Origin: Pseudoalteromonas piscicida
GTDB lineage: Bacteria > Pseudomonadota > Gammaproteobacteria > Enterobacterales > Alteromonadaceae
DNA length: 64,000 nucleotides
Assembly: GCF_000238315.3 (NCBI RefSeq)
Contig: NZ_CP011924.1
Coordinates: 1,900,501 to 1,964,500, forward strand
Direction of reading: 5' to 3'
In this document: piece after piece, positions 1 to 64,000 of the stretch
How positions within the stretch are numbered: position 1 is the first letter of the stretch
Layout of the letters: every line of letters starts with the position of its first letter
Translations under genes and position numbers: made by a program
Notes under the pieces: model-generated
What the model was told of the DNA's origin: nothing
The model's database searches: none
What the model saw: the letters and a program-made list of their open reading frames with translations, nothing else

Positions 1-1820
1 TGAATAGGGCCGGGACGTACAATGGCAATTTGGATCACTAAGTCGTAGTAATTCGCGGGTTTCAGCCTTGGCAACATACTCATTTGCGCGCGAGACTCTA
101 CTTGAAACACGCCAACACTATCCCCTTTTTGCAACATCTTATAGACCAAAGGGTCGTCTTGCATACGAGTCAATTGGGCAAGATCCAGGTTTCGCTTCGT
201 ATGCGCTACAATATAGCCAAAACACTTACGGATAGCGCTTAGCATACCCAAGGCCAAGATATCGACTTTGAGTAACTTAAGGGTTTCAAGGTCATCTTTA
301 TCCCATTGAATAATTGTGCGCTCTGGCATAGCTGCATTTTCTACGGGCACTAATTCATGTAATGGACTTTCTGAGATAACAAAACCACCAACATGCTGCG
401 ATAAATGCCTTGGAAACCCCATAATGTCATTAACCAACTGAATAAAGTGCTGACCTTTTAATGAGTTTGGCTCTAACCCTAGCTCCACTAATTGGGCCTG
501 CCAGTTAAGTCCTTTATCACGGCGGTTGAGATGCTTAATAAAGTACTCTATTTGCGCCATTTCAATGCCCAAGGCTTTGCCAACATCACGCATGGCACTT
601 TTTAAACGATACGTGATCACCGTTGCTGCTAATGCTGCGCGTTTACGGCCATATTTCTTGTAGATATATTGGATCACCTCTTCACGACGTTGGTGTTCAA
701 AATCTACATCTATATCGGGTGGCTCATTACGCTCTTTACTAATAAAACGCTCGAACAATACGCCCACTTGCCGAGGGTCAACTGCGGTTATCTCTAAGCA
801 ATAGCAGACCACAGAGTTAGCGGCTGAGCCTCGCCCTTGATATAAGATTTGATGCTGTTTTGCATACATCACAATGTCATGAATAGTGATAAAGAAAAAC
901 GGATAATCAAGCGCTTCGATAAGCGAGAGCTCTTTATCAATAATGGCTTCTATATCTGGCGGCACGCCATCAGGAAAGCGAACTTGTTTACCCTTTTCGA
1001 CCAACGCGCGTAAATAAGCCATTGGAGTAAAGCCTTTAGGCACTAACTCCTGAGGATACTGATAATGCAATGAGTCTAAATTAAATACACATCGCTTCGC
1101 GATATTGGCACTTTCTTCAAGAAAGGTAGGTGAGAACAACTTATTAAGCTTAGAGATAGATCTCAGTGCCGACTCGCTATTACTAATCATTTTCTCAGGG
1201 ATCTCGCTTATCACACGATTCTGTCGAATGGCTGTCAGTGTGTGCTGTAGCGCTAGTCTAGACGGGCAGTGCATAAGCACCCCACCAACAGTGCAGACAG
1301 GTATTTGATAAGCTTTTGACAGTTTTACACAATGGGTAAAGTAATGTACATCTTCTGCACTCAAGTTACGTCGGTAGCCAATCCATACTCTATTTGGGTG
1401 ATATTTACACAGCCATTGCAATGCTTGAACATCTTGACTGTTCCCCTTTGGCAACCACAACAATAAAACATGCTTAAGCGACATAATATCCCACTCACTA
1501 AGCTGATATTGTCCCTTCTCCGTTCGCTGGCGAGCATTACTGATCACTCGACATAACTCTGTATAAGCGAGCTGGCAAGGACAAATAGCAACCAAGTCAA
1601 TATTGTTGTACTTCAGCAAACTCCCAACTATGAGTTTTATCTTGAGCTTATGATCACGAATATAAGCATGAGCACGGACAATGCCAGCCAAAGAGCATTC
1701 GTCAGTAATGGCTATTGCGCTATAACCTAAAAAATTTGCTTGTTTGACCAACTCTTCTGGTCGCGATGCGCCAGTCAAAAATGAAAAGTTGCTCTGGCAA
1801 AAAAGCTCGGCATAAGACAT
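1..1820 (-). CDS. dnaE2: Error-prone DNA polymerase DnaE2/ImuC (partial, C-terminus outside window)
   Basis: This is an alternative alpha-type (C-family) replicative polymerase used for SOS mutagenesis and lesion bypass. The reading frame runs open from the ATG at 1820 off the left edge, giving about 606 residues, against roughly 1,000 or more for the family. The N-terminus (MSYAELFCQSNFSFLTGAS) is the PHP-domain start typical of DnaE2. The catalytic acidic motif PDIDVDF is present around residues 368-374, followed by conserved DnaE text (VDILALGMLS, GVFQVESRAQ). It is the last gene of imuA-imuB-dnaE2. Its ATG overlaps the imuB stop by one base (TAATG), which implies translational coupling. 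Control by LexA follows from the box in front of imuA. Family assignment is firm; the missing C-terminus cannot be assessed. Confidence 0.93.
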   Translation of the reverse strand, partial: MSYAELFCQSNFSFLTGASRPEELVKQANFLGYSAIAITDECSLAGIVRAHAYIRDHKLKIKLIVGSLLKYNNIDLVAICPCQLAYTELCRVISNARQRTEKGQYQLSEWDIMSLKHVLLLWLPKGNSQDVQALQWLCKYHPNRVWIGYRRNLSAEDVHYFTHCVKLSKAYQIPVCTVGGVLMHCPSRLALQHTLTAIRQNRVISEIPEKMISNSESALRSISKLNKLFSPTFLEESANIAKRCVFNLDSLHYQYPQELVPKGFTPMAYLRALVEKGKQVRFPDGVPPDIEAIIDKELSLIEALDYPFFFITIHDIVMYAKQHQILYQGRGSAANSVVCYCLEITAVDPRQVGVLFERFISKERNEPPDIDVDFEHQRREEVIQYIYKKYGRKRAALAATVITYRLKSAMRDVGKALGIEMAQIEYFIKHLNRRDKGLNWQAQLVELGLEPNSLKGQHFIQLVNDIMGFPRHLSQHVGGFVISESPLHELVPVENAAMPERTIIQWDKDDLETLKLLKVDILALGMLSAIRKCFGYIVAHTKRNLDLAQLTRMQDDPLVYKMLQKGDSVGVFQVESRAQMSMLPRLKPANYYDLVIQIAIVRPGPI

Positions 1821-3217
1821 TAGCTAAATACTCCATGAATATACCAATGGTTATTTTGCTCTCGAAATACCCATAACCGCTGCGCTTGTTCATTTTGTAC
1901 AATAAAATAATCTCGCTGGACCGGCTCACCGTCCCACCACCCTGAAGCAATACGCTCTGGACCAGAAATAATATTGACTCTTTCACATAAAGGCTGTGGC
2001 TTCGGAAATAGAATGGTAGGTCTTAATTTACTCTTGAGTGTCGTGAAATGTGGCTCGTGGCTATAATTACTGGCCTTTTCAGGACGAGGATCGCCTGTAA
2101 GTTGTAAACCTTGCACAGCCTGCTCACCGAGCTTAGCACATAGAATAGCCCGCAGCTCTTGCGCAGACATCGCACTTTGCTGCGTTGAGAAGAGATCTTT
2201 TATTGTGGCATGCTGCGTTTCTAGTGCATCAGCTTTGAGTGAAACACTTTGTACGGGCGCATCTAAGGTTATGGATTCTAGCTTGAGGTTTAACAAACGC
2301 TGCCAATTTTCCGCCTTATATTCAGGCTCCGCGCTGTTTAATGTGATTTCTAAAGCCTCTTTATCTCGAAGTGCTAAGGTAAAATAAAGCGTTCGAGTTA
2401 CTAAGTTACGTTGCTGTAGGAATAAGGCTAAACGCGATAGCAAATGCTCGATTGGCTTTTCTAACCAAGCCATTACTTCGACTTCGTAAAGTAAAGGTGC
2501 AGTAAGCTCAAAAGTTTCCGCAGGTTGGTAATAGTTAAGAGTTTCCTTTAGCTTTCCAAACAAGCAGCCTACATAATGTACGAGTTCAGTATCAAAACGT
2601 TTAGCCAGCTCACTGAGTGCAAACTGCTCTAACTGCGCCACATTTTTAACTCCGGTGCGAGCAAGCAGCTCAATCACCCGACTGTCTAGACTTGTATGTG
2701 TTAGTCCAATTTTCCCCAAGTAATGACGCTTTTGGCACAGCGTTAACATAAGCGCATTGCAATGCTCTCGCGCCAAGAGTTTAGCCATTATTGTGGACTC
2801 ACCCATGCCGTAATAATAACTCTTGCCAAGCTGCGCTAATTGTCCAGATATTACTTGCCAGTAACTTGGCAAATCATGATAGAGCGACAGCATAGAATCG
2901 ACTTTAAGCACAAGGCCATTAGGTTCATCGATTACAATATCTGCACTTACTTGATAAAGCATATTGGCAATTTCTAATAGCTGCTGTCTTTCTAGAAGGT
3001 CGTCGTAGGGCAAAACATGAAGCTGTGTACACAATGCACAAGCAGTCCCAAGGCCCATTCCTATTTTTATACCTCGCTGCTGCGCTGCATCATTTAGCTG
3101 TACTATCTGGTTTTTGCGGCCATCAATAATAACAACGGGTGTCACAAAATCACCGGAAACTGTTTGCTTTGTCATTCCTTCTAGTTGCAGCATAGGAAAA
3201 TAGAGATATAACCACAT
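1820..3217 (-). CDS. imuB: ImuB, Y-family polymerase-like protein of the mutasome
   Basis: This 465-residue protein resembles DinB/UmuC polymerases but belongs to ImuB, the hub that is thought to recruit DnaE2 and ImuA to the beta clamp. The N-terminus reads MWLYLYFPMLQLE where active Y-family enzymes have an acidic DxDxFFAxVE-type motif. The metal-binding residues are therefore absent, as expected for ImuB. The middle keeps the little-finger/thumb helix-hairpin-helix type text (LLARTGVKNVAQLEQF). It sits two bases downstream of imuA and overlaps dnaE2 by one base. The order imuA-imuB-dnaE2 is the standard SOS cassette. The start is the only sensible ATG close to imuA. Confidence 0.92.
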   Translation of the reverse strand: MWLYLYFPMLQLEGMTKQTVSGDFVTPVVIIDGRKNQIVQLNDAAQQRGIKIGMGLGTACALCTQLHVLPYDDLLERQQLLEIANMLYQVSADIVIDEPNGLVLKVDSMLSLYHDLPSYWQVISGQLAQLGKSYYYGMGESTIMAKLLAREHCNALMLTLCQKRHYLGKIGLTHTSLDSRVIELLARTGVKNVAQLEQFALSELAKRFDTELVHYVGCLFGKLKETLNYYQPAETFELTAPLLYEVEVMAWLEKPIEHLLSRLALFLQQRNLVTRTLYFTLALRDKEALEITLNSAEPEYKAENWQRLLNLKLESITLDAPVQSVSLKADALETQHATIKDLFSTQQSAMSAQELRAILCAKLGEQAVQGLQLTGDPRPEKASNYSHEPHFTTLKSKLRPTILFPKPQPLCERVNIISGPERIASGWWDGEPVQRDYFIVQNEQAQRLWVFREQNNHWYIHGVFS

Positions 3218-3219
3218 AA

Positions 3220-3906
3220 CTAGCTCGTTAAACGCCGCTCATAGCCCGAAAATGCAACTATATTATCGCTAACATGAGGTAGATTTGGCTTTTCAAGCTC
3301 TGGCCAATAGTGGGGATTCTCTAGTTTAAGACTGCGATGTGCAAAGTGCCCCTTGTGCTTCTTTACTGTCACATCCAAGCCGCTGTGCTGTGCTTGTAAA
3401 ACCACTGAAAGTGTAAATGGTAAAGTCTGGGCGTACTGCGCTTGATACAAAGCAAATAACCTACAACCTCCCGCCTGTGCACCTAACTGCAAACGCTTTA
3501 CAGCAGCAATAGAAAGCGCTTCGTGCCAAAGTACAAGCGCACTACACGCACCACTTTTTACACATTGTTCCGCAGCCCACAATGCTTTTTTTTCACTTGG
3601 TGGCTGCAATATCATAAATTCACTCAGATCTAACGATAAATAATGCAATGCTGCGGCATGTATTTGCCCTGGAGGATTAATTAATACCTTCAAACGGTTA
3701 TCATCCACAAAATGGGGCAATATCAACCTTAACTCTCCTACTCCCATTGCAGTTTTCACACCAATCACACCTTGTTGCGGCCAACCACCGCACAGCAAAT
3801 CGTCAAGTGCAGCAAAGCGAGTACTGACGACATCATGCTGCACGGCCTGTCCACGTCCACGCCAAAGCAAGTTTTTACGCTCAAGAAGATCTATATAATT
3901 CGCCAT
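3220..3906 (-). CDS. imuA: ImuA, RecA/SulA-like mutasome protein
   Basis: This 228-residue protein has the weak RecA-like fold seen in ImuA (called SulA-like in some annotations), the first gene of the SOS mutagenesis cassette. The stretch LDDLLCGGWPQQGVIGV at about residues 34-50 corresponds to the RecA start-of-core region. The Walker A lysine pattern is degenerate (VIGVKTAMGVGE), so ATPase activity is doubtful. The ATG lies 13 bases downstream of a perfect LexA box, so this gene starts the transcript. Function is by family and gene order; ImuA sequences diverge widely. Confidence 0.88.
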   Translation of the reverse strand: MANYIDLLERKNLLWRGRGQAVQHDVVSTRFAALDDLLCGGWPQQGVIGVKTAMGVGELRLILPHFVDDNRLKVLINPPGQIHAAALHYLSLDLSEFMILQPPSEKKALWAAEQCVKSGACSALVLWHEALSIAAVKRLQLGAQAGGCRLFALYQAQYAQTLPFTLSVVLQAQHSGLDVTVKKHKGHFAHRSLKLENPHYWPELEKPNLPHVSDNIVAFSGYERRLTS

Positions 3907-3919
3907 ACATCACCAAAAA

Positions 3920-3935
3920 CTGTTTATATATACAG
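3920..3935 (-). promoter_or_regulatory. LexA (SOS) box upstream of imuA
   Basis: CTGTTTATATATACAG matches the gammaproteobacterial LexA consensus CTGT-N8-ACAG without a mismatch. It ends 13 bases before the imuA start codon, so it overlaps the likely promoter. It explains DNA-damage control of the whole imuA-imuB-dnaE2 unit. Confidence 0.92.
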
Positions 3936-4100
3936 TATATTTAAATAAAGGCAGATCGCAAGTAGATCGCTAGAAAAGAGGCGAGTTAAAAATAACCATA
4001 GTTTGCGCTTTAAGTTAATCGTGTTTTGCTTAGGAGAAATGAGATCTACAAAGTGTATTTGTATAAAAGGCGACAAGAACTGAGACGTAAAACAATGAGT

Positions 4101-4328
4101 GTGGCGCGTAGATAATCGTCTTTTGGCCTCGATGAGTGCTACCCACTTAGGCAACAACTAACCAACTGAACTACCACTTCGCTGCAACTGGCAAAGTTAT
4201 AACGACATTATTATAAGCTTATGTTGAAAATAAGTTACTTGATAGTGATGACAAAAGAAAGGCTAAAGCAAATGAGCTATTTGATTTTTGATTTTTGATT
4301 TTTGATTTTTGATTTTTGATCAAGGAAG
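4101..4328. repeat. Direct duplication, copy 1 (228 bp)
   Basis: The segment 4101-4328 is repeated at 4419-4632, as far as I can read without base changes. The only difference is the number of a 7-bp GATTTTT unit: five here, three in the second copy, which accounts for the 14-base length difference. The block begins with a 57-bp stretch of unknown origin (4101-4157). It then carries 23 bases matching the 5' end of tRNA-Asp (4158-4180, with one difference in the acceptor stem), and ends with AT-rich spacer and the GATTTTT repeats. I see no credible gene in 3936-4353; a short minus-strand reading frame there has no ribosome site or family resemblance. Confidence 0.9.
4285..4320. repeat. GATTTTT short tandem repeat (5 units)
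   Basis: A run of GATTTTT heptamers ends in GATCAAGG. The same run in the second copy of the duplicated block (about 4600-4624) has only three units. The unit-number difference between otherwise identical copies is typical of slippage. Confidence 0.85.
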
Positions 4329-4353
4329 CTTGCTTAGAAGAGAAAGTGCAAAC

Positions 4354-4498
4354 TGGCGGAGTGGACGGGACTCGAACCCGCGACCCCCGGCGTGACAGGC
4401 CGGTATTCTAACCAACTGGTGGCGCGTAGATAATCGTCTTTTGGCCTCGATGAGTGCTACCCACTTAGGCAACAACTAACCAACTGAACTACCACTTC
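4354..4498 (-). pseudogene. tRNA-Asp(GUC) interrupted in the D arm
   Basis: The 3' 65 bases of a tRNA-Asp gene (4354-4418, including CCA, T arm and the GUC anticodon arm) are identical to the seven intact copies. After the D-loop sequence the gene breaks off into the 57-bp unknown segment (4419-4475). The 11 bases CTAACCAACTG (plus strand) then repeat at 4476-4486, and the remaining 12 bases of the 5' acceptor region follow at 4487-4498. The acceptor reads GAAGTGG instead of GGAGTGG, which breaks one pair with the 3' strand. The net effect is a 68-bp insertion inside the D arm. I take it to be a non-functional by-product of unequal recombination; an actively spliced or processed RNA is not excluded. 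Confidence 0.8.
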
Positions 4499-4632
4499 GC
4501 TGCAACTGGCAAAGTTATAACGACATTATTATAAGCTTATGTTGAAAATAAGTTACTTGATAGTGATGACAAAAGAAAGGCTAAAGCAAATGAGCTATTT
4601 GATTTTTGATTTTTGATTTTTGATCAAGGAAG
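4419..4632. repeat. Direct duplication, copy 2 (214 bp)
   Basis: Second copy of the block at 4101-4328, shorter by two GATTTTT units. Its left edge is fused directly to the truncated tRNA-Asp at 4418, and its right edge stops at CAAGGAAG, where both copies diverge. This fused edge shows that the duplication happened after, or together with, breakage of the tRNA copy. Confidence 0.9.
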
Positions 4633-4657
4633 TGATAGATTTGCAAGATATCTTAAA

Positions 4658-4734
4658 TGGCGGAGTGGACGGGACTCGAACCCGCGACCCCCGGCGTGAC
4701 AGGCCGGTATTCTAACCAACTGAACTACCACTCC
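4658..4734 (-). tRNA. tRNA-Asp(GUC)
   Basis: 77 bases including encoded CCA. On the minus strand it starts GGAGTGGTAGTTCAG, has the anticodon loop CTGTCAC (anticodon GUC) closed by a CCGGC/GCCGG stem, and the T loop TTCGAGT. The acceptor stem GGAGTGG/CCACTCC pairs fully. It is identical to the six other intact copies and is the last intact one in the direction of transcription. Confidence 0.97.
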
Positions 4735-4775
4735 GCAGAGATATCTTAATGACATTATTTTACTCGTTTTAGTGT

Positions 4776-4852
4776 TGGCGGAGTGGACGGGACTCGAACC
4801 CGCGACCCCCGGCGTGACAGGCCGGTATTCTAACCAACTGAACTACCACTCC
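4776..4852 (-). tRNA. tRNA-Asp(GUC)
   Basis: Second-to-last intact copy in transcription order. It is identical in sequence to the others (GUC anticodon, encoded CCA), with a 41-base spacer to the next copy. The spacer is unlike those flanking the 5120 and 5336 copies. Confidence 0.97.
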
Positions 4853-4901
4853 AGCGAGTAAACAAGCTGTCATAAAGCTTGAATATAGTTATGCGATATA
4901 T

Positions 4902-4978
4902 TGGCGGAGTGGACGGGACTCGAACCCGCGACCCCCGGCGTGACAGGCCGGTATTCTAACCAACTGAACTACCACTCC
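4902..4978 (-). tRNA. tRNA-Asp(GUC)
   Basis: Intact copy with the full cloverleaf: GGAGTGG acceptor, GUC anticodon and encoded CCA. It is separated by 49 bases from the copy on its left and 32 bases from the copy on its right. Confidence 0.97.
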
Positions 4979-5010
4979 ACTGAGTATTCGCATTTTTTGC
5001 TTCGAAGTGT

Positions 5011-5087
5011 TGGCGGAGTGGACGGGACTCGAACCCGCGACCCCCGGCGTGACAGGCCGGTATTCTAACCAACTGAACTACCACTCC
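5011..5087 (-). tRNA. tRNA-Asp(GUC)
   Basis: Intact copy. The 32-base spacer on its right (5088-5119) is identical to the spacer between the copies at 5227 and 5336. tRNA plus spacer was therefore amplified as a unit. Confidence 0.97.
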
Positions 5088-5119
5088 ATAAGAAGCAAAT
5101 GCACGTTTGTAATAAGTAT

Positions 5120-5196
5120 TGGCGGAGTGGACGGGACTCGAACCCGCGACCCCCGGCGTGACAGGCCGGTATTCTAACCAACTGAACTACCACTCC
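5120..5196 (-). tRNA. tRNA-Asp(GUC)
   Basis: Intact copy, preceded on the left by the duplicated 32-base spacer. Sequence is identical to its neighbours, including CCA. Confidence 0.97.
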
Positions 5197-5226
5197 AGCG
5201 CGACTTATTGATACTACGAAGAAATT

Positions 5227-5303
5227 TGGCGGAGTGGACGGGACTCGAACCCGCGACCCCCGGCGTGACAGGCCGGTATTCTAACCAACTGAACTACCAC
5301 TCC
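5227..5303 (-). tRNA. tRNA-Asp(GUC)
   Basis: Intact copy. The spacer to the next copy (5304-5335) duplicates the one at 5088-5119 base for base. Confidence 0.97.
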
Positions 5304-5335
5304 ATAAGAAGCAAATGCACGTTTGTAATAAGTAT

Positions 5336-5412
5336 TGGCGGAGTGGACGGGACTCGAACCCGCGACCCCCGGCGTGACAGGCCGGTATTCTAACCAACTG
5401 AACTACCACTCC
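5336..5412 (-). tRNA. tRNA-Asp(GUC), promoter-proximal copy
   Basis: First copy to be transcribed. It lies about 55 bases downstream of a strong sigma-70 promoter and heads the seven-gene array. All copies probably belong to one precursor that is cut into mature tRNAs, because no other promoter is obvious in the short spacers. Confidence 0.97.
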
Positions 5413-5466
5413 GCGTCATATTCTTGCAGTGTTTGCTGTAAGGTGTGCTCCCTGACAGCGGCGTGA

Positions 5467-5495
5467 ATAATACGAATGACCCCCTCATGAGTCAA
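5467..5495 (-). promoter_or_regulatory. Sigma-70 promoter of the tRNA-Asp array
   Basis: On the minus strand TTGACT (-35), a 17-base spacer and TATTAT (-10) are followed by the GC-rich stretch TCACGCCGC. The near-consensus boxes with optimal spacing and a GC-rich discriminator are what stringently controlled stable-RNA promoters look like. It points directly into the array at 5412. Confidence 0.85.
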
Positions 5496-5522
5496 CCGTT
5501 TTTTGAAAAAAAACCGTGTTTT

Positions 5523-6893
5523 TTAGTTATCTTTCATTGAAAGGTTCAAAATATCACCTAATTTGTCATTTTTTGAACCATTCCCTGCTGCGTTATTTTC
5601 AGATGGCCCTAAATCATCAAGATCAATGACTTCTTCGGTTTTCTTAAATGGATTCTTTGGCATTGGTATTTTTAGTCTAATTGGCTTTTTTTGCACCAAA
5701 ATACGAATGGCTAACCAACCGAGCAATAATACAACTAAGTTACCAGCAACAATAATACTGACTAGTAGCGCTGTACTTATAGTCGGCTCTGGTTCTGGCT
5801 CAGGTTGTTCCACTGCCGGTAACGCAGCGGCTTCCAATTCAGGCACTTTTTCAATGGGTCTTTCAATTTCAAAATTGTAATTTGGCAGTGTTGCCATAAA
5901 CTCACGGCCATTGATATTTTCACCAAATGCGGAGATTTCTACAGTATAACGCCCCCAATCATAATTCTTGATTGGCAGCTGACGATAAAGCCGCTCTTCT
6001 GCATCTAAGGTAAACATCTGCTCTTCACCATTGGGGTAGAAAATTTTACCCTGTAGCAATATGGTCTCAGGTTTCACAACCGTGTCGTCTATCGTAATAG
6101 TAAGGCCATGTTCAAGCTCGTTTTCACCCGCTAGCATCAATTCAAAGTTGAATGGCGGCTCAGCGATAACAATAGGTGATTTTATCACTCTTCTTTTTAG
6201 AATGGGCGTTTCAATGAAGAATTCAGGCTGCCACTCTCCCGCTGGAAAGTTTAACTTAAACTCACCAGTAAAAATTCCATCCAAGGGTCTTTCATCAAAC
6301 TCTCGGCCATCATCTTTAAAGTCGGTCACGCTTTGCGTACCTGCACCAAAGTTGGCATATTCATCGTTATTGGTACTAGAAAACTCCACATACAAAGTCA
6401 CGACATCCCTGAAGTAACCCACATCTATCTGTTTGCCATCATTAGTCACACGCCCTGTTACCTTCAGCACTTCACCACGGAATAATAGCGGGGGCAAAGC
6501 CTCAACTTCGAGCTCAATGTCACCAAGCACCATTATGCGGCTGCTTTTTTGGATCTGTCCGATGACTTGCCAAGGGCCTGGCGTTGGGTTCTTTAGAATG
6601 ATCAAGTCATAACTGACTTCGTCGTACCATTGCAGTGCATCATTATCTAGCGAACTGGTCGCATAATATTTACTACCATCAGGCTTCACAAGTACCACGG
6701 CGGGAGCGCCTGGTGCACGAAAAAACAGTAAAGTGATCTCTTCAATATTATAATCAATGCGAAAACGGTTATCTAAAAGAGGGATTTCATTTACCTTACC
6801 GTCCCGCTGCAACATCGTTATCTGTGGTGTTTGAGCGCCAACAACCGTACTTACTAGCAGTACAAACCCCAAGATAAGCTGTTTTAGATTCAT
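5523..6893 (-). CDS. TIGR03503 family membrane-anchored protein
   Basis: This 456-residue protein matches the TIGR03503 family that I know from Shewanella and relatives; its function is unknown. It has a signal peptide at about residues 1-20 (LILGFVLLVSTVVGAQ) and a long extracytoplasmic beta-rich region with Ig-like text (GPWQVIGQI, VGYFRDVVTLYVEF, GIFTGEF). A Pro/Glu-rich linker near 365-380 leads to one transmembrane segment (LLVSIIVAGNLVVLLLGWLAI) and a short cytoplasmic tail. This suggests a periplasmic sensor or scaffold tied to the inner membrane. It stands alone between the tRNA array and dnaQ. No motif allows a more specific role. Confidence 0.8.
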   Translation of the reverse strand: MNLKQLILGFVLLVSTVVGAQTPQITMLQRDGKVNEIPLLDNRFRIDYNIEEITLLFFRAPGAPAVVLVKPDGSKYYATSSLDNDALQWYDEVSYDLIILKNPTPGPWQVIGQIQKSSRIMVLGDIELEVEALPPLLFRGEVLKVTGRVTNDGKQIDVGYFRDVVTLYVEFSSTNNDEYANFGAGTQSVTDFKDDGREFDERPLDGIFTGEFKLNFPAGEWQPEFFIETPILKRRVIKSPIVIAEPPFNFELMLAGENELEHGLTITIDDTVVKPETILLQGKIFYPNGEEQMFTLDAEERLYRQLPIKNYDWGRYTVEISAFGENINGREFMATLPNYNFEIERPIEKVPELEAAALPAVEQPEPEPEPTISTALLVSIIVAGNLVVLLLGWLAIRILVQKKPIRLKIPMPKNPFKKTEEVIDLDDLGPSENNAAGNGSKNDKLGDILNLSMKDN

Positions 6894-6994
6894 GCATTAA
6901 CCTTACATTGCGTTGATGGCCTGAGTGATCTTTTTTTTGGGATAAAGTCCCTAATTAAGCGGCTACTCCACCCCAACGATACCGATTATATTCA

Positions 6995-7705
6995 TTATTG
7001 TTGCCACAGACTTTGTCCACAAGCTTTGTTTACAAGCTCTAAACGTTCTGTATGTGCTTGTTCTTCATCGGCAGAAGCACGTAAAACTTTAAGTGCAGGG
7101 CGATTGCTGTCTAAACGAATAATGCCACCGGCTGAGTTAGCCTGATCACCTTTATTTTGATTCGCCAAATTCAGCTTTTTTTGGCCTCCCGTCATCGACA
7201 AGTAAACATCAGCAAGGATCTCGGAATCCAGTAAAGCGCCGTGCAGCGTACGCTTTGAGTTATCGATATCGTAGCGACGGCAAAGCGCATCTAGGCTGTT
7301 CTTCTGGCCCGGATGAAGATCCCTTGCCATCACCAAAGTATCTAGCACTTGGCAATAGTCATGTGTAGCAGGAAAGCCTTGGTTTAACTTAGCAAACTCG
7401 TGATCCATAAAGCCGACGTCAAACGGCGCATTATGAATGACAAGCTCAGCTCCTTTAATATAGTCAAAAAACTCTTGCGCAATTTGATGGAAAAAAGGTT
7501 TATCACGTAAAAATTCGTTGGTGATACCGTGAACATCAATGGCTTCTTCTTCAATGTCGCGCTGAGGGTTAATATATACGTGGAAGTTATTCCCCGTTAG
7601 TCTGCGATTGACCAGCTCAACACAACCAATTTCAATGATCCTGTGCCCTGCTTTAGGATCAATACCTGTGGTTTCTGTATCCAGTACTATTTGCCGTGTG
7701 TGCAT
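6995..7705 (-). CDS. dnaQ: DNA polymerase III epsilon subunit (3'-5' proofreading exonuclease)
   Basis: This is a 236-residue DEDDh exonuclease, close to the 243 residues of E. coli DnaQ. Exo I is DTETTG at residues 9-14, Exo II lies around [14 protein letters not shown], and Exo III includes the [14 protein letters not shown] region with its catalytic His and Asp. The C-terminal part, which binds the alpha subunit, is present but variable. The gene is transcribed away from rnhA, as in E. coli, with 69 bases between the two start codons. All catalytic positions I can check are in place. Confidence 0.96.
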
Positions 7706-7774
7706 ATCGTTGCCCGCTTAACTTTGCTATTATTTTGCCCTATTCGCACATTTTACATAAAAATAGGCAATTCA

Positions 7775-8245
7775 GTGCAAAAAACCGTAGAGATTTATAC
7801 CGATGGCTCGTGTTTAGGCAACCCAGGTCCAGGTGGTTATGGTGTTTACCTTTCCTATCAAGGACATGAAAAAGAAATGAGTGCAGGGTATAAACTCACA
7901 ACCAATAATAGAATGGAAATGCTTGCAGCCATTGTTGCACTCGAAACATTAAAGCGCCCCTGCGATATCATTCTCTATACCGACAGCCAATATGTTAAGC
8001 AAGGCATTGAGTCTTGGCTTGAAAATTGGAAAAAGCGCAATTGGAAAACCGCAGCCAAACAACCGGTAAAAAATGTCGATTTATGGCAAAGACTGGACGC
8101 TGCCACCAGCCGACACACGATCCAATGGCGCTGGGTAAAAGGCCACGCTGGAAATAAATACAATGAGCTTGTTGATGATTTAGCGCGTGAAGCGGCTTCA
8201 GGTTCAAACCTACTTATAGATGAAGGCTACGAAGCCAGCGTCTAA
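7775..8245 (+). CDS. rnhA: Ribonuclease HI
   Basis: Cleaves the RNA strand of RNA-DNA hybrids. The four catalytic residues are at the usual places: D10 (YTDGS), E48 (NNRMEM), D70 (YTDSQY) and a C-terminal Asp (ELVDDLAR). I chose the GTG at 7775, which gives 156 residues (E. coli 155) and puts D10, E48 and D70 at exactly the E. coli numbers. A longer frame from 7643 would run over the 5' end of dnaQ and add residues without homology. dnaQ and rnhA share a 69-base divergent promoter region. Confidence 0.96.
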
Positions 8246-8308
8246 CTAAGGGATCATTCAATAACAAATAACAGCTCCCTTAAGATTTATCTTAAGTAAT
8301 AATACTCG

Positions 8309-9058
8309 TTATTCTTTATCTTGGCAGGTTTGCCTGAGTCCAGCCCCTTTCACAGCGGGTGTCCACTTAGGCTTTACATGCCACTTGGGCTTGATCGGAG
8401 TAAGCGGCATCACCCGCTTTCTTGCCACCAACATATACACGCTTCCCATCGGCTTTAAGTAATGACGACAAAAGCGGCGCCATGGCGCAAAACGAGAAAG
8501 CCTCGAGCCTCGCGCTAAAGACGCATAAATAAAGCGCTCGTCACCAACAATCTCAAACCCGAGTAAATCTAGCCAATCCTTCACCCGAGATGGAGTAAAG
8601 AAGCGCCCTGACCAAGGTAATTTTTCTTTACTAAAGGGAAGCATTTGCGCCACACCACATAAACTAAACGGATTAAAACCTGAGATCACAATATAACCAC
8701 CGGGAATAAGCGTGCGATGGGCTTCGCGTAGAATATGATGCGGATCAGAATGATATTCTAAGCACTGGCTTAAAATACAAGCATCGACTGAGTTTTCGTA
8801 AAAAGGTAGCTCGTCAATTTCAGCAAATACCCCAACATGTTTACCCTGTGGGGCAACACAAACTTGATGCTTAATCGGGCTGGCAGAGGTATTCATTTGG
8901 CCGCTCAAACAGCCGAGTTTTAGCATGTGGTAACCAAACATTCTTGGTAGCCATTCATCCAGTCGTTTTTGGATCCCTACTTTTAAATATTCACCGTGAG
9001 GAAAGTCTTGCCACTCATCGGGTTTGGGTCCTTGTAAAAAACTTAACGCTGGTTTCAT
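8309..9058 (-). CDS. Class I SAM-dependent methyltransferase (YafS-like)
   Basis: This 249-residue protein has a Methyltransf_11-type core. A GCLSGQ turn stands in for motif I, and the post-I to motif II region reads LPFYENSVDACILSQCLEYHSDPH. It is followed by REAHRTLIPGGYIVISGFNP, which is the typical motif III. It lies between rnhA and gloB, the same place as E. coli yafS. Substrate is unknown. The motif I glycine pattern is weaker than in canonical enzymes, which is usual for this subfamily. It is divergent from gloB across 52 bases, which must hold both promoters. Confidence 0.82.
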   Translation of the reverse strand: MKPALSFLQGPKPDEWQDFPHGEYLKVGIQKRLDEWLPRMFGYHMLKLGCLSGQMNTSASPIKHQVCVAPQGKHVGVFAEIDELPFYENSVDACILSQCLEYHSDPHHILREAHRTLIPGGYIVISGFNPFSLCGVAQMLPFSKEKLPWSGRFFTPSRVKDWLDLLGFEIVGDERFIYASLARGSRLSRFAPWRRFCRHYLKPMGSVYMLVARKRVMPLTPIKPKWHVKPKWTPAVKGAGLRQTCQDKE

Positions 9059-9110
9059 TTACTAAGCTCGTTATACTTGTGTTATTAATCACTTTATAGA
9101 GCATTGCGTT

Positions 9111-9878
9111 ATGGTGCAAGTCGATGCAATCAAAGCATTTGATGACAATTATATCTGGGTGATAAAAGACCCTCTAAGTTCAAACTGTTGGGTGGTTGAC
9201 CCCGGTGACGAACAACCTGTTTTAGATTACCTCGCCAAGTTTGATTTAACACTCCAAGGCATATTAGTCACCCATCACCATTGGGATCACACTGATGGCA
9301 TTGCCCCGCTTTTATCACATTTTCCCAGCTTAACAGTGTACGGACCTAAAAATGGTAAATATAAAGGCATTACTCATAGCCTTAGTGAACACGATAAGAT
9401 CACACTTTTTGATACCACGCTGAACATTATTGCCACCCCTGGACATACGTTAGACCATATCTGTTATGTAAATGATGAGCTGGCCTTTACCGGTGATACC
9501 TTATTCAACGCAGGTTGCGGCAGACTTTTTGAGGGAACACCAAGCCAAATGTGGCACTCCTTTGAAAAGCTACTCACCCTACCTGACACATGTAAAGTGT
9601 ATTGCACGCACGAGTACACGCTCGCGAACCTTGCTTTTGCTGAGGCTGTTGAGCCTACTAACCAAGCACTAACCCAGTATCACCAACAAGCAAAGTCATT
9701 ACGAGCCAATAACGAGCGTACAGTGCCGACAACAATTGAACAGCAAAAAGCAATCAATCCTTTTGTACGTGCCGCAAATGAAGCCATTCTCACCCATGTT
9801 CCACCGCAATTTATCGCGTCAGAAAATACACCAGAAGCTCGCTTTAGTGCGCTGAGAAAATGGAAGGATAACTTCTAA
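9111..9878 (+). CDS. gloB: Hydroxyacylglutathione hydrolase (glyoxalase II)
   Basis: Hydrolyses S-D-lactoylglutathione to lactate and glutathione in methylglyoxal detoxification. It is a 255-residue metallo-beta-lactamase-fold enzyme with the binuclear metal motif THHHWDHTDG near residue 54. Further metal ligands appear in TPGHTLDH, FTGDTLF and CTHEYT. The length fits the family (251 in E. coli), and the C-terminal substrate-binding region is complete. The gene begins 52 bases from the divergent methyltransferase. It is followed by a 227-base gap with one clear terminator hairpin. Confidence 0.96.
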   Translation: MVQVDAIKAFDDNYIWVIKDPLSSNCWVVDPGDEQPVLDYLAKFDLTLQGILVTHHHWDHTDGIAPLLSHFPSLTVYGPKNGKYKGITHSLSEHDKITLFDTTLNIIATPGHTLDHICYVNDELAFTGDTLFNAGCGRLFEGTPSQMWHSFEKLLTLPDTCKVYCTHEYTLANLAFAEAVEPTNQALTQYHQQAKSLRANNERTVPTTIEQQKAINPFVRAANEAILTHVPPQFIASENTPEARFSALRKWKDNF

Positions 9879-10049
9879 AATATTCAATAGTGACCTAATG
9901 TAACGCCAAAATGACGCTTTTTTGGCGCACTTACATGGGAAGTATTGAATAAATTATCCATTTTCTTTGCAATACCGCCAAGAATAAGCATATCTAACGA
10001 TTTTTAGGAAGTCGAAATAAAATAATAAAGAAGCTTTAAATGCTGGTAC

Positions 10050-10075
10050 AAACTCGGTAATATTGCCGAGTTTTT
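10050..10075 (+). terminator. Intrinsic terminator between gloB and mltD
   Basis: The inverted repeat AAACTCGG / CCGAGTTT with an 8-base loop is followed by a short T run. It lies 30 bases upstream of mltD, so it could terminate gloB read-through or act as an attenuator in the mltD leader. The remainder of 9879-10105 shows only a second weaker inverted repeat near 9904-9927. Confidence 0.7.
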
Positions 10076-10105
10076 GTCCGAACCCCCAAGCAAAAGAACG
10101 CATTT

Positions 10106-11680
10106 ATGAAAAAGCTCGCCTTTATTATTGCATCAACAGCAATATTAAGTGGTTGTGAAATCACACAAGAAACCCCATTGGAAACTGCAACTGAACAAGT
10201 GAAGCAGGCCAACTTAGATCACGCGAGCCCTTATGATATCTCTCAAACACTCAGTACCTCATGGCAAGACGAAGATGAAGATGCTGTGCCTGTATTTGAT
10301 GATGTATGGGAGCGGATCCGTTATCAGTTATCTATCGAAGTGCCACAAAATAGACCGGTTGTCGCCGAACGTAATTACTATCAACGTCATCAAGCCTATT
10401 TAGACCGTATCGCAAAACGTGCAGAACCTTACCTCTACTATATTGTTGAAGAAGTAGAAAAGCGCAATATGCCGGTAGAAATCGCGTTGTTACCTATTGT
10501 GGAAAGCGCATTCGATCCATTTGGCTATTCACACCGCACCGCTTCCGGTATTTGGCAGTTTATGCCACAAACTGGTGAGCGCTTTAACCTTAAACAAAAT
10601 TGGTGGTATGACGGTCGTCGCGATATTATCGCATCAACGCAAGCGGCACTTGATTATCTCACCTATCTCCATAAAACGCTGGAGGGCGATTGGTTAAACG
10701 CAATTGCCGCTTACAACTCAGGTGAAGGCCGATTGCTCAATGCAATCCGGAAAAATCGTAAAAAGCATTTGCCTACCGATTTTTGGTCTCTCGATTTACC
10801 TCGTGAAACCACCGCGTATGTGCCTAAATTACTTGCCTTATCCGACCTCTTAAAACGCTCAGATGAGTTTAAGGTCGCGTGGCAACCTATCATCAATGCC
10901 CAAGTTGTTGATATAGTTGAGGTAGGGTCACAAATTGATTTAGCACTTGCCGCTGAAATGGCTGATATATCTTTAACTGAACTCTATCGCCTCAATCCAG
11001 GTTTTAATCGTTGGGCCACCGATCCAGATGGCCCACACCAGCTATTATTACCCATGGAAAAGGTTGATGCTTTTCAAGAAAAATTAGCTAAAACCGAAGT
11101 AAAAGATAGGCTTCGTTGGCAATATTATACGGTGCAAAAAGGAGACAGCCTGTCGGTCGTTGCGACTAAATTTAATACTAGTATCGGCGCCATTCGCTCA
11201 CTTAATAGCATCGATGGCAATATGATCCGTGTTGGCCAGAAGCTATTGGTGCCACTAAGTGATGGCGAATTGCAAAGTGAGCATTTACCACCAGAAGTGC
11301 GCCTTGCCGCCAACAAAGTAACCAAGAAAAAGCTCAGCCACACGGTAAAGTCAGGCGATACATTGTGGGATATCAGCCGCGAATATGATGTTACCGTTAA
11401 GCAATTAGCTAGCTGGAATAAGTTAAAAACCAATGCCGTTTTGCGCCTTGGACAAAAACTTACTGTCTTTAAAGATGAAAAAGCAGCGGCTCAAACCGTA
11501 CTCGTCAACACTGAGCGCACAATCACTTATAAAGTGCGTAAAGGCGACTCACTGGCACGTATCGCCACTAAATTTAACGTTAGCGTGAATGAAATCGTCA
11601 AATGGAATAACCTGACTGGGCAGAAGTATCTCCAGCCAGGTCAAAAGTTAAAACTGAAAGTTCAAACTAAACGTGTTTAG
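10106..11680 (+). CDS. mltD: Membrane-bound lytic murein transglycosylase D
   Basis: Cleaves peptidoglycan glycan strands to 1,6-anhydro ends. The lipoprotein signal ends in LSGC with the lipidated Cys at residue 17. The SLT domain carries the catalytic Glu in VESAFDP (residue 133) and conserved text (GIWQFMPQTG, AAYNSGEGR). Three LysM peptidoglycan-binding repeats follow at about residues 340-383, 411-455 and 473-518, each beginning YxVxxGDSL or TVKSGDTLW. E. coli MltD has two LysM repeats in 452 residues, so this 524-residue form has one more. Its position after gloB is conserved in gammaproteobacteria. Confidence 0.95.
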   Translation: MKKLAFIIASTAILSGCEITQETPLETATEQVKQANLDHASPYDISQTLSTSWQDEDEDAVPVFDDVWERIRYQLSIEVPQNRPVVAERNYYQRHQAYLDRIAKRAEPYLYYIVEEVEKRNMPVEIALLPIVESAFDPFGYSHRTASGIWQFMPQTGERFNLKQNWWYDGRRDIIASTQAALDYLTYLHKTLEGDWLNAIAAYNSGEGRLLNAIRKNRKKHLPTDFWSLDLPRETTAYVPKLLALSDLLKRSDEFKVAWQPIINAQVVDIVEVGSQIDLALAAEMADISLTELYRLNPGFNRWATDPDGPHQLLLPMEKVDAFQEKLAKTEVKDRLRWQYYTVQKGDSLSVVATKFNTSIGAIRSLNSIDGNMIRVGQKLLVPLSDGELQSEHLPPEVRLAANKVTKKKLSHTVKSGDTLWDISREYDVTVKQLASWNKLKTNAVLRLGQKLTVFKDEKAAAQTVLVNTERTITYKVRKGDSLARIATKFNVSVNEIVKWNNLTGQKYLQPGQKLKLKVQTKRV

Positions 11681-11704
11681 CACTAAGAAATAGGGTTTAA
11701 AAAT

Positions 11705-11738
11705 AAAAATCCAATATCTGTGATGATATTGGATTTTT
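11705..11738 (+). terminator. Terminator downstream of mltD
   Basis: A perfect 14-bp stem AAAAATCCAATATC / GATATTGGATTTTT with a 6-base loop starts 25 bases after the mltD stop. A/T tracts on both sides would let it work in either direction. Confidence 0.8.
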
Positions 11739-11904
11739 ACATATTAAAGCAGCACTTTTGACTCACTTTTCCTTAAAAATTATGACAGTACTATCTATCG
11801 TTTAAATACACAGTTTTTCAATGTTACTTACAGCTGATTTAAACCCCAAAATTTGGTTAGACTTCAATACTGATTAAAGAAAATTTCATAAAGAACTGAT
11901 ATCG

Positions 11905-12105
11905 TTAATACATTATTGGCGTACCACCAATCCTCCTGCAAATTCTCGATGCGTTATCCGCGTCCCGATAATCAGTAAACGAGTCAGCCCATAACAACTC
12001 ACCATTTTTGTAACATTCAAGGTAAATTTCCTCGTATGCAGTTGCGTCGGCAGACATAGCGGTGGCAAAGATTGCAGAAACAGCAAATAGAATTGGTTTA
12101 ATCAT
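11905..12105 (-). CDS. Small secreted two-cysteine peptide of unknown function
   Basis: The 66-residue product starts MIKPILFAVSAIFATAMSA, a clear Sec signal peptide that should be cut near residues 19-22. The mature part of about 45 residues is acidic to neutral and has two cysteines (LECYKNG and SRICRRIGG) that could form one disulfide in the periplasm or outside. I chose the ATG at 12105 because AAGGA lies 7-8 bases upstream and the signal peptide begins there; a longer frame from 12159 only adds residues before it. I do not recognise a family. No neighbouring gene is co-oriented and close. Confidence 0.65.
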   Translation of the reverse strand: MIKPILFAVSAIFATAMSADATAYEEIYLECYKNGELLWADSFTDYRDADNASRICRRIGGTPIMY

Positions 12106-12311
12106 TATTTTTTCCTTTTCATTATTTATGAATTCTAAGTGTGATTGATTTTTACACAATCAACACTACTGTCACACAATGAAATGGAAATGGAAATGTA
12201 AATATACATACAGAATGTTACAAAAATGATAACTAACATCTTTCTTTGCATAAAAAACGCGCCTATTAAGCCGCGTAAATTGGAAGGTAATGCTTGAACA
12301 GAAGATAAAAC

Positions 12312-12755
12312 CTATAGGTTTTTTGCCAATGCTTGAAGCCAAGGCTCAGCAGGCTCCCAAGGCTCAAAATATTCACAGGCATCGATGTCTAAGCGCGGTT
12401 GTGCTCGAGTGGCGTTCAGCTCTTCAATCAGGGCATCAATTTGCTTTCCAGCACCACAATAAGTATCGCCATAACTAGAATCTCCCAATGCGATGACTGC
12501 TACTTTTTTGCCCGTTAGCATTGGAAATTCGCTTTGCATTTGCAAAAATAAAGGCAACAAGTTATCTGGAATATCACCAGATCCGGTAGTGGAAGAAATA
12601 AATAAAATGTTTTCAGCTTGCGTTACATCAACGATGGAAGCAGGTTCAATAACACTTGCCTCATGACCCGATTTATTCAAAAACTCAGCACTGTCGTTAG
12701 CCAAGTTTTCAGCGTTGCCGTACATGCTTCCCACAAAAATGGAAACTTTTGCCAT
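12312..12755 (-). CDS. yqcA: Flavodoxin YqcA/MioC-like
   Basis: This 147-residue FMN-binding flavodoxin probably shuttles electrons to an unknown partner. The phosphate-binding loop is GSMYGNAENLA at residues 9-19. The isoalloxazine-contacting loops are STTGSGDIPDN and ALGDSSYGDTYCGAG. It is the last gene of yqcC-truC-yqcA, and its ATG overlaps the truC stop by one base (TAATG). The same three genes lie together in E. coli next to syd and queF, which are also in this window, so YqcA is a better name than MioC. Confidence 0.88.
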   Translation of the reverse strand: MAKVSIFVGSMYGNAENLANDSAEFLNKSGHEASVIEPASIVDVTQAENILFISSTTGSGDIPDNLLPLFLQMQSEFPMLTGKKVAVIALGDSSYGDTYCGAGKQIDALIEELNATRAQPRLDIDACEYFEPWEPAEPWLQALAKNL

Positions 12756-13489
12756 TATTTATAATCCTTCTCGTTGTCTGACCAGCCGAGCTGAGCGAAA
12801 ACAGCCAATGCTTCTTCCCCCAAATCCGCGGTAATTGAAATCGTCATGTTGGTATAAGGATGTACAAATTCCAATTTAGTTGCAAATAACATCAACCTAC
12901 GTAAACCAAAATGATCGACAAAAAAGTGGTTGTGTTTATTATCACCGTGATTGACATCACCAATAATCGGATGTGCTAAATAGTTGAGGTGGCGCCTGAT
13001 TTGGTGTTTTCTACCCGTTTTAGGAAAGCACTCCACCAATGAGTAGCGGATACTTGGATACTTACCAAAAGGAATTGGCAGGCTACCCTGCAATAAACAA
13101 TTTATCTGTGTTTGCGCTTCCTGCGGAGCTTTATCCTGACAGGCAAACTTATCAGCGATTTTATCAAGTTCTTCCTTGAGTGGTCTGTCAACGAATCTAG
13201 ATTCAGGAGCAAACCCGCGAACAAGCGCTAAATAGTGTTTTTGAATATTACCGCTAATAAAGACTTCATTCATGTCTCGCGCGGCCTCAGAGCTTAGCGC
13301 AAACAGCAGCACGCCTGACGTCGGTCTATCTAAACGGTGAACGGGGAAAACATGTTGACCGAGTTGATCACGCAGCATTTGCATCGCAAATTGTGTTTCT
13401 CGCTTATCCAAAAATGAGCGATGAACCAATAACCCTGACGGCTTATTTATCGCAACATAATGCGCATCTTGATATAAGATCTCAAGCAT
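12755..13489 (-). CDS. truC: tRNA pseudouridine(65) synthase TruC
   Basis: Converts U65 of certain tRNAs, tRNA-Asp among them, to pseudouridine. It is an RluA-family enzyme of 244 residues with the catalytic Asp54 in HRLDRPTSG. Other family text is INKPSGLLVHR at the N-terminus and GRKHQIRRHLNYLAHPIIGD near the C-terminus. It overlaps both operon partners by one base. It is notable here because its known substrate tRNA-Asp is encoded seven times in the same window. Confidence 0.94.
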   Translation of the reverse strand: MLEILYQDAHYVAINKPSGLLVHRSFLDKRETQFAMQMLRDQLGQHVFPVHRLDRPTSGVLLFALSSEAARDMNEVFISGNIQKHYLALVRGFAPESRFVDRPLKEELDKIADKFACQDKAPQEAQTQINCLLQGSLPIPFGKYPSIRYSLVECFPKTGRKHQIRRHLNYLAHPIIGDVNHGDNKHNHFFVDHFGLRRLMLFATKLEFVHPYTNMTISITADLGEEALAVFAQLGWSDNEKDYK

Positions 13490-13806
13490 TACGCGCTCTT
13501 TGCAATTGTATTATCAAGGTTTTTTAAGCACTGATGAACCGCATTAAAATAAAGGTGCTCACTCAGCACCATTTCAGCCATTGGCGCAATCGCCATATTT
13601 TCCGGTAATGCTTCACCACTTTCTACCATTGTTCGCATTTTGCCCAAGAATACAAATTGCAACCACTGCGCGAAGGTCATGGTATCGCAGCAAAATGGCT
13701 CCGTAGAGGTAAGTGCCTTAGCCGAAATTGGCTCGTCTTGCCAAAGACCAGTTGCTTTTAAACAAGTCTCAAGTTCATCTAATTGAATCAATAATTCCGA
13801 ATTCAT
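13489..13806 (-). CDS. yqcC: YqcC family protein
   Basis: This 105-residue all-alpha protein resembles YqcC (DUF446): LDELETCLKATGLWQDEPIS at the N-terminus, FAQWLQFVFLGKM in the middle. Function is unknown. It is the first gene of the yqcC-truC-yqcA operon, and its last codon overlaps the truC start (TAATG). The divergent DUF3549 gene begins 158 bases away. Confidence 0.88.
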   Translation of the reverse strand: MNSELLIQLDELETCLKATGLWQDEPISAKALTSTEPFCCDTMTFAQWLQFVFLGKMRTMVESGEALPENMAIAPMAEMVLSEHLYFNAVHQCLKNLDNTIAKSA

Positions 13807-13964
13807 CGGTTCTGTCTCTTTCTCAATTTTTTACATTATAGCAATTTGCATTATTTAGGAGCTAGCCAATTCTCTCAAGTACACCTTTTTCCTAGGCTTA
13901 TCAGCGCACCTAAAAGTAGCTATAATTGCCGCTATTGAAAATATAAGTAACATATAGAGCATTC

Positions 13965-14993
13965 ATGACAGCGCAAATTTCAACTTTAGGTGAATTACTA
14001 ACAAACGCCGGTACGCAGTGGCGAGTCTATGATCTGGGTCGACGTATCACAAAAATAGATAAGAAGCAGTTTGCGCAAATTGAGAATACTCAAGTCCCTT
14101 ATCCGTATCCACTTGGTGGTCATGCCATCATGGCAATTCAATTTTGGGATAATGAGGCGACAGTTGATCCTTATGTTTGGTTTTTAAAGTTTCCACTGGA
14201 TGAGCAAAGCAAGCTCATTATCGCCAGTCGAGACCACTTTGCCTCCATGGTACTCGAAGCATTAGGTACACAACTCACGGGTGAAGCCGCTCAAGGGAAA
14301 CTTGATAACAACCCTTATGTCTTCACGCCAAATGCGAACAAACTCGCTGCATTCAATGCGCTATTAAAGCGTGAGCTTAATCGCCCAGCTTCTCAATATT
14401 ACGAGCACGCCGAACTCTACTTTTCTGGCAAACTTGGATTCGAACGCTGGCAAGAAATAGCGCTACAAGGTATTGCAGACTTTGCCCTTCGTCTATACCA
14501 CGGTCATAACGCGAACAACCTGCAACAGGCGTGGTCAGTTTTGCCTGCAGAAGTTAAGACCCCATTAGCCGCAATGCTTGAGCACGTTACCATCTCAACA
14601 TCACAAACCGAAGACTTTTTAGCCGCTTTAACCCATGCATGCCAACAGCAAGATAAGGACGCCGCAGTCACCAACTTGCGTGCGATGTCGGGAAGTCACG
14701 CGCTTGGTCTCATCGCACAAGCAGTAGACACCATTTTAGCATCCGAATTGGGATCAGATGCAGATTGCTTACTCACTATTGCAGGGCGTGCTTGGGAGAC
14801 TCTAACTGACCAGCAAAGACTCTTTTCCTATATGGAAAAAGCCGCTGAGAATAATCAAATCGATGGACTTTTCAGCAGTATTTTCGCAGACTTAGTTGCA
14901 ATACCTATGTTACGCCCACATGTTTTAGGGATTATTAGAGCAGAAAATCGCAGTGAAACTCTGTCTCGTGCAATTGGAAGGTTATTTTCTTAA
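13965..14993 (+). CDS. DUF3549 family protein
   Basis: This 342-residue cytoplasmic protein has no signal peptide or membrane segment and resembles the DUF3549 family of Vibrio and Alteromonadales. The N-terminus reads ISTLGELLTNAGTQWRVYDLGRR, and the segment YPYPLGGHAIMAIQFWD is characteristic. The C-terminal half is alpha-helical and repeat-like. Function is unknown. The stop is directly followed by the DUF3301 ATG, so both are one transcript. The same pair sits beside yqcC-truC in related genomes as I remember them, which hints at a link with translation or RNA modification but proves none. Confidence 0.82.
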   Translation: MTAQISTLGELLTNAGTQWRVYDLGRRITKIDKKQFAQIENTQVPYPYPLGGHAIMAIQFWDNEATVDPYVWFLKFPLDEQSKLIIASRDHFASMVLEALGTQLTGEAAQGKLDNNPYVFTPNANKLAAFNALLKRELNRPASQYYEHAELYFSGKLGFERWQEIALQGIADFALRLYHGHNANNLQQAWSVLPAEVKTPLAAMLEHVTISTSQTEDFLAALTHACQQQDKDAAVTNLRAMSGSHALGLIAQAVDTILASELGSDADCLLTIAGRAWETLTDQQRLFSYMEKAAENNQIDGLFSSIFADLVAIPMLRPHVLGIIRAENRSETLSRAIGRLFS

Positions 14994-15299
14994 ATGACAA
15001 CACTTTGGCTTTTTATCATCGTATCATCAGGTATCGCGCTATTTTGGTATAGTCGCCAGATCGCAGAAGCAGCAAATAGGCATGCACAGCATCAAGCTGA
15101 AAGTTTGCAAGTGCAACTGTTAAGTGTTGCCTGTATTAAGCGCCGTTTCGGGGTATTAAAGGACGGTAAGCTTGGAATAAAAAGCCAATTTATGTTTGAG
15201 TTTAGTTCAGATGGCGAGTCAGCCTATCAAGGTAAGCTTTACTTAGAAAATGAACGATTAGTCAAAAAAGAATTGCCCGCTTATAAAATCGCAAGTTAA
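14994..15299 (+). CDS. DUF3301 family single-pass membrane protein
   Basis: This 101-residue protein has one N-terminal membrane segment (LWLFIIVSSGIALFWYSR) and a cytoplasmic tail with the family text LLSVACIKRRFG and QFMFEFSSDGESAYQGKLYL. It starts on the base after the DUF3549 stop codon, so translation is probably coupled. Function is unknown. Confidence 0.82.
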   Translation: MTTLWLFIIVSSGIALFWYSRQIAEAANRHAQHQAESLQVQLLSVACIKRRFGVLKDGKLGIKSQFMFEFSSDGESAYQGKLYLENERLVKKELPAYKIAS

Positions 15300-15374
15300 T
15301 TCGGTAAGTGCGAAAGTAGGCACTTAAATTCATATGAATACAAGTGCCTGCTCTGAATTTATAGTACGACTATT

Positions 15375-15722
15375 TTAAACATATCCTTTGACGCTTGGTC
15401 CGTAGTCGTTTTCACCAACCTCACTATCCATGGTGGTGAAATATATCATCACTAATAAACCGACAATAGGCACAAAGCTCACAAGCAGCCACCAGCCCGA
15501 GCGTCCAGTATCGTGAAGACGACGAATAGATACGGCAACCGTCGGTACTAGAACTGTCAAATAATAGATACCTGTCAAAATCAGGGTTCCGAAAAGCCCG
15601 TCGACAATCCCAATTGAAAAGCCTATCAACGCATTTATCAAGATAAACATCCAATATTCTTTGCGTCTTGAACGTCCACTAAAATCGGAATATCTTTTTA
15701 ATACTGTTAAATACCATTCCAT
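15375..15722 (-). CDS. DUF805 family membrane protein
   Basis: This 115-residue protein has three or four membrane segments and the DUF805 marks: RYSDFSGRSRRKEYW near the start, then SIRRLHDTGRSGWW before the last hydrophobic stretch. The ATG at 15722 is chosen because AAGGAAAA precedes it and the family begins MEWYLTVLKRY; an upstream ATG at 15758 would add 12 unrelated residues. The family is widespread and its function is unknown. Confidence 0.86.
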   Translation of the reverse strand: MEWYLTVLKRYSDFSGRSRRKEYWMFILINALIGFSIGIVDGLFGTLILTGIYYLTVLVPTVAVSIRRLHDTGRSGWWLLVSFVPIVGLLVMIYFTTMDSEVGENDYGPSVKGYV

Positions 15723-15893
15723 TTCTTTTTCCTTAGCTATTACGCCAACACCGTGCACTAAAAAATAAGACTAAAATGAGAGTGAAATAATCTAGCAATG
15801 AGATCGAAAGGTAACAATGAAACTGCAAGCGGAAAGTTTTGAAAACTTCAACTAAGTTACTAGGAAAATAAATATCAAATTTACAATGGCCAC

Positions 15894-15927
15894 AAAAAAC
15901 TAAGGCGCTAGCCTGTCTGCTGCGCCT
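15894..15927 (-). terminator. Terminator of the CsrB-like RNA
   Basis: On the minus strand AGGCGC pairs with GCGCCT, with an inner AGC/GCT stem, followed by TAGTTTTTT. It marks the 3' end of the RNA. Confidence 0.85.
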
Positions 15928-16439
15928 CAATCCTGACGATTATCCCAAGAGGTATCCAATCCCTCTGCTTTACAACCCAAAAGCAATCCGCCAATTCTTC
16001 TTCCCCTGAACGGGTATGTACTCCGACCTACCCGAATCCCATCCTTGTGTCATCCATTAGCACTTCCAGTGCATCTCCATTTTAGCCCCCTTGGCCTCCA
16101 CTTCGCTTCCCGCGCTCCTATGCCATCTTGGCTCCGCTTCACATATTCCCTATGTGCTCCCTATACATTGTTACGTCCAGTGTAACCCATCCACTTCGCA
16201 ATCATCCAGATTGCGCTCCTTCATCCTAGAGCCTTGCTCATCCCTATTTACTCTTCCTTGCTCCACTACGCTTCCCGCGCTCCTTGACACTCCATGTGTC
16301 TCCTTATCCCTAGTGAAGCTCCGCTTCACACTCGCTTCCTCGAGTTCCTGATCTTCCTTGCCTTATGCAATACATCCTTCTCTTGTTGTCAAATTCCTTA
16401 TCCTTTGACGCTGAGCTCCTGCTCTTGTGTTTCCTTACA
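15894..16439 (-). ncRNA. csrB: CsrB/RsmZ-family CsrA-sequestering small RNA
   Basis: The minus strand of this gene-free stretch contains 40 GGA trinucleotides in about 540 bases, where roughly 8 would be expected. Many sit in the loop of a small perfect hairpin: GTGAAGC-GGA-GCTTCAC, CGCAATC-TGGAT-GATTGCG, GCACT-GGA-AGTGC, GACAC-ATGGA-GTGTC. Others lie in single-stranded A-rich linkers as AAGGA. This is the architecture of CsrB-type RNAs, which bind many CsrA dimers and free their mRNA targets. The 3' end is an intrinsic terminator at 15894-15927. The 5' end near 16439 is inferred from a possible -10 (TAAACT) and the first GGA. No reading frame on either strand looks like a protein. It is longer than E. 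coli CsrB (369 nt). Confidence 0.9.
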
Positions 16440-16598
16440 TTGTTAAGTTTACGGGGATTGAGTATTTTTGTTAGATAGCTAGGAACAATCTTTTTGCTGT
16501 CATTTAAAAGAAAAGTAAAAGAATTCATTTAAAAACAAAAAGATAAGTAAAAATAACACTGCAAATTCGGTACTACAAAGCGCCTTAACCCACATTCT

Positions 16599-16616
16599 CG
16601 TAGGAGATATCTCACA
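16599..16616 (-). promoter_or_regulatory. Putative GacA/UvrY box upstream of the CsrB-like RNA
   Basis: The minus strand reads TGTGAG-ATATCT-CCTACG, against the GacA/UvrY consensus TGTAAG-N6-CTTACA: 9 of 12 fixed positions match, with the right spacing. It lies about 160-180 bases upstream of the inferred RNA start, the distance usual for these RNAs. The rest of 16440-16634 is AT-rich and shows no gene. Confidence 0.6.
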
Positions 16617-16634
16617 GGGTAATTTCCATTGTTG

Positions 16635-17270
16635 CTATTTGCTCTTAAATAACAATGTGCCTTCTACTGAGCTAAACGCCATCTTTTGTAAAATTTGGTA
16701 ACCGTGACCCGCAAAAAACTGCGCGTGTTCTGGCTTAGTAATAAATACTGCCATCCCTTTCGTTTCTTCACTTTGTGCAATTAAATCATCCAGCGCGGTG
16801 AGTAAATAGTGACCATAGCCAAGCCCTTGAACATGTGGGTCAACGGCAATTAGGGATAAAAAGTGACACGGCTCCTGCGTTTGCAACGCTTGTCTAATCG
16901 ACTTTTCTTTATCAATAAGCTGCTGCGTTTGCAAATATCCCGCACTCATCATGAGTCGTAATCGCCAATGCCACTGCCGATTTGCGTCCAATTCATCGCC
17001 ATTCGCAATAACGCATGCTACCGCGACCAATCTATCTTGATGATATAACCCCACCATAGGCTGACCCGTTTGGCCAAATGCCGACAACTCTTCTCGTATT
17101 AAGGCTCTGAGTTTTTTTTCAAAAATTGCTTCTTGTTTTGCCTCCAATACCTGCTTGAGTAGCGGATCATCGTGGTAAGCCTGATACAACACACTCGCGG
17201 CTACATTGATATCTTCTGGATTTAAATATCTAACGATTAATTCATGTTGAGAAGTTTCTACTGACATCAC
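16635..17270 (-). CDS. GNAT family N-acetyltransferase
   Basis: This 211-residue protein has the acetyl-CoA binding motif A of the GNAT fold: LIAVDPHVQGLGYGHYLLTAL at about residues 140-160, with the pyrophosphate loop QGLGYG. The N-terminal part carries the usual beta-alpha-alpha start (LNPEDINVAASVLYQAY). The acceptor substrate cannot be told from sequence. It stands alone between the CsrB-like RNA and the DUF2789 gene, and its 3' end is close to the probable regulatory region of the RNA. Confidence 0.85.
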   Translation of the reverse strand: MMSVETSQHELIVRYLNPEDINVAASVLYQAYHDDPLLKQVLEAKQEAIFEKKLRALIREELSAFGQTGQPMVGLYHQDRLVAVACVIANGDELDANRQWHWRLRLMMSAGYLQTQQLIDKEKSIRQALQTQEPCHFLSLIAVDPHVQGLGYGHYLLTALDDLIAQSEETKGMAVFITKPEHAQFFAGHGYQILQKMAFSSVEGTLLFKSK

Positions 17271-17543
17271 GGTTCCTTATTGTTATTGCCCCAAGCTTCT
17301 GATAATCATGCCGAAATACTACTTAATATCAAAACCTCAGAATTTTTTCTGTGTACTTCAATAATGTACGGCTACTCGCTAGTGATAGATATTGATACAA
17401 GTCACAATTTATTCAGTCGTGGACAGGTATATTTATCATCGCATTAGTCATTATGGTTTTTATCGATGATGACTTGCTAAAGGTTTTACAACCACCTTTA
17501 CTATAGTTAGTGAGTAAAATTCAAGCAAACGAGGGAGAACGAA

Positions 17544-17771
17544 ATGGATACTAGTCGCCACACTATGAGTACTTTATTTGCCCAACTTGGGCTCGACAAC
17601 AATCCCAAGGCGATTGAAGGGTTTGTCAAACAACACCGCCTTCCTGACGATATGCTGTTAAGCCAAGCACCATTTTGGAATGAAGGACAGCGTCACTTTA
17701 TTGAAGAATCACTGAAAGAGGACGCCGATTGGAGTGAAATCATTGACGAACTAGATGCGATGTTAAGATAG
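17544..17771 (+). CDS. DUF2789 family protein
   Basis: This 75-residue acidic, helical protein has the DUF2789 pattern: MSTLFAQLGLDN at the start, FVKQHRLPDD in the middle and EIIDELDAMLR at the end. The ribosome site AGGGAGA lies at a normal distance upstream. Function is unknown. The 273-base gap upstream of it holds no gene that I can see. Confidence 0.82.
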   Translation: MDTSRHTMSTLFAQLGLDNNPKAIEGFVKQHRLPDDMLLSQAPFWNEGQRHFIEESLKEDADWSEIIDELDAMLR

Positions 17772-17842
17772 CTAAAGCAATCGCTCCTTGCGTAACTTGG
17801 TGCTATGATCCACTCCTATGATTTAGGCGTTTAGGAACCTCT

Positions 17843-18103
17843 ATGCACCCTGCTGTTGCCAGAGCTATCAAAAAATTAGTCGATAGTGGAAAGACTCCAA
17901 CCGTCGCGCTAACAAAAAGCAAATTAACTCAAAGCGTCGCAATGCCAGACGTCATCTCAGGCATTGCTGCGTACAAACAAGACCCTACCTGTATTGATCA
18001 CTTTCAAGAGGTTGAAGAGGTCGTCAAAGCAAGTTCACAAAGCCAATTAGATAGAATTGAAGCTAAGCTTGATAAGCTCATTGCCTTATTGGAGAAGTCG
18101 TAG
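17843..18103 (+). CDS. Small conserved helical protein upstream of the DUF2310 gene
   Basis: This 86-residue protein has an N-terminal segment (VARAIKKLVDSGKTPTVALTKSKLT) that looks like a small winged-helix or KfrA-like DNA-binding start. A C-terminal amphipathic coiled-coil follows (SQLDRIEAKLDKLIALLEK). It ends TAGTG, one base into the GTG start of the DUF2310 gene, so the two are co-translated. I cannot name a family with confidence; a role as partner of the zinc-ribbon protein is inference from the overlap. Confidence 0.72.
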   Translation: MHPAVARAIKKLVDSGKTPTVALTKSKLTQSVAMPDVISGIAAYKQDPTCIDHFQEVEEVVKASSQSQLDRIEAKLDKLIALLEKS

Positions 18104-18876
18104 TGTTTGTTGTCGACTTAACTTTTGATTGCTATGAGGAAACCACCTTAGATGCTGCCGAGCAGGCCATTAACCGTGTGGTCAATGCGCTTCGCTTTAA
18201 TGGTCAAATCATTGGTGACGAATTTCCAACTGTACTTAAAGATGGCTATTTCGTTACTCGTGTGATGTGTCCAGAAGAAGACGCTTTGCATCCATTAAAC
18301 CATAGTCCTTTTGTGAAGTTTGCAATTGACCAGCTACAGCAATCAGGCTTGCTTGCACCTAAGGTCAAAGTTTTTGGGCAAGATATACATGCCAACAGCG
18401 CTGATGCCTGTCATGAACCGTCAAGCTACATTCTCTACACCACATACGTACACACTTGTAGTCCACTGTATTGTGGCGACGACTTTTTACCAGTACCTTT
18501 ATATAAAATCCCAGCTATTGCCAACGGTGATTACAAAGCACTGATCAAATGGAAAGAAGATTGGCAAGCCTGCGATCAAATACAGATCAATGGCGCAACT
18601 CGCTGCGAATTTGCTGCATTGGAAGAAATTTCCAGCACGGGTAGCGATTTGTTTAGACGCGGCATGGATTTGAGCAAACGTATTCGCTATCTCACGAAAA
18701 AACCGGTTTACTATTATCTGTATCGTGTTGGCGGCGAAAACCTCGCCGCAGAAAAAGCAAGAAAATGCCCAAGCTGCCAGGGAGACTGGTTACTTGAAGA
18801 GCCTTGGTTCGGCCTTTTCGACTTTCGCTGTGAAACTTGCCAATTGGTCTCGAATATTTCGTGGGACTTTCAATAA
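18103..18876 (+). CDS. DUF2310 zinc-ribbon protein
   Basis: This 257-residue protein belongs to the Zn-ribbon-containing DUF2310 family of possible nucleic-acid-binding proteins. The C-terminal ribbon is visible as CPSCQGDW and, 25 residues on, CETCQL, giving four cysteine ligands. The start is the GTG at 18103, overlapping the previous stop, because the frame has no earlier start and the family begins FVVDLTFDCYEET. The N-terminal domain has no recognised active site. Confidence 0.83.
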   Translation: MFVVDLTFDCYEETTLDAAEQAINRVVNALRFNGQIIGDEFPTVLKDGYFVTRVMCPEEDALHPLNHSPFVKFAIDQLQQSGLLAPKVKVFGQDIHANSADACHEPSSYILYTTYVHTCSPLYCGDDFLPVPLYKIPAIANGDYKALIKWKEDWQACDQIQINGATRCEFAALEEISSTGSDLFRRGMDLSKRIRYLTKKPVYYYLYRVGGENLAAEKARKCPSCQGDWLLEEPWFGLFDFRCETCQLVSNISWDFQ

Positions 18877-18904
18877 GGAGCGCAAGCTCCTTTATATCAA
18901 TTAG

Positions 18905-19456
18905 CTATATTGGGTAGTTGACTGTCAGTTTTTCCACAAACTCTGCGATAGAATCAGCCAAAACATGGTGCTGCTTCTTACCGACAAACTCTAACCCAAC
19001 TTGACCCGTAGCGATATCGACCGACACCAATAAGTCATCTGCTTCTGTTAAGCCAATAAACACGGTTTCAGGTTGTTTGAGCCTGCGCTTCATTAAAATA
19101 TGGCCGGTGATATTTTGCTGCAAGCGCTCGAAGTCATCTTCGTTCCATACTTGCAGTAGCTCAATTTGCTTACCCTCAATGAATGCCACGATATTACCAG
19201 CGAAGAAGTCACCATACAGTCCGTTCAATCCCTCAGGAAATTGCGTTTCCAACGCTTTGGCTAAATCATTTAAATGTCCCGCTGGTGAGCGCTCTACCGC
19301 TAGCCATTTTATCTCGTTAAGCTTGTTCGGTTCACCCTGCTCACATGGGCTTGGCCAATTTTCATCATGCTCGGTGCTCGGTAAACCTTTAAAGGTCTGT
19401 TGATGATAATCTACATAGGCTTGATGCAAGCGCGCCATATTTACGGGCTGAGTCAT
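18905..19456 (-). CDS. syd: SecY-interacting protein Syd
   Basis: A peripheral inner-membrane protein that binds cytoplasmic loops of SecY. The product matches Syd in LLQVWNEDDFERLQQNITGH and LMKRRLKQPETVFIG and at the C-terminal end, with 183 residues from the ATG at 19456 (E. coli 181). A longer frame from 19510 is possible but exceeds family length. In E. coli syd lies between queF and yqcC, and here it remains the divergent neighbour of queF. Confidence 0.9.
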   Translation of the reverse strand: MTQPVNMARLHQAYVDYHQQTFKGLPSTEHDENWPSPCEQGEPNKLNEIKWLAVERSPAGHLNDLAKALETQFPEGLNGLYGDFFAGNIVAFIEGKQIELLQVWNEDDFERLQQNITGHILMKRRLKQPETVFIGLTEADDLLVSVDIATGQVGLEFVGKKQHHVLADSIAEFVEKLTVNYPI

Positions 19457-19583
19457 ATATAAAGCTCTCTTTATTTTTCTCACTGCGGGCTGAATACTTG
19501 TTTCGTGCAATTAAGCAAATTGCTATTAATCCCGAGGTGAACATTCGTTATAATGACCGCATTGTAACGAGATTTGAATTAAC

Positions 19584-20429
19584 ATGACAGACTACAGTAA
19601 CTCGCCAGAGCTGCAATCTTCTGTGCTTGGTAAAACCACAGAATACGCCAGTGTTTATACTCCAAGCCTGCTGCACCCCATTGCACGTAAACTTAATCGT
19701 GACCAAATCAATGTTGATGAGTCCGCTTTACCATTTAAAGGTGAAGATACCTGGACAGGCTACGAATTGTCTTGGCTCAATAACAAAGGTAAACCTCAAG
19801 TTGCGGTTGCCACTTTTGTGTTTCCTTGCCAAAGCTCACATATCATTGAGTCAAAATCGTTCAAACTTTACTTGAATAGCTTTAACCAAAGTCGCTTTGA
19901 TACGATGGAAACCGTGCGCCAAACGCTAGCTGCGGATCTTTCCACGGCATCAAATAGCCAAGTTAGCGTGACATTATTTGGCGCAGACGAATTCGATTGT
20001 ATTCCTTTCTCGCGCCTCCCTGGTGAGTGTATCGATGAGCTTGATATTGAAGTTGATAGCTACACACCAAATAGTGACTTACTACAACTTGCCTCTGAGG
20101 ATGTAGTTGATGAGACGCTTCACAGCCACTTACTCAAGTCAAATTGCTTGATCACCTCACAGCCAGACTGGGCAAGCGTGGTGATAAGTTACCATGGTAA
20201 GCAAATCGACCGAGAAGCGCTGCTTAAGTACCTGATCTCATTCCGTGATCACAACGAGTTCCATGAGCAATGTGTGGAACGCATTTACTGTGAGCTTTGG
20301 CGCACCTTTAACCCTGAAAAATTATCGGTTTATGCGCGCTATACTCGCCGCGGCGGGTTAGATATCAATCCATATCGTTCGAGTGAACAAGATCAAACTC
20401 CGTATGCGGTAAGAACTAACCGACAGTAA
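19584..20429 (+). CDS. queF: NADPH-dependent 7-cyano-7-deazaguanine reductase QueF (full-length copy)
   Basis: Reduces preQ0 to preQ1 in queuosine synthesis, a modification of the wobble base of tRNA-Asp, Asn, His and Tyr. The 281-residue length is that of the long, double-domain (YqcD) form. Visible family text includes [16 protein letters not shown], the nucleophile Cys in [15 protein letters not shown], and [14 protein letters not shown] in the C-terminal domain. All but the first 18 codons and the promoter are repeated perfectly right after this gene. Because this copy keeps the start, it is the functional one. Confidence 0.95.
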
Positions 20430-20600
20430 AACGTAAAAAAGCCATGTTCTCACATGGCTTTTTATCACATCTAAGTATTGCTATTTAACCTGAGGTTTGG
20501 ATAAGGAATGTTCCAACTCATTGTTGCTAAAGCAAAACTTAGTTTTTTCCTTGTCTAGCCAGAGAGTTTTAGGGAAAACAAGGCGAATTTACGCACCAAT
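19639..20600. repeat. 962-bp tandem duplication, unit 1
   Basis: From codon 19 of queF to 171 bases past its stop, this unit is repeated immediately at 20601-21562. Every stretch I compared is identical, including the terminator. The perfect identity means the event is recent or kept uniform by recombination. Confidence 0.95.
20436..20463 (+). terminator. queF terminator
   Basis: AAAAAGCCATGT / ACATGGCTTTTT with a 4-base loop, seven bases after the queF stop. The same hairpin recurs at 21398-21425 in the second repeat unit. Confidence 0.88.
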
Positions 20601-21391
20601 CAGAATACGCCAGTGTTTATACTCCAAGCCTGCTGCACCCCATTGCACGTAAACTTAATCGTGACCAAATCAATGTTGATGAGTCCGCTTTACCATTTAA
20701 AGGTGAAGATACCTGGACAGGCTACGAATTGTCTTGGCTCAATAACAAAGGTAAACCTCAAGTTGCGGTTGCCACTTTTGTGTTTCCTTGCCAAAGCTCA
20801 CATATCATTGAGTCAAAATCGTTCAAACTTTACTTGAATAGCTTTAACCAAAGTCGCTTTGATACGATGGAAACCGTGCGCCAAACGCTAGCTGCGGATC
20901 TTTCCACGGCATCAAATAGCCAAGTTAGCGTGACATTATTTGGCGCAGACGAATTCGATTGTATTCCTTTCTCGCGCCTCCCTGGTGAGTGTATCGATGA
21001 GCTTGATATTGAAGTTGATAGCTACACACCAAATAGTGACTTACTACAACTTGCCTCTGAGGATGTAGTTGATGAGACGCTTCACAGCCACTTACTCAAG
21101 TCAAATTGCTTGATCACCTCACAGCCAGACTGGGCAAGCGTGGTGATAAGTTACCATGGTAAGCAAATCGACCGAGAAGCGCTGCTTAAGTACCTGATCT
21201 CATTCCGTGATCACAACGAGTTCCATGAGCAATGTGTGGAACGCATTTACTGTGAGCTTTGGCGCACCTTTAACCCTGAAAAATTATCGGTTTATGCGCG
21301 CTATACTCGCCGCGGCGGGTTAGATATCAATCCATATCGTTCGAGTGAACAAGATCAAACTCCGTATGCGGTAAGAACTAACCGACAGTAA
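20601..21391 (+). pseudogene. 5'-truncated second copy of queF
   Basis: The copy begins inside codon 19 of queF. The frame upstream of the junction reaches a stop (TAG at 20570) without any ATG, so the native N-terminus and the ribosome site are absent. The remaining frame is intact to the normal stop and keeps the catalytic Cys. A 220-residue product could only arise from a TTG near 20729. It has no promoter of its own, and the queF terminator lies between the copies. I treat it as a pseudogene. Confidence 0.85.
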
Positions 21392-21397
21392 AACGTA

Positions 21398-21425
21398 AAA
21401 AAGCCATGTTCTCACATGGCTTTTT
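21398..21425 (+). terminator. Second copy of the queF terminator
   Basis: Identical to the hairpin at 20436-20463, carried along in the duplication. Confidence 0.85.
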
Positions 21426-21646
21426 ATCACATCTAAGTATTGCTATTTAACCTGAGGTTTGGATAAGGAATGTTCCAACTCATTGTTGCTAAAGCAAAAC
21501 TTAGTTTTTTCCTTGTCTAGCCAGAGAGTTTTAGGGAAAACAAGGCGAATTTACGCACCAATAGCTGGCTATTGGAAGTGAATTCAACGCAGTTAGCGCT
21601 AAAACTAGCTGCTAGAAAGGCATTAATTATCCGCAGCTCAGGTTAT

Positions 21647-22513
21647 TTATTCCCCTGTCGCGTCTTCCATTTCAACCGGGACGGGGACCGAACATATGTC
21701 GGTGTGATTTGGCGTATCAACAAACCAATCTCCCGCTCTATTTTTACGCGCAGCAATTAGCGACTCAAAAATCGGTGTATTTGTCTTCAGTCTTTTAAAC
21801 GAAGGCGCACCTTTTACATCAGCAAGTACCGTGACCCCTTTGATAACATTGAACGCTTGTCCAGCAACAGGTTTGCGATCTAGGTGCTGAACATGCTCCA
21901 TTCCCGATAACAACTGTCCAAACACGGTAGTGTTTTTGTCTAGATATCGCTGCGGCGTCAACGTGATGTAAAACTCAGTACCACCACTGTTAGTATCGTT
22001 AGTTCTAGCCATGGCAAACGAACCAACGCAGTGCGTCATCCAAGTTTTGGTTCCAGCTTCATTTTGTCCTACGGCAAAACCATTTAAAAACCCGGTACGT
22101 GGCGCGTAGCCGTCCACAGCATCTAGCGGTGTGATCTTCAAGGTTGATTCTGTGCTATGAAAAAACTCGGCGGCAATCGCTTTTTTTCCTTTTTGTGGCA
22201 TTTTCTTGTCCGACATATCGCCGCCTTGGGCCACAAAGTTTTCCACAAACCGATACATACTCAAATTAGTGTAAAATCCTTCTCGCGCTAACGCTTTAAT
22301 ATTTGCCACATGATTGGGCGCAAGTTCAGGGTTAAGCGCGATATAGACCGGCCCTGTTTGTAGTTCTATTTTAAGAATATTTTCAGGGTCCAACTGCTGC
22401 CAGTCGCTGCTTTTGGCCTCAGCAACGACTTCCGATGGTGACTTTGTATCAGGTTTTGCTAAGACAGGGGGTGTACTTATGGCAAGCGCAATAAGTAGTA
22501 AGGTTTTTTTCAT
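21647..22513 (-). CDS. Periplasmic cyclophilin-type peptidyl-prolyl isomerase
   Basis: This 288-residue protein has a signal peptide (LLLIALAISTPPVLA) and a cyclophilin domain. Marks are VYIALNPELAPNHVANIKALAREGFY, YRFVENFVAQGGD, FAMARTNDTNSGGTEFYITL and TTVFGQLLSGM. The catalytic region keeps F and Q of the FxxQGGD motif. It has an extra C-terminal tail of about 60 residues. It starts two bases after the binding-protein gene and ends the tamA operon, which suggests a role in folding of exported or outer-membrane proteins. Confidence 0.88.
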   Translation of the reverse strand: MKKTLLLIALAISTPPVLAKPDTKSPSEVVAEAKSSDWQQLDPENILKIELQTGPVYIALNPELAPNHVANIKALAREGFYTNLSMYRFVENFVAQGGDMSDKKMPQKGKKAIAAEFFHSTESTLKITPLDAVDGYAPRTGFLNGFAVGQNEAGTKTWMTHCVGSFAMARTNDTNSGGTEFYITLTPQRYLDKNTTVFGQLLSGMEHVQHLDRKPVAGQAFNVIKGVTVLADVKGAPSFKRLKTNTPIFESLIAARKNRAGDWFVDTPNHTDICSVPVPVEMEDATGE

Positions 22514-22515
22514 TC

Positions 22516-23337
22516 TTATTTTCCTTGTTTATACCAATAAAATGGCACCTCCAACGGCGCACTGGGTGGCAGGTTTGGATTGTCTAATTCTATGACTGTT
22601 TTGTTTTTAAGATCTAGCTTTTCAAGACGAGCGGAAAAGTGTTTTAAGAATAACGCCTCAAATCGGCCATCTTGTAATGCGCTTTTGAGGCCTTTCTCAA
22701 TTTGGCTATGGAGCAACGGATTGTCGTGAGAAACAAAAAAGTATACCGCCGAAGGGTAGTAAAACACCACGTGCTGATCTGCGACCAAGTCCGTGTCACT
22801 CAGGGCAGCTTCAATACTCACTAAATCGCTTGGCAACACATCAAAACGTTTTTTCAACAACATGTCGTAACCACTGTCTTCCTGTGAGAAAGAAGTCACA
22901 CTAAGGCCGTTACGCTCAAAAATCTGATGGTCTGGCCAATCTCTGCGTAAACCAAAAGTAACTCGGCGCAAGTCGCCAATGTAGCGTACTCCACTCAGTA
23001 AGGCTTGATTATGTTTGTGTACTAAAGGAATGCGATAACCCAAAATCCCTTTCACTAGGGGAATGCGAATTGCGCTCGCGGCCTTTTCGCGCTGTGAGTT
23101 AGTCACTAACCAACTGACATCCAGCCCCCCTTTTTCTCCAAGTAGGCGCACCGCTCTGTCTTGAGAAGGAATACTTCTCACTGATACGAGCCTCGCTGAC
23201 TCTATCTGGTATGACAAACTCAAAGTAAGCAGCTCTATAATGTACGGATCGGCACCAGCGCTGATCCTAATTTCCGTTGTTTCTTGTGCTTTGAGAGGAA
23301 ATATCACAAAACCTAGAGCGAGCCAGAGCAGTTTCAT
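22516..23337 (-). CDS. Periplasmic solute-binding-like protein (SBP family 3 type)
   Basis: This 273-residue protein has a short signal peptide (LLWLALGFVIFPLKA) and the layout of small extracytoplasmic binding proteins. Its C-terminal part resembles SBP family 3 (YFFVSHDNPLLHSQIEKGLKSAL, then DGRFEALFLKHF). No permease or ATPase is adjacent, so transport is unlikely and a ligand-sensing or chaperone role is possible. It overlaps tamB by four bases (ATGA) and is followed after two bases by the cyclophilin. Its presence in a tam operon is unusual as far as I know. Confidence 0.7.
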   Translation of the reverse strand: MKLLWLALGFVIFPLKAQETTEIRISAGADPYIIELLTLSLSYQIESARLVSVRSIPSQDRAVRLLGEKGGLDVSWLVTNSQREKAASAIRIPLVKGILGYRIPLVHKHNQALLSGVRYIGDLRRVTFGLRRDWPDHQIFERNGLSVTSFSQEDSGYDMLLKKRFDVLPSDLVSIEAALSDTDLVADQHVVFYYPSAVYFFVSHDNPLLHSQIEKGLKSALQDGRFEALFLKHFSARLEKLDLKNKTVIELDNPNLPPSAPLEVPFYWYKQGK

Positions 23338-26300
23338 TTGTCATCCCAATCAAATTTGTATAAGAAGTCTATACTGTTGTACAAACCGCTCGTGGCTTCA
23401 ACATAAAACTTCGAAAAAACACGATAACGCAGCGCAATTTCGTTAATAGACTCAAATACCCCAACCCGATAACTGACCTGAACATTGGGGGTGATGTAAC
23501 CTGACACCTCGACCTGTGTATCGTCACCACTGCCTTTTGCTGATAGGTTAACATCCGAAAGTCCAAGCGATTCCCCCGCCTTACTAAAGAATCCTTCACT
23601 GCGGTCAATTCCCTGTGAGAGTAAAAACTGCGTGAGTAGCGCATTATTAGAGGTTTCAGACTCCCCTAAAGGCTGACCGTTAAGTAGGTATGACAGTGCC
23701 TTGGCTTGGTCCATTGCAGGCTCTGAAAATACAGTCAAACGCGGCTTAGCAATATTGCCAGTGAGCTCAACACCGGCTATTACATCATTGGCGGTTGTCG
23801 CTGGATTTCGAATAGCTCGAATGTTCAAATATGGCTTATCTAATGCGCCATTGAAGCCAATTTGTCCTGTACGGATCAACAAGTCTTGGCCAAATGCACG
23901 ATACTTCCCCTCTCGCAATTGCAACTCTCCCGTTGCCAGCATTGGCGACTCAACTTGCTTATCAATTTCGATTGCACCGGTAACAAAGCTATCTAGCCCA
24001 AGCGCCTTCACCCTAAAATTATCTTTAACGGTCAGTTTTAAATCTATTTCATGTTGAACTGGCACCGACATCTGCTTTTGCACCTTGGCATCAACAATGA
24101 CTTCATCGTCGCTTGGCGAGGTGACTCCCTCAGGCAGAGATTCAATGTTTACTCGGCCAAACGGCACCACAATTTCTCCAAGTACTCGCGCAATCTTATC
24201 TTTATAGGCAAGTGTTAGATCCGGGCTTGCGGTTAGTTCAATCTGTGAGTCTGGTTGCACATAAATATTTTCGCCCTTTATTTTTACTTCAGCAGAGAGC
24301 TCGGGCGACCAATAGGCTTCGCCAGTGAGTGCCACCTTGCCGCCTTTTGCTGCAGTTAACTCAGCCTCAAGTTGAGCAGAAGTGGTATTAAAATCAAGAT
24401 TGATGTGACCTTTATCGATTTCCACAGGCAAAGAGTCCGAAGACATAAATAAGCGCTGAGCGGTTAGTTTACCGTTCACTTCTGGGGCTGCGAGGCTACC
24501 TGAGATATTTATATCCCCTAACACTTCCCCTTGCAGGTCAAAGCTTTGTTCCGTTACTCGGTTTAGTAGCGCTGACAATTTAGCTAGCTCAATTGACTCT
24601 ATTTTTACGTTACCAGCTAATTGAGGGGATTGTTTATCTAGCGGCACACGTGTATCACCACTGAACTTACCTAAGGTATCGGAGGTCATGCGCCAATCAG
24701 CGTGGATTTGCTTGTTATTGGTTTTTAGTAACGCTTTAAATTCGGAAATTGAAAATGTTTGCCCATGAGTCGTAATGCCAGCATCAACAATGTTCAGCTC
24801 GCCATCGGCTCGCGTTACTTGGCCATTTTGCCACGCAAGTTTAGCCACGGCCTGAGTTTCACCTGTTATTTTTAGCTCTGCTGGCAACCAAGTTTGTAGT
24901 TTAGCCAGTGCCAACTTCTCCAGTTTAACATCGGCTTGCCCTTGTGTGCCCTTTTGCTCGGCTGCAAAACACAAATCAGTATCATCCATCTGCCAACACT
25001 GCTTTGCAATGCGCTGACTGACATCACTGATCACGATTGCGGCGGGACTTTGCAATGCAATTGTTTGCCCTTGAGAAGTTACCTCACCAGACGACAATTC
25101 TCCCTGCCAAGTTGACTGCTGCATCTTGCCATTGATTTCAAAGCTTGCAACCACTCGTTTATCACGAATATCCAATGTCGCGTTATGTTGCTGCTGGTTG
25201 CCATTCACAGCTAAACGAATGTCTTCAACCATTTCAGAGTCAATAATCAAACGGTCTAGTGCCAGTTTAATTTGCCCAGTCACTTCATTGGCAATATCAA
25301 CCGAGCCTTTCGTCGTTAAGCCATGTAGTGCTATATTTTGGTAGCGCACAGAGTCAAACTTAATATCGGTCTGAATACTCGGCTTGAGGTGGTCGCCCTG
25401 AATAAAGATTTCACCACTGCCCTTCAAGTCAGCTGGAATAAGCGTATTTGCCGCCTGCTCAAACTGAAAGTCAATATCGAGATCTAACTGTTGACCAAGC
25501 TCACCGCTTACCGTCAGGCTATTTTTGCCATAATTCAGGCGTGCATGGCTAAACTCACCTAACAGGCTCTCATCCACAACGACCTTAACGTCCGCATTAA
25601 GTGATGTACCCGCTACTTTACCATCGAGCTTAAAGCGCTCAACATTAACTTGCCACTGCTCACCTTGGCTCACAAAATCGAGCGCGAATTGCCCTGCCAG
25701 CATATCGTTTTCCGTAAGCCCTGCATCGTATTGCACTAGTCCTAGCAGCCTATCGATTGGTAGCTGAGAAAAGTCCCCGTTCACTTTGCCCTTCACGCCT
25801 TGCGACCAGTTCACTTGTCCTGCTATTTGCGCTTGCGCTTTTTCAAGCTGAAGCTTTGCTTTAGCAAGTGTAAACGCTTGTAGTCCACCTTGCCCTTCAA
25901 GTGTCGCGGTGACATCACCAAACTGCACTGTATTAACAGCGATTGAGCCTGATAAATTGTATTTTGAGGCATCTCCGCTCAAGCCGAGTGTTGCACCTTT
26001 TAAAGTTGTGGACCCTGACGGAATGACTAACTTATCTATTTGACCCTGTAACTCAAAAGGCCAGTTTGTCGTTGTCAAATCCGCATGGGCTTGCAGTTTT
26101 GCAAACGCCATTCCCTCACTATTCAAAGTAAGCGTGAGATCGTGAGGGCGACCCGCCAGTGTTAAACTGGCTAACCCCTGTGGCGCACTCAAGGTTGACC
26201 TAAGATCAACAGTCCAGTCGTTAAGCAAGACTTCTGCCGCCGCTGATATAAACCATTCTTGATAGTTAAGCTGAACCTGCTCCACGTCCACATTTTCAGC

Positions 26301-26993
26301 CACTACAACTTGAGAAAGCTTGATATTCTCAAGCGTCTGCTCATCTATCGCGAGGTTGTTAATCTTTAACTCGCCGAGCTCAGCGGTTAGCGGCAGGTCT
26401 ATCTTAGGTATTTGGAGTGGCGCTAATGTATTAAGTGGTGCTGGCGATTTTGCAGGCACGGGCTGATCGGTTGCCTTTGTGGTCAACTTTACACTGTCTA
26501 ACAGCAAAAAAGGGACATTAAAATGTGAGCCAGAACCTGAAAGCTGCGTGTCTAAGCCTTGCAATCGCACAGTAATCTCCGGCGTTTCCAACGAAAATTG
26601 CTGAACTTGCGCACGTTTTATTGCAATTGGCAGTGGTAACTCAACTTGGCTACTTTCAGTAGTTTCCGCTTCGCTGACACTTTTCTGCTTTTGTACAATC
26701 GCTATCTCTTTTGCGTCTAGCGCAATGCAAACGCTGGCACAAGTCAACCACTCAACAGTAACTTTGGTGTCTCTAAGGCGAATATCGATATCGTCATTGT
26801 GATAACGCAACGTAAGATTGGCGCCAGATAATAAGCGCTTGTCTAAGCTATCGATTGCTAACCCTGAAACCGTTTTATTCGCTACCCAAACCAGCAACTG
26901 TTGCCCCGGCAAGGTAAAACATAAACAAACCAAAAGTAAAAATAGGCTAATAATGGCAGTAATGATTTTGATTCTTAAGCTTCTGAACTGCAT
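23334..26993 (-). CDS. tamB: TamB, AsmA-like intermembrane protein
   Basis: This 1219-residue protein (E. coli 1259) is anchored by one N-terminal membrane segment (IITAIISLFLLLVCLCFTL). It has a very long beta-rich groove with AsmA/DUF490-type repeats and a conserved C-terminal DUF490 domain that ends near the outer membrane. TamB is currently viewed as a bridge for phospholipid transport to the outer membrane and as the partner of TamA in autotransporter assembly. Its ATG overlaps the tamA stop by one base (TAATG), and the next gene overlaps it by four, so all are one tightly coupled operon. Confidence 0.94.
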   Translation of the reverse strand: MQFRSLRIKIITAIISLFLLLVCLCFTLPGQQLLVWVANKTVSGLAIDSLDKRLLSGANLTLRYHNDDIDIRLRDTKVTVEWLTCASVCIALDAKEIAIVQKQKSVSEAETTESSQVELPLPIAIKRAQVQQFSLETPEITVRLQGLDTQLSGSGSHFNVPFLLLDSVKLTTKATDQPVPAKSPAPLNTLAPLQIPKIDLPLTAELGELKINNLAIDEQTLENIKLSQVVVAENVDVEQVQLNYQEWFISAAAEVLLNDWTVDLRSTLSAPQGLASLTLAGRPHDLTLTLNSEGMAFAKLQAHADLTTTNWPFELQGQIDKLVIPSGSTTLKGATLGLSGDASKYNLSGSIAVNTVQFGDVTATLEGQGGLQAFTLAKAKLQLEKAQAQIAGQVNWSQGVKGKVNGDFSQLPIDRLLGLVQYDAGLTENDMLAGQFALDFVSQGEQWQVNVERFKLDGKVAGTSLNADVKVVVDESLLGEFSHARLNYGKNSLTVSGELGQQLDLDIDFQFEQAANTLIPADLKGSGEIFIQGDHLKPSIQTDIKFDSVRYQNIALHGLTTKGSVDIANEVTGQIKLALDRLIIDSEMVEDIRLAVNGNQQQHNATLDIRDKRVVASFEINGKMQQSTWQGELSSGEVTSQGQTIALQSPAAIVISDVSQRIAKQCWQMDDTDLCFAAEQKGTQGQADVKLEKLALAKLQTWLPAELKITGETQAVAKLAWQNGQVTRADGELNIVDAGITTHGQTFSISEFKALLKTNNKQIHADWRMTSDTLGKFSGDTRVPLDKQSPQLAGNVKIESIELAKLSALLNRVTEQSFDLQGEVLGDINISGSLAAPEVNGKLTAQRLFMSSDSLPVEIDKGHINLDFNTTSAQLEAELTAAKGGKVALTGEAYWSPELSAEVKIKGENIYVQPDSQIELTASPDLTLAYKDKIARVLGEIVVPFGRVNIESLPEGVTSPSDDEVIVDAKVQKQMSVPVQHEIDLKLTVKDNFRVKALGLDSFVTGAIEIDKQVESPMLATGELQLREGKYRAFGQDLLIRTGQIGFNGALDKPYLNIRAIRNPATTANDVIAGVELTGNIAKPRLTVFSEPAMDQAKALSYLLNGQPLGESETSNNALLTQFLLSQGIDRSEGFFSKAGESLGLSDVNLSAKGSGDDTQVEVSGYITPNVQVSYRVGVFESINEIALRYRVFSKFYVEATSGLYNSIDFLYKFDWDDK

Positions 26994-28729
26994 TAGATTT
27001 CAGGTCCTATAACAATACTGAGACGGGTGCTTTTACTTTCTTTGGTCAGCCCCCAAGCATGATCGAGTCGGATTGGACCAACGGGGGTCAAATAACGAAA
27101 ACCAAACCCGGCTCCAACTTCCCAAGCGTCCGAGAAATCGTTCGTTGCAGTACCCGCATCAACAAACAAAGCGGCTCGCCAACTTGGGTGGAATTGATAG
27201 TTATATTCCACTGTGCCTGTGGCTAAATATCTGCCGCCAAGTATGCGCCCTTCGTCATCGCGAGGACCGATAGATTCATAGGCAAAACCACGGATACTTT
27301 GATCTCCCCCTGCAAGGAAACGATGGGTAAACGGAATTTGGTCAATATCCTTTGTCACGATCGCCCCTAAGTCTAAGCGACCAAAAAACAAGTGCTTGGT
27401 TTCAAAGCTTCTTAGCCATTCATTGTTCCATCTCACTTTCAACATATTTGCAGACGATAGTACCGAATCTGCTGCGGCTTCAATGGAGATCAGGCGCTCA
27501 TTCCCCCAGTAAGGTAGCGCGCCACCTTTACTTTCTTTCTTTAAGTAGCTAATGCCTGGGATCAACATTTCCGTGCGTTGTTTTTCGCCTAACTGTTCTG
27601 TGGTTTCATGTTCACGTTTCAAAAACGCCGTTCTCACCCACTCATCATCCGTTAGCCATTGTCGCTGTACCTGTACGTTCCAAATCCGACTGTTGATCCC
27701 TTCCGTTACTTCATCCTGCACTTTATAGCCGCCTAACACACGCCACAAATCGTCGTTAGGATTGTCTACTGGAATGGTATAACTGGCAGTGATATCTTGT
27801 TGCTTTTGCGATAGCCTCAGATTGGACTCAAAGGAATGGCCATCCTCGGTGATCCAGGGTTTAGTCCACTTAAAACGGGTTTTTGCACCCACATCATCAC
27901 TGTAGCCAGCACCCACTTCAAAGCTATTTGCGGGTTTGTCTTCAACACTCACTCGAACTGGGATCTGATCGCTCGTCCGGTCCTTTAACAGCGGATAAAC
28001 CTTTATCGCACTAAAATAAGGGGTGGCATTTAAAGACAGATTAAAATCAGACAAGAGGCTCGCTTCAAACGGCTGTCCTTTCGAAAATGGGCTTAGCGAA
28101 CGTATATAGTTAGCCGCTTTAGTGTTTCCCTCAATAGCAAGGTCACCAAATTGATAACGTTTACCAGTGTTGAGCAGCAGTCGCACGCCAGCATAGCGAT
28201 TCGCTTTGTGAACAAGCAATTTGGACTCTTGCCATTGATAATCAAAATATCCAAGTTCTAGTAGCTCGCTTTCAAAGCGGCTTTTCGTTGCCTGATAATC
28301 ACTATGATTGACTTGCTTGCCAACTTGGATCGGTACATCTTTGATAAGCGAAACTAAATCCGCATTGTCCCTACCCGCACCCACAAGCTCAATATTAATA
28401 TCTTTCCATTTCAGTGGTGCTTCAAGTTTGACTTCGGCTATGACGTTTTGCCCTTCTCCACTGAGTTGAATATCAAAATGATAATAGCCTAAAGCATGCA
28501 AAGCGCGACGTATGTCCGCACGCACCTCTTTCATCACCCGAGGAATTTTTGGCTTACCTTTGTAAGATTTTAAAAAACCAGTGATGTTGTCTTCTACATC
28601 GCCGTTTTCGACTTTGACTTCAATGTTGGAGATTTTTACTGATGCAGGACGAGACTCAGCACCTGCGTTAAACGAGAAAAAGCAGCACAAAAAAAGCGCT
28701 AGTGTTAAACAAGAGAAATACGGCTTCAT
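26993..28729 (-). CDS. tamA: TamA, outer-membrane Omp85 protein
   Basis: The 578-residue length equals that of E. coli TamA (577). A signal peptide at about residues 1-24 precedes three POTRA-type segments (to about residue 265) and a 16-strand barrel. The barrel includes the Omp85 lid-lock text RFLAGGDQSIRGFAYESIGP and the C-terminal strand ending in I. It is the first gene of the tamA-tamB-binding protein-cyclophilin operon. The start has a proper signal peptide directly behind it. Confidence 0.95.
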   Translation of the reverse strand: MKPYFSCLTLALFLCCFFSFNAGAESRPASVKISNIEVKVENGDVEDNITGFLKSYKGKPKIPRVMKEVRADIRRALHALGYYHFDIQLSGEGQNVIAEVKLEAPLKWKDINIELVGAGRDNADLVSLIKDVPIQVGKQVNHSDYQATKSRFESELLELGYFDYQWQESKLLVHKANRYAGVRLLLNTGKRYQFGDLAIEGNTKAANYIRSLSPFSKGQPFEASLLSDFNLSLNATPYFSAIKVYPLLKDRTSDQIPVRVSVEDKPANSFEVGAGYSDDVGAKTRFKWTKPWITEDGHSFESNLRLSQKQQDITASYTIPVDNPNDDLWRVLGGYKVQDEVTEGINSRIWNVQVQRQWLTDDEWVRTAFLKREHETTEQLGEKQRTEMLIPGISYLKKESKGGALPYWGNERLISIEAAADSVLSSANMLKVRWNNEWLRSFETKHLFFGRLDLGAIVTKDIDQIPFTHRFLAGGDQSIRGFAYESIGPRDDEGRILGGRYLATGTVEYNYQFHPSWRAALFVDAGTATNDFSDAWEVGAGFGFRYLTPVGPIRLDHAWGLTKESKSTRLSIVIGPEI

Positions 28730-28968
28730 TAAAATAAAACGACCTAAATATCGCGACTTATGGGCATCGATAACGCCATTGTGCTTGTGAAAATGGATAC
28801 TGTAAAACGACTTTTCAGAGAAAGTGCAATTTTACTGAGCTTAAGCTGAACATAGGGTGTATTTTGTTGTAACGCAGTGGGTTTTATCGCACATTTATTT
28901 ACATTCATCCTTTTTATTTTCTTGCAGATAACGGACAATAGCAGCAATTGAACCTGCAGAGTGAAATT

Positions 28969-29301
28969 ATGCAATTCCCAAATGATGATAACGGTAAGCT
29001 TCTAGCTGAGATTGCCGCTGCTGGCGTTGATCTGACGCAAATGCAGAATATCGATTTTTATATTCTTTTCGAGCAAGCTGATGATGCTAAGCGTTTCATT
29101 GGCGCGATTGAGAAAGACGAATTAGCACCGAAAACCCAGTTACAACAATGTCCTGACACAGGCGTTTGGGAAGTGATCACCACGGTGACTATGGTCCCGA
29201 TGCACGAGCTACTGAGTCAAACGGAGCAATACCTTGAAAGCATAGCCAATGGTTATGAAGGATATGGTGATGGCTGGGGCTTAATGGCCTCGGAAGAATA
29301 A
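28969..29301 (+). CDS. rraB: Regulator of RNase E activity RraB
   Basis: Inhibits or alters RNase E cleavage by binding its scaffold region. The 110-residue product carries the family text FPNDDNGKLL, IDFYILFEQADDAKRF and GYGDGWG, plus an acidic C-terminus. I prefer the ATG at 28969, behind GCAGAGTGAA, over a TTG at 28948. E. coli RraB is 138 residues, so this form is short at the C-terminus. It converges on radD with a shared terminator between them. Confidence 0.9.
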   Translation: MQFPNDDNGKLLAEIAAAGVDLTQMQNIDFYILFEQADDAKRFIGAIEKDELAPKTQLQQCPDTGVWEVITTVTMVPMHELLSQTEQYLESIANGYEGYGDGWGLMASEE

Positions 29302-29307
29302 ACCGCC

Positions 29308-29339
29308 ACAGAAAGGCTAACTTTTGTCAGCCTTTCTGT
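29308..29339. terminator. Bidirectional terminator between rraB and radD
   Basis: ACAGAAAGGCT / AGCCTTTCTGT forms an 11-bp perfect stem around a 10-base loop. It includes the radD stop codon in its left arm and lies seven bases after the rraB stop, so it can serve both convergent genes. Confidence 0.75.
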
Positions 29340-31059
29340 AGCTTCCTTGATAATCAAACAGCTTTTCAGAAACCTGCCAACCAAACTTCTTGTGTAATTT
29401 AGCAATCACGAAATCCGGTGCAATCAAATCAGTATCTATCACTTCTTCAGCTGACTGCCATTTTGCAGGTGCCGACGTAGATTTTCGCCGCTTTGCAAAT
29501 TGCTGGTGGAATATAAATAGACTCTTTTGATTAGAGAAGTCATAGACTTCACTGCAACTTACCCCATCCTCGTCAAAGTAAGTAATTTTTAACTTATTAC
29601 CACTAAGCACTTCGCCACAGAGTCCGCTGCAGCGTAGTACCATTGCATGTTTTAAATTCAGTGCGGCACGCAATTTATCATCTGGGTCGGCCATTATTGC
29701 GCCGCACTGATGGCATTGCCTTGCAGCAATATCATTTTCTGCACCGCATTGCTCACATTCTTTATACTTAAAACGATAATCACATTGCTGCGAGTGACCT
29801 TCATCGTCTTCAAGCAATCCCTGACAGCGCCTACCAAAATGCTCAATAAGCTTGCCTTGCTCGTCTACCTTGCCCCAGAAAATATTGGCAAAACCACAAC
29901 CAGGACACAGCACCTGTACAGGCTCATTGTCTGAATTTGGCTTTTTACTTCCCACTTCAGGTGCAAATAAGTCAAAGTCGTTGCCTGCATAATCAATGAC
30001 AAAGCAATCTTCTTTGTTTTCGTCTAACCTAAGTCCTCTGCCTACAATCTGCTGATAGAGGCTCACGGACTCCGTGGGTCTCAAAATAGCGATAACATCA
30101 ACATGGGGCGCGTCAAACCCAGTAGTCAGCACAGAAACATTCACTAAATACTTAATTTCTCTATTTTTGAACTGGATGATAAGTGCATCTCTCTCGGCAG
30201 ATTTGGTTTCACCCGTGATAAGCGCACTATATTGCGTGGGTAAATAGCCGAGAATTTCTTTTGCATGCATAACCGTCGCGGCAAAAATCATTACTCCCGC
30301 CCTATTTTCACTGAGCGCCAGTAAATGAGTGATAATGCTCTTTGTTGCACGAGTTTGTGCTTGTAATAATGTATTCATATCAGATTCTGAATAACGCCCA
30401 AACGAATCTGTACTTAAACTAGAAAAATCATAATTCTCAACGGCAGGATCAATTTTATTAGGCGGCGTCAGATACGAATTTTTTATCATATATCTAAGTG
30501 GTAATTCGTAAATACACTGCTTAAATGGTGAATCAGCTTTTCCTCTAACAAAACCGTGATAATGTTTATGATATATCCACCCCATCCCCAAACGATAAGG
30601 GGTTGCTGTTAAGCCCAGTAACTTTAGTTCAGGATTAAACTGAGCCAGCTGGTTTAAAATTTGCTGATACTGACTATTATCTTCCCCACTCACTCGGTGA
30701 CATTCGTCAATGATAACTAATGAATAAAATTGATTGAGTTGTGATAAGTTTCGAGACAATGACTGCACGCTGGCAAAAGTCACTTGGTGCTGTAACGACT
30801 TTTCTTTTAATCCAGCAGAAAAAATACTCGCTTGTAACCCATAGCTTTTATATTTATGTGCATTTTGTTCTACGAGCTCCTTAACATGAGTCAATACTAA
30901 TATTTTGTGTTTCGCAAGCCGTGCAAGCTCCGCAATCACTAGACTCTTTCCGGCCCCTGTAGGTAATACAATAACGGCTGACTCGCTTGATTTGCGAAAG
31001 TGATTCAGCGTATTTTGTACCGCTTCTTGTTGGTAAGGTCTTAAAACGTAAATAAGCAC
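29317..31059 (-). CDS. radD: RadD (YejH), DEAD/DEAH-type DNA repair helicase
   Basis: This 580-residue SF2 ATPase (E. coli RadD 586) acts with SSB in recombination intermediate repair. Walker A is PTGAGKS (about residues 33-39), motif II is DECH, motif III-type LTATPYR follows, and motif VI is QIVGRGLR. Downstream, cysteine pairs build the RadD zinc finger (VLCPGCG, RCQG, KECEQCGA, CHQCGA). The start is close to the conserved RPYQQEAV Q-like region, so no N-terminal extension is missing. It is separated from the upstream H-NS-like gene by a terminator. Confidence 0.93.
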   Translation of the reverse strand: MLIYVLRPYQQEAVQNTLNHFRKSSESAVIVLPTGAGKSLVIAELARLAKHKILVLTHVKELVEQNAHKYKSYGLQASIFSAGLKEKSLQHQVTFASVQSLSRNLSQLNQFYSLVIIDECHRVSGEDNSQYQQILNQLAQFNPELKLLGLTATPYRLGMGWIYHKHYHGFVRGKADSPFKQCIYELPLRYMIKNSYLTPPNKIDPAVENYDFSSLSTDSFGRYSESDMNTLLQAQTRATKSIITHLLALSENRAGVMIFAATVMHAKEILGYLPTQYSALITGETKSAERDALIIQFKNREIKYLVNVSVLTTGFDAPHVDVIAILRPTESVSLYQQIVGRGLRLDENKEDCFVIDYAGNDFDLFAPEVGSKKPNSDNEPVQVLCPGCGFANIFWGKVDEQGKLIEHFGRRCQGLLEDDEGHSQQCDYRFKYKECEQCGAENDIAARQCHQCGAIMADPDDKLRAALNLKHAMVLRCSGLCGEVLSGNKLKITYFDEDGVSCSEVYDFSNQKSLFIFHQQFAKRRKSTSAPAKWQSAEEVIDTDLIAPDFVIAKLHKKFGWQVSEKLFDYQGSYRKADKS

Positions 31060-31084
31060 CTCAGGATATAAATAATTAAGTCAA

Positions 31085-31113
31085 AAAAGGCGTATCCATA
31101 AGATACGCCTTTT
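31085..31113 (-). terminator. Terminator downstream of the H-NS-like gene
   Basis: AAAAGGCGTATC / GATACGCCTTTT, a perfect 12-bp stem with a 5-base loop and a T run on the minus strand. It separates the H-NS-like transcript from radD. Confidence 0.85.
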
Positions 31114-31170
31114 ATTTATGCTATTTTAAAAAGCTGTTCAATACCGAACAGCCTTCATAATAAAGTATTG

Positions 31171-31476
31171 TTAGATTAGATAATCATCTAGGTTAACACC
31201 TTGGAATACTTTAGGTGTTTTACCACGGCCAGTCCACTCAATTACTTCACCGTCTTTTTCAATTCGGTATTTTGCTTTTACTTTAGAACGACGGTCAGCT
31301 GGCGTAGTGCCTACTAAATCATCAAGCGTAAGTCCTTTTTCTTTCAGCATAGCCAATACTTCTTCTTTAGCCTGCTGTTGTTCCTTTTGCTCGTCCAGTG
31401 CTTTTTGAATAAGCTCTAACGCTTTTTCCAAATCACCGTAGCTTGCATTTTTAATAAAAGACTTGATCTCACGCAT
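31171..31476 (-). CDS. Short H-NS-family nucleoid protein
   Basis: This 101-residue protein has an N-terminal coiled-coil region (LEKALELIQKALDEQKEQQQAK) for oligomerisation. The C-terminal DNA-binding motif YRIEKDGEVIEWTGRGKTPKVFQ has the AT-hook-like loop TGRGKTPK, against TGQGRTP in E. coli H-NS. Its length is about three quarters of E. coli H-NS, with a shortened linker and dimerisation region. Likely role is binding and silencing of AT-rich DNA. It is monocistronic, with AT-rich flanks. Confidence 0.85.
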   Translation of the reverse strand: MREIKSFIKNASYGDLEKALELIQKALDEQKEQQQAKEEVLAMLKEKGLTLDDLVGTTPADRRSKVKAKYRIEKDGEVIEWTGRGKTPKVFQGVNLDDYLI

Positions 31477-31576
31477 TGATACTCTCTCAATTAAGCTTAG
31501 TTTTAATATTTATATTGAATACTATATTAAAATTAATAAAAAACAAATTGTATTCTATGAATTTTAATTTTGTTAC

Positions 31577-31603
31577 GAAAAAAGCGCCATAATGGCGCCT
31601 TTT
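31577..31603 (-). terminator. Terminator downstream of pyrC
   Basis: AAAAGGCGCCAT / ATGGCGCTTTTTT on the minus strand, a near-perfect stem with a T run, 41 bases after the pyrC stop. Confidence 0.82.
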
Positions 31604-31643
31604 AGTTAGAATTAAGAAGATTTAATTACATTTTGTTTAAATC

Positions 31644-32681
31644 TTATTCAACTTTCCAATCAATTGTCGACCCAGCTTTAATTGGCACAACCGTTCCTTC
31701 ACCTAATTTGTATGTATCAGGCACTTGCCAAGGAGACTTAGTCAGCGTAATGGTATCCGTATTGCGTGGTAAGTCATAAAAGTCCGGACCAAAGTGACTC
31801 GCAAAACCTTCTAACTTATCCAGCGCATTTGCATCTTCAAATGCCTCTGCGTAAAGCTCAATTGCGGCATGTGCAGTGTACGCACCGGCACAGCCACATG
31901 CGGCTTCTTTTTTATCTTTCGCATGAGGGGCTGAGTCTGTGCCCAAGAAGAACTTTTTACTTCCGCTTGTCGCCGCTTCAATTAACGCCTGTTGATGCGT
32001 ATTACGCTTTAAGATAGGTAAGCAATAATAGTGAGGACGAATGCCACCAGCCAACATATGATTGCGGTTATAAAGCAAATGATGAGCTGTGATAGTTGCA
32101 GCAACGTTGTCAGGCGCTTGATTAACAAAATCAACTGCGTCTTTTGTTGTGATATGTTCGAGTACAATTTTTAACGTTGGGAAGTTATCAACGACTTTGG
32201 ACAGTTTTGTCTCAAGGAATACTTTTTCTCTATCAAAGATATCAATAGAAGAGTCCGTCACTTCACCGTGCACGAGTAGCAACATGCCAACTTCTTGCAT
32301 CGCTTCGAGCGCTGGATATACATTTTCAATATCCGTTACACCCGATGCTGAGTTTGTCGTTACGCCGGCTGGATATAATTTAGCAGCAACAATATGGCCA
32401 GTTGCTTTCGCTTTTTTGATTTCTTCAGGAGTCGTGTTATCCGTAAGATATAACACCATTAGAGGCTGAAAGTTACCTTGAGGATTAGCGGCCATGATGC
32501 GGTCACGATAAGCCAAAGCAGTCTCTGTGCAAGTTGCTGGTGGTACAAGGTTTGGCATGATAATCGCGCGGCCCATGTAGCGACTAATATCTCTTACCGT
32601 GTCGACCAAGACATCACCATCACGTAGGTGCACATGCCAATCATCTGGTCGTGTAATCGTTAACGTTTGTTTGCTCGTCAT
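31644..32681 (-). CDS. pyrC: Dihydroorotase
   Basis: Cyclises carbamoyl-aspartate to dihydroorotate in pyrimidine synthesis. It is a type II (E. coli-like) enzyme, 345 residues from the ATG at 32681, which has GGAAGAGAG just upstream; E. coli PyrC has 348. The zinc-binding start is [10 protein letters not shown] and the other ligands lie in LLVHGEV, LEHIT and [11 protein letters not shown]. The metal-bridging Lys lies in AAKLYPAG. A longer frame from 32723 adds 14 residues without homology. Confidence 0.95.
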
Positions 32682-32866
32682 TGCTCTCTTCCACTGCTGA
32701 ATTTGCCCGATCATAGGCTGCACATGGGTGTTAGTAAAGTTTTTCAGGCCAACCGCAGATTATTTCATTTTGTAAGTTTACTTTTAGCTCGTTTTCATTT
32801 TTCACAATATTGGTAAATATGTACATTTTAAGTTAACTTAGTAGCATCTTTTCATGAGAAATATGT

Positions 32867-35227
32867 ATGCTATCTGAGAACCAAAAATTAGAATCAAAAA
32901 CTGAGCAGCTTAGCATCATCAACCAGTTTTCTTCGTCGCTGCTGCATCTAACCAAACTTGACGAATTATTTGAATACGTTACAACACAGGTCGTTAATCG
33001 ACTGGGGTTTGTAGATTGTGTTATCTATCTCGCAGATCCTTATCAAGAGTATCTAGAAGTCGCTGCAAGTATGGGCGTTTCCCATGCTAATGGGGATTAT
33101 CGTGTTGAACAAACCAAGATAAAGATTGGTTCAGGTATTACCGGGCAAGTCGCAACGACGAGAGAGCCCTTTATTTCTGGAAACGTCGCCTCTCACCCCA
33201 TGTATATTGCTGACTTACGACCAGCGATGTCAGAGCTTTGTGTACCACTTGAGTATGACGACCACTTAATCGGTGTGATTGACTGTGAGCATCCAGAGGC
33301 TGATTATTTTACCTCCGCGCATTTACAAATATTATCGACGGTCGCACATCTACTCAGTGCCAAAATCCATCAGTTACGCACCTTAGAAAATCTCCAAACC
33401 ACGATTGCCCAGTTACACCAAGCACAAAATTTAGAAAAGTCCCTGCTTAAAATTGCGAACATCACTTACCGCTTTGAGAACCTTGAGGCTTTTTATGATG
33501 ACTTATATAAAATCATTGCCTCTCAGCTTTGCGCCGAGAACTTCTTTATCGGTCTTTATGATACTCAACAGGATATTTTAGAAATCGATTATTTGATTGA
33601 GGGAGGCGAAAAATGTAATGCTCACCAAAAGGTATCAAAAGATCAGATAAAGCATACTGCATCTTACTATATTCTGAAGAACCAACGACCACTGCTGTGT
33701 GATAACGATCAATTTAGAATGCATATCACGCGGGGTGATTTTAAAATGGTGGGTCGCTCGCCACGCTCTTGGTTAGGCGTACCATTTTTGGTTAATGATC
33801 AATATCAGGGCGTGATTGTGCTGCAAAGCTACAATAACGACCAAGCTTTCGTGAATCATGATTTATCTATTTTGACTTATATAAGTCGTCAAGTCAGCAT
33901 GGCCATAGACCGGCAGCTTTCAAGGCAGGCGCTAGAACATAGAGCTTTACACGACGATTTAACGGGTCTTGCCAATCGCTATTTATTGTTAGAACGGATC
34001 AAACATGCCATTTTGAGGCTAGCGCGAGTGGAGTCCTCTAATTTGCACTGCTTGATCTATCTCGATTTGGACAGATTTAAAAGCATTAATGACTCACTTG
34101 GACACGATGTTGGCGACCATTTCTTGATTGCTATTGTCGAGATGATAAATGGCTGTATTCGCAAAACCGACACCTTTGCGCGGCTCGGGGGTGATGAGTT
34201 TGCGATTTTTATGGAAAATGTCCAAGACAGGCAACAGGTCACCCTGCTACTTGATAGGATCACCACTGCTATAACCAAGCCCCTTCATATAGATGGCCAT
34301 GTTCTGCAAGCTTCAGGCAGTATTGGCGTTGCGTTCACTGATAACGAGTCCGATAGCGCAATTAATTTACTGCAGCAAGCAGATGCCGCCATGTACGAAG
34401 CAAAATCTTCGGGTCGGGGTCAAGTCTGCTATTTTAATAATGCCATGCGCAAGCGCTTAAAACAGCAAGCCGATATTGAAAATGATCTGCAACATGGCAT
34501 AAAAAACAATGAATTTGCGCTGTATTATCAGCCGATATTTTCTCTAACGACTGGCGCTATTGTAAGCTTTGAAGCCCTCGTCCGTTGGTTTCACCCCAAA
34601 AATGGTCTCGTTTCTCCGGATGCTTTTATTCCAATTGCAGAACAAACCGGACAGATAATTGAGCTTGACTTACATTTGTTGGAGTTGGCAGCCAAACAAC
34701 TCAAACGCTGGAAAGCACAAAAGCTGCCGAAGACTCGTGTTACGGTAAATGTTTCATCGCGACATTTCGCAAGCTTAGAGTTCGTTGATACAATTCAGCA
34801 ACTTTATCATCATTATGAGCTTACACCAGGCTCTTTATGTTTGGAAATCACAGAATCTGGATTGATAGCAAACCTCGCCCTCGCAACCAAAATTATTCAA
34901 GGATTAGAATCCCTTGGAGTGAAGCTTTACCTTGACGACTTTGGCACTGGTTACTCTGCTTTAGGTTATTTGCACCAGCTCCCCATTCATGTGCTTAAAA
35001 TTGATAAGAGCTTTATTGACCAACTAACTGAAAGAGAAAACCCGCTAGTTGATGCGATTTTGAAACTTGCACAATCACTTAACCTAACCGTTGTCGCTGA
35101 AGGTATCGAGCTCGAAACCCAGTGGCAGCTATTAAAGCAAAAAGGCTGTCAATTTGGTCAAGGCTATATTGTTTCTAAACCATTAGCCGCAGATCAAGCG
35201 ATGGCATTTTTACTGAGTAGAAACTAG
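32867..35227 (+). CDS. GAF-GAF-GGDEF-EAL cyclic-di-GMP protein
   Basis: This 786-residue cytoplasmic protein has two GAF sensor domains (about residues 15-155 and 190-335). A diguanylate cyclase domain follows (about 350-510) with an intact RLGGDEF active site and, five residues before it, an RKTD inhibitory-site motif. Last comes an EAL phosphodiesterase domain (about 530-780) with EALVRW, NVSSRHF, LEITESG and DDFGTGYSALGYL. Since both active sites look complete, the protein could be bifunctional. No membrane segment is visible, so it reads intracellular signals. It is monocistronic and convergent with metE, with a long hairpin in between. Confidence 0.92.
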   Translation: MLSENQKLESKTEQLSIINQFSSSLLHLTKLDELFEYVTTQVVNRLGFVDCVIYLADPYQEYLEVAASMGVSHANGDYRVEQTKIKIGSGITGQVATTREPFISGNVASHPMYIADLRPAMSELCVPLEYDDHLIGVIDCEHPEADYFTSAHLQILSTVAHLLSAKIHQLRTLENLQTTIAQLHQAQNLEKSLLKIANITYRFENLEAFYDDLYKIIASQLCAENFFIGLYDTQQDILEIDYLIEGGEKCNAHQKVSKDQIKHTASYYILKNQRPLLCDNDQFRMHITRGDFKMVGRSPRSWLGVPFLVNDQYQGVIVLQSYNNDQAFVNHDLSILTYISRQVSMAIDRQLSRQALEHRALHDDLTGLANRYLLLERIKHAILRLARVESSNLHCLIYLDLDRFKSINDSLGHDVGDHFLIAIVEMINGCIRKTDTFARLGGDEFAIFMENVQDRQQVTLLLDRITTAITKPLHIDGHVLQASGSIGVAFTDNESDSAINLLQQADAAMYEAKSSGRGQVCYFNNAMRKRLKQQADIENDLQHGIKNNEFALYYQPIFSLTTGAIVSFEALVRWFHPKNGLVSPDAFIPIAEQTGQIIELDLHLLELAAKQLKRWKAQKLPKTRVTVNVSSRHFASLEFVDTIQQLYHHYELTPGSLCLEITESGLIANLALATKIIQGLESLGVKLYLDDFGTGYSALGYLHQLPIHVLKIDKSFIDQLTERENPLVDAILKLAQSLNLTVVAEGIELETQWQLLKQKGCQFGQGYIVSKPLAADQAMAFLLSRN

Positions 35228-35236
35228 ACACACTCG

Positions 35237-35274
35237 CCACATACCTCATTGTTTGTAAACAATGAGGTATGTGG
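35237..35274. terminator. Long perfect hairpin between the GGDEF-EAL gene and metE
   Basis: Two arms of 18 bases (CCACATACCTCATTGTTT and its complement) flank a loop of only two bases, ten bases after the GGDEF-EAL stop and twelve before the metE stop on the other strand. It lacks a T run, but its place between convergent genes makes it a probable bidirectional terminator. Confidence 0.65.
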
Positions 35275-35285
35275 ACTGGTTTAGA

Positions 35286-37562
35286 TTAACTTTCCCCTAA
35301 TTCGCTTCTAAGCTCCTTGGTTGCTGTCACCATATTCTCAAGTGCAGCTCGGGTTTCTGTCCATGCTCGGGTTTTTAGCCCACAATCTGGATTCACCCAT
35401 AATCTTTCTACCGGGATTTTCTTCGCTGCTTTGTGAATTAAGTCTTTTATCCATGCCACCTCAGGGACGTTTGGTGTGTGAATATCATAAACGCCAGGCC
35501 CGATGTCATTGGGGTAGTCAAAATCTTCAAAGGCGTCGAGTAAGGTCATATTTGAACGTGACGTTTCAATTGTGATCACGTCCGCATCCATATCCGCTAT
35601 GGCGGCGATAATATCGTTAAACTCCGAGTAACACATATGCGTATGGATCTGTGTTTCGTCATTCACACCACTTGCAGATACCCTAAACGCATACGCCGCC
35701 CACGCTAAGTAGGCTTGCCACTGACTGGCTTTGAGTGGCATCCCCTCTCTAAATGCAGGTTCATCGATTTGGATCACCTTAATCCCTGCGTTTTGCAAAT
35801 CCACCACTTCATCTCTCAGTGCTAATGCGATTTGATTCGCGATGCTCGGCTTGTCTAAGTCATCTCTGACAAACGACCAAAATAAAATAGTCACAGGCCC
35901 TGTTAGCATGCCCTTCATCGGTTTTTTGGTTAAGCTCTGTGCATAACTCGTCCAATTAACAGTCATTGGTGCCGCACGCGAGACATCTCCCCAGATCACT
36001 GGGGGCTTAACACAGCGCGAACCATAACTTTGCACCCAACCAAACTGAGTAAAGGCAAAACCTTCGAGTAATTCACCAAAGTACTCAACCATATCATTGC
36101 GCTCTGCTTCGCCATGAACCAGCACATCTAAGTTAAGCGCTTCTTGTTCTTCAACGGCATAACGGATCTCTGCTTCCATCTGGCTTTGATAAGCATCAGC
36201 ACTCAACGTACCCGCTTTATAATCACGTCGCGCCTTACGAATAGCTTGGGTTTGTGGGAAAGAGCCTATCGTTGTGGTTGGCAATAAGGGTAAATTTAGC
36301 GACTGTGCTTGTTTTTTAATTCTGGTTGCGAATTCACTATTGCGTTGGCCATCTTTTGCTGTAAGCGCTGAAACACGCTGCTGCACCTCATTATTATTCA
36401 CGCGAGTAGAAGTCAAACGCGCTTTTACAGGCTTAGAATATTCGACCAACTGGGTAATATCACGCTGCTCCAATGCATTTTTCAATAATGCCAGCTCTTG
36501 TCCTTTTTGTTTGGCAAATGCGAGCCAAGACTTTAACTCACTATCAAGTTTTTGCTCTTGATCTAAGTCGACTGGCGTATGTAATAATGAGCATGAAGGA
36601 GCAAGCCAGAGATTATCACCTCGACGTTCATGAACCAGAGCAAGTTGCTGATATACACCTTCAAGATCCGAGCGCCAAATGTTACGACCGTTCACAACCC
36701 CTAGAGACAGCACGCTATCTTGCCCAACTACTTCCTCTAACGCAGCCAAGTCGTAGTTTGCCGTTACGCAGTCAAAATGTACGCCTTCTACGGGATAAGA
36801 CTGGATATCTTCAACATGCGCTTGTACGGAGTCAAAATAACTGGCCAACAACACTTTTACTCCTTGCCCGCTCAACGCATCAAAACTCCGGCGCAGCGCG
36901 TTACGATAAGCATCGTCGATTTCCAGAGCTAAAATAGGTTCATCAATTTGTACCCACTCAACACCTTGCTCAGCAAGCTTGGTAAGTACCTGCTGATATA
37001 CAATCAATAACTTATCTAATAAAGCCAATTTGTCAAACTCTTGACCAACGCATTTAGCTAAGTAGAGGTAGGTTACCGGGCCGACCAATACGGGTTTTGC
37101 TTGGTAGCCAAGTAATTGTGCTTCCTCTACTTGAGTAAATAACTCCGTCCAAGTTAGGGAAAATTCCTGCGTTTGAGTTAACTCAGGGACGATGTAATGA
37201 TAATTGGTGTTGAACCATTTCGTCATTTCACTTGCAGCACACGCACAGCCGCTAGGTGCTCGTCCCCTGCCAATCCGAAACAAAGTATCAAGATTTACCG
37301 ACTCATCATTTTTGTGACGACTAGGAATAGCGCCGACAAGTAATGAAGTATTCAACACGTGATCATACCAAGCAAAATCGCCTACAGGTAGAAGGTCAAC
37401 ACCAGCCTCAGCTTGCAATGCCCAATTTTCTGCACGAATGCGCCTTCCTTCCGCGATTAAGTCGTCTTGCGTTAAGTCGCCCGACCAATAGCGTTCTACT
37501 GCAAATTTAAGTTCACGTTTTTTGCCTACGCGTGGAAAACCCAAGTTATGTGTTAATGCCAT
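35286..37562 (-). CDS. metE: Cobalamin-independent methionine synthase
   Basis: Transfers the methyl group from 5-methyltetrahydropteroyl-triglutamate to homocysteine. The 758-residue length fits MetE (E. coli 753), with the start [15 protein letters not shown] and two TIM barrels. The C-terminal barrel has [24 protein letters not shown] and the zinc ligands in HMCYSEF and NPDCGLKTR. It is divergent from metR, and three MetJ-like boxes lie immediately upstream, so repression by MetJ and activation by MetR are likely. Confidence 0.96.
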
Positions 37563-37570
37563 GATTTTAA

Positions 37571-37594
37571 TTCCGTCTAGATGTATGGATGTCT
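37571..37594 (-). promoter_or_regulatory. MetJ operator (three met boxes) upstream of metE
   Basis: On the minus strand three adjacent octamers read AGACATCC, ATACATCT and AGACGGAA, matching the MetJ consensus AGACGTCT at about 6, 6 and 5 of 8 positions, in the required 8-base phase. They lie 9-32 bases before the metE start codon. Confidence 0.7.
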
Positions 37595-37764
37595 AAAAAT
37601 ATAATTCTCATAATCAAAAACAACAATTGATGCTTTCTCAGATTTCATATGAATAAAATTAAATTGTAATTTTTTAAAAAATTTTTACACAAGCAGTGAC
37701 AACGCTGTCATTTTTAGTGTTATAGTGGATTTGTGAATTTTTGAACAACTCACCGCAGGTATTT

Positions 37765-37780
37765 AGACGTCTAGACATTG
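37765..37780. promoter_or_regulatory. MetJ operator (two met boxes) upstream of metR
   Basis: AGACGTCT (8 of 8) is followed directly by AGACATTG (5 of 8). It lies in the metE-metR divergent region, 74 bases before the metR start. No clear MetR TGAA-N5-TTCA site was found in 37563-37853. Confidence 0.75.
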
Positions 37781-37853
37781 ATAATAACTAAATAGAATCG
37801 TAATATTGAGTAATGCTGAGATTTGCTCACTTAAAATATGAGAATTGTTGATA

Positions 37854-38741
37854 ATGATTGATATAAAGCACCTAAAGACTATCTCCACCTTGAAAGAAAC
37901 TGGTTCTCTCGTGAATACAGCACGAGAGCTATTCCTGACTCAATCTGCTTTATCACATCAGATCAAAGATCTTGAGAGCAAACTCGACTGCCAGCTTTTT
38001 GAGCGCAAAACGCAACCAGTACGCTTTACCCCTCAAGGGATGTTATTATTGGAACTTGCCAACGATGTTTTACCTAAAGTTGAAGCAACCAAGTGTCGTT
38101 TGAAGGAAAGCCTTAATCAACCTATCTCGCAACTCAGGTTAAGCGTGGAATGTCATGCTTGTTTTCACTGGTTGCTGCCAACAATTAAAGAATTCAATAC
38201 CTTTTGGCCTGACATTAAAGTCGATTACGAACGTGGTTTTAGCTACGACGCTATTCCTGACCTTATTGAAGATGAGCTGGACTTAGTGCTTACCTCAGAC
38301 ATTCGAGAACCAGAACAATTGGAATACGCGCACCTTTTCGACTTTAAATTAAAGTTAATCGTTGCACCAGATCACGAATTGGCCAAGAAGGCCTATGTCA
38401 CAGCACTCGACCTAAAAGATGAAACCATCATTTCTTACCCTATTCCTCGCGAGCGCCAGGATATATTTAAGCACTTTATTCAAAATGCACGCTTTGATGG
38501 TACGCTAAAAACCGTCGATCAAGGTTTATTAATCTTCCAACTGGTAAGTGCAGGCATGGGGGTTGCAGCACTACCGGACTGGTTAGTGACACCTTATGAG
38601 AGTCAAGGGCTAATTAAATCGATTCCTCTAGGCGCACTTGGGCTAAATCGTCCAATGTATTTAGCAATGAAGAAAAGCATGAAAGATAACCCTGTTTATC
38701 GTCATTTCCTCAATACTTGCCGTAAAACCACTGCAAGATAG
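37854..38741 (+). CDS. metR: LysR-type regulator MetR
   Basis: This is a 295-residue LysR activator of metE that responds to homocysteine. The N-terminal winged helix reads LKTISTLKETGSLVNTARELFLTQSALSHQI. The effector domain includes LRLSVECHACFHWLLPTIKEF, which is characteristic of MetR. The ATG at 37854 is preferred over a TTG nine bases upstream because the family begins MIDIKHLKT. Its place divergent from metE is the classical arrangement. Confidence 0.94.
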   Translation: MIDIKHLKTISTLKETGSLVNTARELFLTQSALSHQIKDLESKLDCQLFERKTQPVRFTPQGMLLLELANDVLPKVEATKCRLKESLNQPISQLRLSVECHACFHWLLPTIKEFNTFWPDIKVDYERGFSYDAIPDLIEDELDLVLTSDIREPEQLEYAHLFDFKLKLIVAPDHELAKKAYVTALDLKDETIISYPIPRERQDIFKHFIQNARFDGTLKTVDQGLLIFQLVSAGMGVAALPDWLVTPYESQGLIKSIPLGALGLNRPMYLAMKKSMKDNPVYRHFLNTCRKTTAR

Positions 38742-38841
38742 ATGACAGGGCTCTTTTTGAGCCCTAACTGTTATACATTTCTACTACTCCCATCTCATGC
38801 TAGCATTGCGTCAGGCTTATCTAAATCTAAGGCATGTTTAA

Positions 38842-39606
38842 ATGTTTGAAGTCAAAAAGGTTATCGGTCAACTTATGATGCCGTTACCATTATCTTTAGT
38901 GGTGCTTGTGGGGCTTATGCTTTTTATCGCCAAAACGCGTAAAGGGCCTTACATCGCAAGCTGGTTTGTCTTACTCACGACATGGGCGTTATCGACTCCT
39001 TATGTCGCACAACATATTATTGAGTGGGATACAGGCGCTCTCGCCGCATTCAATCCAAGCAAGCACAACAATATAGATAAAATCGTGGTACTTGGCTGTG
39101 ATTTATACCCAGATAAATCTCCCCCCAGCAACGCCCAACTTGGCAGCTGCGGTCTAGCCAGATTAGTTGAAGGCGTAAGACTTGCTAATATTTACCCAAA
39201 GGCCCAGCTGTATGTCTCTGGTTACGGCTATGGCCATGCAACAAGCGCGGGACTCATGGCAAGAACCGCACAGAGCCTGGGTATTTCCGCTACACGTATT
39301 AAGCAAAACCCCAATGCCAAAGACACCGCGGACGAAGCAAAAATGCTAGCACCTTTACTAGTCGATTATGACGTCGCATTGGTCACATCGGCTTCGCACA
39401 TACAGCGAGCAAAAAACCTATTTGAAGCACAAGGCATAGAAGTGTTCGCTGCACCGACGGAGTTTTATAACTTCAAGCAATACCCACCGAGCAGACAATT
39501 TATTCCAAACCATAAGGCCTTAGAAGTAGTCACTCGGATTTGGCATGAACAGGTTGGAAGTATGTGGATCACGATCCGTCGTGTGATTGACCCTGAGGCA
39601 CTTTAA
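38842..39606 (+). CDS. elyC: ElyC-like DUF218 envelope biogenesis protein
   Basis: This 254-residue protein has two N-terminal membrane segments (PLPLSLVVLVGLMLFIA, then ASWFVLLTTWALSTPYVA) and a DUF218/YdcF domain (IVVLGCDLYPD, RLVEGVRLANIYPKAQLYVSG, DTADEAKMLAPLL, LVTSASHIQRA). The start FEVKKVIGQLMMPLPLSL closely resembles E. coli ElyC, which protects peptidoglycan synthesis when undecaprenyl-phosphate is limiting. It stands alone, downstream of metR. Confidence 0.86.
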   Translation: MFEVKKVIGQLMMPLPLSLVVLVGLMLFIAKTRKGPYIASWFVLLTTWALSTPYVAQHIIEWDTGALAAFNPSKHNNIDKIVVLGCDLYPDKSPPSNAQLGSCGLARLVEGVRLANIYPKAQLYVSGYGYGHATSAGLMARTAQSLGISATRIKQNPNAKDTADEAKMLAPLLVDYDVALVTSASHIQRAKNLFEAQGIEVFAAPTEFYNFKQYPPSRQFIPNHKALEVVTRIWHEQVGSMWITIRRVIDPEAL

Positions 39607-39751
39607 GCGTCGAAAAAGACACCAAAATCAGGCTAAAGTTCGATAAATTAGCGCTGAAAAACGTAAAAAATTGAAAATTTGCGCAAATATGGGTATAAAT
39701 AGAGTTTAATCTTAACCCGCGTATCCGCGTACAACACGACTAGGATCTACG

Positions 39752-40123
39752 ATGAGTAAACTAGATAAAACTGAAGTACTAAGCGCTTTCGAAGCTGCGT
39801 ACGAAGCTGCACATGGCAAAAAGCCTGAGATCACTGCAAAGCCAGGTTGGTATAGCATCGATGGTGGCAAAAACATGCGTCTTGCTGAGGTAGCTGAATT
39901 AACAGAAGAGCTAACTTCAGGGTCAGCTGTAGCAAGTGAGAAAACGCAGGCGCCTGCCAAAAAAGCGAAAACGACTAAGAAAGCGCCTAAGGCTGCAGCT
40001 GTAAAATCAGCGAGCTTTACTATCGTTACAGAAAACGAAGAAGGCTTCAAAGCGGAAGAACAGTGGATTGCTGAACTAGCAGCAAAAGATCACGACTGCC
40101 GCTTACCTCGTGGTGTTGTGTAA
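39752..40123 (+). CDS. Small protein with a Lys/Ala-rich histone-like linker
   Basis: This 123-residue protein has a structured acidic N-terminal part (LDKTEVLSAFEAAYEAAHGKKPEI, then WYSIDGGKNMRLAEVAELTEEL). A low-complexity Lys/Ala/Pro linker follows (APAKKAKTTKKAPKAAAVK), then a C-terminal part ending in HDCRLPRGVV. The linker resembles histone H1-type tails and may bind DNA or RNA. I do not recognise a named family, although similar proteins are common in Alteromonadales. Its terminator has been split off by the insertion sequence downstream. Confidence 0.7.
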   Translation: MSKLDKTEVLSAFEAAYEAAHGKKPEITAKPGWYSIDGGKNMRLAEVAELTEELTSGSAVASEKTQAPAKKAKTTKKAPKAAAVKSASFTIVTENEEGFKAEEQWIAELAAKDHDCRLPRGVV

Positions 40124-40158
40124 TATCAGTTGGTGTAACAACAACTCCATAAATAAAA

Positions 40159-40180
40159 AAACCTCGCAATGACGAGGTTT
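40159..40180. repeat. 22-bp palindromic direct repeat, left flank of the IS
   Basis: AAACCTCG-N6-CGAGGTTT, the hairpin of a terminator. It is present complete on both sides of the insertion sequence (second copy 41780-41801). The most likely reading is a long target duplication on a palindromic target. Confidence 0.8.
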
Positions 40181-41779
40181 CAGACTGTTGAAAAAGGGCT
40201 GGACACAGATCTAGCCCTTTGATCTAATAAGCGTAGTGAGTTTAGGGAGTTCACCATGCTTAAAGACAAAACCCCTCAGCAATATGAACTAGAAATGGTC
40301 GCTATCGACCAATTGGTTCCAAAAGACCATTTAGTTCGCCTGATTGACCTTGCGATTGATTTCGAATTCATCCGCGATGAAGTCGCCCATCTCTACTGTA
40401 AAAACAATGGTCGCCCAGCGGTTGACCCAGTGCGAATGTTCAAGATTTTATTTCTTGGATACCTGTTTGGCATTCAAAGCGAGCGTCGCTTGATTAAGGA
40501 AATCCAAGTCAATGTCGCATATCGTTGGTTTTTAGGTATGGGACTAACTGAAGATGTCATCCACCACTCGACGCTAAGCCAAAACCGCATAAAGCGCTTT
40601 AAAGACAGCAATATTTATCAATCCATCTTCGATAACATTGTCCGCCAAGCGATGAAACAAAAACTCATAGGTGGCTATAGCTTATTTGCTGACAGTACAC
40701 ACCTCAAAGCCAATGCCAATAAAAAGCGCTATGACATAGAAGACTTAAAAGTCAGTCCTTCAGTGTATGTAGAGCAATTGAACGAAGCAGTACTGCAAGA
40801 CCGGGAGGATGAAGGAAAAAAGCCCCTGAAGTGTAAGGAAGAAACAACTTGCACAAAACCAACCAAAGTCAGCCGCACCGACCCAGATAGCGGGTTTATG
40901 GTACGGGATGAAAAGCCAAAAGGGTTCTTCTATCTAGACCATCGAATTGTGGATGGTAAACACGGCATTATTGTTGATACACACGCCACCGCAGGCAATG
41001 TCCATGACTCACAACCTATTATCAGTCGACTCGACAGAGCGCTCGATACCTTTGCACTCAACCCTATCGCGGTTGGGCTAGATGCAGGCTATTTTACCGC
41101 CGCGGTATGCCACAATCTGGAAGAAAGGCAATTAGTTGGCGTGCTGGGGTATCGAAGACCAAATAAAAAGAAAGGCTACTTCGCCAAACGTGAGTATCAA
41201 TATCAAGCCGATACAGATACTTACCTGTGCCCGCAAGGTGAAACTCTAATCTACAAAACAACAAGCCGAACAGGCTATCGTCACTATCATTCCGACCCGA
41301 GCAAATGTGGACGCTGTCCAGTCAGAAATCAATGTACAGCCAGTAAAAATCAAACCAAAGTTATAACGCGGCATGTTTGGCAATCGAGCGTAGAAAACGC
41401 CAATGCGATTAGGCTGAGCGACTGGGGTAAAAAGCTCTATCGACGACGAGCCGAAACGGTGGAAAGAAGCTTCGCTGATGCGAAACAACATCATGGACAT
41501 CGCTACTGCAGATATAGAGGTCTGTCAAAAGTGACCGCGCAGTGCTTGTTAGCAGCGGCATGTCAAAATATGAAGAAAATGGCGCTCATGGCTGCACACT
41601 AGCAAAAAACCTCGAAAACTCCCCCTAAAAGCCCTCAAAACGATCTTGGACACACCAAATCACAATAATTAGCCTAGCCAACACAAAAAACCAACGCTGA
41701 AACTTACGGCAGAGAAAACTACTCCAACAACTGGGAAAAATAAACCCCGCTTAAAAAAGCGGGGTTTATCATCAATCTG
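40181..41779 (+). mobile_element. IS1182-family insertion sequence
   Basis: About 1.6 kb between two copies of a terminator hairpin. The ends CAGACTGTTGA (left) and CAGATTGATGA (right, read inward) match at 9 of 11 positions and form imperfect inverted repeats. The single gene inside is an IS1182-type transposase. The family is known for variable and often long or hairpin-associated target duplications, which agrees with the 22-bp repeats. A second hairpin (AAACCCCGCTT/AAGCGGGGTTT, 41744-41769) inside the right end may terminate the transposase transcript. The exact ends are inferred from the repeats, not from a reference element. Confidence 0.78.
40256..41602 (+). CDS. IS1182-family transposase
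   Basis: This 448-residue DDE transposase starts MLKDKTPQQYELEMVAIDQLVP and continues GRPAVDPVRMFKILFLGYLFGIQSERRL, the standard N-terminal domain of IS1182/IS5-like enzymes. The first catalytic Asp lies in FADSTHLKANAN, the second in VGLDAGYFT, and the Glu in RRAETVERSFADAKQHHG. Four cysteines near residues 324-355 (YLCPQG, SKCGRCPVRNQC) make a small zinc-like patch typical of the family. The frame is complete, so the element may still be active. Confidence 0.92.
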   Translation: MLKDKTPQQYELEMVAIDQLVPKDHLVRLIDLAIDFEFIRDEVAHLYCKNNGRPAVDPVRMFKILFLGYLFGIQSERRLIKEIQVNVAYRWFLGMGLTEDVIHHSTLSQNRIKRFKDSNIYQSIFDNIVRQAMKQKLIGGYSLFADSTHLKANANKKRYDIEDLKVSPSVYVEQLNEAVLQDREDEGKKPLKCKEETTCTKPTKVSRTDPDSGFMVRDEKPKGFFYLDHRIVDGKHGIIVDTHATAGNVHDSQPIISRLDRALDTFALNPIAVGLDAGYFTAAVCHNLEERQLVGVLGYRRPNKKKGYFAKREYQYQADTDTYLCPQGETLIYKTTSRTGYRHYHSDPSKCGRCPVRNQCTASKNQTKVITRHVWQSSVENANAIRLSDWGKKLYRRRAETVERSFADAKQHHGHRYCRYRGLSKVTAQCLLAAACQNMKKMALMAAH

Positions 41780-41801
41780 AAACCTCGCAATGACGAGGTT
41801 T
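41780..41801. repeat. 22-bp palindromic direct repeat, right flank of the IS
   Basis: Second copy of the 40159-40180 hairpin, here followed by a T run (TTTTT). This side therefore retains the working terminator, now separated by the IS from the gene it once served. Confidence 0.8.
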
Positions 41802-41871
41802 TTTTATTTCTTTAATTCTAGGGCCTGTTGATCTTTACTGTTTGATTTAAACAGGCTCGGCCCTAATATTA

Positions 41872-43497
41872 CTAAACTTTAAATACTAGTACTTGGCTGT
41901 TTAGCTGCTCGGCTAACGCTTCTAAGTCATTACTTACATCGGCATTACTCTGTGCATTTCGGGTAATTTCAGAAATACTGCTACTGAAATCATTAATATT
42001 TTCGCTGATTTCCGCAACCACCGTTGTTTGTTCTTCTGTCGCCGTTGAAACCTGAATATTCATACCAACGATTTCATCCACCGCCTTATCAATATCGGTC
42101 ATTATTTGAGCTGATTCATTAGCCCTATCTACCCCCGCAGCTGCGCTTGATTGCGCATTCTCCATTGATGATACTGCGTTTTGTGCCATGCCCTGTAACT
42201 TGCTGATCATATCTCGGATAGATTCTGTGGCTTTTTGCGTATTATGTGCCAATTGCCTGACTTCGTCGGCAACAACCGCAAAACCTCGGCCAGACTCCCC
42301 TGCTCTCGCCGCTTCTATTGCAGCGTTTAATGCCAGAAGATTTGTTTGTTCAGCCACACCTTGGATCATTAAAACAACCTGGTTGATTTCATTAGACTGA
42401 TCGTTCAACGCTTTAATTAACTGCGCATTATCTCCTACTTCACTAGCAAGGCGCTCAATGGCCTGAATATTTTGCGAAATAACATCCATCCCTTGTTTCG
42501 CAAGCTTGCCGGACATCTCAGCTTTGTTCGCGGTATTCATCGCATTATGTGCCACTTCTTGTATCGCACTATTCATTTCTGTTGCTGCGGTTGCAATCAT
42601 CACAGTTTGCTGCTCTTGCTCTTGCGAAGTGCCCGCAATCGACTGACTGATACCATTCAACTCGTTCGAGGTCGTAGAAAGGCTATTCACGATTGTGACT
42701 AGATTGGTAACTAGCTCATGTAAGCTAGACACCATGGTATTGAAGTCATTCCCTATCTGACTTAACTCATCTTGCCCCTCAACTACCACTCTTTGTGTTA
42801 AATCTGCATCTCTTGCAATATTACCAATACGCATACGTAAGCGGCTAAGCGGTTCATTAATTGACCTAAATATCAACATGCCAATTAGCACCATTACTAC
42901 CACAATAACAACGGAAGAGATAATCATCGCCGCTTTTGTCGCACTGGCTTCTGAGCGACCGACGTTCCGAAGCGCACTCGCTTCAGTAAGCTGCAATTCA
43001 ATTAGGGCACTGTAGCTTTCGCTAAGCGGATCGAAGGCCGCATAGAGGTCATGTACAAATTTATCGTAAGGAATTTCTTCAAAGGTATTTGCGTTAACTC
43101 GGTTAATATAATTAGACAGCAGTTGTTTGACGCTTAATTCTGCTTTTTCAACTTGCTTTACTAAGCTTCGCTCTTCGCTCGTAAGGTCCGTGGACAAATA
43201 GCTATTCCACTCTTTTTCAGCGATATTCTTAGCTTCTTCGATTTGCTTTAACGCAGCACCATTGGATAGTTGATGGCCTCGTAACTTGTGAAACGTATCC
43301 ACAATAACCACCGCGTAGTTATCTGACACCACTTTTATTTGTCTAAGCGGTACAACTCTGTCGTCATAAATACGGTCAATGTAATTGATAAGGTTTGATA
43401 ATGTTCCGATTGTGAAGATGGTTGCAAGAATAAAAAACACAGCAGGTATGCCTGAAAGCGACAACAATCTGCTTTTAACTGAAACCCTATTTAGCAT
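41872..43497 (-). CDS. Methyl-accepting chemotaxis protein
   Basis: This 541-residue chemoreceptor has an N-terminal membrane segment ([20 protein letters not shown]) and a four-helix-bundle type sensor domain to about residue 185. A second membrane segment ([20 protein letters not shown]), a HAMP domain and a long signalling domain follow. The hairpin tip is [19 protein letters not shown], and [15 protein letters not shown] comes next. Ligand is unknown. The ATG at 43497 is preferred because [11 protein letters not shown] leads straight into the first membrane segment; an upstream ATG at 43542 adds 15 residues. Confidence 0.93.
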
Positions 43498-43650
43498 AAT
43501 CTGATTTTTATTGAGTAAACATAGAAATAAAGTATTACTCAAAGTTCGTAGATTACAATATTAATTGCAGATTAAGCAGCGTGATTTTGATGTGCATCAT
43601 ATTTATTTACTGTGTCCCCCCTTTTTAGGGTATTGATTTTTAAACTTATT

Positions 43651-43684
43651 ACAAAAAAGAGGAGAAGCTTTATCGGCTTCTCCT
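43651..43684 (-). terminator. Terminator of the lipoprotein/DUF1328/PA2169 operon
   Basis: On the minus strand AGAGGAGAAGC / GCTTCTCCTCT (11 bp) with a 7-base loop and TTTTTT tail, 30 bases after the lipoprotein stop. Confidence 0.88.
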
Positions 43685-43713
43685 CTTACATTCCACGTCG
43701 AAATTGTTTTTGC

Positions 43714-43905
43714 TTAACACTCTTCGTTTTCTGCGTTCAGGTTCTCTTTTACATCTTCACAGGCATCTTCTACACTGTTTTCCACTTCCTGCACCGTTTC
43801 ATCGAAACGCTCACCCGCATCTTCCGCTGGGCCTTCACTACAACCAAAAAGTGCTAAAATTGAAACAAAACCAAATGCTTTAGCTAATGTAATTGCTGAT
43901 TTCAT
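43714..43905 (-). CDS. Small acidic lipoprotein
   Basis: This 63-residue protein has a lipoprotein signal ending in ILALFGC (lipidated Cys at residue 22). The mature part of 41 residues is strongly acidic (17 Asp or Glu) and contains two more cysteines (DACEDVK and the C-terminal NEEC). It is the third gene of an operon with the PA2169-type and DUF1328 genes. I do not recognise a family name; entericidin-like stress lipoproteins are the nearest comparison. Confidence 0.75.
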   Translation of the reverse strand: MKSAITLAKAFGFVSILALFGCSEGPAEDAGERFDETVQEVENSVEDACEDVKENLNAENEEC

Positions 43906-43945
43906 AATCTATCTCCTAAAACCGTTTTAGAACGTTAAATCCCTT

Positions 43946-44113
43946 TTACCTGGGAGCGCGTGCTTTACCAAAAATAAACGAAATAATCATAAAGGCGATA
44001 AACACAAAGAATAGAATTTTCGCCATACCTGCTGCAGCGCCCGCGATTCCGGTGAAACCTAACACGGCTGCGACAAGTGCTAGGAATAAAAACATTACAG
44101 CCCAACTCAACAT
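43946..44113 (-). CDS. DUF1328 (YtjA-like) small membrane protein
   Basis: This 55-residue protein starts [20 protein letters not shown], then [21 protein letters not shown] and a basic tail FGKARAPR. Two membrane helices with small-residue motifs are the DUF1328/YtjA signature. Function is unknown; family members are often stress-induced. It lies 10 bases downstream of the PA2169-type gene and 40 bases upstream of the lipoprotein gene. Confidence 0.88.
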
Positions 44114-44123
44114 AACATTCTCC

Positions 44124-44570
44124 TTAGGCAGTTAGCTCTTGCAACTGCTTCATTTGATCGTGACAAGCTTGCATTCTGGTTTGAATTTGCAGTAATACAC
44201 TCTTGCATTTAGGTGGAAGATCTTTACTTAGCGCTTTATCAAGCTTGCTCAACACTTTATCTTCCACTTCTTCTAGCTGAGAAATATAGGTGTGCTCTTT
44301 GTCGGTGCTCACCATACCAACCAACTTGGTGTACGATTCACGAATGTCGATGCTAAGCGCTGAATCAGTCTCGATTTCACCCTCGTCAATAAGAACAAAT
44401 GGTTGTAGATCCGAGATTGCTTGCGCTTTATCTACAATCATTTGGTCAAATACGCGGTTTAATTCGATATTATCTAGCTTCTTTTTAGCTTCGGTGTAAA
44501 AATCAACACCACCATTTAATACTTTAATGAGCTCTTTTACCGGCTCCATGTCGTAATTTGAATCTGCCAT
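44124..44570 (-). CDS. PA2169-type four-helix-bundle protein (DUF2383)
   Basis: This 148-residue ferritin-like helical bundle is of the PA2169/DUF2383 family: [22 protein letters not shown] at the start, regular amphipathic helices, and [12 protein letters not shown] at the end. Function is unknown. The ATG at 44570 has a strong AAAGGAG site; an ATG at 44591 adds seven residues. A sigma-54 type promoter lies 71 bases upstream, so this gene heads the operon. Confidence 0.83.
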
Positions 44571-44640
44571 AAATAACTCCTTTCGTTGCAATATTTAATA
44601 AGTGCATTTTGCAAATATTATTTTCTGTCCCTTTCGTCAA

Positions 44641-44656
44641 TGCAGATTAAATGCCA
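44641..44656 (-). promoter_or_regulatory. Sigma-54 promoter of the PA2169-type operon
   Basis: On the minus strand TGGCATTTAATCTGCA: GG and GC are ten bases apart, as required for -24/-12 elements (consensus TGGCAC-N5-TTGCA). It lies 71 bases before the start codon. Confidence 0.7.
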
Positions 44657-44709
44657 AATTATAAACCTTTATTTTACAAGGGTTTTTAATATAAGCACTT
44701 TCAGACCGG

Positions 44710-44722
44710 TGAAAATATTACA
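44710..44722 (-). promoter_or_regulatory. Candidate activator site upstream of the PA2169-type promoter
   Basis: The minus strand reads TGTAA-TAT-TTTCA, one mismatch from TGTAA-N3-TTACA, 54 bases upstream of the -24 element. The same palindrome recurs at the other sigma-54 promoters nearby. The sequence is AT-rich, so chance is possible. Confidence 0.45.
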
Positions 44723-44735
44723 AACTAGATGTAAA

Positions 44736-45620
44736 TTATTCCTGTGATAATTGCACACTTAAGGTCGTGCTGCCTTTGGCATTGAAGTCCATCGTCCTAA
44801 TAGGGAAAGGAATTAAGATATCGTTATCGGCTAAAACACGGTTAATTGTACAAATTGCTTGGTGCCTGACCACCATAAAGCCGGGATCAGCTGGGTAGTC
44901 TATCCAAAACCACACGAGTAGATTGATAGAACTATCACCAAAAGACTCAGCATAGACATCCGTTTCTTTTTGGTTTACTACGAAATCAAGCTTGTTAATT
45001 GCCTCAACAATCACCTCTCGGGCTTGTTCTGGGTCATCCGCATAAGAGATACCAACTGGTACTTCTATTCTTCGCTTACCAAGCTTAGTGTAGTTTTGTA
45101 ACTCATTCTTAAAGAGAATTTTGTTGGGAATATAAGACAGCTGGCCGTAAAAGTTTTCTACTAAGGTATTTCTCAAATTGATTTTACTTACCGTGCCAAA
45201 GCAATCCTTGGTTCTGATAATGTCACCGACCATAAAGGGCTTTCTGACTCCCATCACAAATCCAGCGATGAGGTTCTCGGTCATATCTTGGAATGCAAAG
45301 CCAATAGCAAGGCCAATGATCCCCGCCCCAGCCAACAGTGACATTACGGCACCTGATAGTTTTACTATATCTAAAGCGAAGAAAATCCCAATGGTAATAA
45401 TAGAGACTTTAAATATGGAACTAATAAGAGAAGCAACTTGTTCTGTCTTTATTGCTTTTTTAATCGCTTTAGAAAACCAGATTGTTGATATTTTAGCCAG
45501 CACTGTAAAGAATATTAGTATCATTAAGGCTAGGATCATATTCGGTAGTAACTACACACCGGATTCAAGCCAAGAGATTAACTTATCATTAATTAACGTC
45601 CAAAATTTTTCTAAATTCAT
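44736..45620 (-). pseudogene. mscS-type mechanosensitive channel with an in-frame amber codon
   Basis: From the ATG at 45620, which has AGGAATG as ribosome site, the frame codes 22 residues (MNLEKFWTLINDKLISWLES, then GV) and hits TAG at 45552-45554. It continues in the same frame as LLPNMILALMILIFFTVL. The uninterrupted length would be 294 residues, close to MscS. The remaining part has three membrane segments, the pore helix AGAGIIGLAIGFAFQD and the beta domain (GDIIRTKDCFGTVSKINLRNT). A 267-residue form could start at the ATG at 45539, but it lacks a ribosome site. A GAG to TAG or similar change is the simplest cause; suppression or reinitiation is possible. Confidence 0.75.
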
Positions 45621-45658
45621 AATTACTCATTCCTATATAAGTACGCGACAAAGATAGA

Positions 45659-45676
45659 ATGCAGTAATCATTCCTA
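45659..45676 (-). promoter_or_regulatory. Weak sigma-54-like promoter of mscS
   Basis: The minus strand has AGGAATGATTACTGCA with GG and GC ten bases apart and TGCA at -12. The -24 element deviates from TGGCAC. It lies about 40 bases before the mscS ATG and points away from the BON gene. Confidence 0.4.
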
Positions 45677-45704
45677 CTGATATTAATTAGCCGTTCATGA
45701 AAAA

Positions 45705-45717
45705 GGTAATTATTACA
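45705..45717. promoter_or_regulatory. Candidate activator site between mscS and the BON gene
   Basis: GGTAA-TTA-TTACA matches TGTAA-N3-TTACA at 9 of 10 fixed positions. It stands about 85 bases upstream of the BON-gene -24 element and about 30 bases upstream of the mscS one, a place where an NtrC-type activator could serve both divergent genes. Confidence 0.5.
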
Positions 45718-45802
45718 AAGTAATGTACACATTTTCTCGGTAAATTCTTCCTTAAAACTTACCAACAAAATAAAAACACATAAAATTCAATAATTTACAA
45801 CA

Positions 45803-45818
45803 TGGCACAACAGCTGCA
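45803..45818 (+). promoter_or_regulatory. Sigma-54 promoter of the BON-domain gene
   Basis: TGGCACAACAGCTGCA fits the -24/-12 consensus TGGCAC-N5-TTGCA except for one base, with GG and GC ten bases apart. It lies 38 bases upstream of the start codon. Confidence 0.85.
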
Positions 45819-45855
45819 ATAGGTAATTCGACTACGAAATTAAAGGAGTTTAATT

Positions 45856-46419
45856 ATGAAAAAGACATTAATTGCAACTGTACTTGTATCTTCACTTACT
45901 ACTGCTTCAGCGTTCGCTGCTGATAATTCTTGGGAAAAAGAAGCAAGCGATGCTTGGATAGACGGTAAAGCAGAAGCGACGCTACTTTTCAACGGTGAGC
46001 TGAACAACTTTGACATTAACACAGATGTAAAAAATGGCGTTGTAGTGCTAACTGGTAAAGTTGAACACTCAGTAGACAAAAAGCTAGCTGAAGAACTGGT
46101 ACTAGGTATCGACGGCGTAAAAGAAGTGAAAAACGACCTGACTATCGTGGATATGTCCGATGAACGCAAAAAAGAGCGTAACTACGAAAGCGATAGCGGC
46201 TTTACTGACGCAAAAATCGCAACAGTAATTAAGTCTCGCTACCTGTTTGACACAGATGTAGATGGTACTGACATCGATGTTGATGTGGAAGGTTTAGTCG
46301 TAACACTAAACGGTCATGTTGGCAGCGAAGCGGAGCGTAAACTTGCTGTGCAAATCGCAAAAAACGCCAATGACGTTAAAGATGTAAAAGATAACCTTCG
46401 CGTTACTAAAAAATCATAA
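45856..46419 (+). CDS. Periplasmic protein with two BON domains (OsmY-like)
   Basis: This 187-residue protein has a signal peptide (KKTLIATVLVSSLTTASAFA, cut near residue 21). BON domains follow at about residues 30-97 and 108-187 (FDINTDVKNGVVVLTGKVEH, then DVDVEGLVVTLNGHVGSEAE; GVKEVKNDL and DVKDVKDNL). OsmY-type proteins act as envelope-stress or chaperone proteins that bind phospholipid. It has a strong ribosome site (AAAGGAG) and follows a near-consensus sigma-54 promoter. The beta-barrel gene comes 61 bases later. Confidence 0.9.
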   Translation: MKKTLIATVLVSSLTTASAFAADNSWEKEASDAWIDGKAEATLLFNGELNNFDINTDVKNGVVVLTGKVEHSVDKKLAEELVLGIDGVKEVKNDLTIVDMSDERKKERNYESDSGFTDAKIATVIKSRYLFDTDVDGTDIDVDVEGLVVTLNGHVGSEAERKLAVQIAKNANDVKDVKDNLRVTKKS

Positions 46420-46480
46420 GCAATTTTGATTTGAGGGGGTACTCCCCCCTCCCATATTTATATTGATTTAAGGAGTAAAG

Positions 46481-47056
46481 ATGAAACAATTAACTATTGC
46501 CGCTGCGCTACTAGCTTCTCTAGGTCTTGCATCTACCGCTGCTCACGCGGAGTGTGATTTTGGACTAGAAGATTATAAAATTTATACAGGTATCGGTTAT
46601 GGCCAATACTCTTTTCAGTGGGAAGATCGTGAGAACGACACCTCGTTCGATGATGACTCGTCTATGTTAAAAGCGTATGTGGGTACAAAAATCAATCCAT
46701 ATTGGAGCTTTGAACTTGCCTATGAAAACTTCGACGAAGCAAGTGACATTGACAACTCTGCTGAAATCGACGGTATTTCTTTATCTACACGTCTCTCAGC
46801 CCCATTAAACGAATACTTTTCAGTTTACGCAAAAGGTGGTTGGCTTGAATGGGATGCAGATATCTATGCTGATATTCCAGCTGTGGGTCGTGTTTCATCT
46901 AACCTTGAAGGTGGCGACTGGCTTTATGGTGCCGGTGTAGAGTTCCACCTAAACGAAAACATTAACATGCGTTTAGAATATACGCGCTACGAACTTGAAG
47001 ACGATATTGATCCAGATATGGACGTAGCAGCAGTCTCTATTGAGTATCAATTTTAA
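46481..47056 (+). CDS. Outer-membrane beta-barrel protein
   Basis: This 191-residue protein has a signal peptide (QLTIAAALLASLGLASTAAHA) and an eight-strand-type barrel with alternating aromatic and polar residues (GIGYGQYSFQW, AYENFDEASDI, YGAGVEFHLNENINMRLEYTRYEL). It ends in the outer-membrane sorting signal VSIEYQF, with a terminal Phe. It is strongly acidic in the loops. It may be co-transcribed with the BON gene: the 61-base gap holds only a GAGGGGG/CCCCCTC hairpin. Function is unknown; OmpA-N or OmpW-like porins are the nearest groups. Confidence 0.85.
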   Translation: MKQLTIAAALLASLGLASTAAHAECDFGLEDYKIYTGIGYGQYSFQWEDRENDTSFDDDSSMLKAYVGTKINPYWSFELAYENFDEASDIDNSAEIDGISLSTRLSAPLNEYFSVYAKGGWLEWDADIYADIPAVGRVSSNLEGGDWLYGAGVEFHLNENINMRLEYTRYELEDDIDPDMDVAAVSIEYQF

Positions 47057-47137
47057 GCAGTACTGATGGCTAATTTATAGCCTCCCAATTATTTCCCCTT
47101 TGACTCAGTCCTGGCTCTTCCACAAGAGTCTGGTTTT

Positions 47138-47165
47138 GGCGCTACCTCTTGGTAGCGCCTTTTTT
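47138..47165 (+). terminator. Terminator after the beta-barrel gene
   Basis: GGCGCTACC / GGTAGCGCC with loop TCTT and six or more T, 82 bases after the stop. The rest of 47057-47473 is AT-rich and holds the two activator-like palindromes and the sigma-54 promoter of the next operon; I see no gene. Confidence 0.92.
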
Positions 47166-47262
47166 GTTTTCAATGTACGGCTTCTATATTGAATAATATG
47201 ATTGCTTTCTCGCTATTCCTTTATTTGTAGAAAATAGAGTTTAAAGATAAACAATCTCTAGA

Positions 47263-47275
47263 TGTAATATTTACC
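47263..47275 (+). promoter_or_regulatory. Candidate activator site 1 upstream of the YqjD-like operon
   Basis: TGTAA-TAT-TTACC, one mismatch from TGTAA-N3-TTACA, about 147 bases upstream of the -24 element. Confidence 0.5.
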
Positions 47276-47336
47276 AGTCACAGCTAGAAATGAAATCTGT
47301 CGCATTTTTAAACTCTACACCCTGTAGGTTCTGCTA

Positions 47337-47349
47337 TGTAACATTTACA
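47337..47349 (+). promoter_or_regulatory. Candidate activator site 2 upstream of the YqjD-like operon
   Basis: TGTAA-CAT-TTACA is a perfect inverted repeat and the best copy of the shared palindrome, about 73 bases upstream of the -24 element. Two sites in tandem at such distances are usual for enhancer-binding proteins. Confidence 0.55.
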
Positions 47350-47421
47350 CCCTTCGTATCGCATCTACCGACACAAAATATAAAAAATAGATAACAAGCT
47401 GATATTTATAAAGTTTTAAGT

Positions 47422-47437
47422 TGGCAAAGGGTTTGCA
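47422..47437 (+). promoter_or_regulatory. Sigma-54 promoter of the YqjD-like operon
   Basis: TGGCAAAGGGTTTGCA, with TGGCA and TTGCA and ten bases between GG and GC. It starts 52 bases before the start codon at 47474. Confidence 0.85.
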
Positions 47438-47473
47438 ACAAATACAGTGAACTAAACGAATAAGGAGTAGTTT

Positions 47474-47803
47474 ATGAGTAATCAAGCAAACCAAACACAG
47501 ACAAGTAACACAGCAAAACCACAGTCAAATGGCCATGATTCTAGTCACCCAGTTACGGATCAAATTGCAGATACATTACATGCGTCAGTAGATTCACTGC
47601 ACGCTTCAGCGTCTCGCACTGAAACCTCGCTGCGCGAAAAAGGCCATAACTCAGGCGAAGCCATTGGTGCCAAGCGTAAAGAGTGGGAACGTGCGTGGAA
47701 TACATCTGGTGTGAAAAAGTATGCAACGGAAAACCCAGTAAAAACGGCTGGTATCGCATTTTCACTCGGTATGTTGGCAACTATGCTGTTAAGGAATAAG
47801 TAA
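47474..47803 (+). CDS. DUF883 (ElaB/YqjD)-like membrane-anchored protein
   Basis: This 109-residue protein has a polar Gln/Ser/Thr-rich N-terminus and an amphipathic helix (IADTLHASVDSLHASASRTE). The C-terminal TENPVKTAGIAFSLGMLATMLLRNK is the ElaB/YqjD/YgaM membrane anchor. E. coli relatives tether ribosomes to the membrane in stationary phase. It is the first gene of three, and its ribosome site is AAGGAGTAG. The next gene begins two bases after its stop. Confidence 0.85.
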   Translation: MSNQANQTQTSNTAKPQSNGHDSSHPVTDQIADTLHASVDSLHASASRTETSLREKGHNSGEAIGAKRKEWERAWNTSGVKKYATENPVKTAGIAFSLGMLATMLLRNK

Positions 47804-47805
47804 TC

Positions 47806-48243
47806 ATGCAAGACCAAGCTCAACTAAGAGACCGTCAAGCAGCAGCTCACGAGCGCACGCCAGCGCTCGCTGAACTTAAAGATTCTGTGTCTCTATTATT
47901 CGACAGTTATCAGCAAATCGCGGAAGCACAAATTAACCTATTAGGTGCCAAGTTCAGAGCTAATTTAAAAACTTTATGTATCGCGCTCGGGTTAATTCTG
48001 TTTTCTTTAATTTTAACGGCGATGGTATGGGGCAGCTTGCACGTGTTATTTGCTTACGCCTTAACCTATGCAGGCCTAAGCTGGTTTATTTCGGCGGGTA
48101 TTGTACTTACTATCAATATCGCAATGATTTATTACTTGATCATCACAGGGCTAAAACTCTTTAATAACAGCATAAACGACCTGACGTCTGGGTTTTATAC
48201 TCCAGTTGCGAAGCAGGAGGCAAGTAATGACGAAGCTCGCTGA
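47806..48243 (+). CDS. YqjE-like membrane protein (phage holin family)
   Basis: This 145-residue protein has an N-terminal amphipathic region (LAELKDSVSLLFDSYQQIAEAQINLL) and two membrane helices (LCIALGLILFSLILTAMVW, then LSWFISAGIVLTINIAMIYYLI), the YqjE pattern. It lies between YqjD-like and YqjK-like genes as in E. coli, and its end overlaps the next start by 17 bases. Function is unknown. Confidence 0.82.
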   Translation: MQDQAQLRDRQAAAHERTPALAELKDSVSLLFDSYQQIAEAQINLLGAKFRANLKTLCIALGLILFSLILTAMVWGSLHVLFAYALTYAGLSWFISAGIVLTINIAMIYYLIITGLKLFNNSINDLTSGFYTPVAKQEASNDEAR

Positions 48244-48481
48244 ATTCATCACTGATAAGTTGCACCAAGAAGTGGTGATAGAGAAGAAAAAGCTCATTAC
48301 CGCTAGACATTTTAATCACCTTACCCAAGTGAAAGCCAAAAAAGTATTTACCGGCGCGATTAGCTCACCTCAAGGGTTAGGCTTCATGTTTATGTTTGGC
48401 GCACTCAGCGCTAAATATGGCAAGTTTGGTGCACTAAGAAAAATCGTACTACTACAAAGAATAGCGCAAGGTATCATTTAA
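48227..48481 (+). CDS. YqjK-like small protein
   Basis: This 84-residue basic protein starts MTKLAEFITDKLHQEVVIEKKK. Its C-terminal part is rich in Gly/Phe/Met and resembles a membrane-associating helix (GLGFMFMFGALSAKYGKFGALRK). I start it at the ATG at 48227, which has AGGAGG a few bases upstream. By position it is the YqjK equivalent; direct similarity is weak. Its stop codon lies in the loop of a long terminator stem. Confidence 0.72.
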   Translation: MTKLAEFITDKLHQEVVIEKKKLITARHFNHLTQVKAKKVFTGAISSPQGLGFMFMFGALSAKYGKFGALRKIVLLQRIAQGII

Positions 48482-48500
48482 TTCCTTGCGCTATTCTTTG
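48455..48500. terminator. Bidirectional terminator between the YqjK-like gene and the hybrid kinase
   Basis: CAAAGAATAGCGCAAGG and its exact complement form a 17-bp stem with a 12-base loop that contains the YqjK-like stop codon. It serves the convergent gene pair. Confidence 0.8.
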
Positions 48501-48508
48501 GTTCTTAT

Positions 48509-50461
48509 CTAAACCAGCTTTTCTTTAATTTCTTTCAAATCCACCAGTGTGATTGGCTTTAATAACACTTCATCCACTTGTGACTCAGCCAACTTTTCCG
48601 GCTCTGGATCAAAACCACTTGCAATCACGATATGCTGATTAGGATCTTGTGCTTTAATCTCTCGCGCAAGCGTAAGCCCGGACTTATCGGGCAGACCTAT
48701 ATCCAGTAAAATCGTGTCAAAGCGCTCAGAACCAACAAAGTGCTGCCAACAAGTTTGCGCGCACTCAGCCGTAACCACATTCACTTGCAGTGAATTAAGT
48801 AACAGCTTAAGCAGGTTGCGTGTATCTGCGTCGTCTTCTACCACTAAAAACCGCAAAGTACCGGTAGTTTGCGCCATATCATCGCTAGATGTTGCCAATT
48901 CATCACTCAAGTAGTGTGCTAAATATTCACCTAACTCAGAGACATTAACAGGCTTACTCATCATATCGCTAAAGCCAAGCGCCACTAACTCTTCTTTTGT
49001 GCCTTTTTGAGCGGCCGCCGTTAGTGCGACAACAGGTAAGTCAATACCACGCTCTCTGAGTGCAACAATCGTATCTCGGCCATCCATTCTTGGCATGTGC
49101 AAGTCCATAAAGACTAAGTCATACTTATCAGGATTATCCTTAAGCATCGCAAGCGCTTCGATGCCATCGCCCGCAATTTCAGCGGTTGCACCGGTTTGAC
49201 CTATCAGGGTGCGCAACAACATCTGGATCTCACTAATGTCTTCAACGATAAGGATATGCCCTTGCAAATCAGATGGAAGCGAGTTATCGGTCGCATTTTG
49301 GGTTTTATCTAGCATCAATGGCGCCAGAGTCATTCCATCGATAGTATCAAGATCAATACTAAAACCAAACTCACTCCCCTCTCCCAAAGTCGACTCAACC
49401 GCAAGCTCGCCTCCCATCAATTTAATGAGTGCAGAGCTAATAGCTAAACCAAGACCAGCGCCTTCATCCGTGCGCGTTGTGACGTTTTGTACTTGTTCAA
49501 AAGGTTTAAATATACGTTTAAGCTTCTCGCAAGGAATACCAATACCAGTATCAATCACCTTGAACTCAAGTTTTGCATCAGCCTGTAACGTGATCTCAAC
49601 CTTCACGAAACCGGAACTTGTGAACTTAATCGCATTATAAATAATGTTGATAAGTACCTGCTTCAGTCGTGTTTTATCAATCTTTACATCTTGAGGAAGT
49701 GGCGTTTTAGCTTCAATACTAAAACTCAAGCCTTTCTTGGCCGCGGCCATTTTAAACAGGCTATATAAATCACTTAGAAAGCCATTCAAACACGTGCTTT
49801 GCTTATTTAGCTGTAACCGATTTTCATTTAACTTGGATAGGTCGAGTACATCATTTAATAAGTTAAGTAAGTGCTCGCTATTGTTATTGATTATAGAAAG
49901 CTCAGGCTTAACATTCTGCAACTCTTCCCGAGATAAGAGGAGATTGGTGTAACCTAAAATAGACGTTAACGGTGTTCTCAACTCATGGCTTAAATGTGCC
50001 AAAAAGCGGTCTTTTGCTCGACTGTCGGACTCCACTCGCAATCGCTCCAGGCGTTCACGTTCAAGTTCTTTGCGTGCCAAAGCATAGCGAATGGAACGAA
50101 TAAATCGAGCGCTGCTTATTTCGGACTTAAGCACGAAGTCTTCAGCACCCGCTTTTAGGGCTTCGTTATCTAACACTTCATCTGATTGCCCCGTCAGCAT
50201 GATTATCGGCGTATGAACCTGTCTCGCTCTGGCTTCTTTTAACACGCTCAAACCGGTTTGTGGGCCTAATTGATAATCCAATAAGCAGAGATCGAAGCCA
50301 TTACTCTCCAGTGCTTCTAGCGCTTGATGGTATTGGCTTTGCCAAACGAGATTAAATTTAAAGTTAGGAATAGACTGTAAATAATCTAAGGTTAAAATAT
50401 AATCGTCTTCGTCATCTTCAATGAGCAGCACATTGACTTCACTGACCGACTCCTTTGTCAT
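48509..50461 (-). CDS. Hybrid histidine kinase REC-HisKA-HATPase-REC-REC
   Basis: This 650-residue cytoplasmic protein has five modules. They are an N-terminal receiver (VNVLLIEDDEDDYIL; LCLLDYQLG), a HisKA domain with FLAHLSHELRTPLTSILGYT, an HATPase domain with GLGLAISSALIKLMGGEL, and two C-terminal receivers (ILIVEDISEIQ with VFMDLHMPRMDG; FLVVEDDADTRN with ILLDIGLPDKSG). There is no membrane segment, so it is driven by other phospho-donors. The ATG at 50461 has a perfect GGAGG site. It ends the signalling cluster, 113 bases after the single-receiver gene, perhaps with its own promoter. Confidence 0.93.
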   Translation of the reverse strand: MTKESVSEVNVLLIEDDEDDYILTLDYLQSIPNFKFNLVWQSQYHQALEALESNGFDLCLLDYQLGPQTGLSVLKEARARQVHTPIIMLTGQSDEVLDNEALKAGAEDFVLKSEISSARFIRSIRYALARKELERERLERLRVESDSRAKDRFLAHLSHELRTPLTSILGYTNLLLSREELQNVKPELSIINNNSEHLLNLLNDVLDLSKLNENRLQLNKQSTCLNGFLSDLYSLFKMAAAKKGLSFSIEAKTPLPQDVKIDKTRLKQVLINIIYNAIKFTSSGFVKVEITLQADAKLEFKVIDTGIGIPCEKLKRIFKPFEQVQNVTTRTDEGAGLGLAISSALIKLMGGELAVESTLGEGSEFGFSIDLDTIDGMTLAPLMLDKTQNATDNSLPSDLQGHILIVEDISEIQMLLRTLIGQTGATAEIAGDGIEALAMLKDNPDKYDLVFMDLHMPRMDGRDTIVALRERGIDLPVVALTAAAQKGTKEELVALGFSDMMSKPVNVSELGEYLAHYLSDELATSSDDMAQTTGTLRFLVVEDDADTRNLLKLLLNSLQVNVVTAECAQTCWQHFVGSERFDTILLDIGLPDKSGLTLAREIKAQDPNQHIVIASGFDPEPEKLAESQVDEVLLKPITLVDLKEIKEKLV

Positions 50462-50574
50462 ACTAGCCTCCACAAATGAAGTGATATTAATTCGTTTGGG
50501 TCGTCACGTTATGTTGAAACAAGTATAGGACGACTTGCGGTGAGGTAGCGCTTGTTTGCACAAGCGCTATGGGA

Positions 50575-51024
50575 TTAATTTGGCAGCTCTACTATTTCAA
50601 TCCAGTACTTGCCTAAATGTTTCATCAAATCAACTAAACCATCAAAATCCACGGGCTTAGTAATGTAAGATGCAGCGCCTGAGTCATACCCTCTCAGTTT
50701 GTCTTCTTCCTCTTTGGAAGTAGTTAAGATAACCACGGGTATAGAGCGTAGTATTGGGTCTTTTTTGATTTCTTGTAACGCTTCTCTACCATCCATTCTT
50801 GGCATATTCAGGTCAAGTAAAATGAGGTTTGGTCTTGGGTATCGTTGTTTATCAGTAAACTCCCCCTCATTTCTCAAATATTCCAAAAGCTCAACCCCGT
50901 CCTTAACAAACTGAAATGCATTGAGTACTCGGCTTTCTTCTAAAGCGTCTTGAGCCAACAAGCGATCATCTTCGTCGTCATCCGCCATCAAAATATGGAT
51001 CGGCTGAGTTTTTTTATAGTTCAT
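50575..51024 (-). CDS. Single-domain response regulator (Rcp1-like)
   Basis: This 149-residue receiver has no output domain. The acidic pocket is ADDDEDDR, the phospho-acceptor Asp lies in LILLDLNMPRMDG and the Lys in ITKPVDFDG, with the VVILTTSKEEED loop typical of Rcp1-type partners of phytochrome-like kinases. It overlaps the CHASE3 kinase gene by 11 bases, so that kinase is its probable partner. Confidence 0.92.
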   Translation of the reverse strand: MNYKKTQPIHILMADDDEDDRLLAQDALEESRVLNAFQFVKDGVELLEYLRNEGEFTDKQRYPRPNLILLDLNMPRMDGREALQEIKKDPILRSIPVVILTTSKEEEDKLRGYDSGAASYITKPVDFDGLVDLMKHLGKYWIEIVELPN

Positions 51025-52498
51025 TCTTCAGTTCCTGAATAATTGGTGCTGGTTCAGCGAGTAGTGTGATCGTGAATTTAGCACCCTTACCGTCTTCACT
51101 GGTCGCTGAAATCGTTCCGCCGTGTCGCTCAACAATGCGTCTACACACGGTTAAACCAATGCCAGTACCAGCATATTTTTTTCTGTCATGTAGTCGTTGA
51201 AAAGGCGAGAATATTTTCTCAGCATATTCAGCATCAAAGCCAACGCCATTATCTTCTACCACAAAAGTGTAAGCATCTTGACTCATCAATTGAGTGTTTT
51301 CAACCGCGATTGTAATAATCGGATCGCGCCCTTCTACTCTGAATTTAATAGCATTGGAAAGTAGATTTAAAAACAGCTGGTGTATTTGACTAGCATCACA
51401 TTTTATTGTTGGTAACACGTCCGAGTTTACGCTCGCACTGCTGTCATTTACTGCAATTTCTAAATCGTCCAACACAAACTGTAAAACTTGGTTGAGATCC
51501 TGTTCTTCAAAAGGCTTTGCTCTGGTGGTAACTCGGGATAACTCAAGCAAGTCAGTGATAAGCGTTGACATCCGCTGTGCGGCACTCGTCATTCGAGCCA
51601 AATAATCCTTGCCCTTGTCATCAAGGTGCTCACCATAATTTTTTTCGATGCGATCGCCAAAAGCGCGGATCTTTCTTAGTGGTTCTTGCAGGTCGTGAGA
51701 GGCAACAAACGCAAAGTCTTCGAGCTCCCGGTTACTACGGTTTAGCTCTTCAGCATAATGTTCTAACGCTTCGGTACGCGCTTGCACCTTTTCTTCTAAA
51801 TGATCGTTCGCTTTTTCTAACTCGCTCTTTGCTTTCTTTGCGCTGCGTAGATTGACGACCAAAAGTAGCAAAATAGCAAAAATCATCACGGCGCTCAGCA
51901 AAGTAAATACAACGATATTAACTTGCGCTTCTTTGCGGACACGTTTTAACTGATTCAGCTGAATGGTCCGGATGTCCACTTCTGCGGCCATGATTTGAGT
52001 GAACTCATCTCGTAGATCCCCACCTGATTCTGCAGCTCGGTCGAGTAGTTGAGCTTCGTTACCCATATCTGTATTACGTGCAACAATCACCGTACTTTGC
52101 AAAGTTTTAAATCGCGCTTTTACCCCTTCGATATAACGATTAATTTTTTGCTGCTGTACATCGCTTTCAGAGTGATTCTGACCAACTTTAGCTATGCTCT
52201 CATCAAGATTTTGCAATGCTTTTATAAAAGGTGCTAAATCGCCTTCTTTATTTGAGATTAAAAATGCCCGTTGTCCTGCCTCCGCATTTAACATCGCAAT
52301 ATGCAGCTGATCCAGAGATATCATTACTTCGCTGGTGTTTCGGATACTCTCTTGAACTTGGTTTAATTCTTTAACATTGTTAAAACCGATTAGGGCATTG
52401 GACGCTACAAGGCCAACACTCACAACAACCGCAAACCAGATAAAGTTAAGTTTATTACTTAAGTTCATAAAATAACTAAACTTGGACTCATTGTTCAC
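51014..52498 (-). CDS. CHASE3 sensor histidine kinase
   Basis: This 494-residue membrane kinase has a first membrane segment (FIWFAVVVSVGLVASNALIGF) and a CHASE3-type extracytoplasmic helical domain (to about residue 190; VMISLDQLHIAMLNAEAGQRAFL). A second membrane segment (VFTLLSAVMIFAILLLLVV) and a coiled coil follow. The bacteriophytochrome-type HisKA has FAFVASHDLQEPLRKIRAFGD, and the HATPase has VEDNGVGFD and GTGIGLTVCRRIVERHGG. It sits between the lone H-box protein and the receiver, overlapping both genes. Confidence 0.93.
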   Translation of the reverse strand: MNNESKFSYFMNLSNKLNFIWFAVVVSVGLVASNALIGFNNVKELNQVQESIRNTSEVMISLDQLHIAMLNAEAGQRAFLISNKEGDLAPFIKALQNLDESIAKVGQNHSESDVQQQKINRYIEGVKARFKTLQSTVIVARNTDMGNEAQLLDRAAESGGDLRDEFTQIMAAEVDIRTIQLNQLKRVRKEAQVNIVVFTLLSAVMIFAILLLLVVNLRSAKKAKSELEKANDHLEEKVQARTEALEHYAEELNRSNRELEDFAFVASHDLQEPLRKIRAFGDRIEKNYGEHLDDKGKDYLARMTSAAQRMSTLITDLLELSRVTTRAKPFEEQDLNQVLQFVLDDLEIAVNDSSASVNSDVLPTIKCDASQIHQLFLNLLSNAIKFRVEGRDPIITIAVENTQLMSQDAYTFVVEDNGVGFDAEYAEKIFSPFQRLHDRKKYAGTGIGLTVCRRIVERHGGTISATSEDGKGAKFTITLLAEPAPIIQELKNEL

Positions 52499-52710
52499 TC
52501 ATCATTTCCTTGCTCCACCAGCGTCTGTAACAGCTCGCTACACTCTTTGGTTGCTTTAATAATCGTATTTGCTATCTCGATTATCTGTTGTTGAGAATCA
52601 GGTTGTTCAGCGATAAGTTTGATCAACTCTGAATTCATTGAAATTTGATTCAAAGGCTTGCGTGCGTCATGCACTAACTTCGCGAGCGTACCTTGATCAT
52701 GTTGTGTCAT
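52495..52710 (-). CDS. Stand-alone H-box (HisKA-like) mini-protein
   Basis: This 71-residue protein contains only a kinase-like H box, LVHDARKPLNQISMNSEL, around residues 12-29, followed by a second amphipathic helix (IIEIANTIIKATKECSELLQTL). That is one dimerisation/phosphotransfer hairpin without any ATPase domain. It may be a phosphorelay intermediate or a decoy that pairs with the neighbouring kinases. It overlaps the CHASE3 kinase by four bases (ATGA) and follows the NtrC-type gene by 15. I know no named family for it. Confidence 0.72.
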   Translation of the reverse strand: MTQHDQGTLAKLVHDARKPLNQISMNSELIKLIAEQPDSQQQIIEIANTIIKATKECSELLQTLVEQGNDE

Positions 52711-52725
52711 TGTTCCTCCCCGAAA

Positions 52726-54129
52726 TTATGACTGTGTTTCTCCCTCATAGGCGTTTAAACGGTTGTAGAGCGTTTTTGTACTGATCCCAAGCATTCGCGC
52801 GGCCAGCGTCTTATTTCCTTCTACTGATTCTAACGTTTGATAGATCAATTCTCTTTCTACTTCTTCAATCGTTTTACCGGGCTTCATTTCAGGCGTTGGT
52901 ACTTGAATCGCATTTGCTCTGCTTGAAGTGCCCACCTGTGGTGGAATTGAAGCGCGATTTAACTGCGCATGCTCCACCATGCGTTTCGCCTGCGCGAATG
53001 GTGAAGCGAAGTTCGCATCAAATACTAAGCTATGGTCATCGTGATCTGCCATAATATAGGCACGATGAATTGTGTGCTTGAGTTCACGCACATTCCCGGG
53101 CCAGTCATAGTCAACCAAGCGGCTCATATCTGCCGCCTTAATCACATACTGACTATTACCTGTTTTATTCAAACCCTGGAGAAAATGCTCGGCAAGTAAT
53201 GGAATGTCTTCTTTTCTCTCTCTGAGCGGTGGAATGTGGATTGGAAATACCGCTAAACGGAAATAAATGTCTTCTCGCAGTACGTCATTGGTAGCGATAT
53301 CCTCGACACTACGGTTAGTCGCCGATATTACCCGGCAATTTACTTTTATCGGCTTTGTGCCACCGACTCGTGTCACCGTGTGTGTTTCAAGTACACGTAG
53401 TAAGTTTGGCTGTTGCTCGATTGGCATTTCGGTTAATTCATCCAAAAACAAAGTGCCATTCTCTGCTTGTTCAAATACTCCAACTTTTTGAGCATTTGCT
53501 CCCGTAAACGCGCCTTTTTCATGACCAAATAGTTCGCTACCGATCAAGTCTTTCGGGATTGCACCACAGTTTACGTTAACCAAATCCCCTGTCACTGTGC
53601 TAGCATTGTGAATTGCGCGGGCAAACATTTCTTTACCTACACCGCTTTCCCCCATCAACATCACATTAGCGTCGGTACCTGCCACGCGCTCTATCATCTT
53701 ATATAGATGTTTCATTTTGGCAGACTCGCCCAGCAACACACCAAAATGCGCTTGACTTTCGGTTCGCTTGGGTTTGTTCTTGGAAGGGCTTAACGCATTT
53801 CTAAAATCATCTGCGTCAACGGGCTTAGTGAGATAATTCAATCCATCATGACAAAGCTGCGACAATGCTGACTTTACTGATGGATGTCCCGTAACCATAG
53901 TTATTGGTGTACGGATCCCTGCGGCTCTAATTTCATCAACTAGATGTAAACCACTGCCATCTGGCAGCATAAAATCAAGAAAGATATGATCAAAACTTTG
54001 CGTTTCTAGCCATTGTCTGGCCGATGCCAAGTCATTCGCTAAGCACGCGTCATGGCCCAGATATTCAACTATACGGCAAGCCAGCTCTGCAAAATCATGA
54101 TCATCATCTACTAATAAAACGGTTTTCAA
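52726..54129 (-). CDS. NtrC-type sigma-54 response regulator
   Basis: This 467-residue activator has a receiver domain (TVLLVDDDHDF; phospho-acceptor in IFLDFMLPDGSG; LTKPVDADD). The AAA+ domain has Walker A GESGVGKE, the sigma-54 contact loop GAFTGA, Walker B TLFLDELTEMP and the R finger RLAVFPIHIPPLRER. A Fis-type helix-turn-helix follows (EGNKTLAARMLGISTKTLYNRL). I prefer the TTG at 54129, preceded by GAGAGAGGGAC, which starts directly at the receiver; a longer frame from 54204 adds 25 unrelated residues. It is the only sigma-54 activator in the window and the natural candidate to drive the nearby sigma-54 promoters. Confidence 0.92.
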   Translation of the reverse strand: MKTVLLVDDDHDFAELACRIVEYLGHDACLANDLASARQWLETQSFDHIFLDFMLPDGSGLHLVDEIRAAGIRTPITMVTGHPSVKSALSQLCHDGLNYLTKPVDADDFRNALSPSKNKPKRTESQAHFGVLLGESAKMKHLYKMIERVAGTDANVMLMGESGVGKEMFARAIHNASTVTGDLVNVNCGAIPKDLIGSELFGHEKGAFTGANAQKVGVFEQAENGTLFLDELTEMPIEQQPNLLRVLETHTVTRVGGTKPIKVNCRVISATNRSVEDIATNDVLREDIYFRLAVFPIHIPPLRERKEDIPLLAEHFLQGLNKTGNSQYVIKAADMSRLVDYDWPGNVRELKHTIHRAYIMADHDDHSLVFDANFASPFAQAKRMVEHAQLNRASIPPQVGTSSRANAIQVPTPEMKPGKTIEEVERELIYQTLESVEGNKTLAARMLGISTKTLYNRLNAYEGETQS

Positions 54130-54209
54130 TTGAGTCCCTCTCTCAATGCTCCAATAGTGTTTCCACTTTTGATTTTTATCTCGCACACTAATGAATGGCC
54201 GCAAAATGC

Positions 54210-55820
54210 CTAATTCGGAACCATTACGTTCAGCGCGTGTTTCTGGATCACTATTTCAATACTTTTTGCACTAAGCACTTCACCATCTAGTGCAAAGTGT
54301 TGTTCTTGTTCAAATTCTATGTTTATCTTTTCGCACTGCTCGGTGCGAATATTAGAAGGTTTGCCGTCCAATTTAGGTAAAATAAGTTCAGCTACCGTAA
54401 GATTCTGCGCACCATCCGGTTCAACCGGTAAAATCGTAATATCTAGTTTGCCATCGTCATAGATTGGCCCTCCATGACCTTGAGCAAGAATTGTGGTTTT
54501 TGGTGCTGCATTCGCTACAACCAGACTAACACATTCTAACTGAGATTGCTCAGCGCCATCAAAGCTCACTCTAAAATTTAGGGGCTTATTCTCACTTACC
54601 GCCTGCCAAAGGCCTCGAATATAGGCTAATTGCCCCGAGTTATTTTTTTCTTCACGCCCAGCCTTTTCTATCATTTCCTGACCAAAGCCAACGGCCGCCG
54701 CTAAAAGCGCGGTGCGGCCATTACAGTTCATTAGATCAATAGGCTTAGGTTTACCCGCTAAAATTGCTTCACAAGCGCGGTTGATAGGATCTATCTTGGA
54801 CAGTGAACCGAGTAACACGGTCGCTAAGGAATTTGCAGTACCTAAAGGCAATATACCAAACAGTACATCGTTTTCATGAACACCATGGGCGACGCTTGCT
54901 AATGTGCCATCACCGCCCCCTGCTATGATGATATTTGGCTGTTTATCAGACATGATTTGTTTAGCTAAAGCCGCGACATCTGTCTCTTTCTCTGTAAAGT
55001 GAATCGATAAGTTATATTTTTCCGTCAGCATACCCACAATGTCATTTTCATAGGTAAACCATTTACCCGATCCTGGTACAGGGTTTATGACTAACGCCGC
55101 CTGCTCACTATGGGTAAAGTTTTGACTGTGATGTAGCTTTGTCATTCCCTTAAGTTGTTGCTTGTTTAACCTCGCCGTTTCACGGCGGTTTTGTATTTTT
55201 TCGAGTGCTTCACGGACGGTATAATCAGGGTTGGTTGCCAGTAAATAAGCAGTACAAAAGAACACTGAGCGTCCTCGACCTAACGCACAATGCACTACAA
55301 CCTTCCGTTTTAGTTCGTGCTGCGCTGCTATCCATGCCATGCCATGCGCTAACTGTTCAGAGGTAGGCGCTTGATGATCTAACACTGGAATATTGAGGTA
55401 GTGTAAGCCTTGCTGTTCTGCTGACCAGTTTAACCCATCGAACTCAGCAGTTACGTCTAAAATGGCTTCAATCCCTTCCGCCTTAAGCATATCCACATCG
55501 CTTGGAAATAACCGACAAGCAACAAATAAATTATCTGTAAGCGGCTGAAATGCATCAACAACATCTCTACCTCTTTCAATTGCATTGTATAAATGTACAC
55601 AGCCTAAGTAAGGCCAAAATAGCCAGGTTATATACCAAGGAATTTTGCCTGTACCGTGCTTTCTAAATATGTGCGGATAGTTGGTTGCATAAGCAAAAGT
55701 AACTAAAGAAAAAGAGACGGTAAACCACGCAAGCGGCAACATTAGCCAAGATCCAATACTGTGGATCGTGAGTGAGGCTAAACAGAGACTTGCAAACAGG
55801 TAGTACTTAAGCATTTTCAT
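54210..55820 (-). CDS. Membrane phosphatase-diacylglycerol kinase fusion
   Basis: This 536-residue protein has two parts. After two N-terminal membrane segments (residues about 5-45) comes a dual-specificity/PTP-type phosphatase domain with the signature HCALGRGRS (C-x5-R) near residues 178-186. A lipid kinase of the DAGK/YegS family follows (from about 240), with IIAGGGDGTLASVAHG and LFGILPLGTANSLA for ATP binding and FALDGEVL near the end. It may dephosphorylate a lipid phosphate and phosphorylate another, or regulate itself. It precedes the NtrC-type gene closely and is probably the first gene of the signalling operon. Confidence 0.88.
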   Translation of the reverse strand: MKMLKYYLFASLCLASLTIHSIGSWLMLPLAWFTVSFSLVTFAYATNYPHIFRKHGTGKIPWYITWLFWPYLGCVHLYNAIERGRDVVDAFQPLTDNLFVACRLFPSDVDMLKAEGIEAILDVTAEFDGLNWSAEQQGLHYLNIPVLDHQAPTSEQLAHGMAWIAAQHELKRKVVVHCALGRGRSVFFCTAYLLATNPDYTVREALEKIQNRRETARLNKQQLKGMTKLHHSQNFTHSEQAALVINPVPGSGKWFTYENDIVGMLTEKYNLSIHFTEKETDVAALAKQIMSDKQPNIIIAGGGDGTLASVAHGVHENDVLFGILPLGTANSLATVLLGSLSKIDPINRACEAILAGKPKPIDLMNCNGRTALLAAAVGFGQEMIEKAGREEKNNSGQLAYIRGLWQAVSENKPLNFRVSFDGAEQSQLECVSLVVANAAPKTTILAQGHGGPIYDDGKLDITILPVEPDGAQNLTVAELILPKLDGKPSNIRTEQCEKINIEFEQEQHFALDGEVLSAKSIEIVIQKHALNVMVPN

Positions 55821-56180
55821 TGCCTTTCCTTAATTATTTTTGTCGCCTACGGCTTTTTATTATCGCCTTATGCGGAACTCTCTTAGGTTTGTACATATGT
55901 AACTAAGTATAGATATGCATTTATTAATCTGCGCTGATTCATCAACTTGTTTATGATAATCATGAAGATACTTAACTATAGCTGAGACTATTCACAAAGA
56001 AATAAAAAGTGCGTCTGGGTATTTGTAACGACTTATGCAAGCGCTGCTACATAAGTATTCAGCCACCATTAATTCATTAAAATTTCTAATGTGAAAATCA
56101 TAAAATTTATCAGTTGAATGAAGCATAAATGATCACCATAATGGCGATCCTTTAAACGCATTTGGAGAACCAAACAGACA
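55821..56180. other. Intergenic region without recognised genes
   Basis: AT-rich spacing between the divergent phosphatase-kinase fusion and the small membrane protein. It must hold both promoters. I find no -24/-12 element with correct spacing in either direction and no reading frame with a ribosome site. Confidence 0.6.
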
Positions 56181-56420
56181 ATGGCAAACGAGCTCGACTG
56201 GCTACTTAACTTAATTTTACTTACTTTAGGTTTTGGTGCCTTTTTTATTAACCATAAAACGCTACTAAGAGTAGCTGCTGTGTGCGCATGTGGCGTACTT
56301 TTTATCTCGTTTAGCCTTGATCTGATGAACACCAGTGTAATTTCTAACCTTAGCTTGATTTTGATAAATACTTTTTATCTATTCAAAGTCTATACCTTTG
56401 GTCAGCTGGAAGTTCACTAG
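56181..56420 (+). CDS. Small three-helix membrane protein
   Basis: This 79-residue protein is almost entirely hydrophobic: LLNLILLTLGFGAFFIN, then VAAVCACGVLFISFSLDLM, then ISNLSLILINTFYLFKVYTF. A GGAG ribosome site lies about 12 bases upstream. No family is recognised. It is divergent from the signalling operon across 360 bases, and no co-oriented neighbour is close. Confidence 0.68.
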   Translation: MANELDWLLNLILLTLGFGAFFINHKTLLRVAAVCACGVLFISFSLDLMNTSVISNLSLILINTFYLFKVYTFGQLEVH

Positions 56421-56432
56421 TTCTTTGCAGTA

Positions 56433-56468
56433 ACTAGTTCCTAGCGACTAGTTCCTAGCGACTAGTTC
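56433..56468. repeat. 14-bp tandem repeat
   Basis: The unit ACTAGTTCCTAGCG is present 2.6 times in a row, with a partial further copy just upstream (CACTAGTTC at 56415). It lies between the small membrane gene and smrA. Function is unknown. Confidence 0.85.
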
Positions 56469-56528
56469 CCTATTTCACTTCGGTGCGCTAAAATCATGGC
56501 CATCATTGCTTGTTAATGGAGAAGCAGT

Positions 56529-57110
56529 ATGGCCATGACTGATGAAGAACTATTTTTAGCTTCAATGGGCGACGTCACTCCTCTCGCTCACGACAAAAAA
56601 GCAGAATTACGCCGTCACAAAAACGAACCAACTATTTCGCAACTCGCAAAACGCGAGGCTGCCGAACAAGAACTTGAGTTTGATCCTAATTACTTATCCA
56701 CAGAATACGTTGATCTATTAGATCCGCACGATCTACTCGCCTATAAAAAAAGCGGCGTCCAAGATGGTGTATACAAAAATCTCAGATTAGGTAAATACCA
56801 AGTTGATGCTACCTTAGACTTACATGGCAAACCATTTCATGATGCCCGCAAAGCCTTGTTTGACTTTGTTACAGATTGCCATGCAAAAAGCATCCGAGTA
56901 TTGTTATTAAGGCATGGTATCGGTTTAAACAGTAAACCCTTTCCCGCTGTACTGAAAAGCTATACAAATAAATGGCTGCAAGAAATGCCACAAGTGTTGG
57001 CATTTCACTCTGCATTAAAATGCCATGGTGGTAGCGGCTCTACTTACGTACTACTAAGAAAGAGTGATGAGAAAAAACAAGAAAATAGAGAGCGTCACGC
57101 TAAACGCTAA
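56529..57110 (+). CDS. smrA: Smr-domain endonuclease SmrA-like
   Basis: This 193-residue protein has a C-terminal Smr domain (from about residue 95). It begins with the LDLHG motif, followed by the second signature in RVLLLRHGIG, and CHGGSGSTYVLLRK near the end. The N-terminal half is charged (PLAHDKKAELRRHK; YVDLLDPHDLLAYKKSG), as in E. coli SmrA/YdaL (187 residues). Smr domains cleave DNA or RNA; the exact role is unclear. It is followed by a bidirectional terminator shared with a small minus-strand gene. Confidence 0.9.
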   Translation: MAMTDEELFLASMGDVTPLAHDKKAELRRHKNEPTISQLAKREAAEQELEFDPNYLSTEYVDLLDPHDLLAYKKSGVQDGVYKNLRLGKYQVDATLDLHGKPFHDARKALFDFVTDCHAKSIRVLLLRHGIGLNSKPFPAVLKSYTNKWLQEMPQVLAFHSALKCHGGSGSTYVLLRKSDEKKQENRERHAKR

Positions 57111-57115
57111 AAAAC

Positions 57116-57142
57116 AAAAAGCCGAGTAAAACTCGGCTTATT
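57116..57142. terminator. Terminator between smrA and the 44-residue membrane peptide
   Basis: AAGCCGAGT / ACTCGGCTT with loop AAA; A run on the left and TT on the right. The right arm overlaps the stop codon of the small minus-strand gene at 57138-57140. Confidence 0.82.
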
Positions 57143-57272
57143 TGCTATTTGCGGTGGGTGTCGTCCCCTGAAGTTCACTTGCACTCGCTTGATTAAACCA
57201 AGCTGATACACCTAACAAAATAACCGAAACCACAACAAGTGATAATTTCGCGCCACCTTGACTTTGCTTCAT
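57138..57272 (-). CDS. 44-residue single-pass membrane peptide
   Basis: The product begins MKQSQGGAKLSLVVVSVILL, continues GVSAWFNQASASEL and ends in a polar tail. That gives a basic N-terminus, one 17-residue hydrophobic helix and a short hydrophilic end, so it is a likely bitopic membrane peptide. AAAAGG lies 8-9 bases upstream of the ATG. The stop lies in the shared terminator, a common sign of a real small gene. No family is known to me. Confidence 0.6.
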   Translation of the reverse strand: MKQSQGGAKLSLVVVSVILLGVSAWFNQASASELQGTTPTANSK

Positions 57273-57408
57273 GGGTTAGACCTTTTTATTATTGTTTTTT
57301 TGTTAAATTAATGCATCATTCATAAACACTCAAGATGTTTTTTTATACAGTAGTTTACACTATTCTCTTTACACCCTACTCTGTGGCTAATTACAACTAT
57401 TTAATCAA

Positions 57409-58335
57409 TTAGTAACCCTGCTTTTTATGAACTAAATGAACAAGTGCTTTGCCCTCCTGCATCGCTAAATAGTTGTTAGCAATTTGCTGAGCTGCCGTAT
57501 TCAAACTGGTTAATGCGGCAACATGTGGAGTAATACTAATGTTTGGCTGCTGCCAAAAGGCATGTGATGCAGGGAGTGGCTCTGTATCAAATACGTCTAA
57601 AATAGCCCCGCCAAACGTCTCAGCCGCTAACGCATTGAGTAAATCCGCCTCGTTCAGATGGCCACCTCTTGCGACATTAATGAGAACGCAATGATCTGGC
57701 GCGAGTGCAAACAGCTGGGCGTTCAATATCCCTTTGGTATGTTCAGTCAATGGTAGAAGGCACACAAGATAATCAATGTCTGAAAGAAAAGCTGCTAGCT
57801 CATCTTGCCCACTGAAGTGCTCAATATTGTCCAGTTGTTTTGCAGAGCCGGACCACCCTTTGATGTTAAATCCATTTACGTGTAGCTTATGCGCGACCGC
57901 AAGGCCAAGTTGCCCCATCCCCATAATACCAACCAAGCGACCAGCTCTTGCGCGCCTAGGCTTCCATATTTGCTGAGATTGATTGTGGCCGTACTCTCTT
58001 ACTCTAAGCTTATGACTTAATAGTTGGCCTAATACATATTCAGCCATATCATCCGCTAAATTTGGGTCAACGATACGCGCAACTTCTACATCTGGTGGTA
58101 ACAGCTGCATCGGAATGCTATCAACACCGGCACCGTAGGAATGCACTACTTTTAAATTAGGAAGCTTTGACCATAGCGTCTCTGGCGCATTCCATGCCAG
58201 CACAAACTCGACCTCCTTTAATAAGCTAACATCATCAACGGGCCATTCAAGCAAGCTTTGCTGCGGCAACAGAGCTGCTAGCTTAGCAACTAGCTTGTCA
58301 TTATTACGACCAGTAACACAAATAAGTAAAGCCAT
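57409..58335 (-). CDS. D-2-hydroxyacid dehydrogenase, GhrA-like
   Basis: This 308-residue NAD(P)-dependent dehydrogenase resembles glyoxylate/hydroxypyruvate reductase A (312 residues in E. coli). The dinucleotide fold is VGIMGMGQLGLAVAHKL. The catalytic Arg lies in NVARGGHLNEADLL, the Glu in DVFDTEPLP and the His in SITPHVAALT. The substrate-binding start VLAWNAPETLW and VVHSYGAGVDSI agrees with GhrA rather than GhrB. The gene is monocistronic. Confidence 0.88.
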   Translation of the reverse strand: MALLICVTGRNNDKLVAKLAALLPQQSLLEWPVDDVSLLKEVEFVLAWNAPETLWSKLPNLKVVHSYGAGVDSIPMQLLPPDVEVARIVDPNLADDMAEYVLGQLLSHKLRVREYGHNQSQQIWKPRRARAGRLVGIMGMGQLGLAVAHKLHVNGFNIKGWSGSAKQLDNIEHFSGQDELAAFLSDIDYLVCLLPLTEHTKGILNAQLFALAPDHCVLINVARGGHLNEADLLNALAAETFGGAILDVFDTEPLPASHAFWQQPNISITPHVAALTSLNTAAQQIANNYLAMQEGKALVHLVHKKQGY

Positions 58336-58451
58336 ATTGTTCCTTTATTCTCTCGACACGCTATCACTGCAAAATAAATGACATACCAATGCAACATGCT
58401 TGTCATTAATAGTTTTTACTCTTGCAAAAAAGCGCCAACAGATGATGAAAA

Positions 58452-60173
58452 ATGATCAGTGTAGATAAAGTCATTGAAGCAAATCTTCCACAACTTGAAA
58501 ACTCCCCAAAGGTAAAAGGTTTAGTAAAAAAAGGGCTTGGTTATCTCTTGCATGAGCAAGAGTTTGTCGCGTTTGCTGACACCTACCCTCATTTGCAAGG
58601 ACTCGAGTTTCTTGAACAAGTGCTCGATGAGTTAGATTTTGACGCTCGCTTTAAACCAAAGCAAATAGAGCATATCCCAAGCGAAGGTCCAGTGGTGATC
58701 GTCGCAAACCACCCTATTGGCTCTTTAGATGCACTGGCACTAATCAAAGTGCTGGCGCAAGTACGGCCTGACTTAAAGGTTGTTGCTAACCGGATGTTGA
58801 TGTCGGTTACACCAATGCATCCCCTATTACTGCCTGTTGATAACCTCTCAGGAACCAGTAAAAAACAAGAGCTGGCAAACATTCACAAGCATTTAAAGTC
58901 TGAGGGAGCGCTACTTATCTTCCCAGCTGGTGAAGTTTCTCGCTTAAGCCCAACCGGTATTAAAGACTGCAAATGGAACTCTGGCTTTTTAAGAATGGCT
59001 AAAAAAGCCAATTGCCCCATTCTACCCATTTTTATCAAAGCGAAAAACAGTCCGCTCTTTTACGGCACCAGTATGATTTATAAGCCTTTAGCCAGTTTAT
59101 TATTGGTCAAAGAGATGTTTAAACAAAGGCAAAAGTCGCTAGAATTTGAAATAGGCGCCAGTATTCCTCCAGAGTCTTATCTTATTGATAACCTTAAAGA
59201 CAAAGAGATAGTCGCGCTTATTCGCAAACAACTTTATCGCCTTGCCAGTAAAAAGCCACTGCCACTCAAAACACAAACCCCTATTGCAGTTCCAGAAAAT
59301 CGCAAAGAACTTAAAAAGGCAGTGGAAGCGTGCGAATGTATCGGTGAAACACCCGATGGCATGCAAATATACGTTTACCAATACACCGGCAGCTCGGTGA
59401 TATTTAGAGAGCTTGGACGCCTTAGAGAAATTGCCTTTAGGGCCGTGGGAGAAGGAAGTGGTAATCGTCGTGATATCGATAAGTACGATATGCACTACCA
59501 CCATTTGTTGTTATGGGACACGAAACAACTTGAGCTAGTGGGTGCCTATCGCCTTGCAAGTGCCAAGCAAGTGATAGAAGAACACGGGCAAGCCGGGCTT
59601 TATACCGACAGCTTGTTTTCGTACAGTGAAGCCATGACCCCATACTTTGAAAAAGGCCTCGAACTTGGTCGCAGCTTTGTGCAGCCCAAGTACTGGGGTC
59701 GCAAGAGCCTAGATTACCTGTGGTATGGGATCGGTGCATTCGTAAAGCGCTACCCAGAACACCGTTATATGTTTGGTGCAGTCAGCCTTTCAAACGCGTT
59801 ACCGGATGAAGCAAAAGCCATGTTGGTGTATCACTACCAACATTACTTTTCAAACCTTGCAGGTATCGCCACGCCGAACAACGAAATGAAGCTAAGTAAT
59901 GATCAGCTTAACCGTTATCAACACATGTTTAGTGGCGATGACATCAAAGAAGATTTCGCAGAGCTCAAACATATTCTTGCTAATATGGGTGCTCAAGTCC
60001 CTACATTATTTAAGCAATATACGGAGCTTTGCGAAGAGCAAGGCGTGAATTTTCTGAGCTTTAGTATAGATCCTGATTTTAATAACTGCATCGATGGTCT
60101 GGTACTCGTTGACTTAGCGAAATTAAAAGAGCAAAAAGCGAAACGCTACCTAGGCGACAACCCGTACGGTTAA
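58452..60173 (+). CDS. OlsF-like bifunctional acyltransferase (ornithine lipid synthesis)
   Basis: This 573-residue protein has two acyltransferase domains. The N-terminal PlsC-type O-acyltransferase (about residues 60-260) has NHPIGSLDAL and FPAGEVSRL. The C-terminal GNAT-type N-acyltransferase of the OlsB kind (about 310-560) has REIAFRAVGEGSG, HLLLWDTKQLELVGAYRL and LELGRSFVQPKYWG. This fusion is the OlsF layout, in which the C-terminal part makes lyso-ornithine lipid from ornithine and a fatty acyl carrier protein and the N-terminal part adds the second acyl chain. The H-x5-D spacing of the first motif differs from the usual Hx4D. The product could use another amino acid. Confidence 0.82.
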   Translation: MISVDKVIEANLPQLENSPKVKGLVKKGLGYLLHEQEFVAFADTYPHLQGLEFLEQVLDELDFDARFKPKQIEHIPSEGPVVIVANHPIGSLDALALIKVLAQVRPDLKVVANRMLMSVTPMHPLLLPVDNLSGTSKKQELANIHKHLKSEGALLIFPAGEVSRLSPTGIKDCKWNSGFLRMAKKANCPILPIFIKAKNSPLFYGTSMIYKPLASLLLVKEMFKQRQKSLEFEIGASIPPESYLIDNLKDKEIVALIRKQLYRLASKKPLPLKTQTPIAVPENRKELKKAVEACECIGETPDGMQIYVYQYTGSSVIFRELGRLREIAFRAVGEGSGNRRDIDKYDMHYHHLLLWDTKQLELVGAYRLASAKQVIEEHGQAGLYTDSLFSYSEAMTPYFEKGLELGRSFVQPKYWGRKSLDYLWYGIGAFVKRYPEHRYMFGAVSLSNALPDEAKAMLVYHYQHYFSNLAGIATPNNEMKLSNDQLNRYQHMFSGDDIKEDFAELKHILANMGAQVPTLFKQYTELCEEQGVNFLSFSIDPDFNNCIDGLVLVDLAKLKEQKAKRYLGDNPYG

Positions 60174-60196
60174 GCTCAAATACATTGATCCGCTGT

Positions 60197-60226
60197 AATA
60201 AAGATCGCTACACTGCGGTCTTTATT
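60197..60226 (+). terminator. Terminator after the OlsF-like gene
   Basis: AATAAAGATCGC / GCGGTCTTTATT with one G-T pair and a 6-base loop, 24 bases after the stop. The next gene begins 31 bases later. Confidence 0.72.
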
Positions 60227-60256
60227 GTTGCTTACTGTTATCACGGGATCATTTGT

Positions 60257-60739
60257 ATGCTCAAACTACTTGGCCAAGCCTTCATCATTGTGCTGGTGTT
60301 CTTCGCCGTCTCAGCCTATCAAGAAAGAAACATGCTTGCCGACTCGGGAGAACAAACGGCGCCGCCATTTCACCTACCCATTTTACAATCCAAGCAAACT
60401 TATTCCTCTATTCAGCTTAAAGGTCAACAAAGTATCGTGTATTTTTTTGCGCCTTGGTGCGGCGTATGTCGAGTGAGCATGCCGAATATTGATAAACTAC
60501 ATCAGCAAGGCAAAGTCAAAGCAGTAGCGATTGCGTTGGATTATCGTTCCACCGAAGAAGTAACAAAGTTTGTCAGCGATCTACAATTAGACATGCCCGT
60601 CTTACTCGGCAATCAGACCACGGCACAAGCGTACAAAGTGCAGGCTTACCCTACCTATTATGTACTTGATGAAGACTTCAAAATAACCGAGCGCTCTGTT
60701 GGTTACTCATCCGAGATAGGGATCCGAGCGAGATTGTAA
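60257..60739 (+). CDS. Membrane-anchored thioredoxin-like (TlpA/ScsD type) protein
   Basis: This 160-residue protein has an N-terminal membrane anchor (LLGQAFIIVLVFFAVSAY) and a periplasmic thioredoxin fold with the active site WCGVC, then the cis-Pro loop VQAYPTYYVLD. It is similar to ScsD/TlpA reductases. I start it at the ATG at 60257, which leads straight into the anchor; an ATG at 60185 falls inside the upstream terminator. No partner DsbD is visible here. It precedes the TonB-dependent receptor by about 110 bases. Confidence 0.82.
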   Translation: MLKLLGQAFIIVLVFFAVSAYQERNMLADSGEQTAPPFHLPILQSKQTYSSIQLKGQQSIVYFFAPWCGVCRVSMPNIDKLHQQGKVKAVAIALDYRSTEEVTKFVSDLQLDMPVLLGNQTTAQAYKVQAYPTYYVLDEDFKITERSVGYSSEIGIRARL

Positions 60740-60848
60740 GAAACCTAAATAAACCGCTTACAGTTAATTACGACTCTCTGAAATTAATCAACAATTATTT
60801 CGTTTAGGCTAACGCACATCTTAACAAAGGATGAATAGGAAGCCGACC

Positions 60849-62912
60849 ATGCGCCACGCCCCACACTTTACGCTCAGTAAAATTTCACTCCTCGTGCTCT
60901 GCACTACCCTTGGCAATCATGCATTAGCCGATGAGGAGAAAATTGAACACATCGAAGTTATTTATAAACGCAGCTCAGTTATTTCAGAAATTACCGAAGA
61001 TGCGCAAAAACTTGTAGACATGCCAGGAGCCATGGGCGACCCGCTCAGGGCTGCTTTTGCTCTACCTGGCGTTGTTGCTGCGGGTGGTTCTATGGGCGCA
61101 CCTGCCGTGCGAGGTTCTTCTCCTGACGACAATATCTTTGAAGTGGACTTTATGCCCGCAGGATATATCTTTCACGATTTCGGCAGCTCTATTTTCAACC
61201 GCAATACAATTCAAGATTTTCAGCTGAATTCTGCCGGATTTGGTACCAGTTACAGCAATGCCACTGGTGCCGTGTTTGACGTCACGCTGCGTAATCCAAA
61301 ATACCAAAATATTGCCACCACACTTGATTTAACCATGTTTAACGCAGGTATTTTTGTTGAAGGTAAAGCAACTGAAAATTCTGCATTCTATGTGTCAGCA
61401 AGAAAAAGTACCCTACCGCTGTTTTTCAGTGATGGCGAGGAGCTTGAGGACGATGATGGCAAGCCAACAGGGATCACCATTAACGATCCACCGGATGATC
61501 ACGATTACCAAGCCAAGTGGCTGTGGGATATCAATGCAAATAATACCTTAACGGTAAATATCAATGGCGCGGAGGATTCGGTTGCGGCTGGGTTTTCAGG
61601 CGCGTCAGATCTTGCCCTTAAAACCCCAGAATATCAGGGCGATGCTCGCTATATTCGTAAATTTAATAGTCAGAACATATTGTGGGACCACTACGCCAAA
61701 GACCTACATATTCGCGCAGGCGTCGGTTATCTCAATCACCAAGCCACTATGCGCTATGGTCAACGCGCGACTTTATCTGATGGCTACTTTGAAAATTTTG
61801 AAGAAGAACAACTCAGTTATAAAGTACGAGCCAGTTATAAACTAAATAAAGAGCAACGTGTCATTGCAGATGCCGGCTACTACGACAAAAAATCCACCTA
61901 CCGCTACGATGCTTTTAACTATGTTTGCACCGAGTTTGACCCCGACTGTGACCTAAATAAAGGAGAAAGGATTAAGGGCACATCGAGTGCTGGAACAGAT
62001 TCTGCCTTTATTGGGGTTAATCACGTTTGGCAATTTTCACCAAACTGGCAAAGTGAATTAGGAATAGTGGGTGAATATTATGACTACAGTGATGAGACGA
62101 TTGTCCATCCACGCCTTGCGCTCAATTACTTCTATAACGATGACACAGTGATCTCAGCCAAGGCTGGCACTTACACCCGCATTCAAGACCTTGAATACAT
62201 ATTACCTGTTGTTGGTAACCCGGAACTTGAAGCTCAGCGTTCAACTCACTATACCTTAGGTTTTAAACAGGAGTTGGATAATGAGTGGTCATATTCCGTC
62301 GAGACCTATTATAAAACCATGGATGACCTGCCAAAAAGTGCCCCCTTATCTCAAGTAAACTATATCAATGGGACTTCCGGTACAGCCTACGGTGTTGATT
62401 TTATTGTTAACAAAAACAAAACCGATGACTGGTATGGTTGGATTGCTGTAAGCCTTGCAAAAAGTGAGCGTGAGGATGAGCTAACTGGCATTAAGCGTGA
62501 CTATTATGCCGATACCCCTTTTATTCTGAATGCCGTGTTCCACTATGACTTTGGTGGAAAGTGGTCTGGAGGCTTTAACTTTACCGCTCGCAGCGGTCAA
62601 GCCTATACCCCAATTGTGGGTGTAAAAGAGAATCCTGAATTTGCGAACCGCTACTTGCCTGTGTATGGCGACCCATTCTCAGAGCGTTTTGACACTTATC
62701 ACCGCCTAGATATTCGTTTTGAACGCAAAACAGAATTATTTGGTCTCGATGGCAAGCTAATTTTGGAGCTAATGAATGCATATGGCCAAGACAATACTGC
62801 CTATGTTGACCTTGACTACGATAGAGTCAAATCAATCAATGATTTATATATAGAAGAGGAAAGCGATGACTTTGAAATGCGTCCTTCTATTGGCTTCAGC
62901 GTAACATTTTAA
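60849..62912 (+). CDS. TonB-dependent outer-membrane receptor
   Basis: This 687-residue receptor has a signal peptide (ISLLVLCTTLGNHALA), a plug domain with FALPGVVAAGGSMGAPAVRG and a 22-strand-type barrel. The barrel includes VVGNPELEAQRSTHYTLGFK (the family's conserved PELxxE region), YADTPFILNAVFHYDFGGKW, and a final strand ending SIGFSVTF. The ligand is unknown; there is no iron or B12 transport gene nearby. The start at 60849 gives a proper signal peptide; an upstream ATG at 60831 adds six residues. Confidence 0.9.
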   Translation: MRHAPHFTLSKISLLVLCTTLGNHALADEEKIEHIEVIYKRSSVISEITEDAQKLVDMPGAMGDPLRAAFALPGVVAAGGSMGAPAVRGSSPDDNIFEVDFMPAGYIFHDFGSSIFNRNTIQDFQLNSAGFGTSYSNATGAVFDVTLRNPKYQNIATTLDLTMFNAGIFVEGKATENSAFYVSARKSTLPLFFSDGEELEDDDGKPTGITINDPPDDHDYQAKWLWDINANNTLTVNINGAEDSVAAGFSGASDLALKTPEYQGDARYIRKFNSQNILWDHYAKDLHIRAGVGYLNHQATMRYGQRATLSDGYFENFEEEQLSYKVRASYKLNKEQRVIADAGYYDKKSTYRYDAFNYVCTEFDPDCDLNKGERIKGTSSAGTDSAFIGVNHVWQFSPNWQSELGIVGEYYDYSDETIVHPRLALNYFYNDDTVISAKAGTYTRIQDLEYILPVVGNPELEAQRSTHYTLGFKQELDNEWSYSVETYYKTMDDLPKSAPLSQVNYINGTSGTAYGVDFIVNKNKTDDWYGWIAVSLAKSEREDELTGIKRDYYADTPFILNAVFHYDFGGKWSGGFNFTARSGQAYTPIVGVKENPEFANRYLPVYGDPFSERFDTYHRLDIRFERKTELFGLDGKLILELMNAYGQDNTAYVDLDYDRVKSINDLYIEEESDDFEMRPSIGFSVTF

Positions 62913-62972
62913 CTTGCCATAGGCGCGCAAGCTCTGCATGATCGCATTTATTTTTATAATGAGAGTCCCTTC

Positions 62973-63251
62973 ATGCCTAAAGCGTGCGCCTATCATATTT
63001 TAGTAAAAACCGAAAAAGAGTGTTTAGACATCAAAGCCAAACTAGCCAAAGGTGCTGACTTTGGCAAATTGGCTAAACAACATTCCCTTTGTCCTTCAAA
63101 AAAGCGCGGTGGCGACCTTGGTGAGTTCAATAAAGGGGATATGGTGAAGGCCTTTGACGATGTGGTATTCAAAAAGCCGTTATTTGAAGTGCACGGCCCT
63201 GTGAAAACCAAGTTCGGCTTCCACTTGATCAAAACCGTCTATCGGAGTTAA
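62973..63251 (+). CDS. ppiC: Parvulin-type peptidyl-prolyl isomerase PpiC
   Basis: A 92-residue cytoplasmic parvulin (E. coli PpiC 93). The domain shows [13 protein letters not shown] at the start, [18 protein letters not shown] in the middle and [17 protein letters not shown] at the end, all core parvulin positions. There is no signal peptide. It is probably monocistronic between the receptor and grxA. Confidence 0.92.
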
Positions 63252-63345
63252 TCGCTTTTTTGGATTAATCTCATCATTTTAACTTAATTTACCTTCATGA
63301 TTAATCCTCTATACTGAAGCTAACCGTTTAGAGGAGAAAAAGAAT

Positions 63346-63609
63346 ATGTTTACTGTTATTTTTGGTCGTGAAGGTTGCCCGTTTTGTGTTCGTGCAAAAG
63401 AAGTGGCTGAGCGTTTAACGCAAGAGCGCGATGACTTCAATTTTCGCTATGTTGACATTATCAAGGAAGGCGTAAGCAAAGCCGATCTTGAAAAGTCAGC
63501 GGGTAAACCTTGCCCTACCGTACCACAGATTTTTATCGACCAAGATCACATTGGCGGCTTTACTGAATTTGAAGCCTATGCAAAAGCAAATTTAGGCCTT
63601 TACCAGTAA
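63346..63609 (+). CDS. grxA: Glutaredoxin 1
   Basis: An 87-residue dithiol glutaredoxin (E. coli GrxA 85). The active site is C11-P-F-C14, the glutathione-binding loop TVPQIFID contains the cis-Pro, and GGFTEFEAY follows. It reduces ribonucleotide reductase and protein disulfides. The ribosome site AGAGGAG is strong. Confidence 0.94.
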   Translation: MFTVIFGREGCPFCVRAKEVAERLTQERDDFNFRYVDIIKEGVSKADLEKSAGKPCPTVPQIFIDQDHIGGFTEFEAYAKANLGLYQ

Positions 63610-63738
63610 ATTAGCAAAATCACATAGATTAAATTTTAACCAATATCAGGCACATATAAAATAGTGTGATTTTATGCAAGCTTTTATTTTATCTTTCCTG
63701 TACAATGCGCGCCTCTTTAAAATAGTTGAGGCGCATTA

Positions 63739-64000
63739 ATGTCAGAACCAGTTACGTTTGAATCTTTAGACCTTTCTCCTGCAATCTTAAAAGCAGTCGA
63801 AGAGCTGGGATATAAAACACCTTCTGAGATCCAAGCTCAATGTATACCGTTATTGCTAGAAAGAAAAGACGTACTGGGACTAGCGCAGACGGGTACAGGT
63901 AAAACGGCAGCATTTGCACTGCCATTGTTAAACCAAGTAGACGCATCCGTTAAACAACCGCAAACTCTTGTGCTTACGCCAACGCGTGAGCTAGCTATTC
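63739..64000 (+). CDS. deaD: DEAD-box RNA helicase DeaD/CsdA (partial, 3' end outside window)
   Basis: The first 87 residues are visible. The Q motif with upstream Phe lies in [20 protein letters not shown] and [17 protein letters not shown], the Walker A motif is [10 protein letters not shown], and motif Ia is PTRELA. The start [14 protein letters not shown] resembles DeaD/CsdA of E. coli more than RhlE or SrmB. These helicases remodel RNA during ribosome assembly and in the cold. The frame is open to the window end. Confidence 0.88.

Follow-up and report, generated by a model that had tools for sequence, protein, structure and literature searches.

The window analysed here is a 64,000-nt stretch of DNA from a strain of the P. 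piscicida/flavipulchra group of Pseudoalteromonas. On its minus strand lies the gene for an RNA of about 546 nt with 40 GGA triplets, which, with a probability of roughly 0.94 on comparative sequence grounds, is a CsrB-type decoy RNA and the positional orthologue of both E. coli csrB and Pf1 of P. fuliginea. The amount of free CsrA, a global regulator, is set by the number of sites on its sponge RNAs. The RNA of the window is a large member of this known class; the more interesting part is what has happened to the same gene in related species, where the number of sites has grown by the formation of tandem arrays inside it.

Extent and GGA content of the RNA

The predicted transcript and its ends can be laid out as follows.

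15894..16439, minus strand: predicted CsrB-type (Pf1-type) small RNA gene, about 546 nt with 40 GGA, the 5' end being an estimate
15894..15934, minus strand: intrinsic terminator (helix 21), predicted to form 16 pairs, the outermost of which use the U-run, and followed by T6
16446..16451, minus strand: likely -10 element, TAAACT

A preliminary description of this DNA, made from the letters alone, had counted about 40 GGA triplets in some 540 bases of the minus strand. The count holds: the 546 nt contain 40 on the minus strand and none on the plus strand, more than in any of 2000 dinucleotide shuffles (22.8 +/- 3.1, maximum 33) or 2000 mononucleotide shuffles (22.0 +/- 3.6, maximum 37). Measured in 546-nt windows, the RNA is also the point of highest GGA density in the whole 64 kb, the best value on the plus strand being 16. 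The further claims that the region encodes no protein and ends in a terminator were likewise borne out. No open reading frame of at least 80 aa was found on the minus strand inside 15894-16439 (the plus strand has a single one, 86 aa long), and a terminator-like hairpin followed by T6 runs to 15894, with 13 of its 16 pairs never varying among the 11 members of the window's clade. Transcription probably starts near 16439; across the genus, AAACTT occurs within 140 nt upstream of the first GGA in 78 of 99 GGA-dense loci. The locus is single-copy in the source genome (5.49 Mb in two contigs). The closest Syd protein among the 50 loci compared, from which very near records were perhaps omitted, is that of P. 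flavipulchra (97%).

Genomic position

The genes that flank the RNA include five that serve as landmarks.

18905..19510, minus strand: syd, the upstream syntenic marker (Pfam Syd)
19584..20429, plus strand: queF, a syntenic marker (Pfam QueF_N/QueF)
13489..13806, minus strand: yqcC (DUF446), the downstream syntenic marker
12755..13489, minus strand: truC-like pseudouridine synthase (Pfam PseudoU_synth_2)
12312..12755, minus strand: yqcA-like flavodoxin (Pfam Flavodoxin_1)

Both the order and the strands of these flanking genes agree with E. coli K-12, whose csrB lies between yqcC and syd. The window differs from the E. coli locus in having three additional genes on either side of the RNA: one side has DUF3549, a small ORF and DUF805, the other a gene for an acetyltransferase, another small ORF and DUF2310. 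The association with syd extends across most of the genus, a GGA-dense segment being found near this gene in 98 of 108 Pseudoalteromonas genomes. The other ten (loci L123, L150, L153, L155, L157, L161, L162, L164, L177 and L183) have none in the approximately 7 kb downstream of syd, and nine of them none in a further 13 kb either; in these genomes csrB may have moved or may lie beyond the stretch examined.

Two unrelated features of the window deserve mention. An exact tandem duplication of 962 bp (19639-20600 and 20601-21562) spans most of queF, and the second copy yields a shortened QueF ORF at 20729-21391; this is either a recent event or an assembly artefact. Seven consecutive tRNA-Asp (GTC) genes occupy 4658-5412 on the minus strand.

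The upstream box and the regulatory circuit

Upstream of the RNA lies a sequence of the kind bound by GacA/UvrY regulators.

16599..16616, minus strand: GacA/UvrY box TGTGAGATATCTCCTACG, two mismatches to TGTGAGANNTCTCTTACA, its centre lying 173 nt upstream of the first GGA

The corresponding box of E. coli csrB, TGTGAGAGATCTCTTACA, is centred 182 nt upstream. With up to four mismatches allowed, a box is present in 96 of the 99 GGA-dense loci of the genus (98 Pseudoalteromonas genomes, one of them with its locus split across two contigs) vs 2 of 103 equal downstream control stretches, and it mostly lies 171-206 nt ahead of the first GGA. Of the three remaining loci, one comes from a diverged genome of the window's clade and has five mismatches, and the other two are truncated at contig ends. 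Taken alone at three mismatches, the pattern is unspecific (30 matches in the genome vs 34 for a reversed control); it was rejected as a stand-alone genome-wide finder, and only boxes followed by dense GGA were therefore counted.

When 28 box loci of the source genome were scanned in this way, three qualified: L192, which is the RNA of the window, and two candidate Csr RNAs at L205:1683-1932 (17 GGA) and L211:1713-1877 (9 GGA), both behind a GacA-type box. The latter is the weaker candidate, its density score of 62 falling under that of short clusters at five other loci. The two parallel Pf2 (21 GGA) and Pf3 (9 GGA) of P. fuliginea and are possible counterparts of them. A DNA search recovers the L205 RNA in 11 of 107 genomes, and these are the 11 that make up the window's clade. 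As for the proteins of the circuit, there is one csrA in the source genome and one in each of 107 genomes of the genus, and UvrY orthologues with 91-100% identity to the query occur in 23 of 24 Pseudoalteromonas genomes, the one exception being the source genome itself. There the place where synteny puts uvrY reads N, and loss of the gene from this strain was dropped as a candidate for that reason.

Folding and conservation

The preliminary description had named burial of the GGA triplets in stems as one outcome that would speak against it. The triplets are instead unusually unpaired, with a mean unpaired probability over the whole ensemble of 0.80 vs 0.63 +/- 0.03 in 60 control shuffles that kept every GGA in place and shuffled all letters outside GGA; in the minimum-energy fold 25 of the 40 are fully unpaired. 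The description had also placed many GGA in the loops of perfect short hairpins. Such hairpins do exist, but their numbers stay within the same control: 15 vs 14.3 +/- 3.2 with stems of 4 bp or more, 9 vs 5.9 +/- 2.5 with 5-bp stems and 3 vs 2.2 +/- 1.5 with 6-bp stems. Their enrichment was consequently dropped as evidence.

Selection on the triplets is visible within the window's clade. Among its 11 members 31 of the 40 GGA are invariant, vs 31% of other 3-mers, and in the most diverged member identity is 92.5% in GGA columns vs 74.9% in the others. The structure that RNAalifold derives from the 11 sequences stays paired in 97.8% of cells, a figure that by itself is weak evidence, the structure having come from the same sequences. 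Pairs changed on both sides number 10 vs 2.5 +/- 1.2 in shuffles, with none of 500 shuffles reaching as many; sliding the pairing partners abolishes the structure. One of the five covariation measures, further pair types, is without excess (29 vs 27.4 in shuffles, 94 of 500 as high), and helix 12, a GGA hairpin, keeps only a minority of its pairs in the most diverged member. Three GGA hairpins that contain pairs changed on both sides are the following.

16313..16329, minus strand: hairpin GTGAAGC-GGA-GCTTCAC, helix 5, two pairs changed on both sides
16286..16300, minus strand: hairpin GACAC-ATGGA-GTGTC, helix 6, three pairs changed on both sides
16197..16215, minus strand: hairpin CGCAATC-TGGAT-GATTGCG, helix 10, three pairs changed on both sides

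Class assignment and relation to Pf1

The Rfam covariance search that the preliminary description proposed gave a negative answer. RF00018 (CsrB) scores the RNA at 12.6 bits over a partial match, below the 71-bit gathering cut-off, and RF00195 (RsmY) at 10.5 bits, below its cut-off of 57; across the whole source genome the CsrB model finds no match, while the E. coli control was detected. Matches to eukaryotic lncRNA families were dismissed as chance. The assignment to the CsrB/RsmZ class was nonetheless upheld by the agreement of synteny, the GacA/UvrY box, GGA conservation, covariation, the terminator and the position of Pf1.

Pf1 of P. fuliginea BSW20308 has been characterised as a Csr RNA that antagonises CsrA (PMC9927453, PMC11882849, in the parts of these papers drawn on here), and is credited there with 21 GGA in the earlier paper (PMC9927453, 2023) and 25 in the later one (PMC11882849, 2025). 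Its published GacA box has an exact match in three of 189 loci, two of which, L076 of P. fuliginea KMM 216 and L126 of genome G070, are the same contig position. Since the syd-linked RNA of KMM 216 has 25 GGA and lies behind an exact Pf1 box, Pf1 appears to be the RNA at this position. A DNA search with the RNA of the window found no match in the P. fuliginea genome G070.

The authors of the Pf1 studies, in the parts of PMC9927453 and PMC11882849 drawn on here, report no homologue outside the genus and suggest de novo emergence, with PMC9927453 leaving room for an ancestor shared by Pf1 and other CsrB RNAs. An origin inside Pseudoalteromonas would make the adjacency to syd a matter of chance, and the lack of an Rfam match for the RNA of the window fits it, as do the missing homologues. 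It is nevertheless very improbable: E. coli csrB has identical neighbours and strand, and its box is at almost the same distance. Shewanella hafniensis and a Glaciecola MAG, too, have a GGA-dense segment downstream of syd, with 27 and 24 GGA respectively. Synteny and the box together indicate that the Pf1-type RNAs represent csrB at its ancestral location and are not new inventions. A structured, GGA-rich RNA might also act on something other than CsrA, as a sponge for another protein or as a base-pairing sRNA, and here too the silence of the Rfam CsrB model could be cited, together with the fact that CsrA binding by the RNA of the window is read across from its relatives. The E. coli csrB synteny, the UvrY-type box, the selective conservation of GGA and a Pf1 counterpart with a published effect on CsrA make this very unlikely, and a CsrB-type decoy remains our reading of the RNA. 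The Rfam CsrB model appears to overlook Pf1-type RNAs.

Internal repeats of the window RNA

The preliminary description reported a 15-nt stretch occurring twice, 165 bases apart. The repeat is real, and is part of a longer one of 24 nt with a single mismatch at the same spacing; the longest repeat in 60 shuffles of the RNA was 16 nt. A second pattern, the module core, consists of GGAGCGC, a short loop and GCGNAGNGGA, and occurs three times in degenerate form.

16262..16283, minus strand: module copy 1, GGAGCGC..GCGTAGTGGA
16190..16219, minus strand: module copy 2, GGAGCGC..GCGAAGTGGA, with a TGGAT loop
16097..16118, minus strand: module copy 3, GGAGCGC..GCGAAGTGGA

These copies are unevenly spaced, at 64 and 101 nt, and TRF detects no tandem array in the RNA. 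The module is present in 31 of the 99 GGA-dense loci, with two matches outside csrB in 1.2 Mb; in the array RNAs described below it recurs at the spacing of the units, with as many as eight occurrences.

Size variation and tandem arrays across the genus

The genus comparison used one genome per species and a quick-search tree of three neighbour proteins from 104 genomes. The window's clade comprises 11 genomes (support 100) with 36-40 GGA. Outside this clade and the array clade, the 53 genomes for which a terminator was found automatically have 18-32 GGA, with a median of 24. The automatic rule located a terminator in 72 loci out of 96, a set from which three contig-cut loci had been removed beforehand; it missed nine of the 11 in the window's clade and lengthens some loci, and was applied mainly to the rest of the genus.

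The related array clade, P. luteoviolacea and its kin, comprises 20 genomes (support 97; loci L012, L013, L014, L019, L024 and L117 among them), and the tree gives no settled placement of it relative to the window's clade. Its two subclades differ in the tandem unit, which is 79-81 nt long in one of them and 87-89 nt in the second. Eighteen of its 20 loci are uncut and hold 3.8-9.3 tandem copies with 91-97% match and 51-80 GGA, the counts for two uncut loci without a detected terminator being taken from other scans; P. luteoviolacea DSM 6061, H33-S and MMG020 have 64-66. Arrays cut by contig ends are those of G036 and G101, within the clade, and G027, which is off the tree. Each unit contributes eight GGA in L019 and seven in L012. 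Among the 18 array cores a box with up to four mismatches occurs in three and a T5 run in three, one apiece, so the units have no promoters or terminators of their own. In five further genomes (G087, G096, G080, G032 and G031) a unit of 108-110 nt is present in 2.3-3.6 copies. In G045 (L140, about 504-1744) the gene as a whole is doubled: two csrB genes stand in tandem, 93% identical, each with a box and a terminator-like end.

Array length can differ between near relatives. One pair with 95.6% identical flanks has 7.6 vs 5.6 copies and another, at 95.3%, has 8.6 vs 5.6, figures to be read with the caution that both pairs include a draft assembly: G062, in 210 contigs and possibly collapsed, is a partner in each, and G044 has 40 contigs. 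Drafts may mis-collapse array copies; five of the array genomes are in two or three contigs. Two possible trade-offs were considered and dropped. Array size is not exchanged for a second Csr RNA, as G060, G078, G058, G099 and G074 keep one with 19-20 GGA behind a box, nor for csrA copy number, which is one in each of the 107 genomes.

How the extra sites arose

In the array clade at least, csrB has grown through duplication of a module. For the window itself, growth by internal duplication, as the preliminary description had it, is likely at the level of modules. The 24-nt repeat and the three copies of the module core, arrayed in the related clade, suggest that its extra sites derive at least partly from duplication of a GGA-hairpin module; in the window's clade the copies are degenerate and uneven in spacing, and the RNA of the window has no detected tandem array. 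That irregularity, and the lack of an exact module match in the array loci G004, G054 and G027, would suit a different account, in which selection for GGA loops made separate hairpins converge on similar sequences. Convergence seems unlikely, set against a 24-nt repeat with one mismatch where shuffles reach at most 16 nt, a module background of two matches in 1.2 Mb, and genuine tandem arrays of the same core in the related clade.

A bolder form of the duplication reading would treat csrB as a length-variable modular sponge, with the 79-89 nt tandem units acting as a VNTR-like dial and the RNA of the window as a fixed, partly decayed descendant. We regard this as tentative and somewhat against the odds, which are lowered because draft assemblies may mis-collapse copies and both of the closest pairs include a draft. 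If it were true, one recombination step would shift the CsrA-titrating capacity by 7-8 GGA per unit.

Proposed mechanism

By analogy with its relatives, the RNA would work as follows. Once phosphorylated, a regulator of the GacA/UvrY type would bind the box some 170 nt upstream and activate transcription of the ~546-nt RNA, which is computed to present about 40 mostly unpaired GGA sites. These would bind CsrA dimers, as Pf1 and E. coli CsrB suggest, and draw CsrA off its mRNA targets, which would then be derepressed. The larger number of sites would have arisen at least partly by duplication of the GGA-hairpin module (GGAGCGC-loop-GCGNAGNGGA). A positionally orthologous sponge that spans about 18 to 80 GGA within one genus amounts to a natural dose series for asking how the valency of a sponge determines CsrA activity and for what reason certain lineages have so many sites.

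Comparison with known Csr RNAs

In the open-licence PMC literature, to the extent that its text was covered, we found no report of tandem arrays inside a csrB gene, nor of CsrB RNAs from either P. piscicida or P. luteoviolacea. The RNA of the window shares with E. coli CsrB the order yqcC-csrB-syd, the strand, the UvrY box and the many GGA, and is both longer and richer in GGA, as the preliminary description had asserted (546 nt and 40 GGA vs 369 nt and 22). With Pf1 it shares the same genomic place, as judged from the box and the GGA count, and the same architecture; Pf1 differs in having 25 GGA in about 440-470 nt as read from the locus. Shewanella oneidensis CsrB1 and CsrB2 are likewise UvrY-dependent, GGA-rich Csr RNAs, but there, as far as the parts of PMC3171408 drawn on here go, capacity comes from two whole-gene copies (420 and 421 bp) with no internal module. 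The multiple csrB genes of Vibrio (PMC6262261) and Aln1a-c of Alteromonas (PMC5864184) also raise CsrA-binding capacity through several copies, described in the parts of those papers drawn on here as separate transcripts or whole-gene copies, whereas the Pseudoalteromonas repeats are contained within a single gene.
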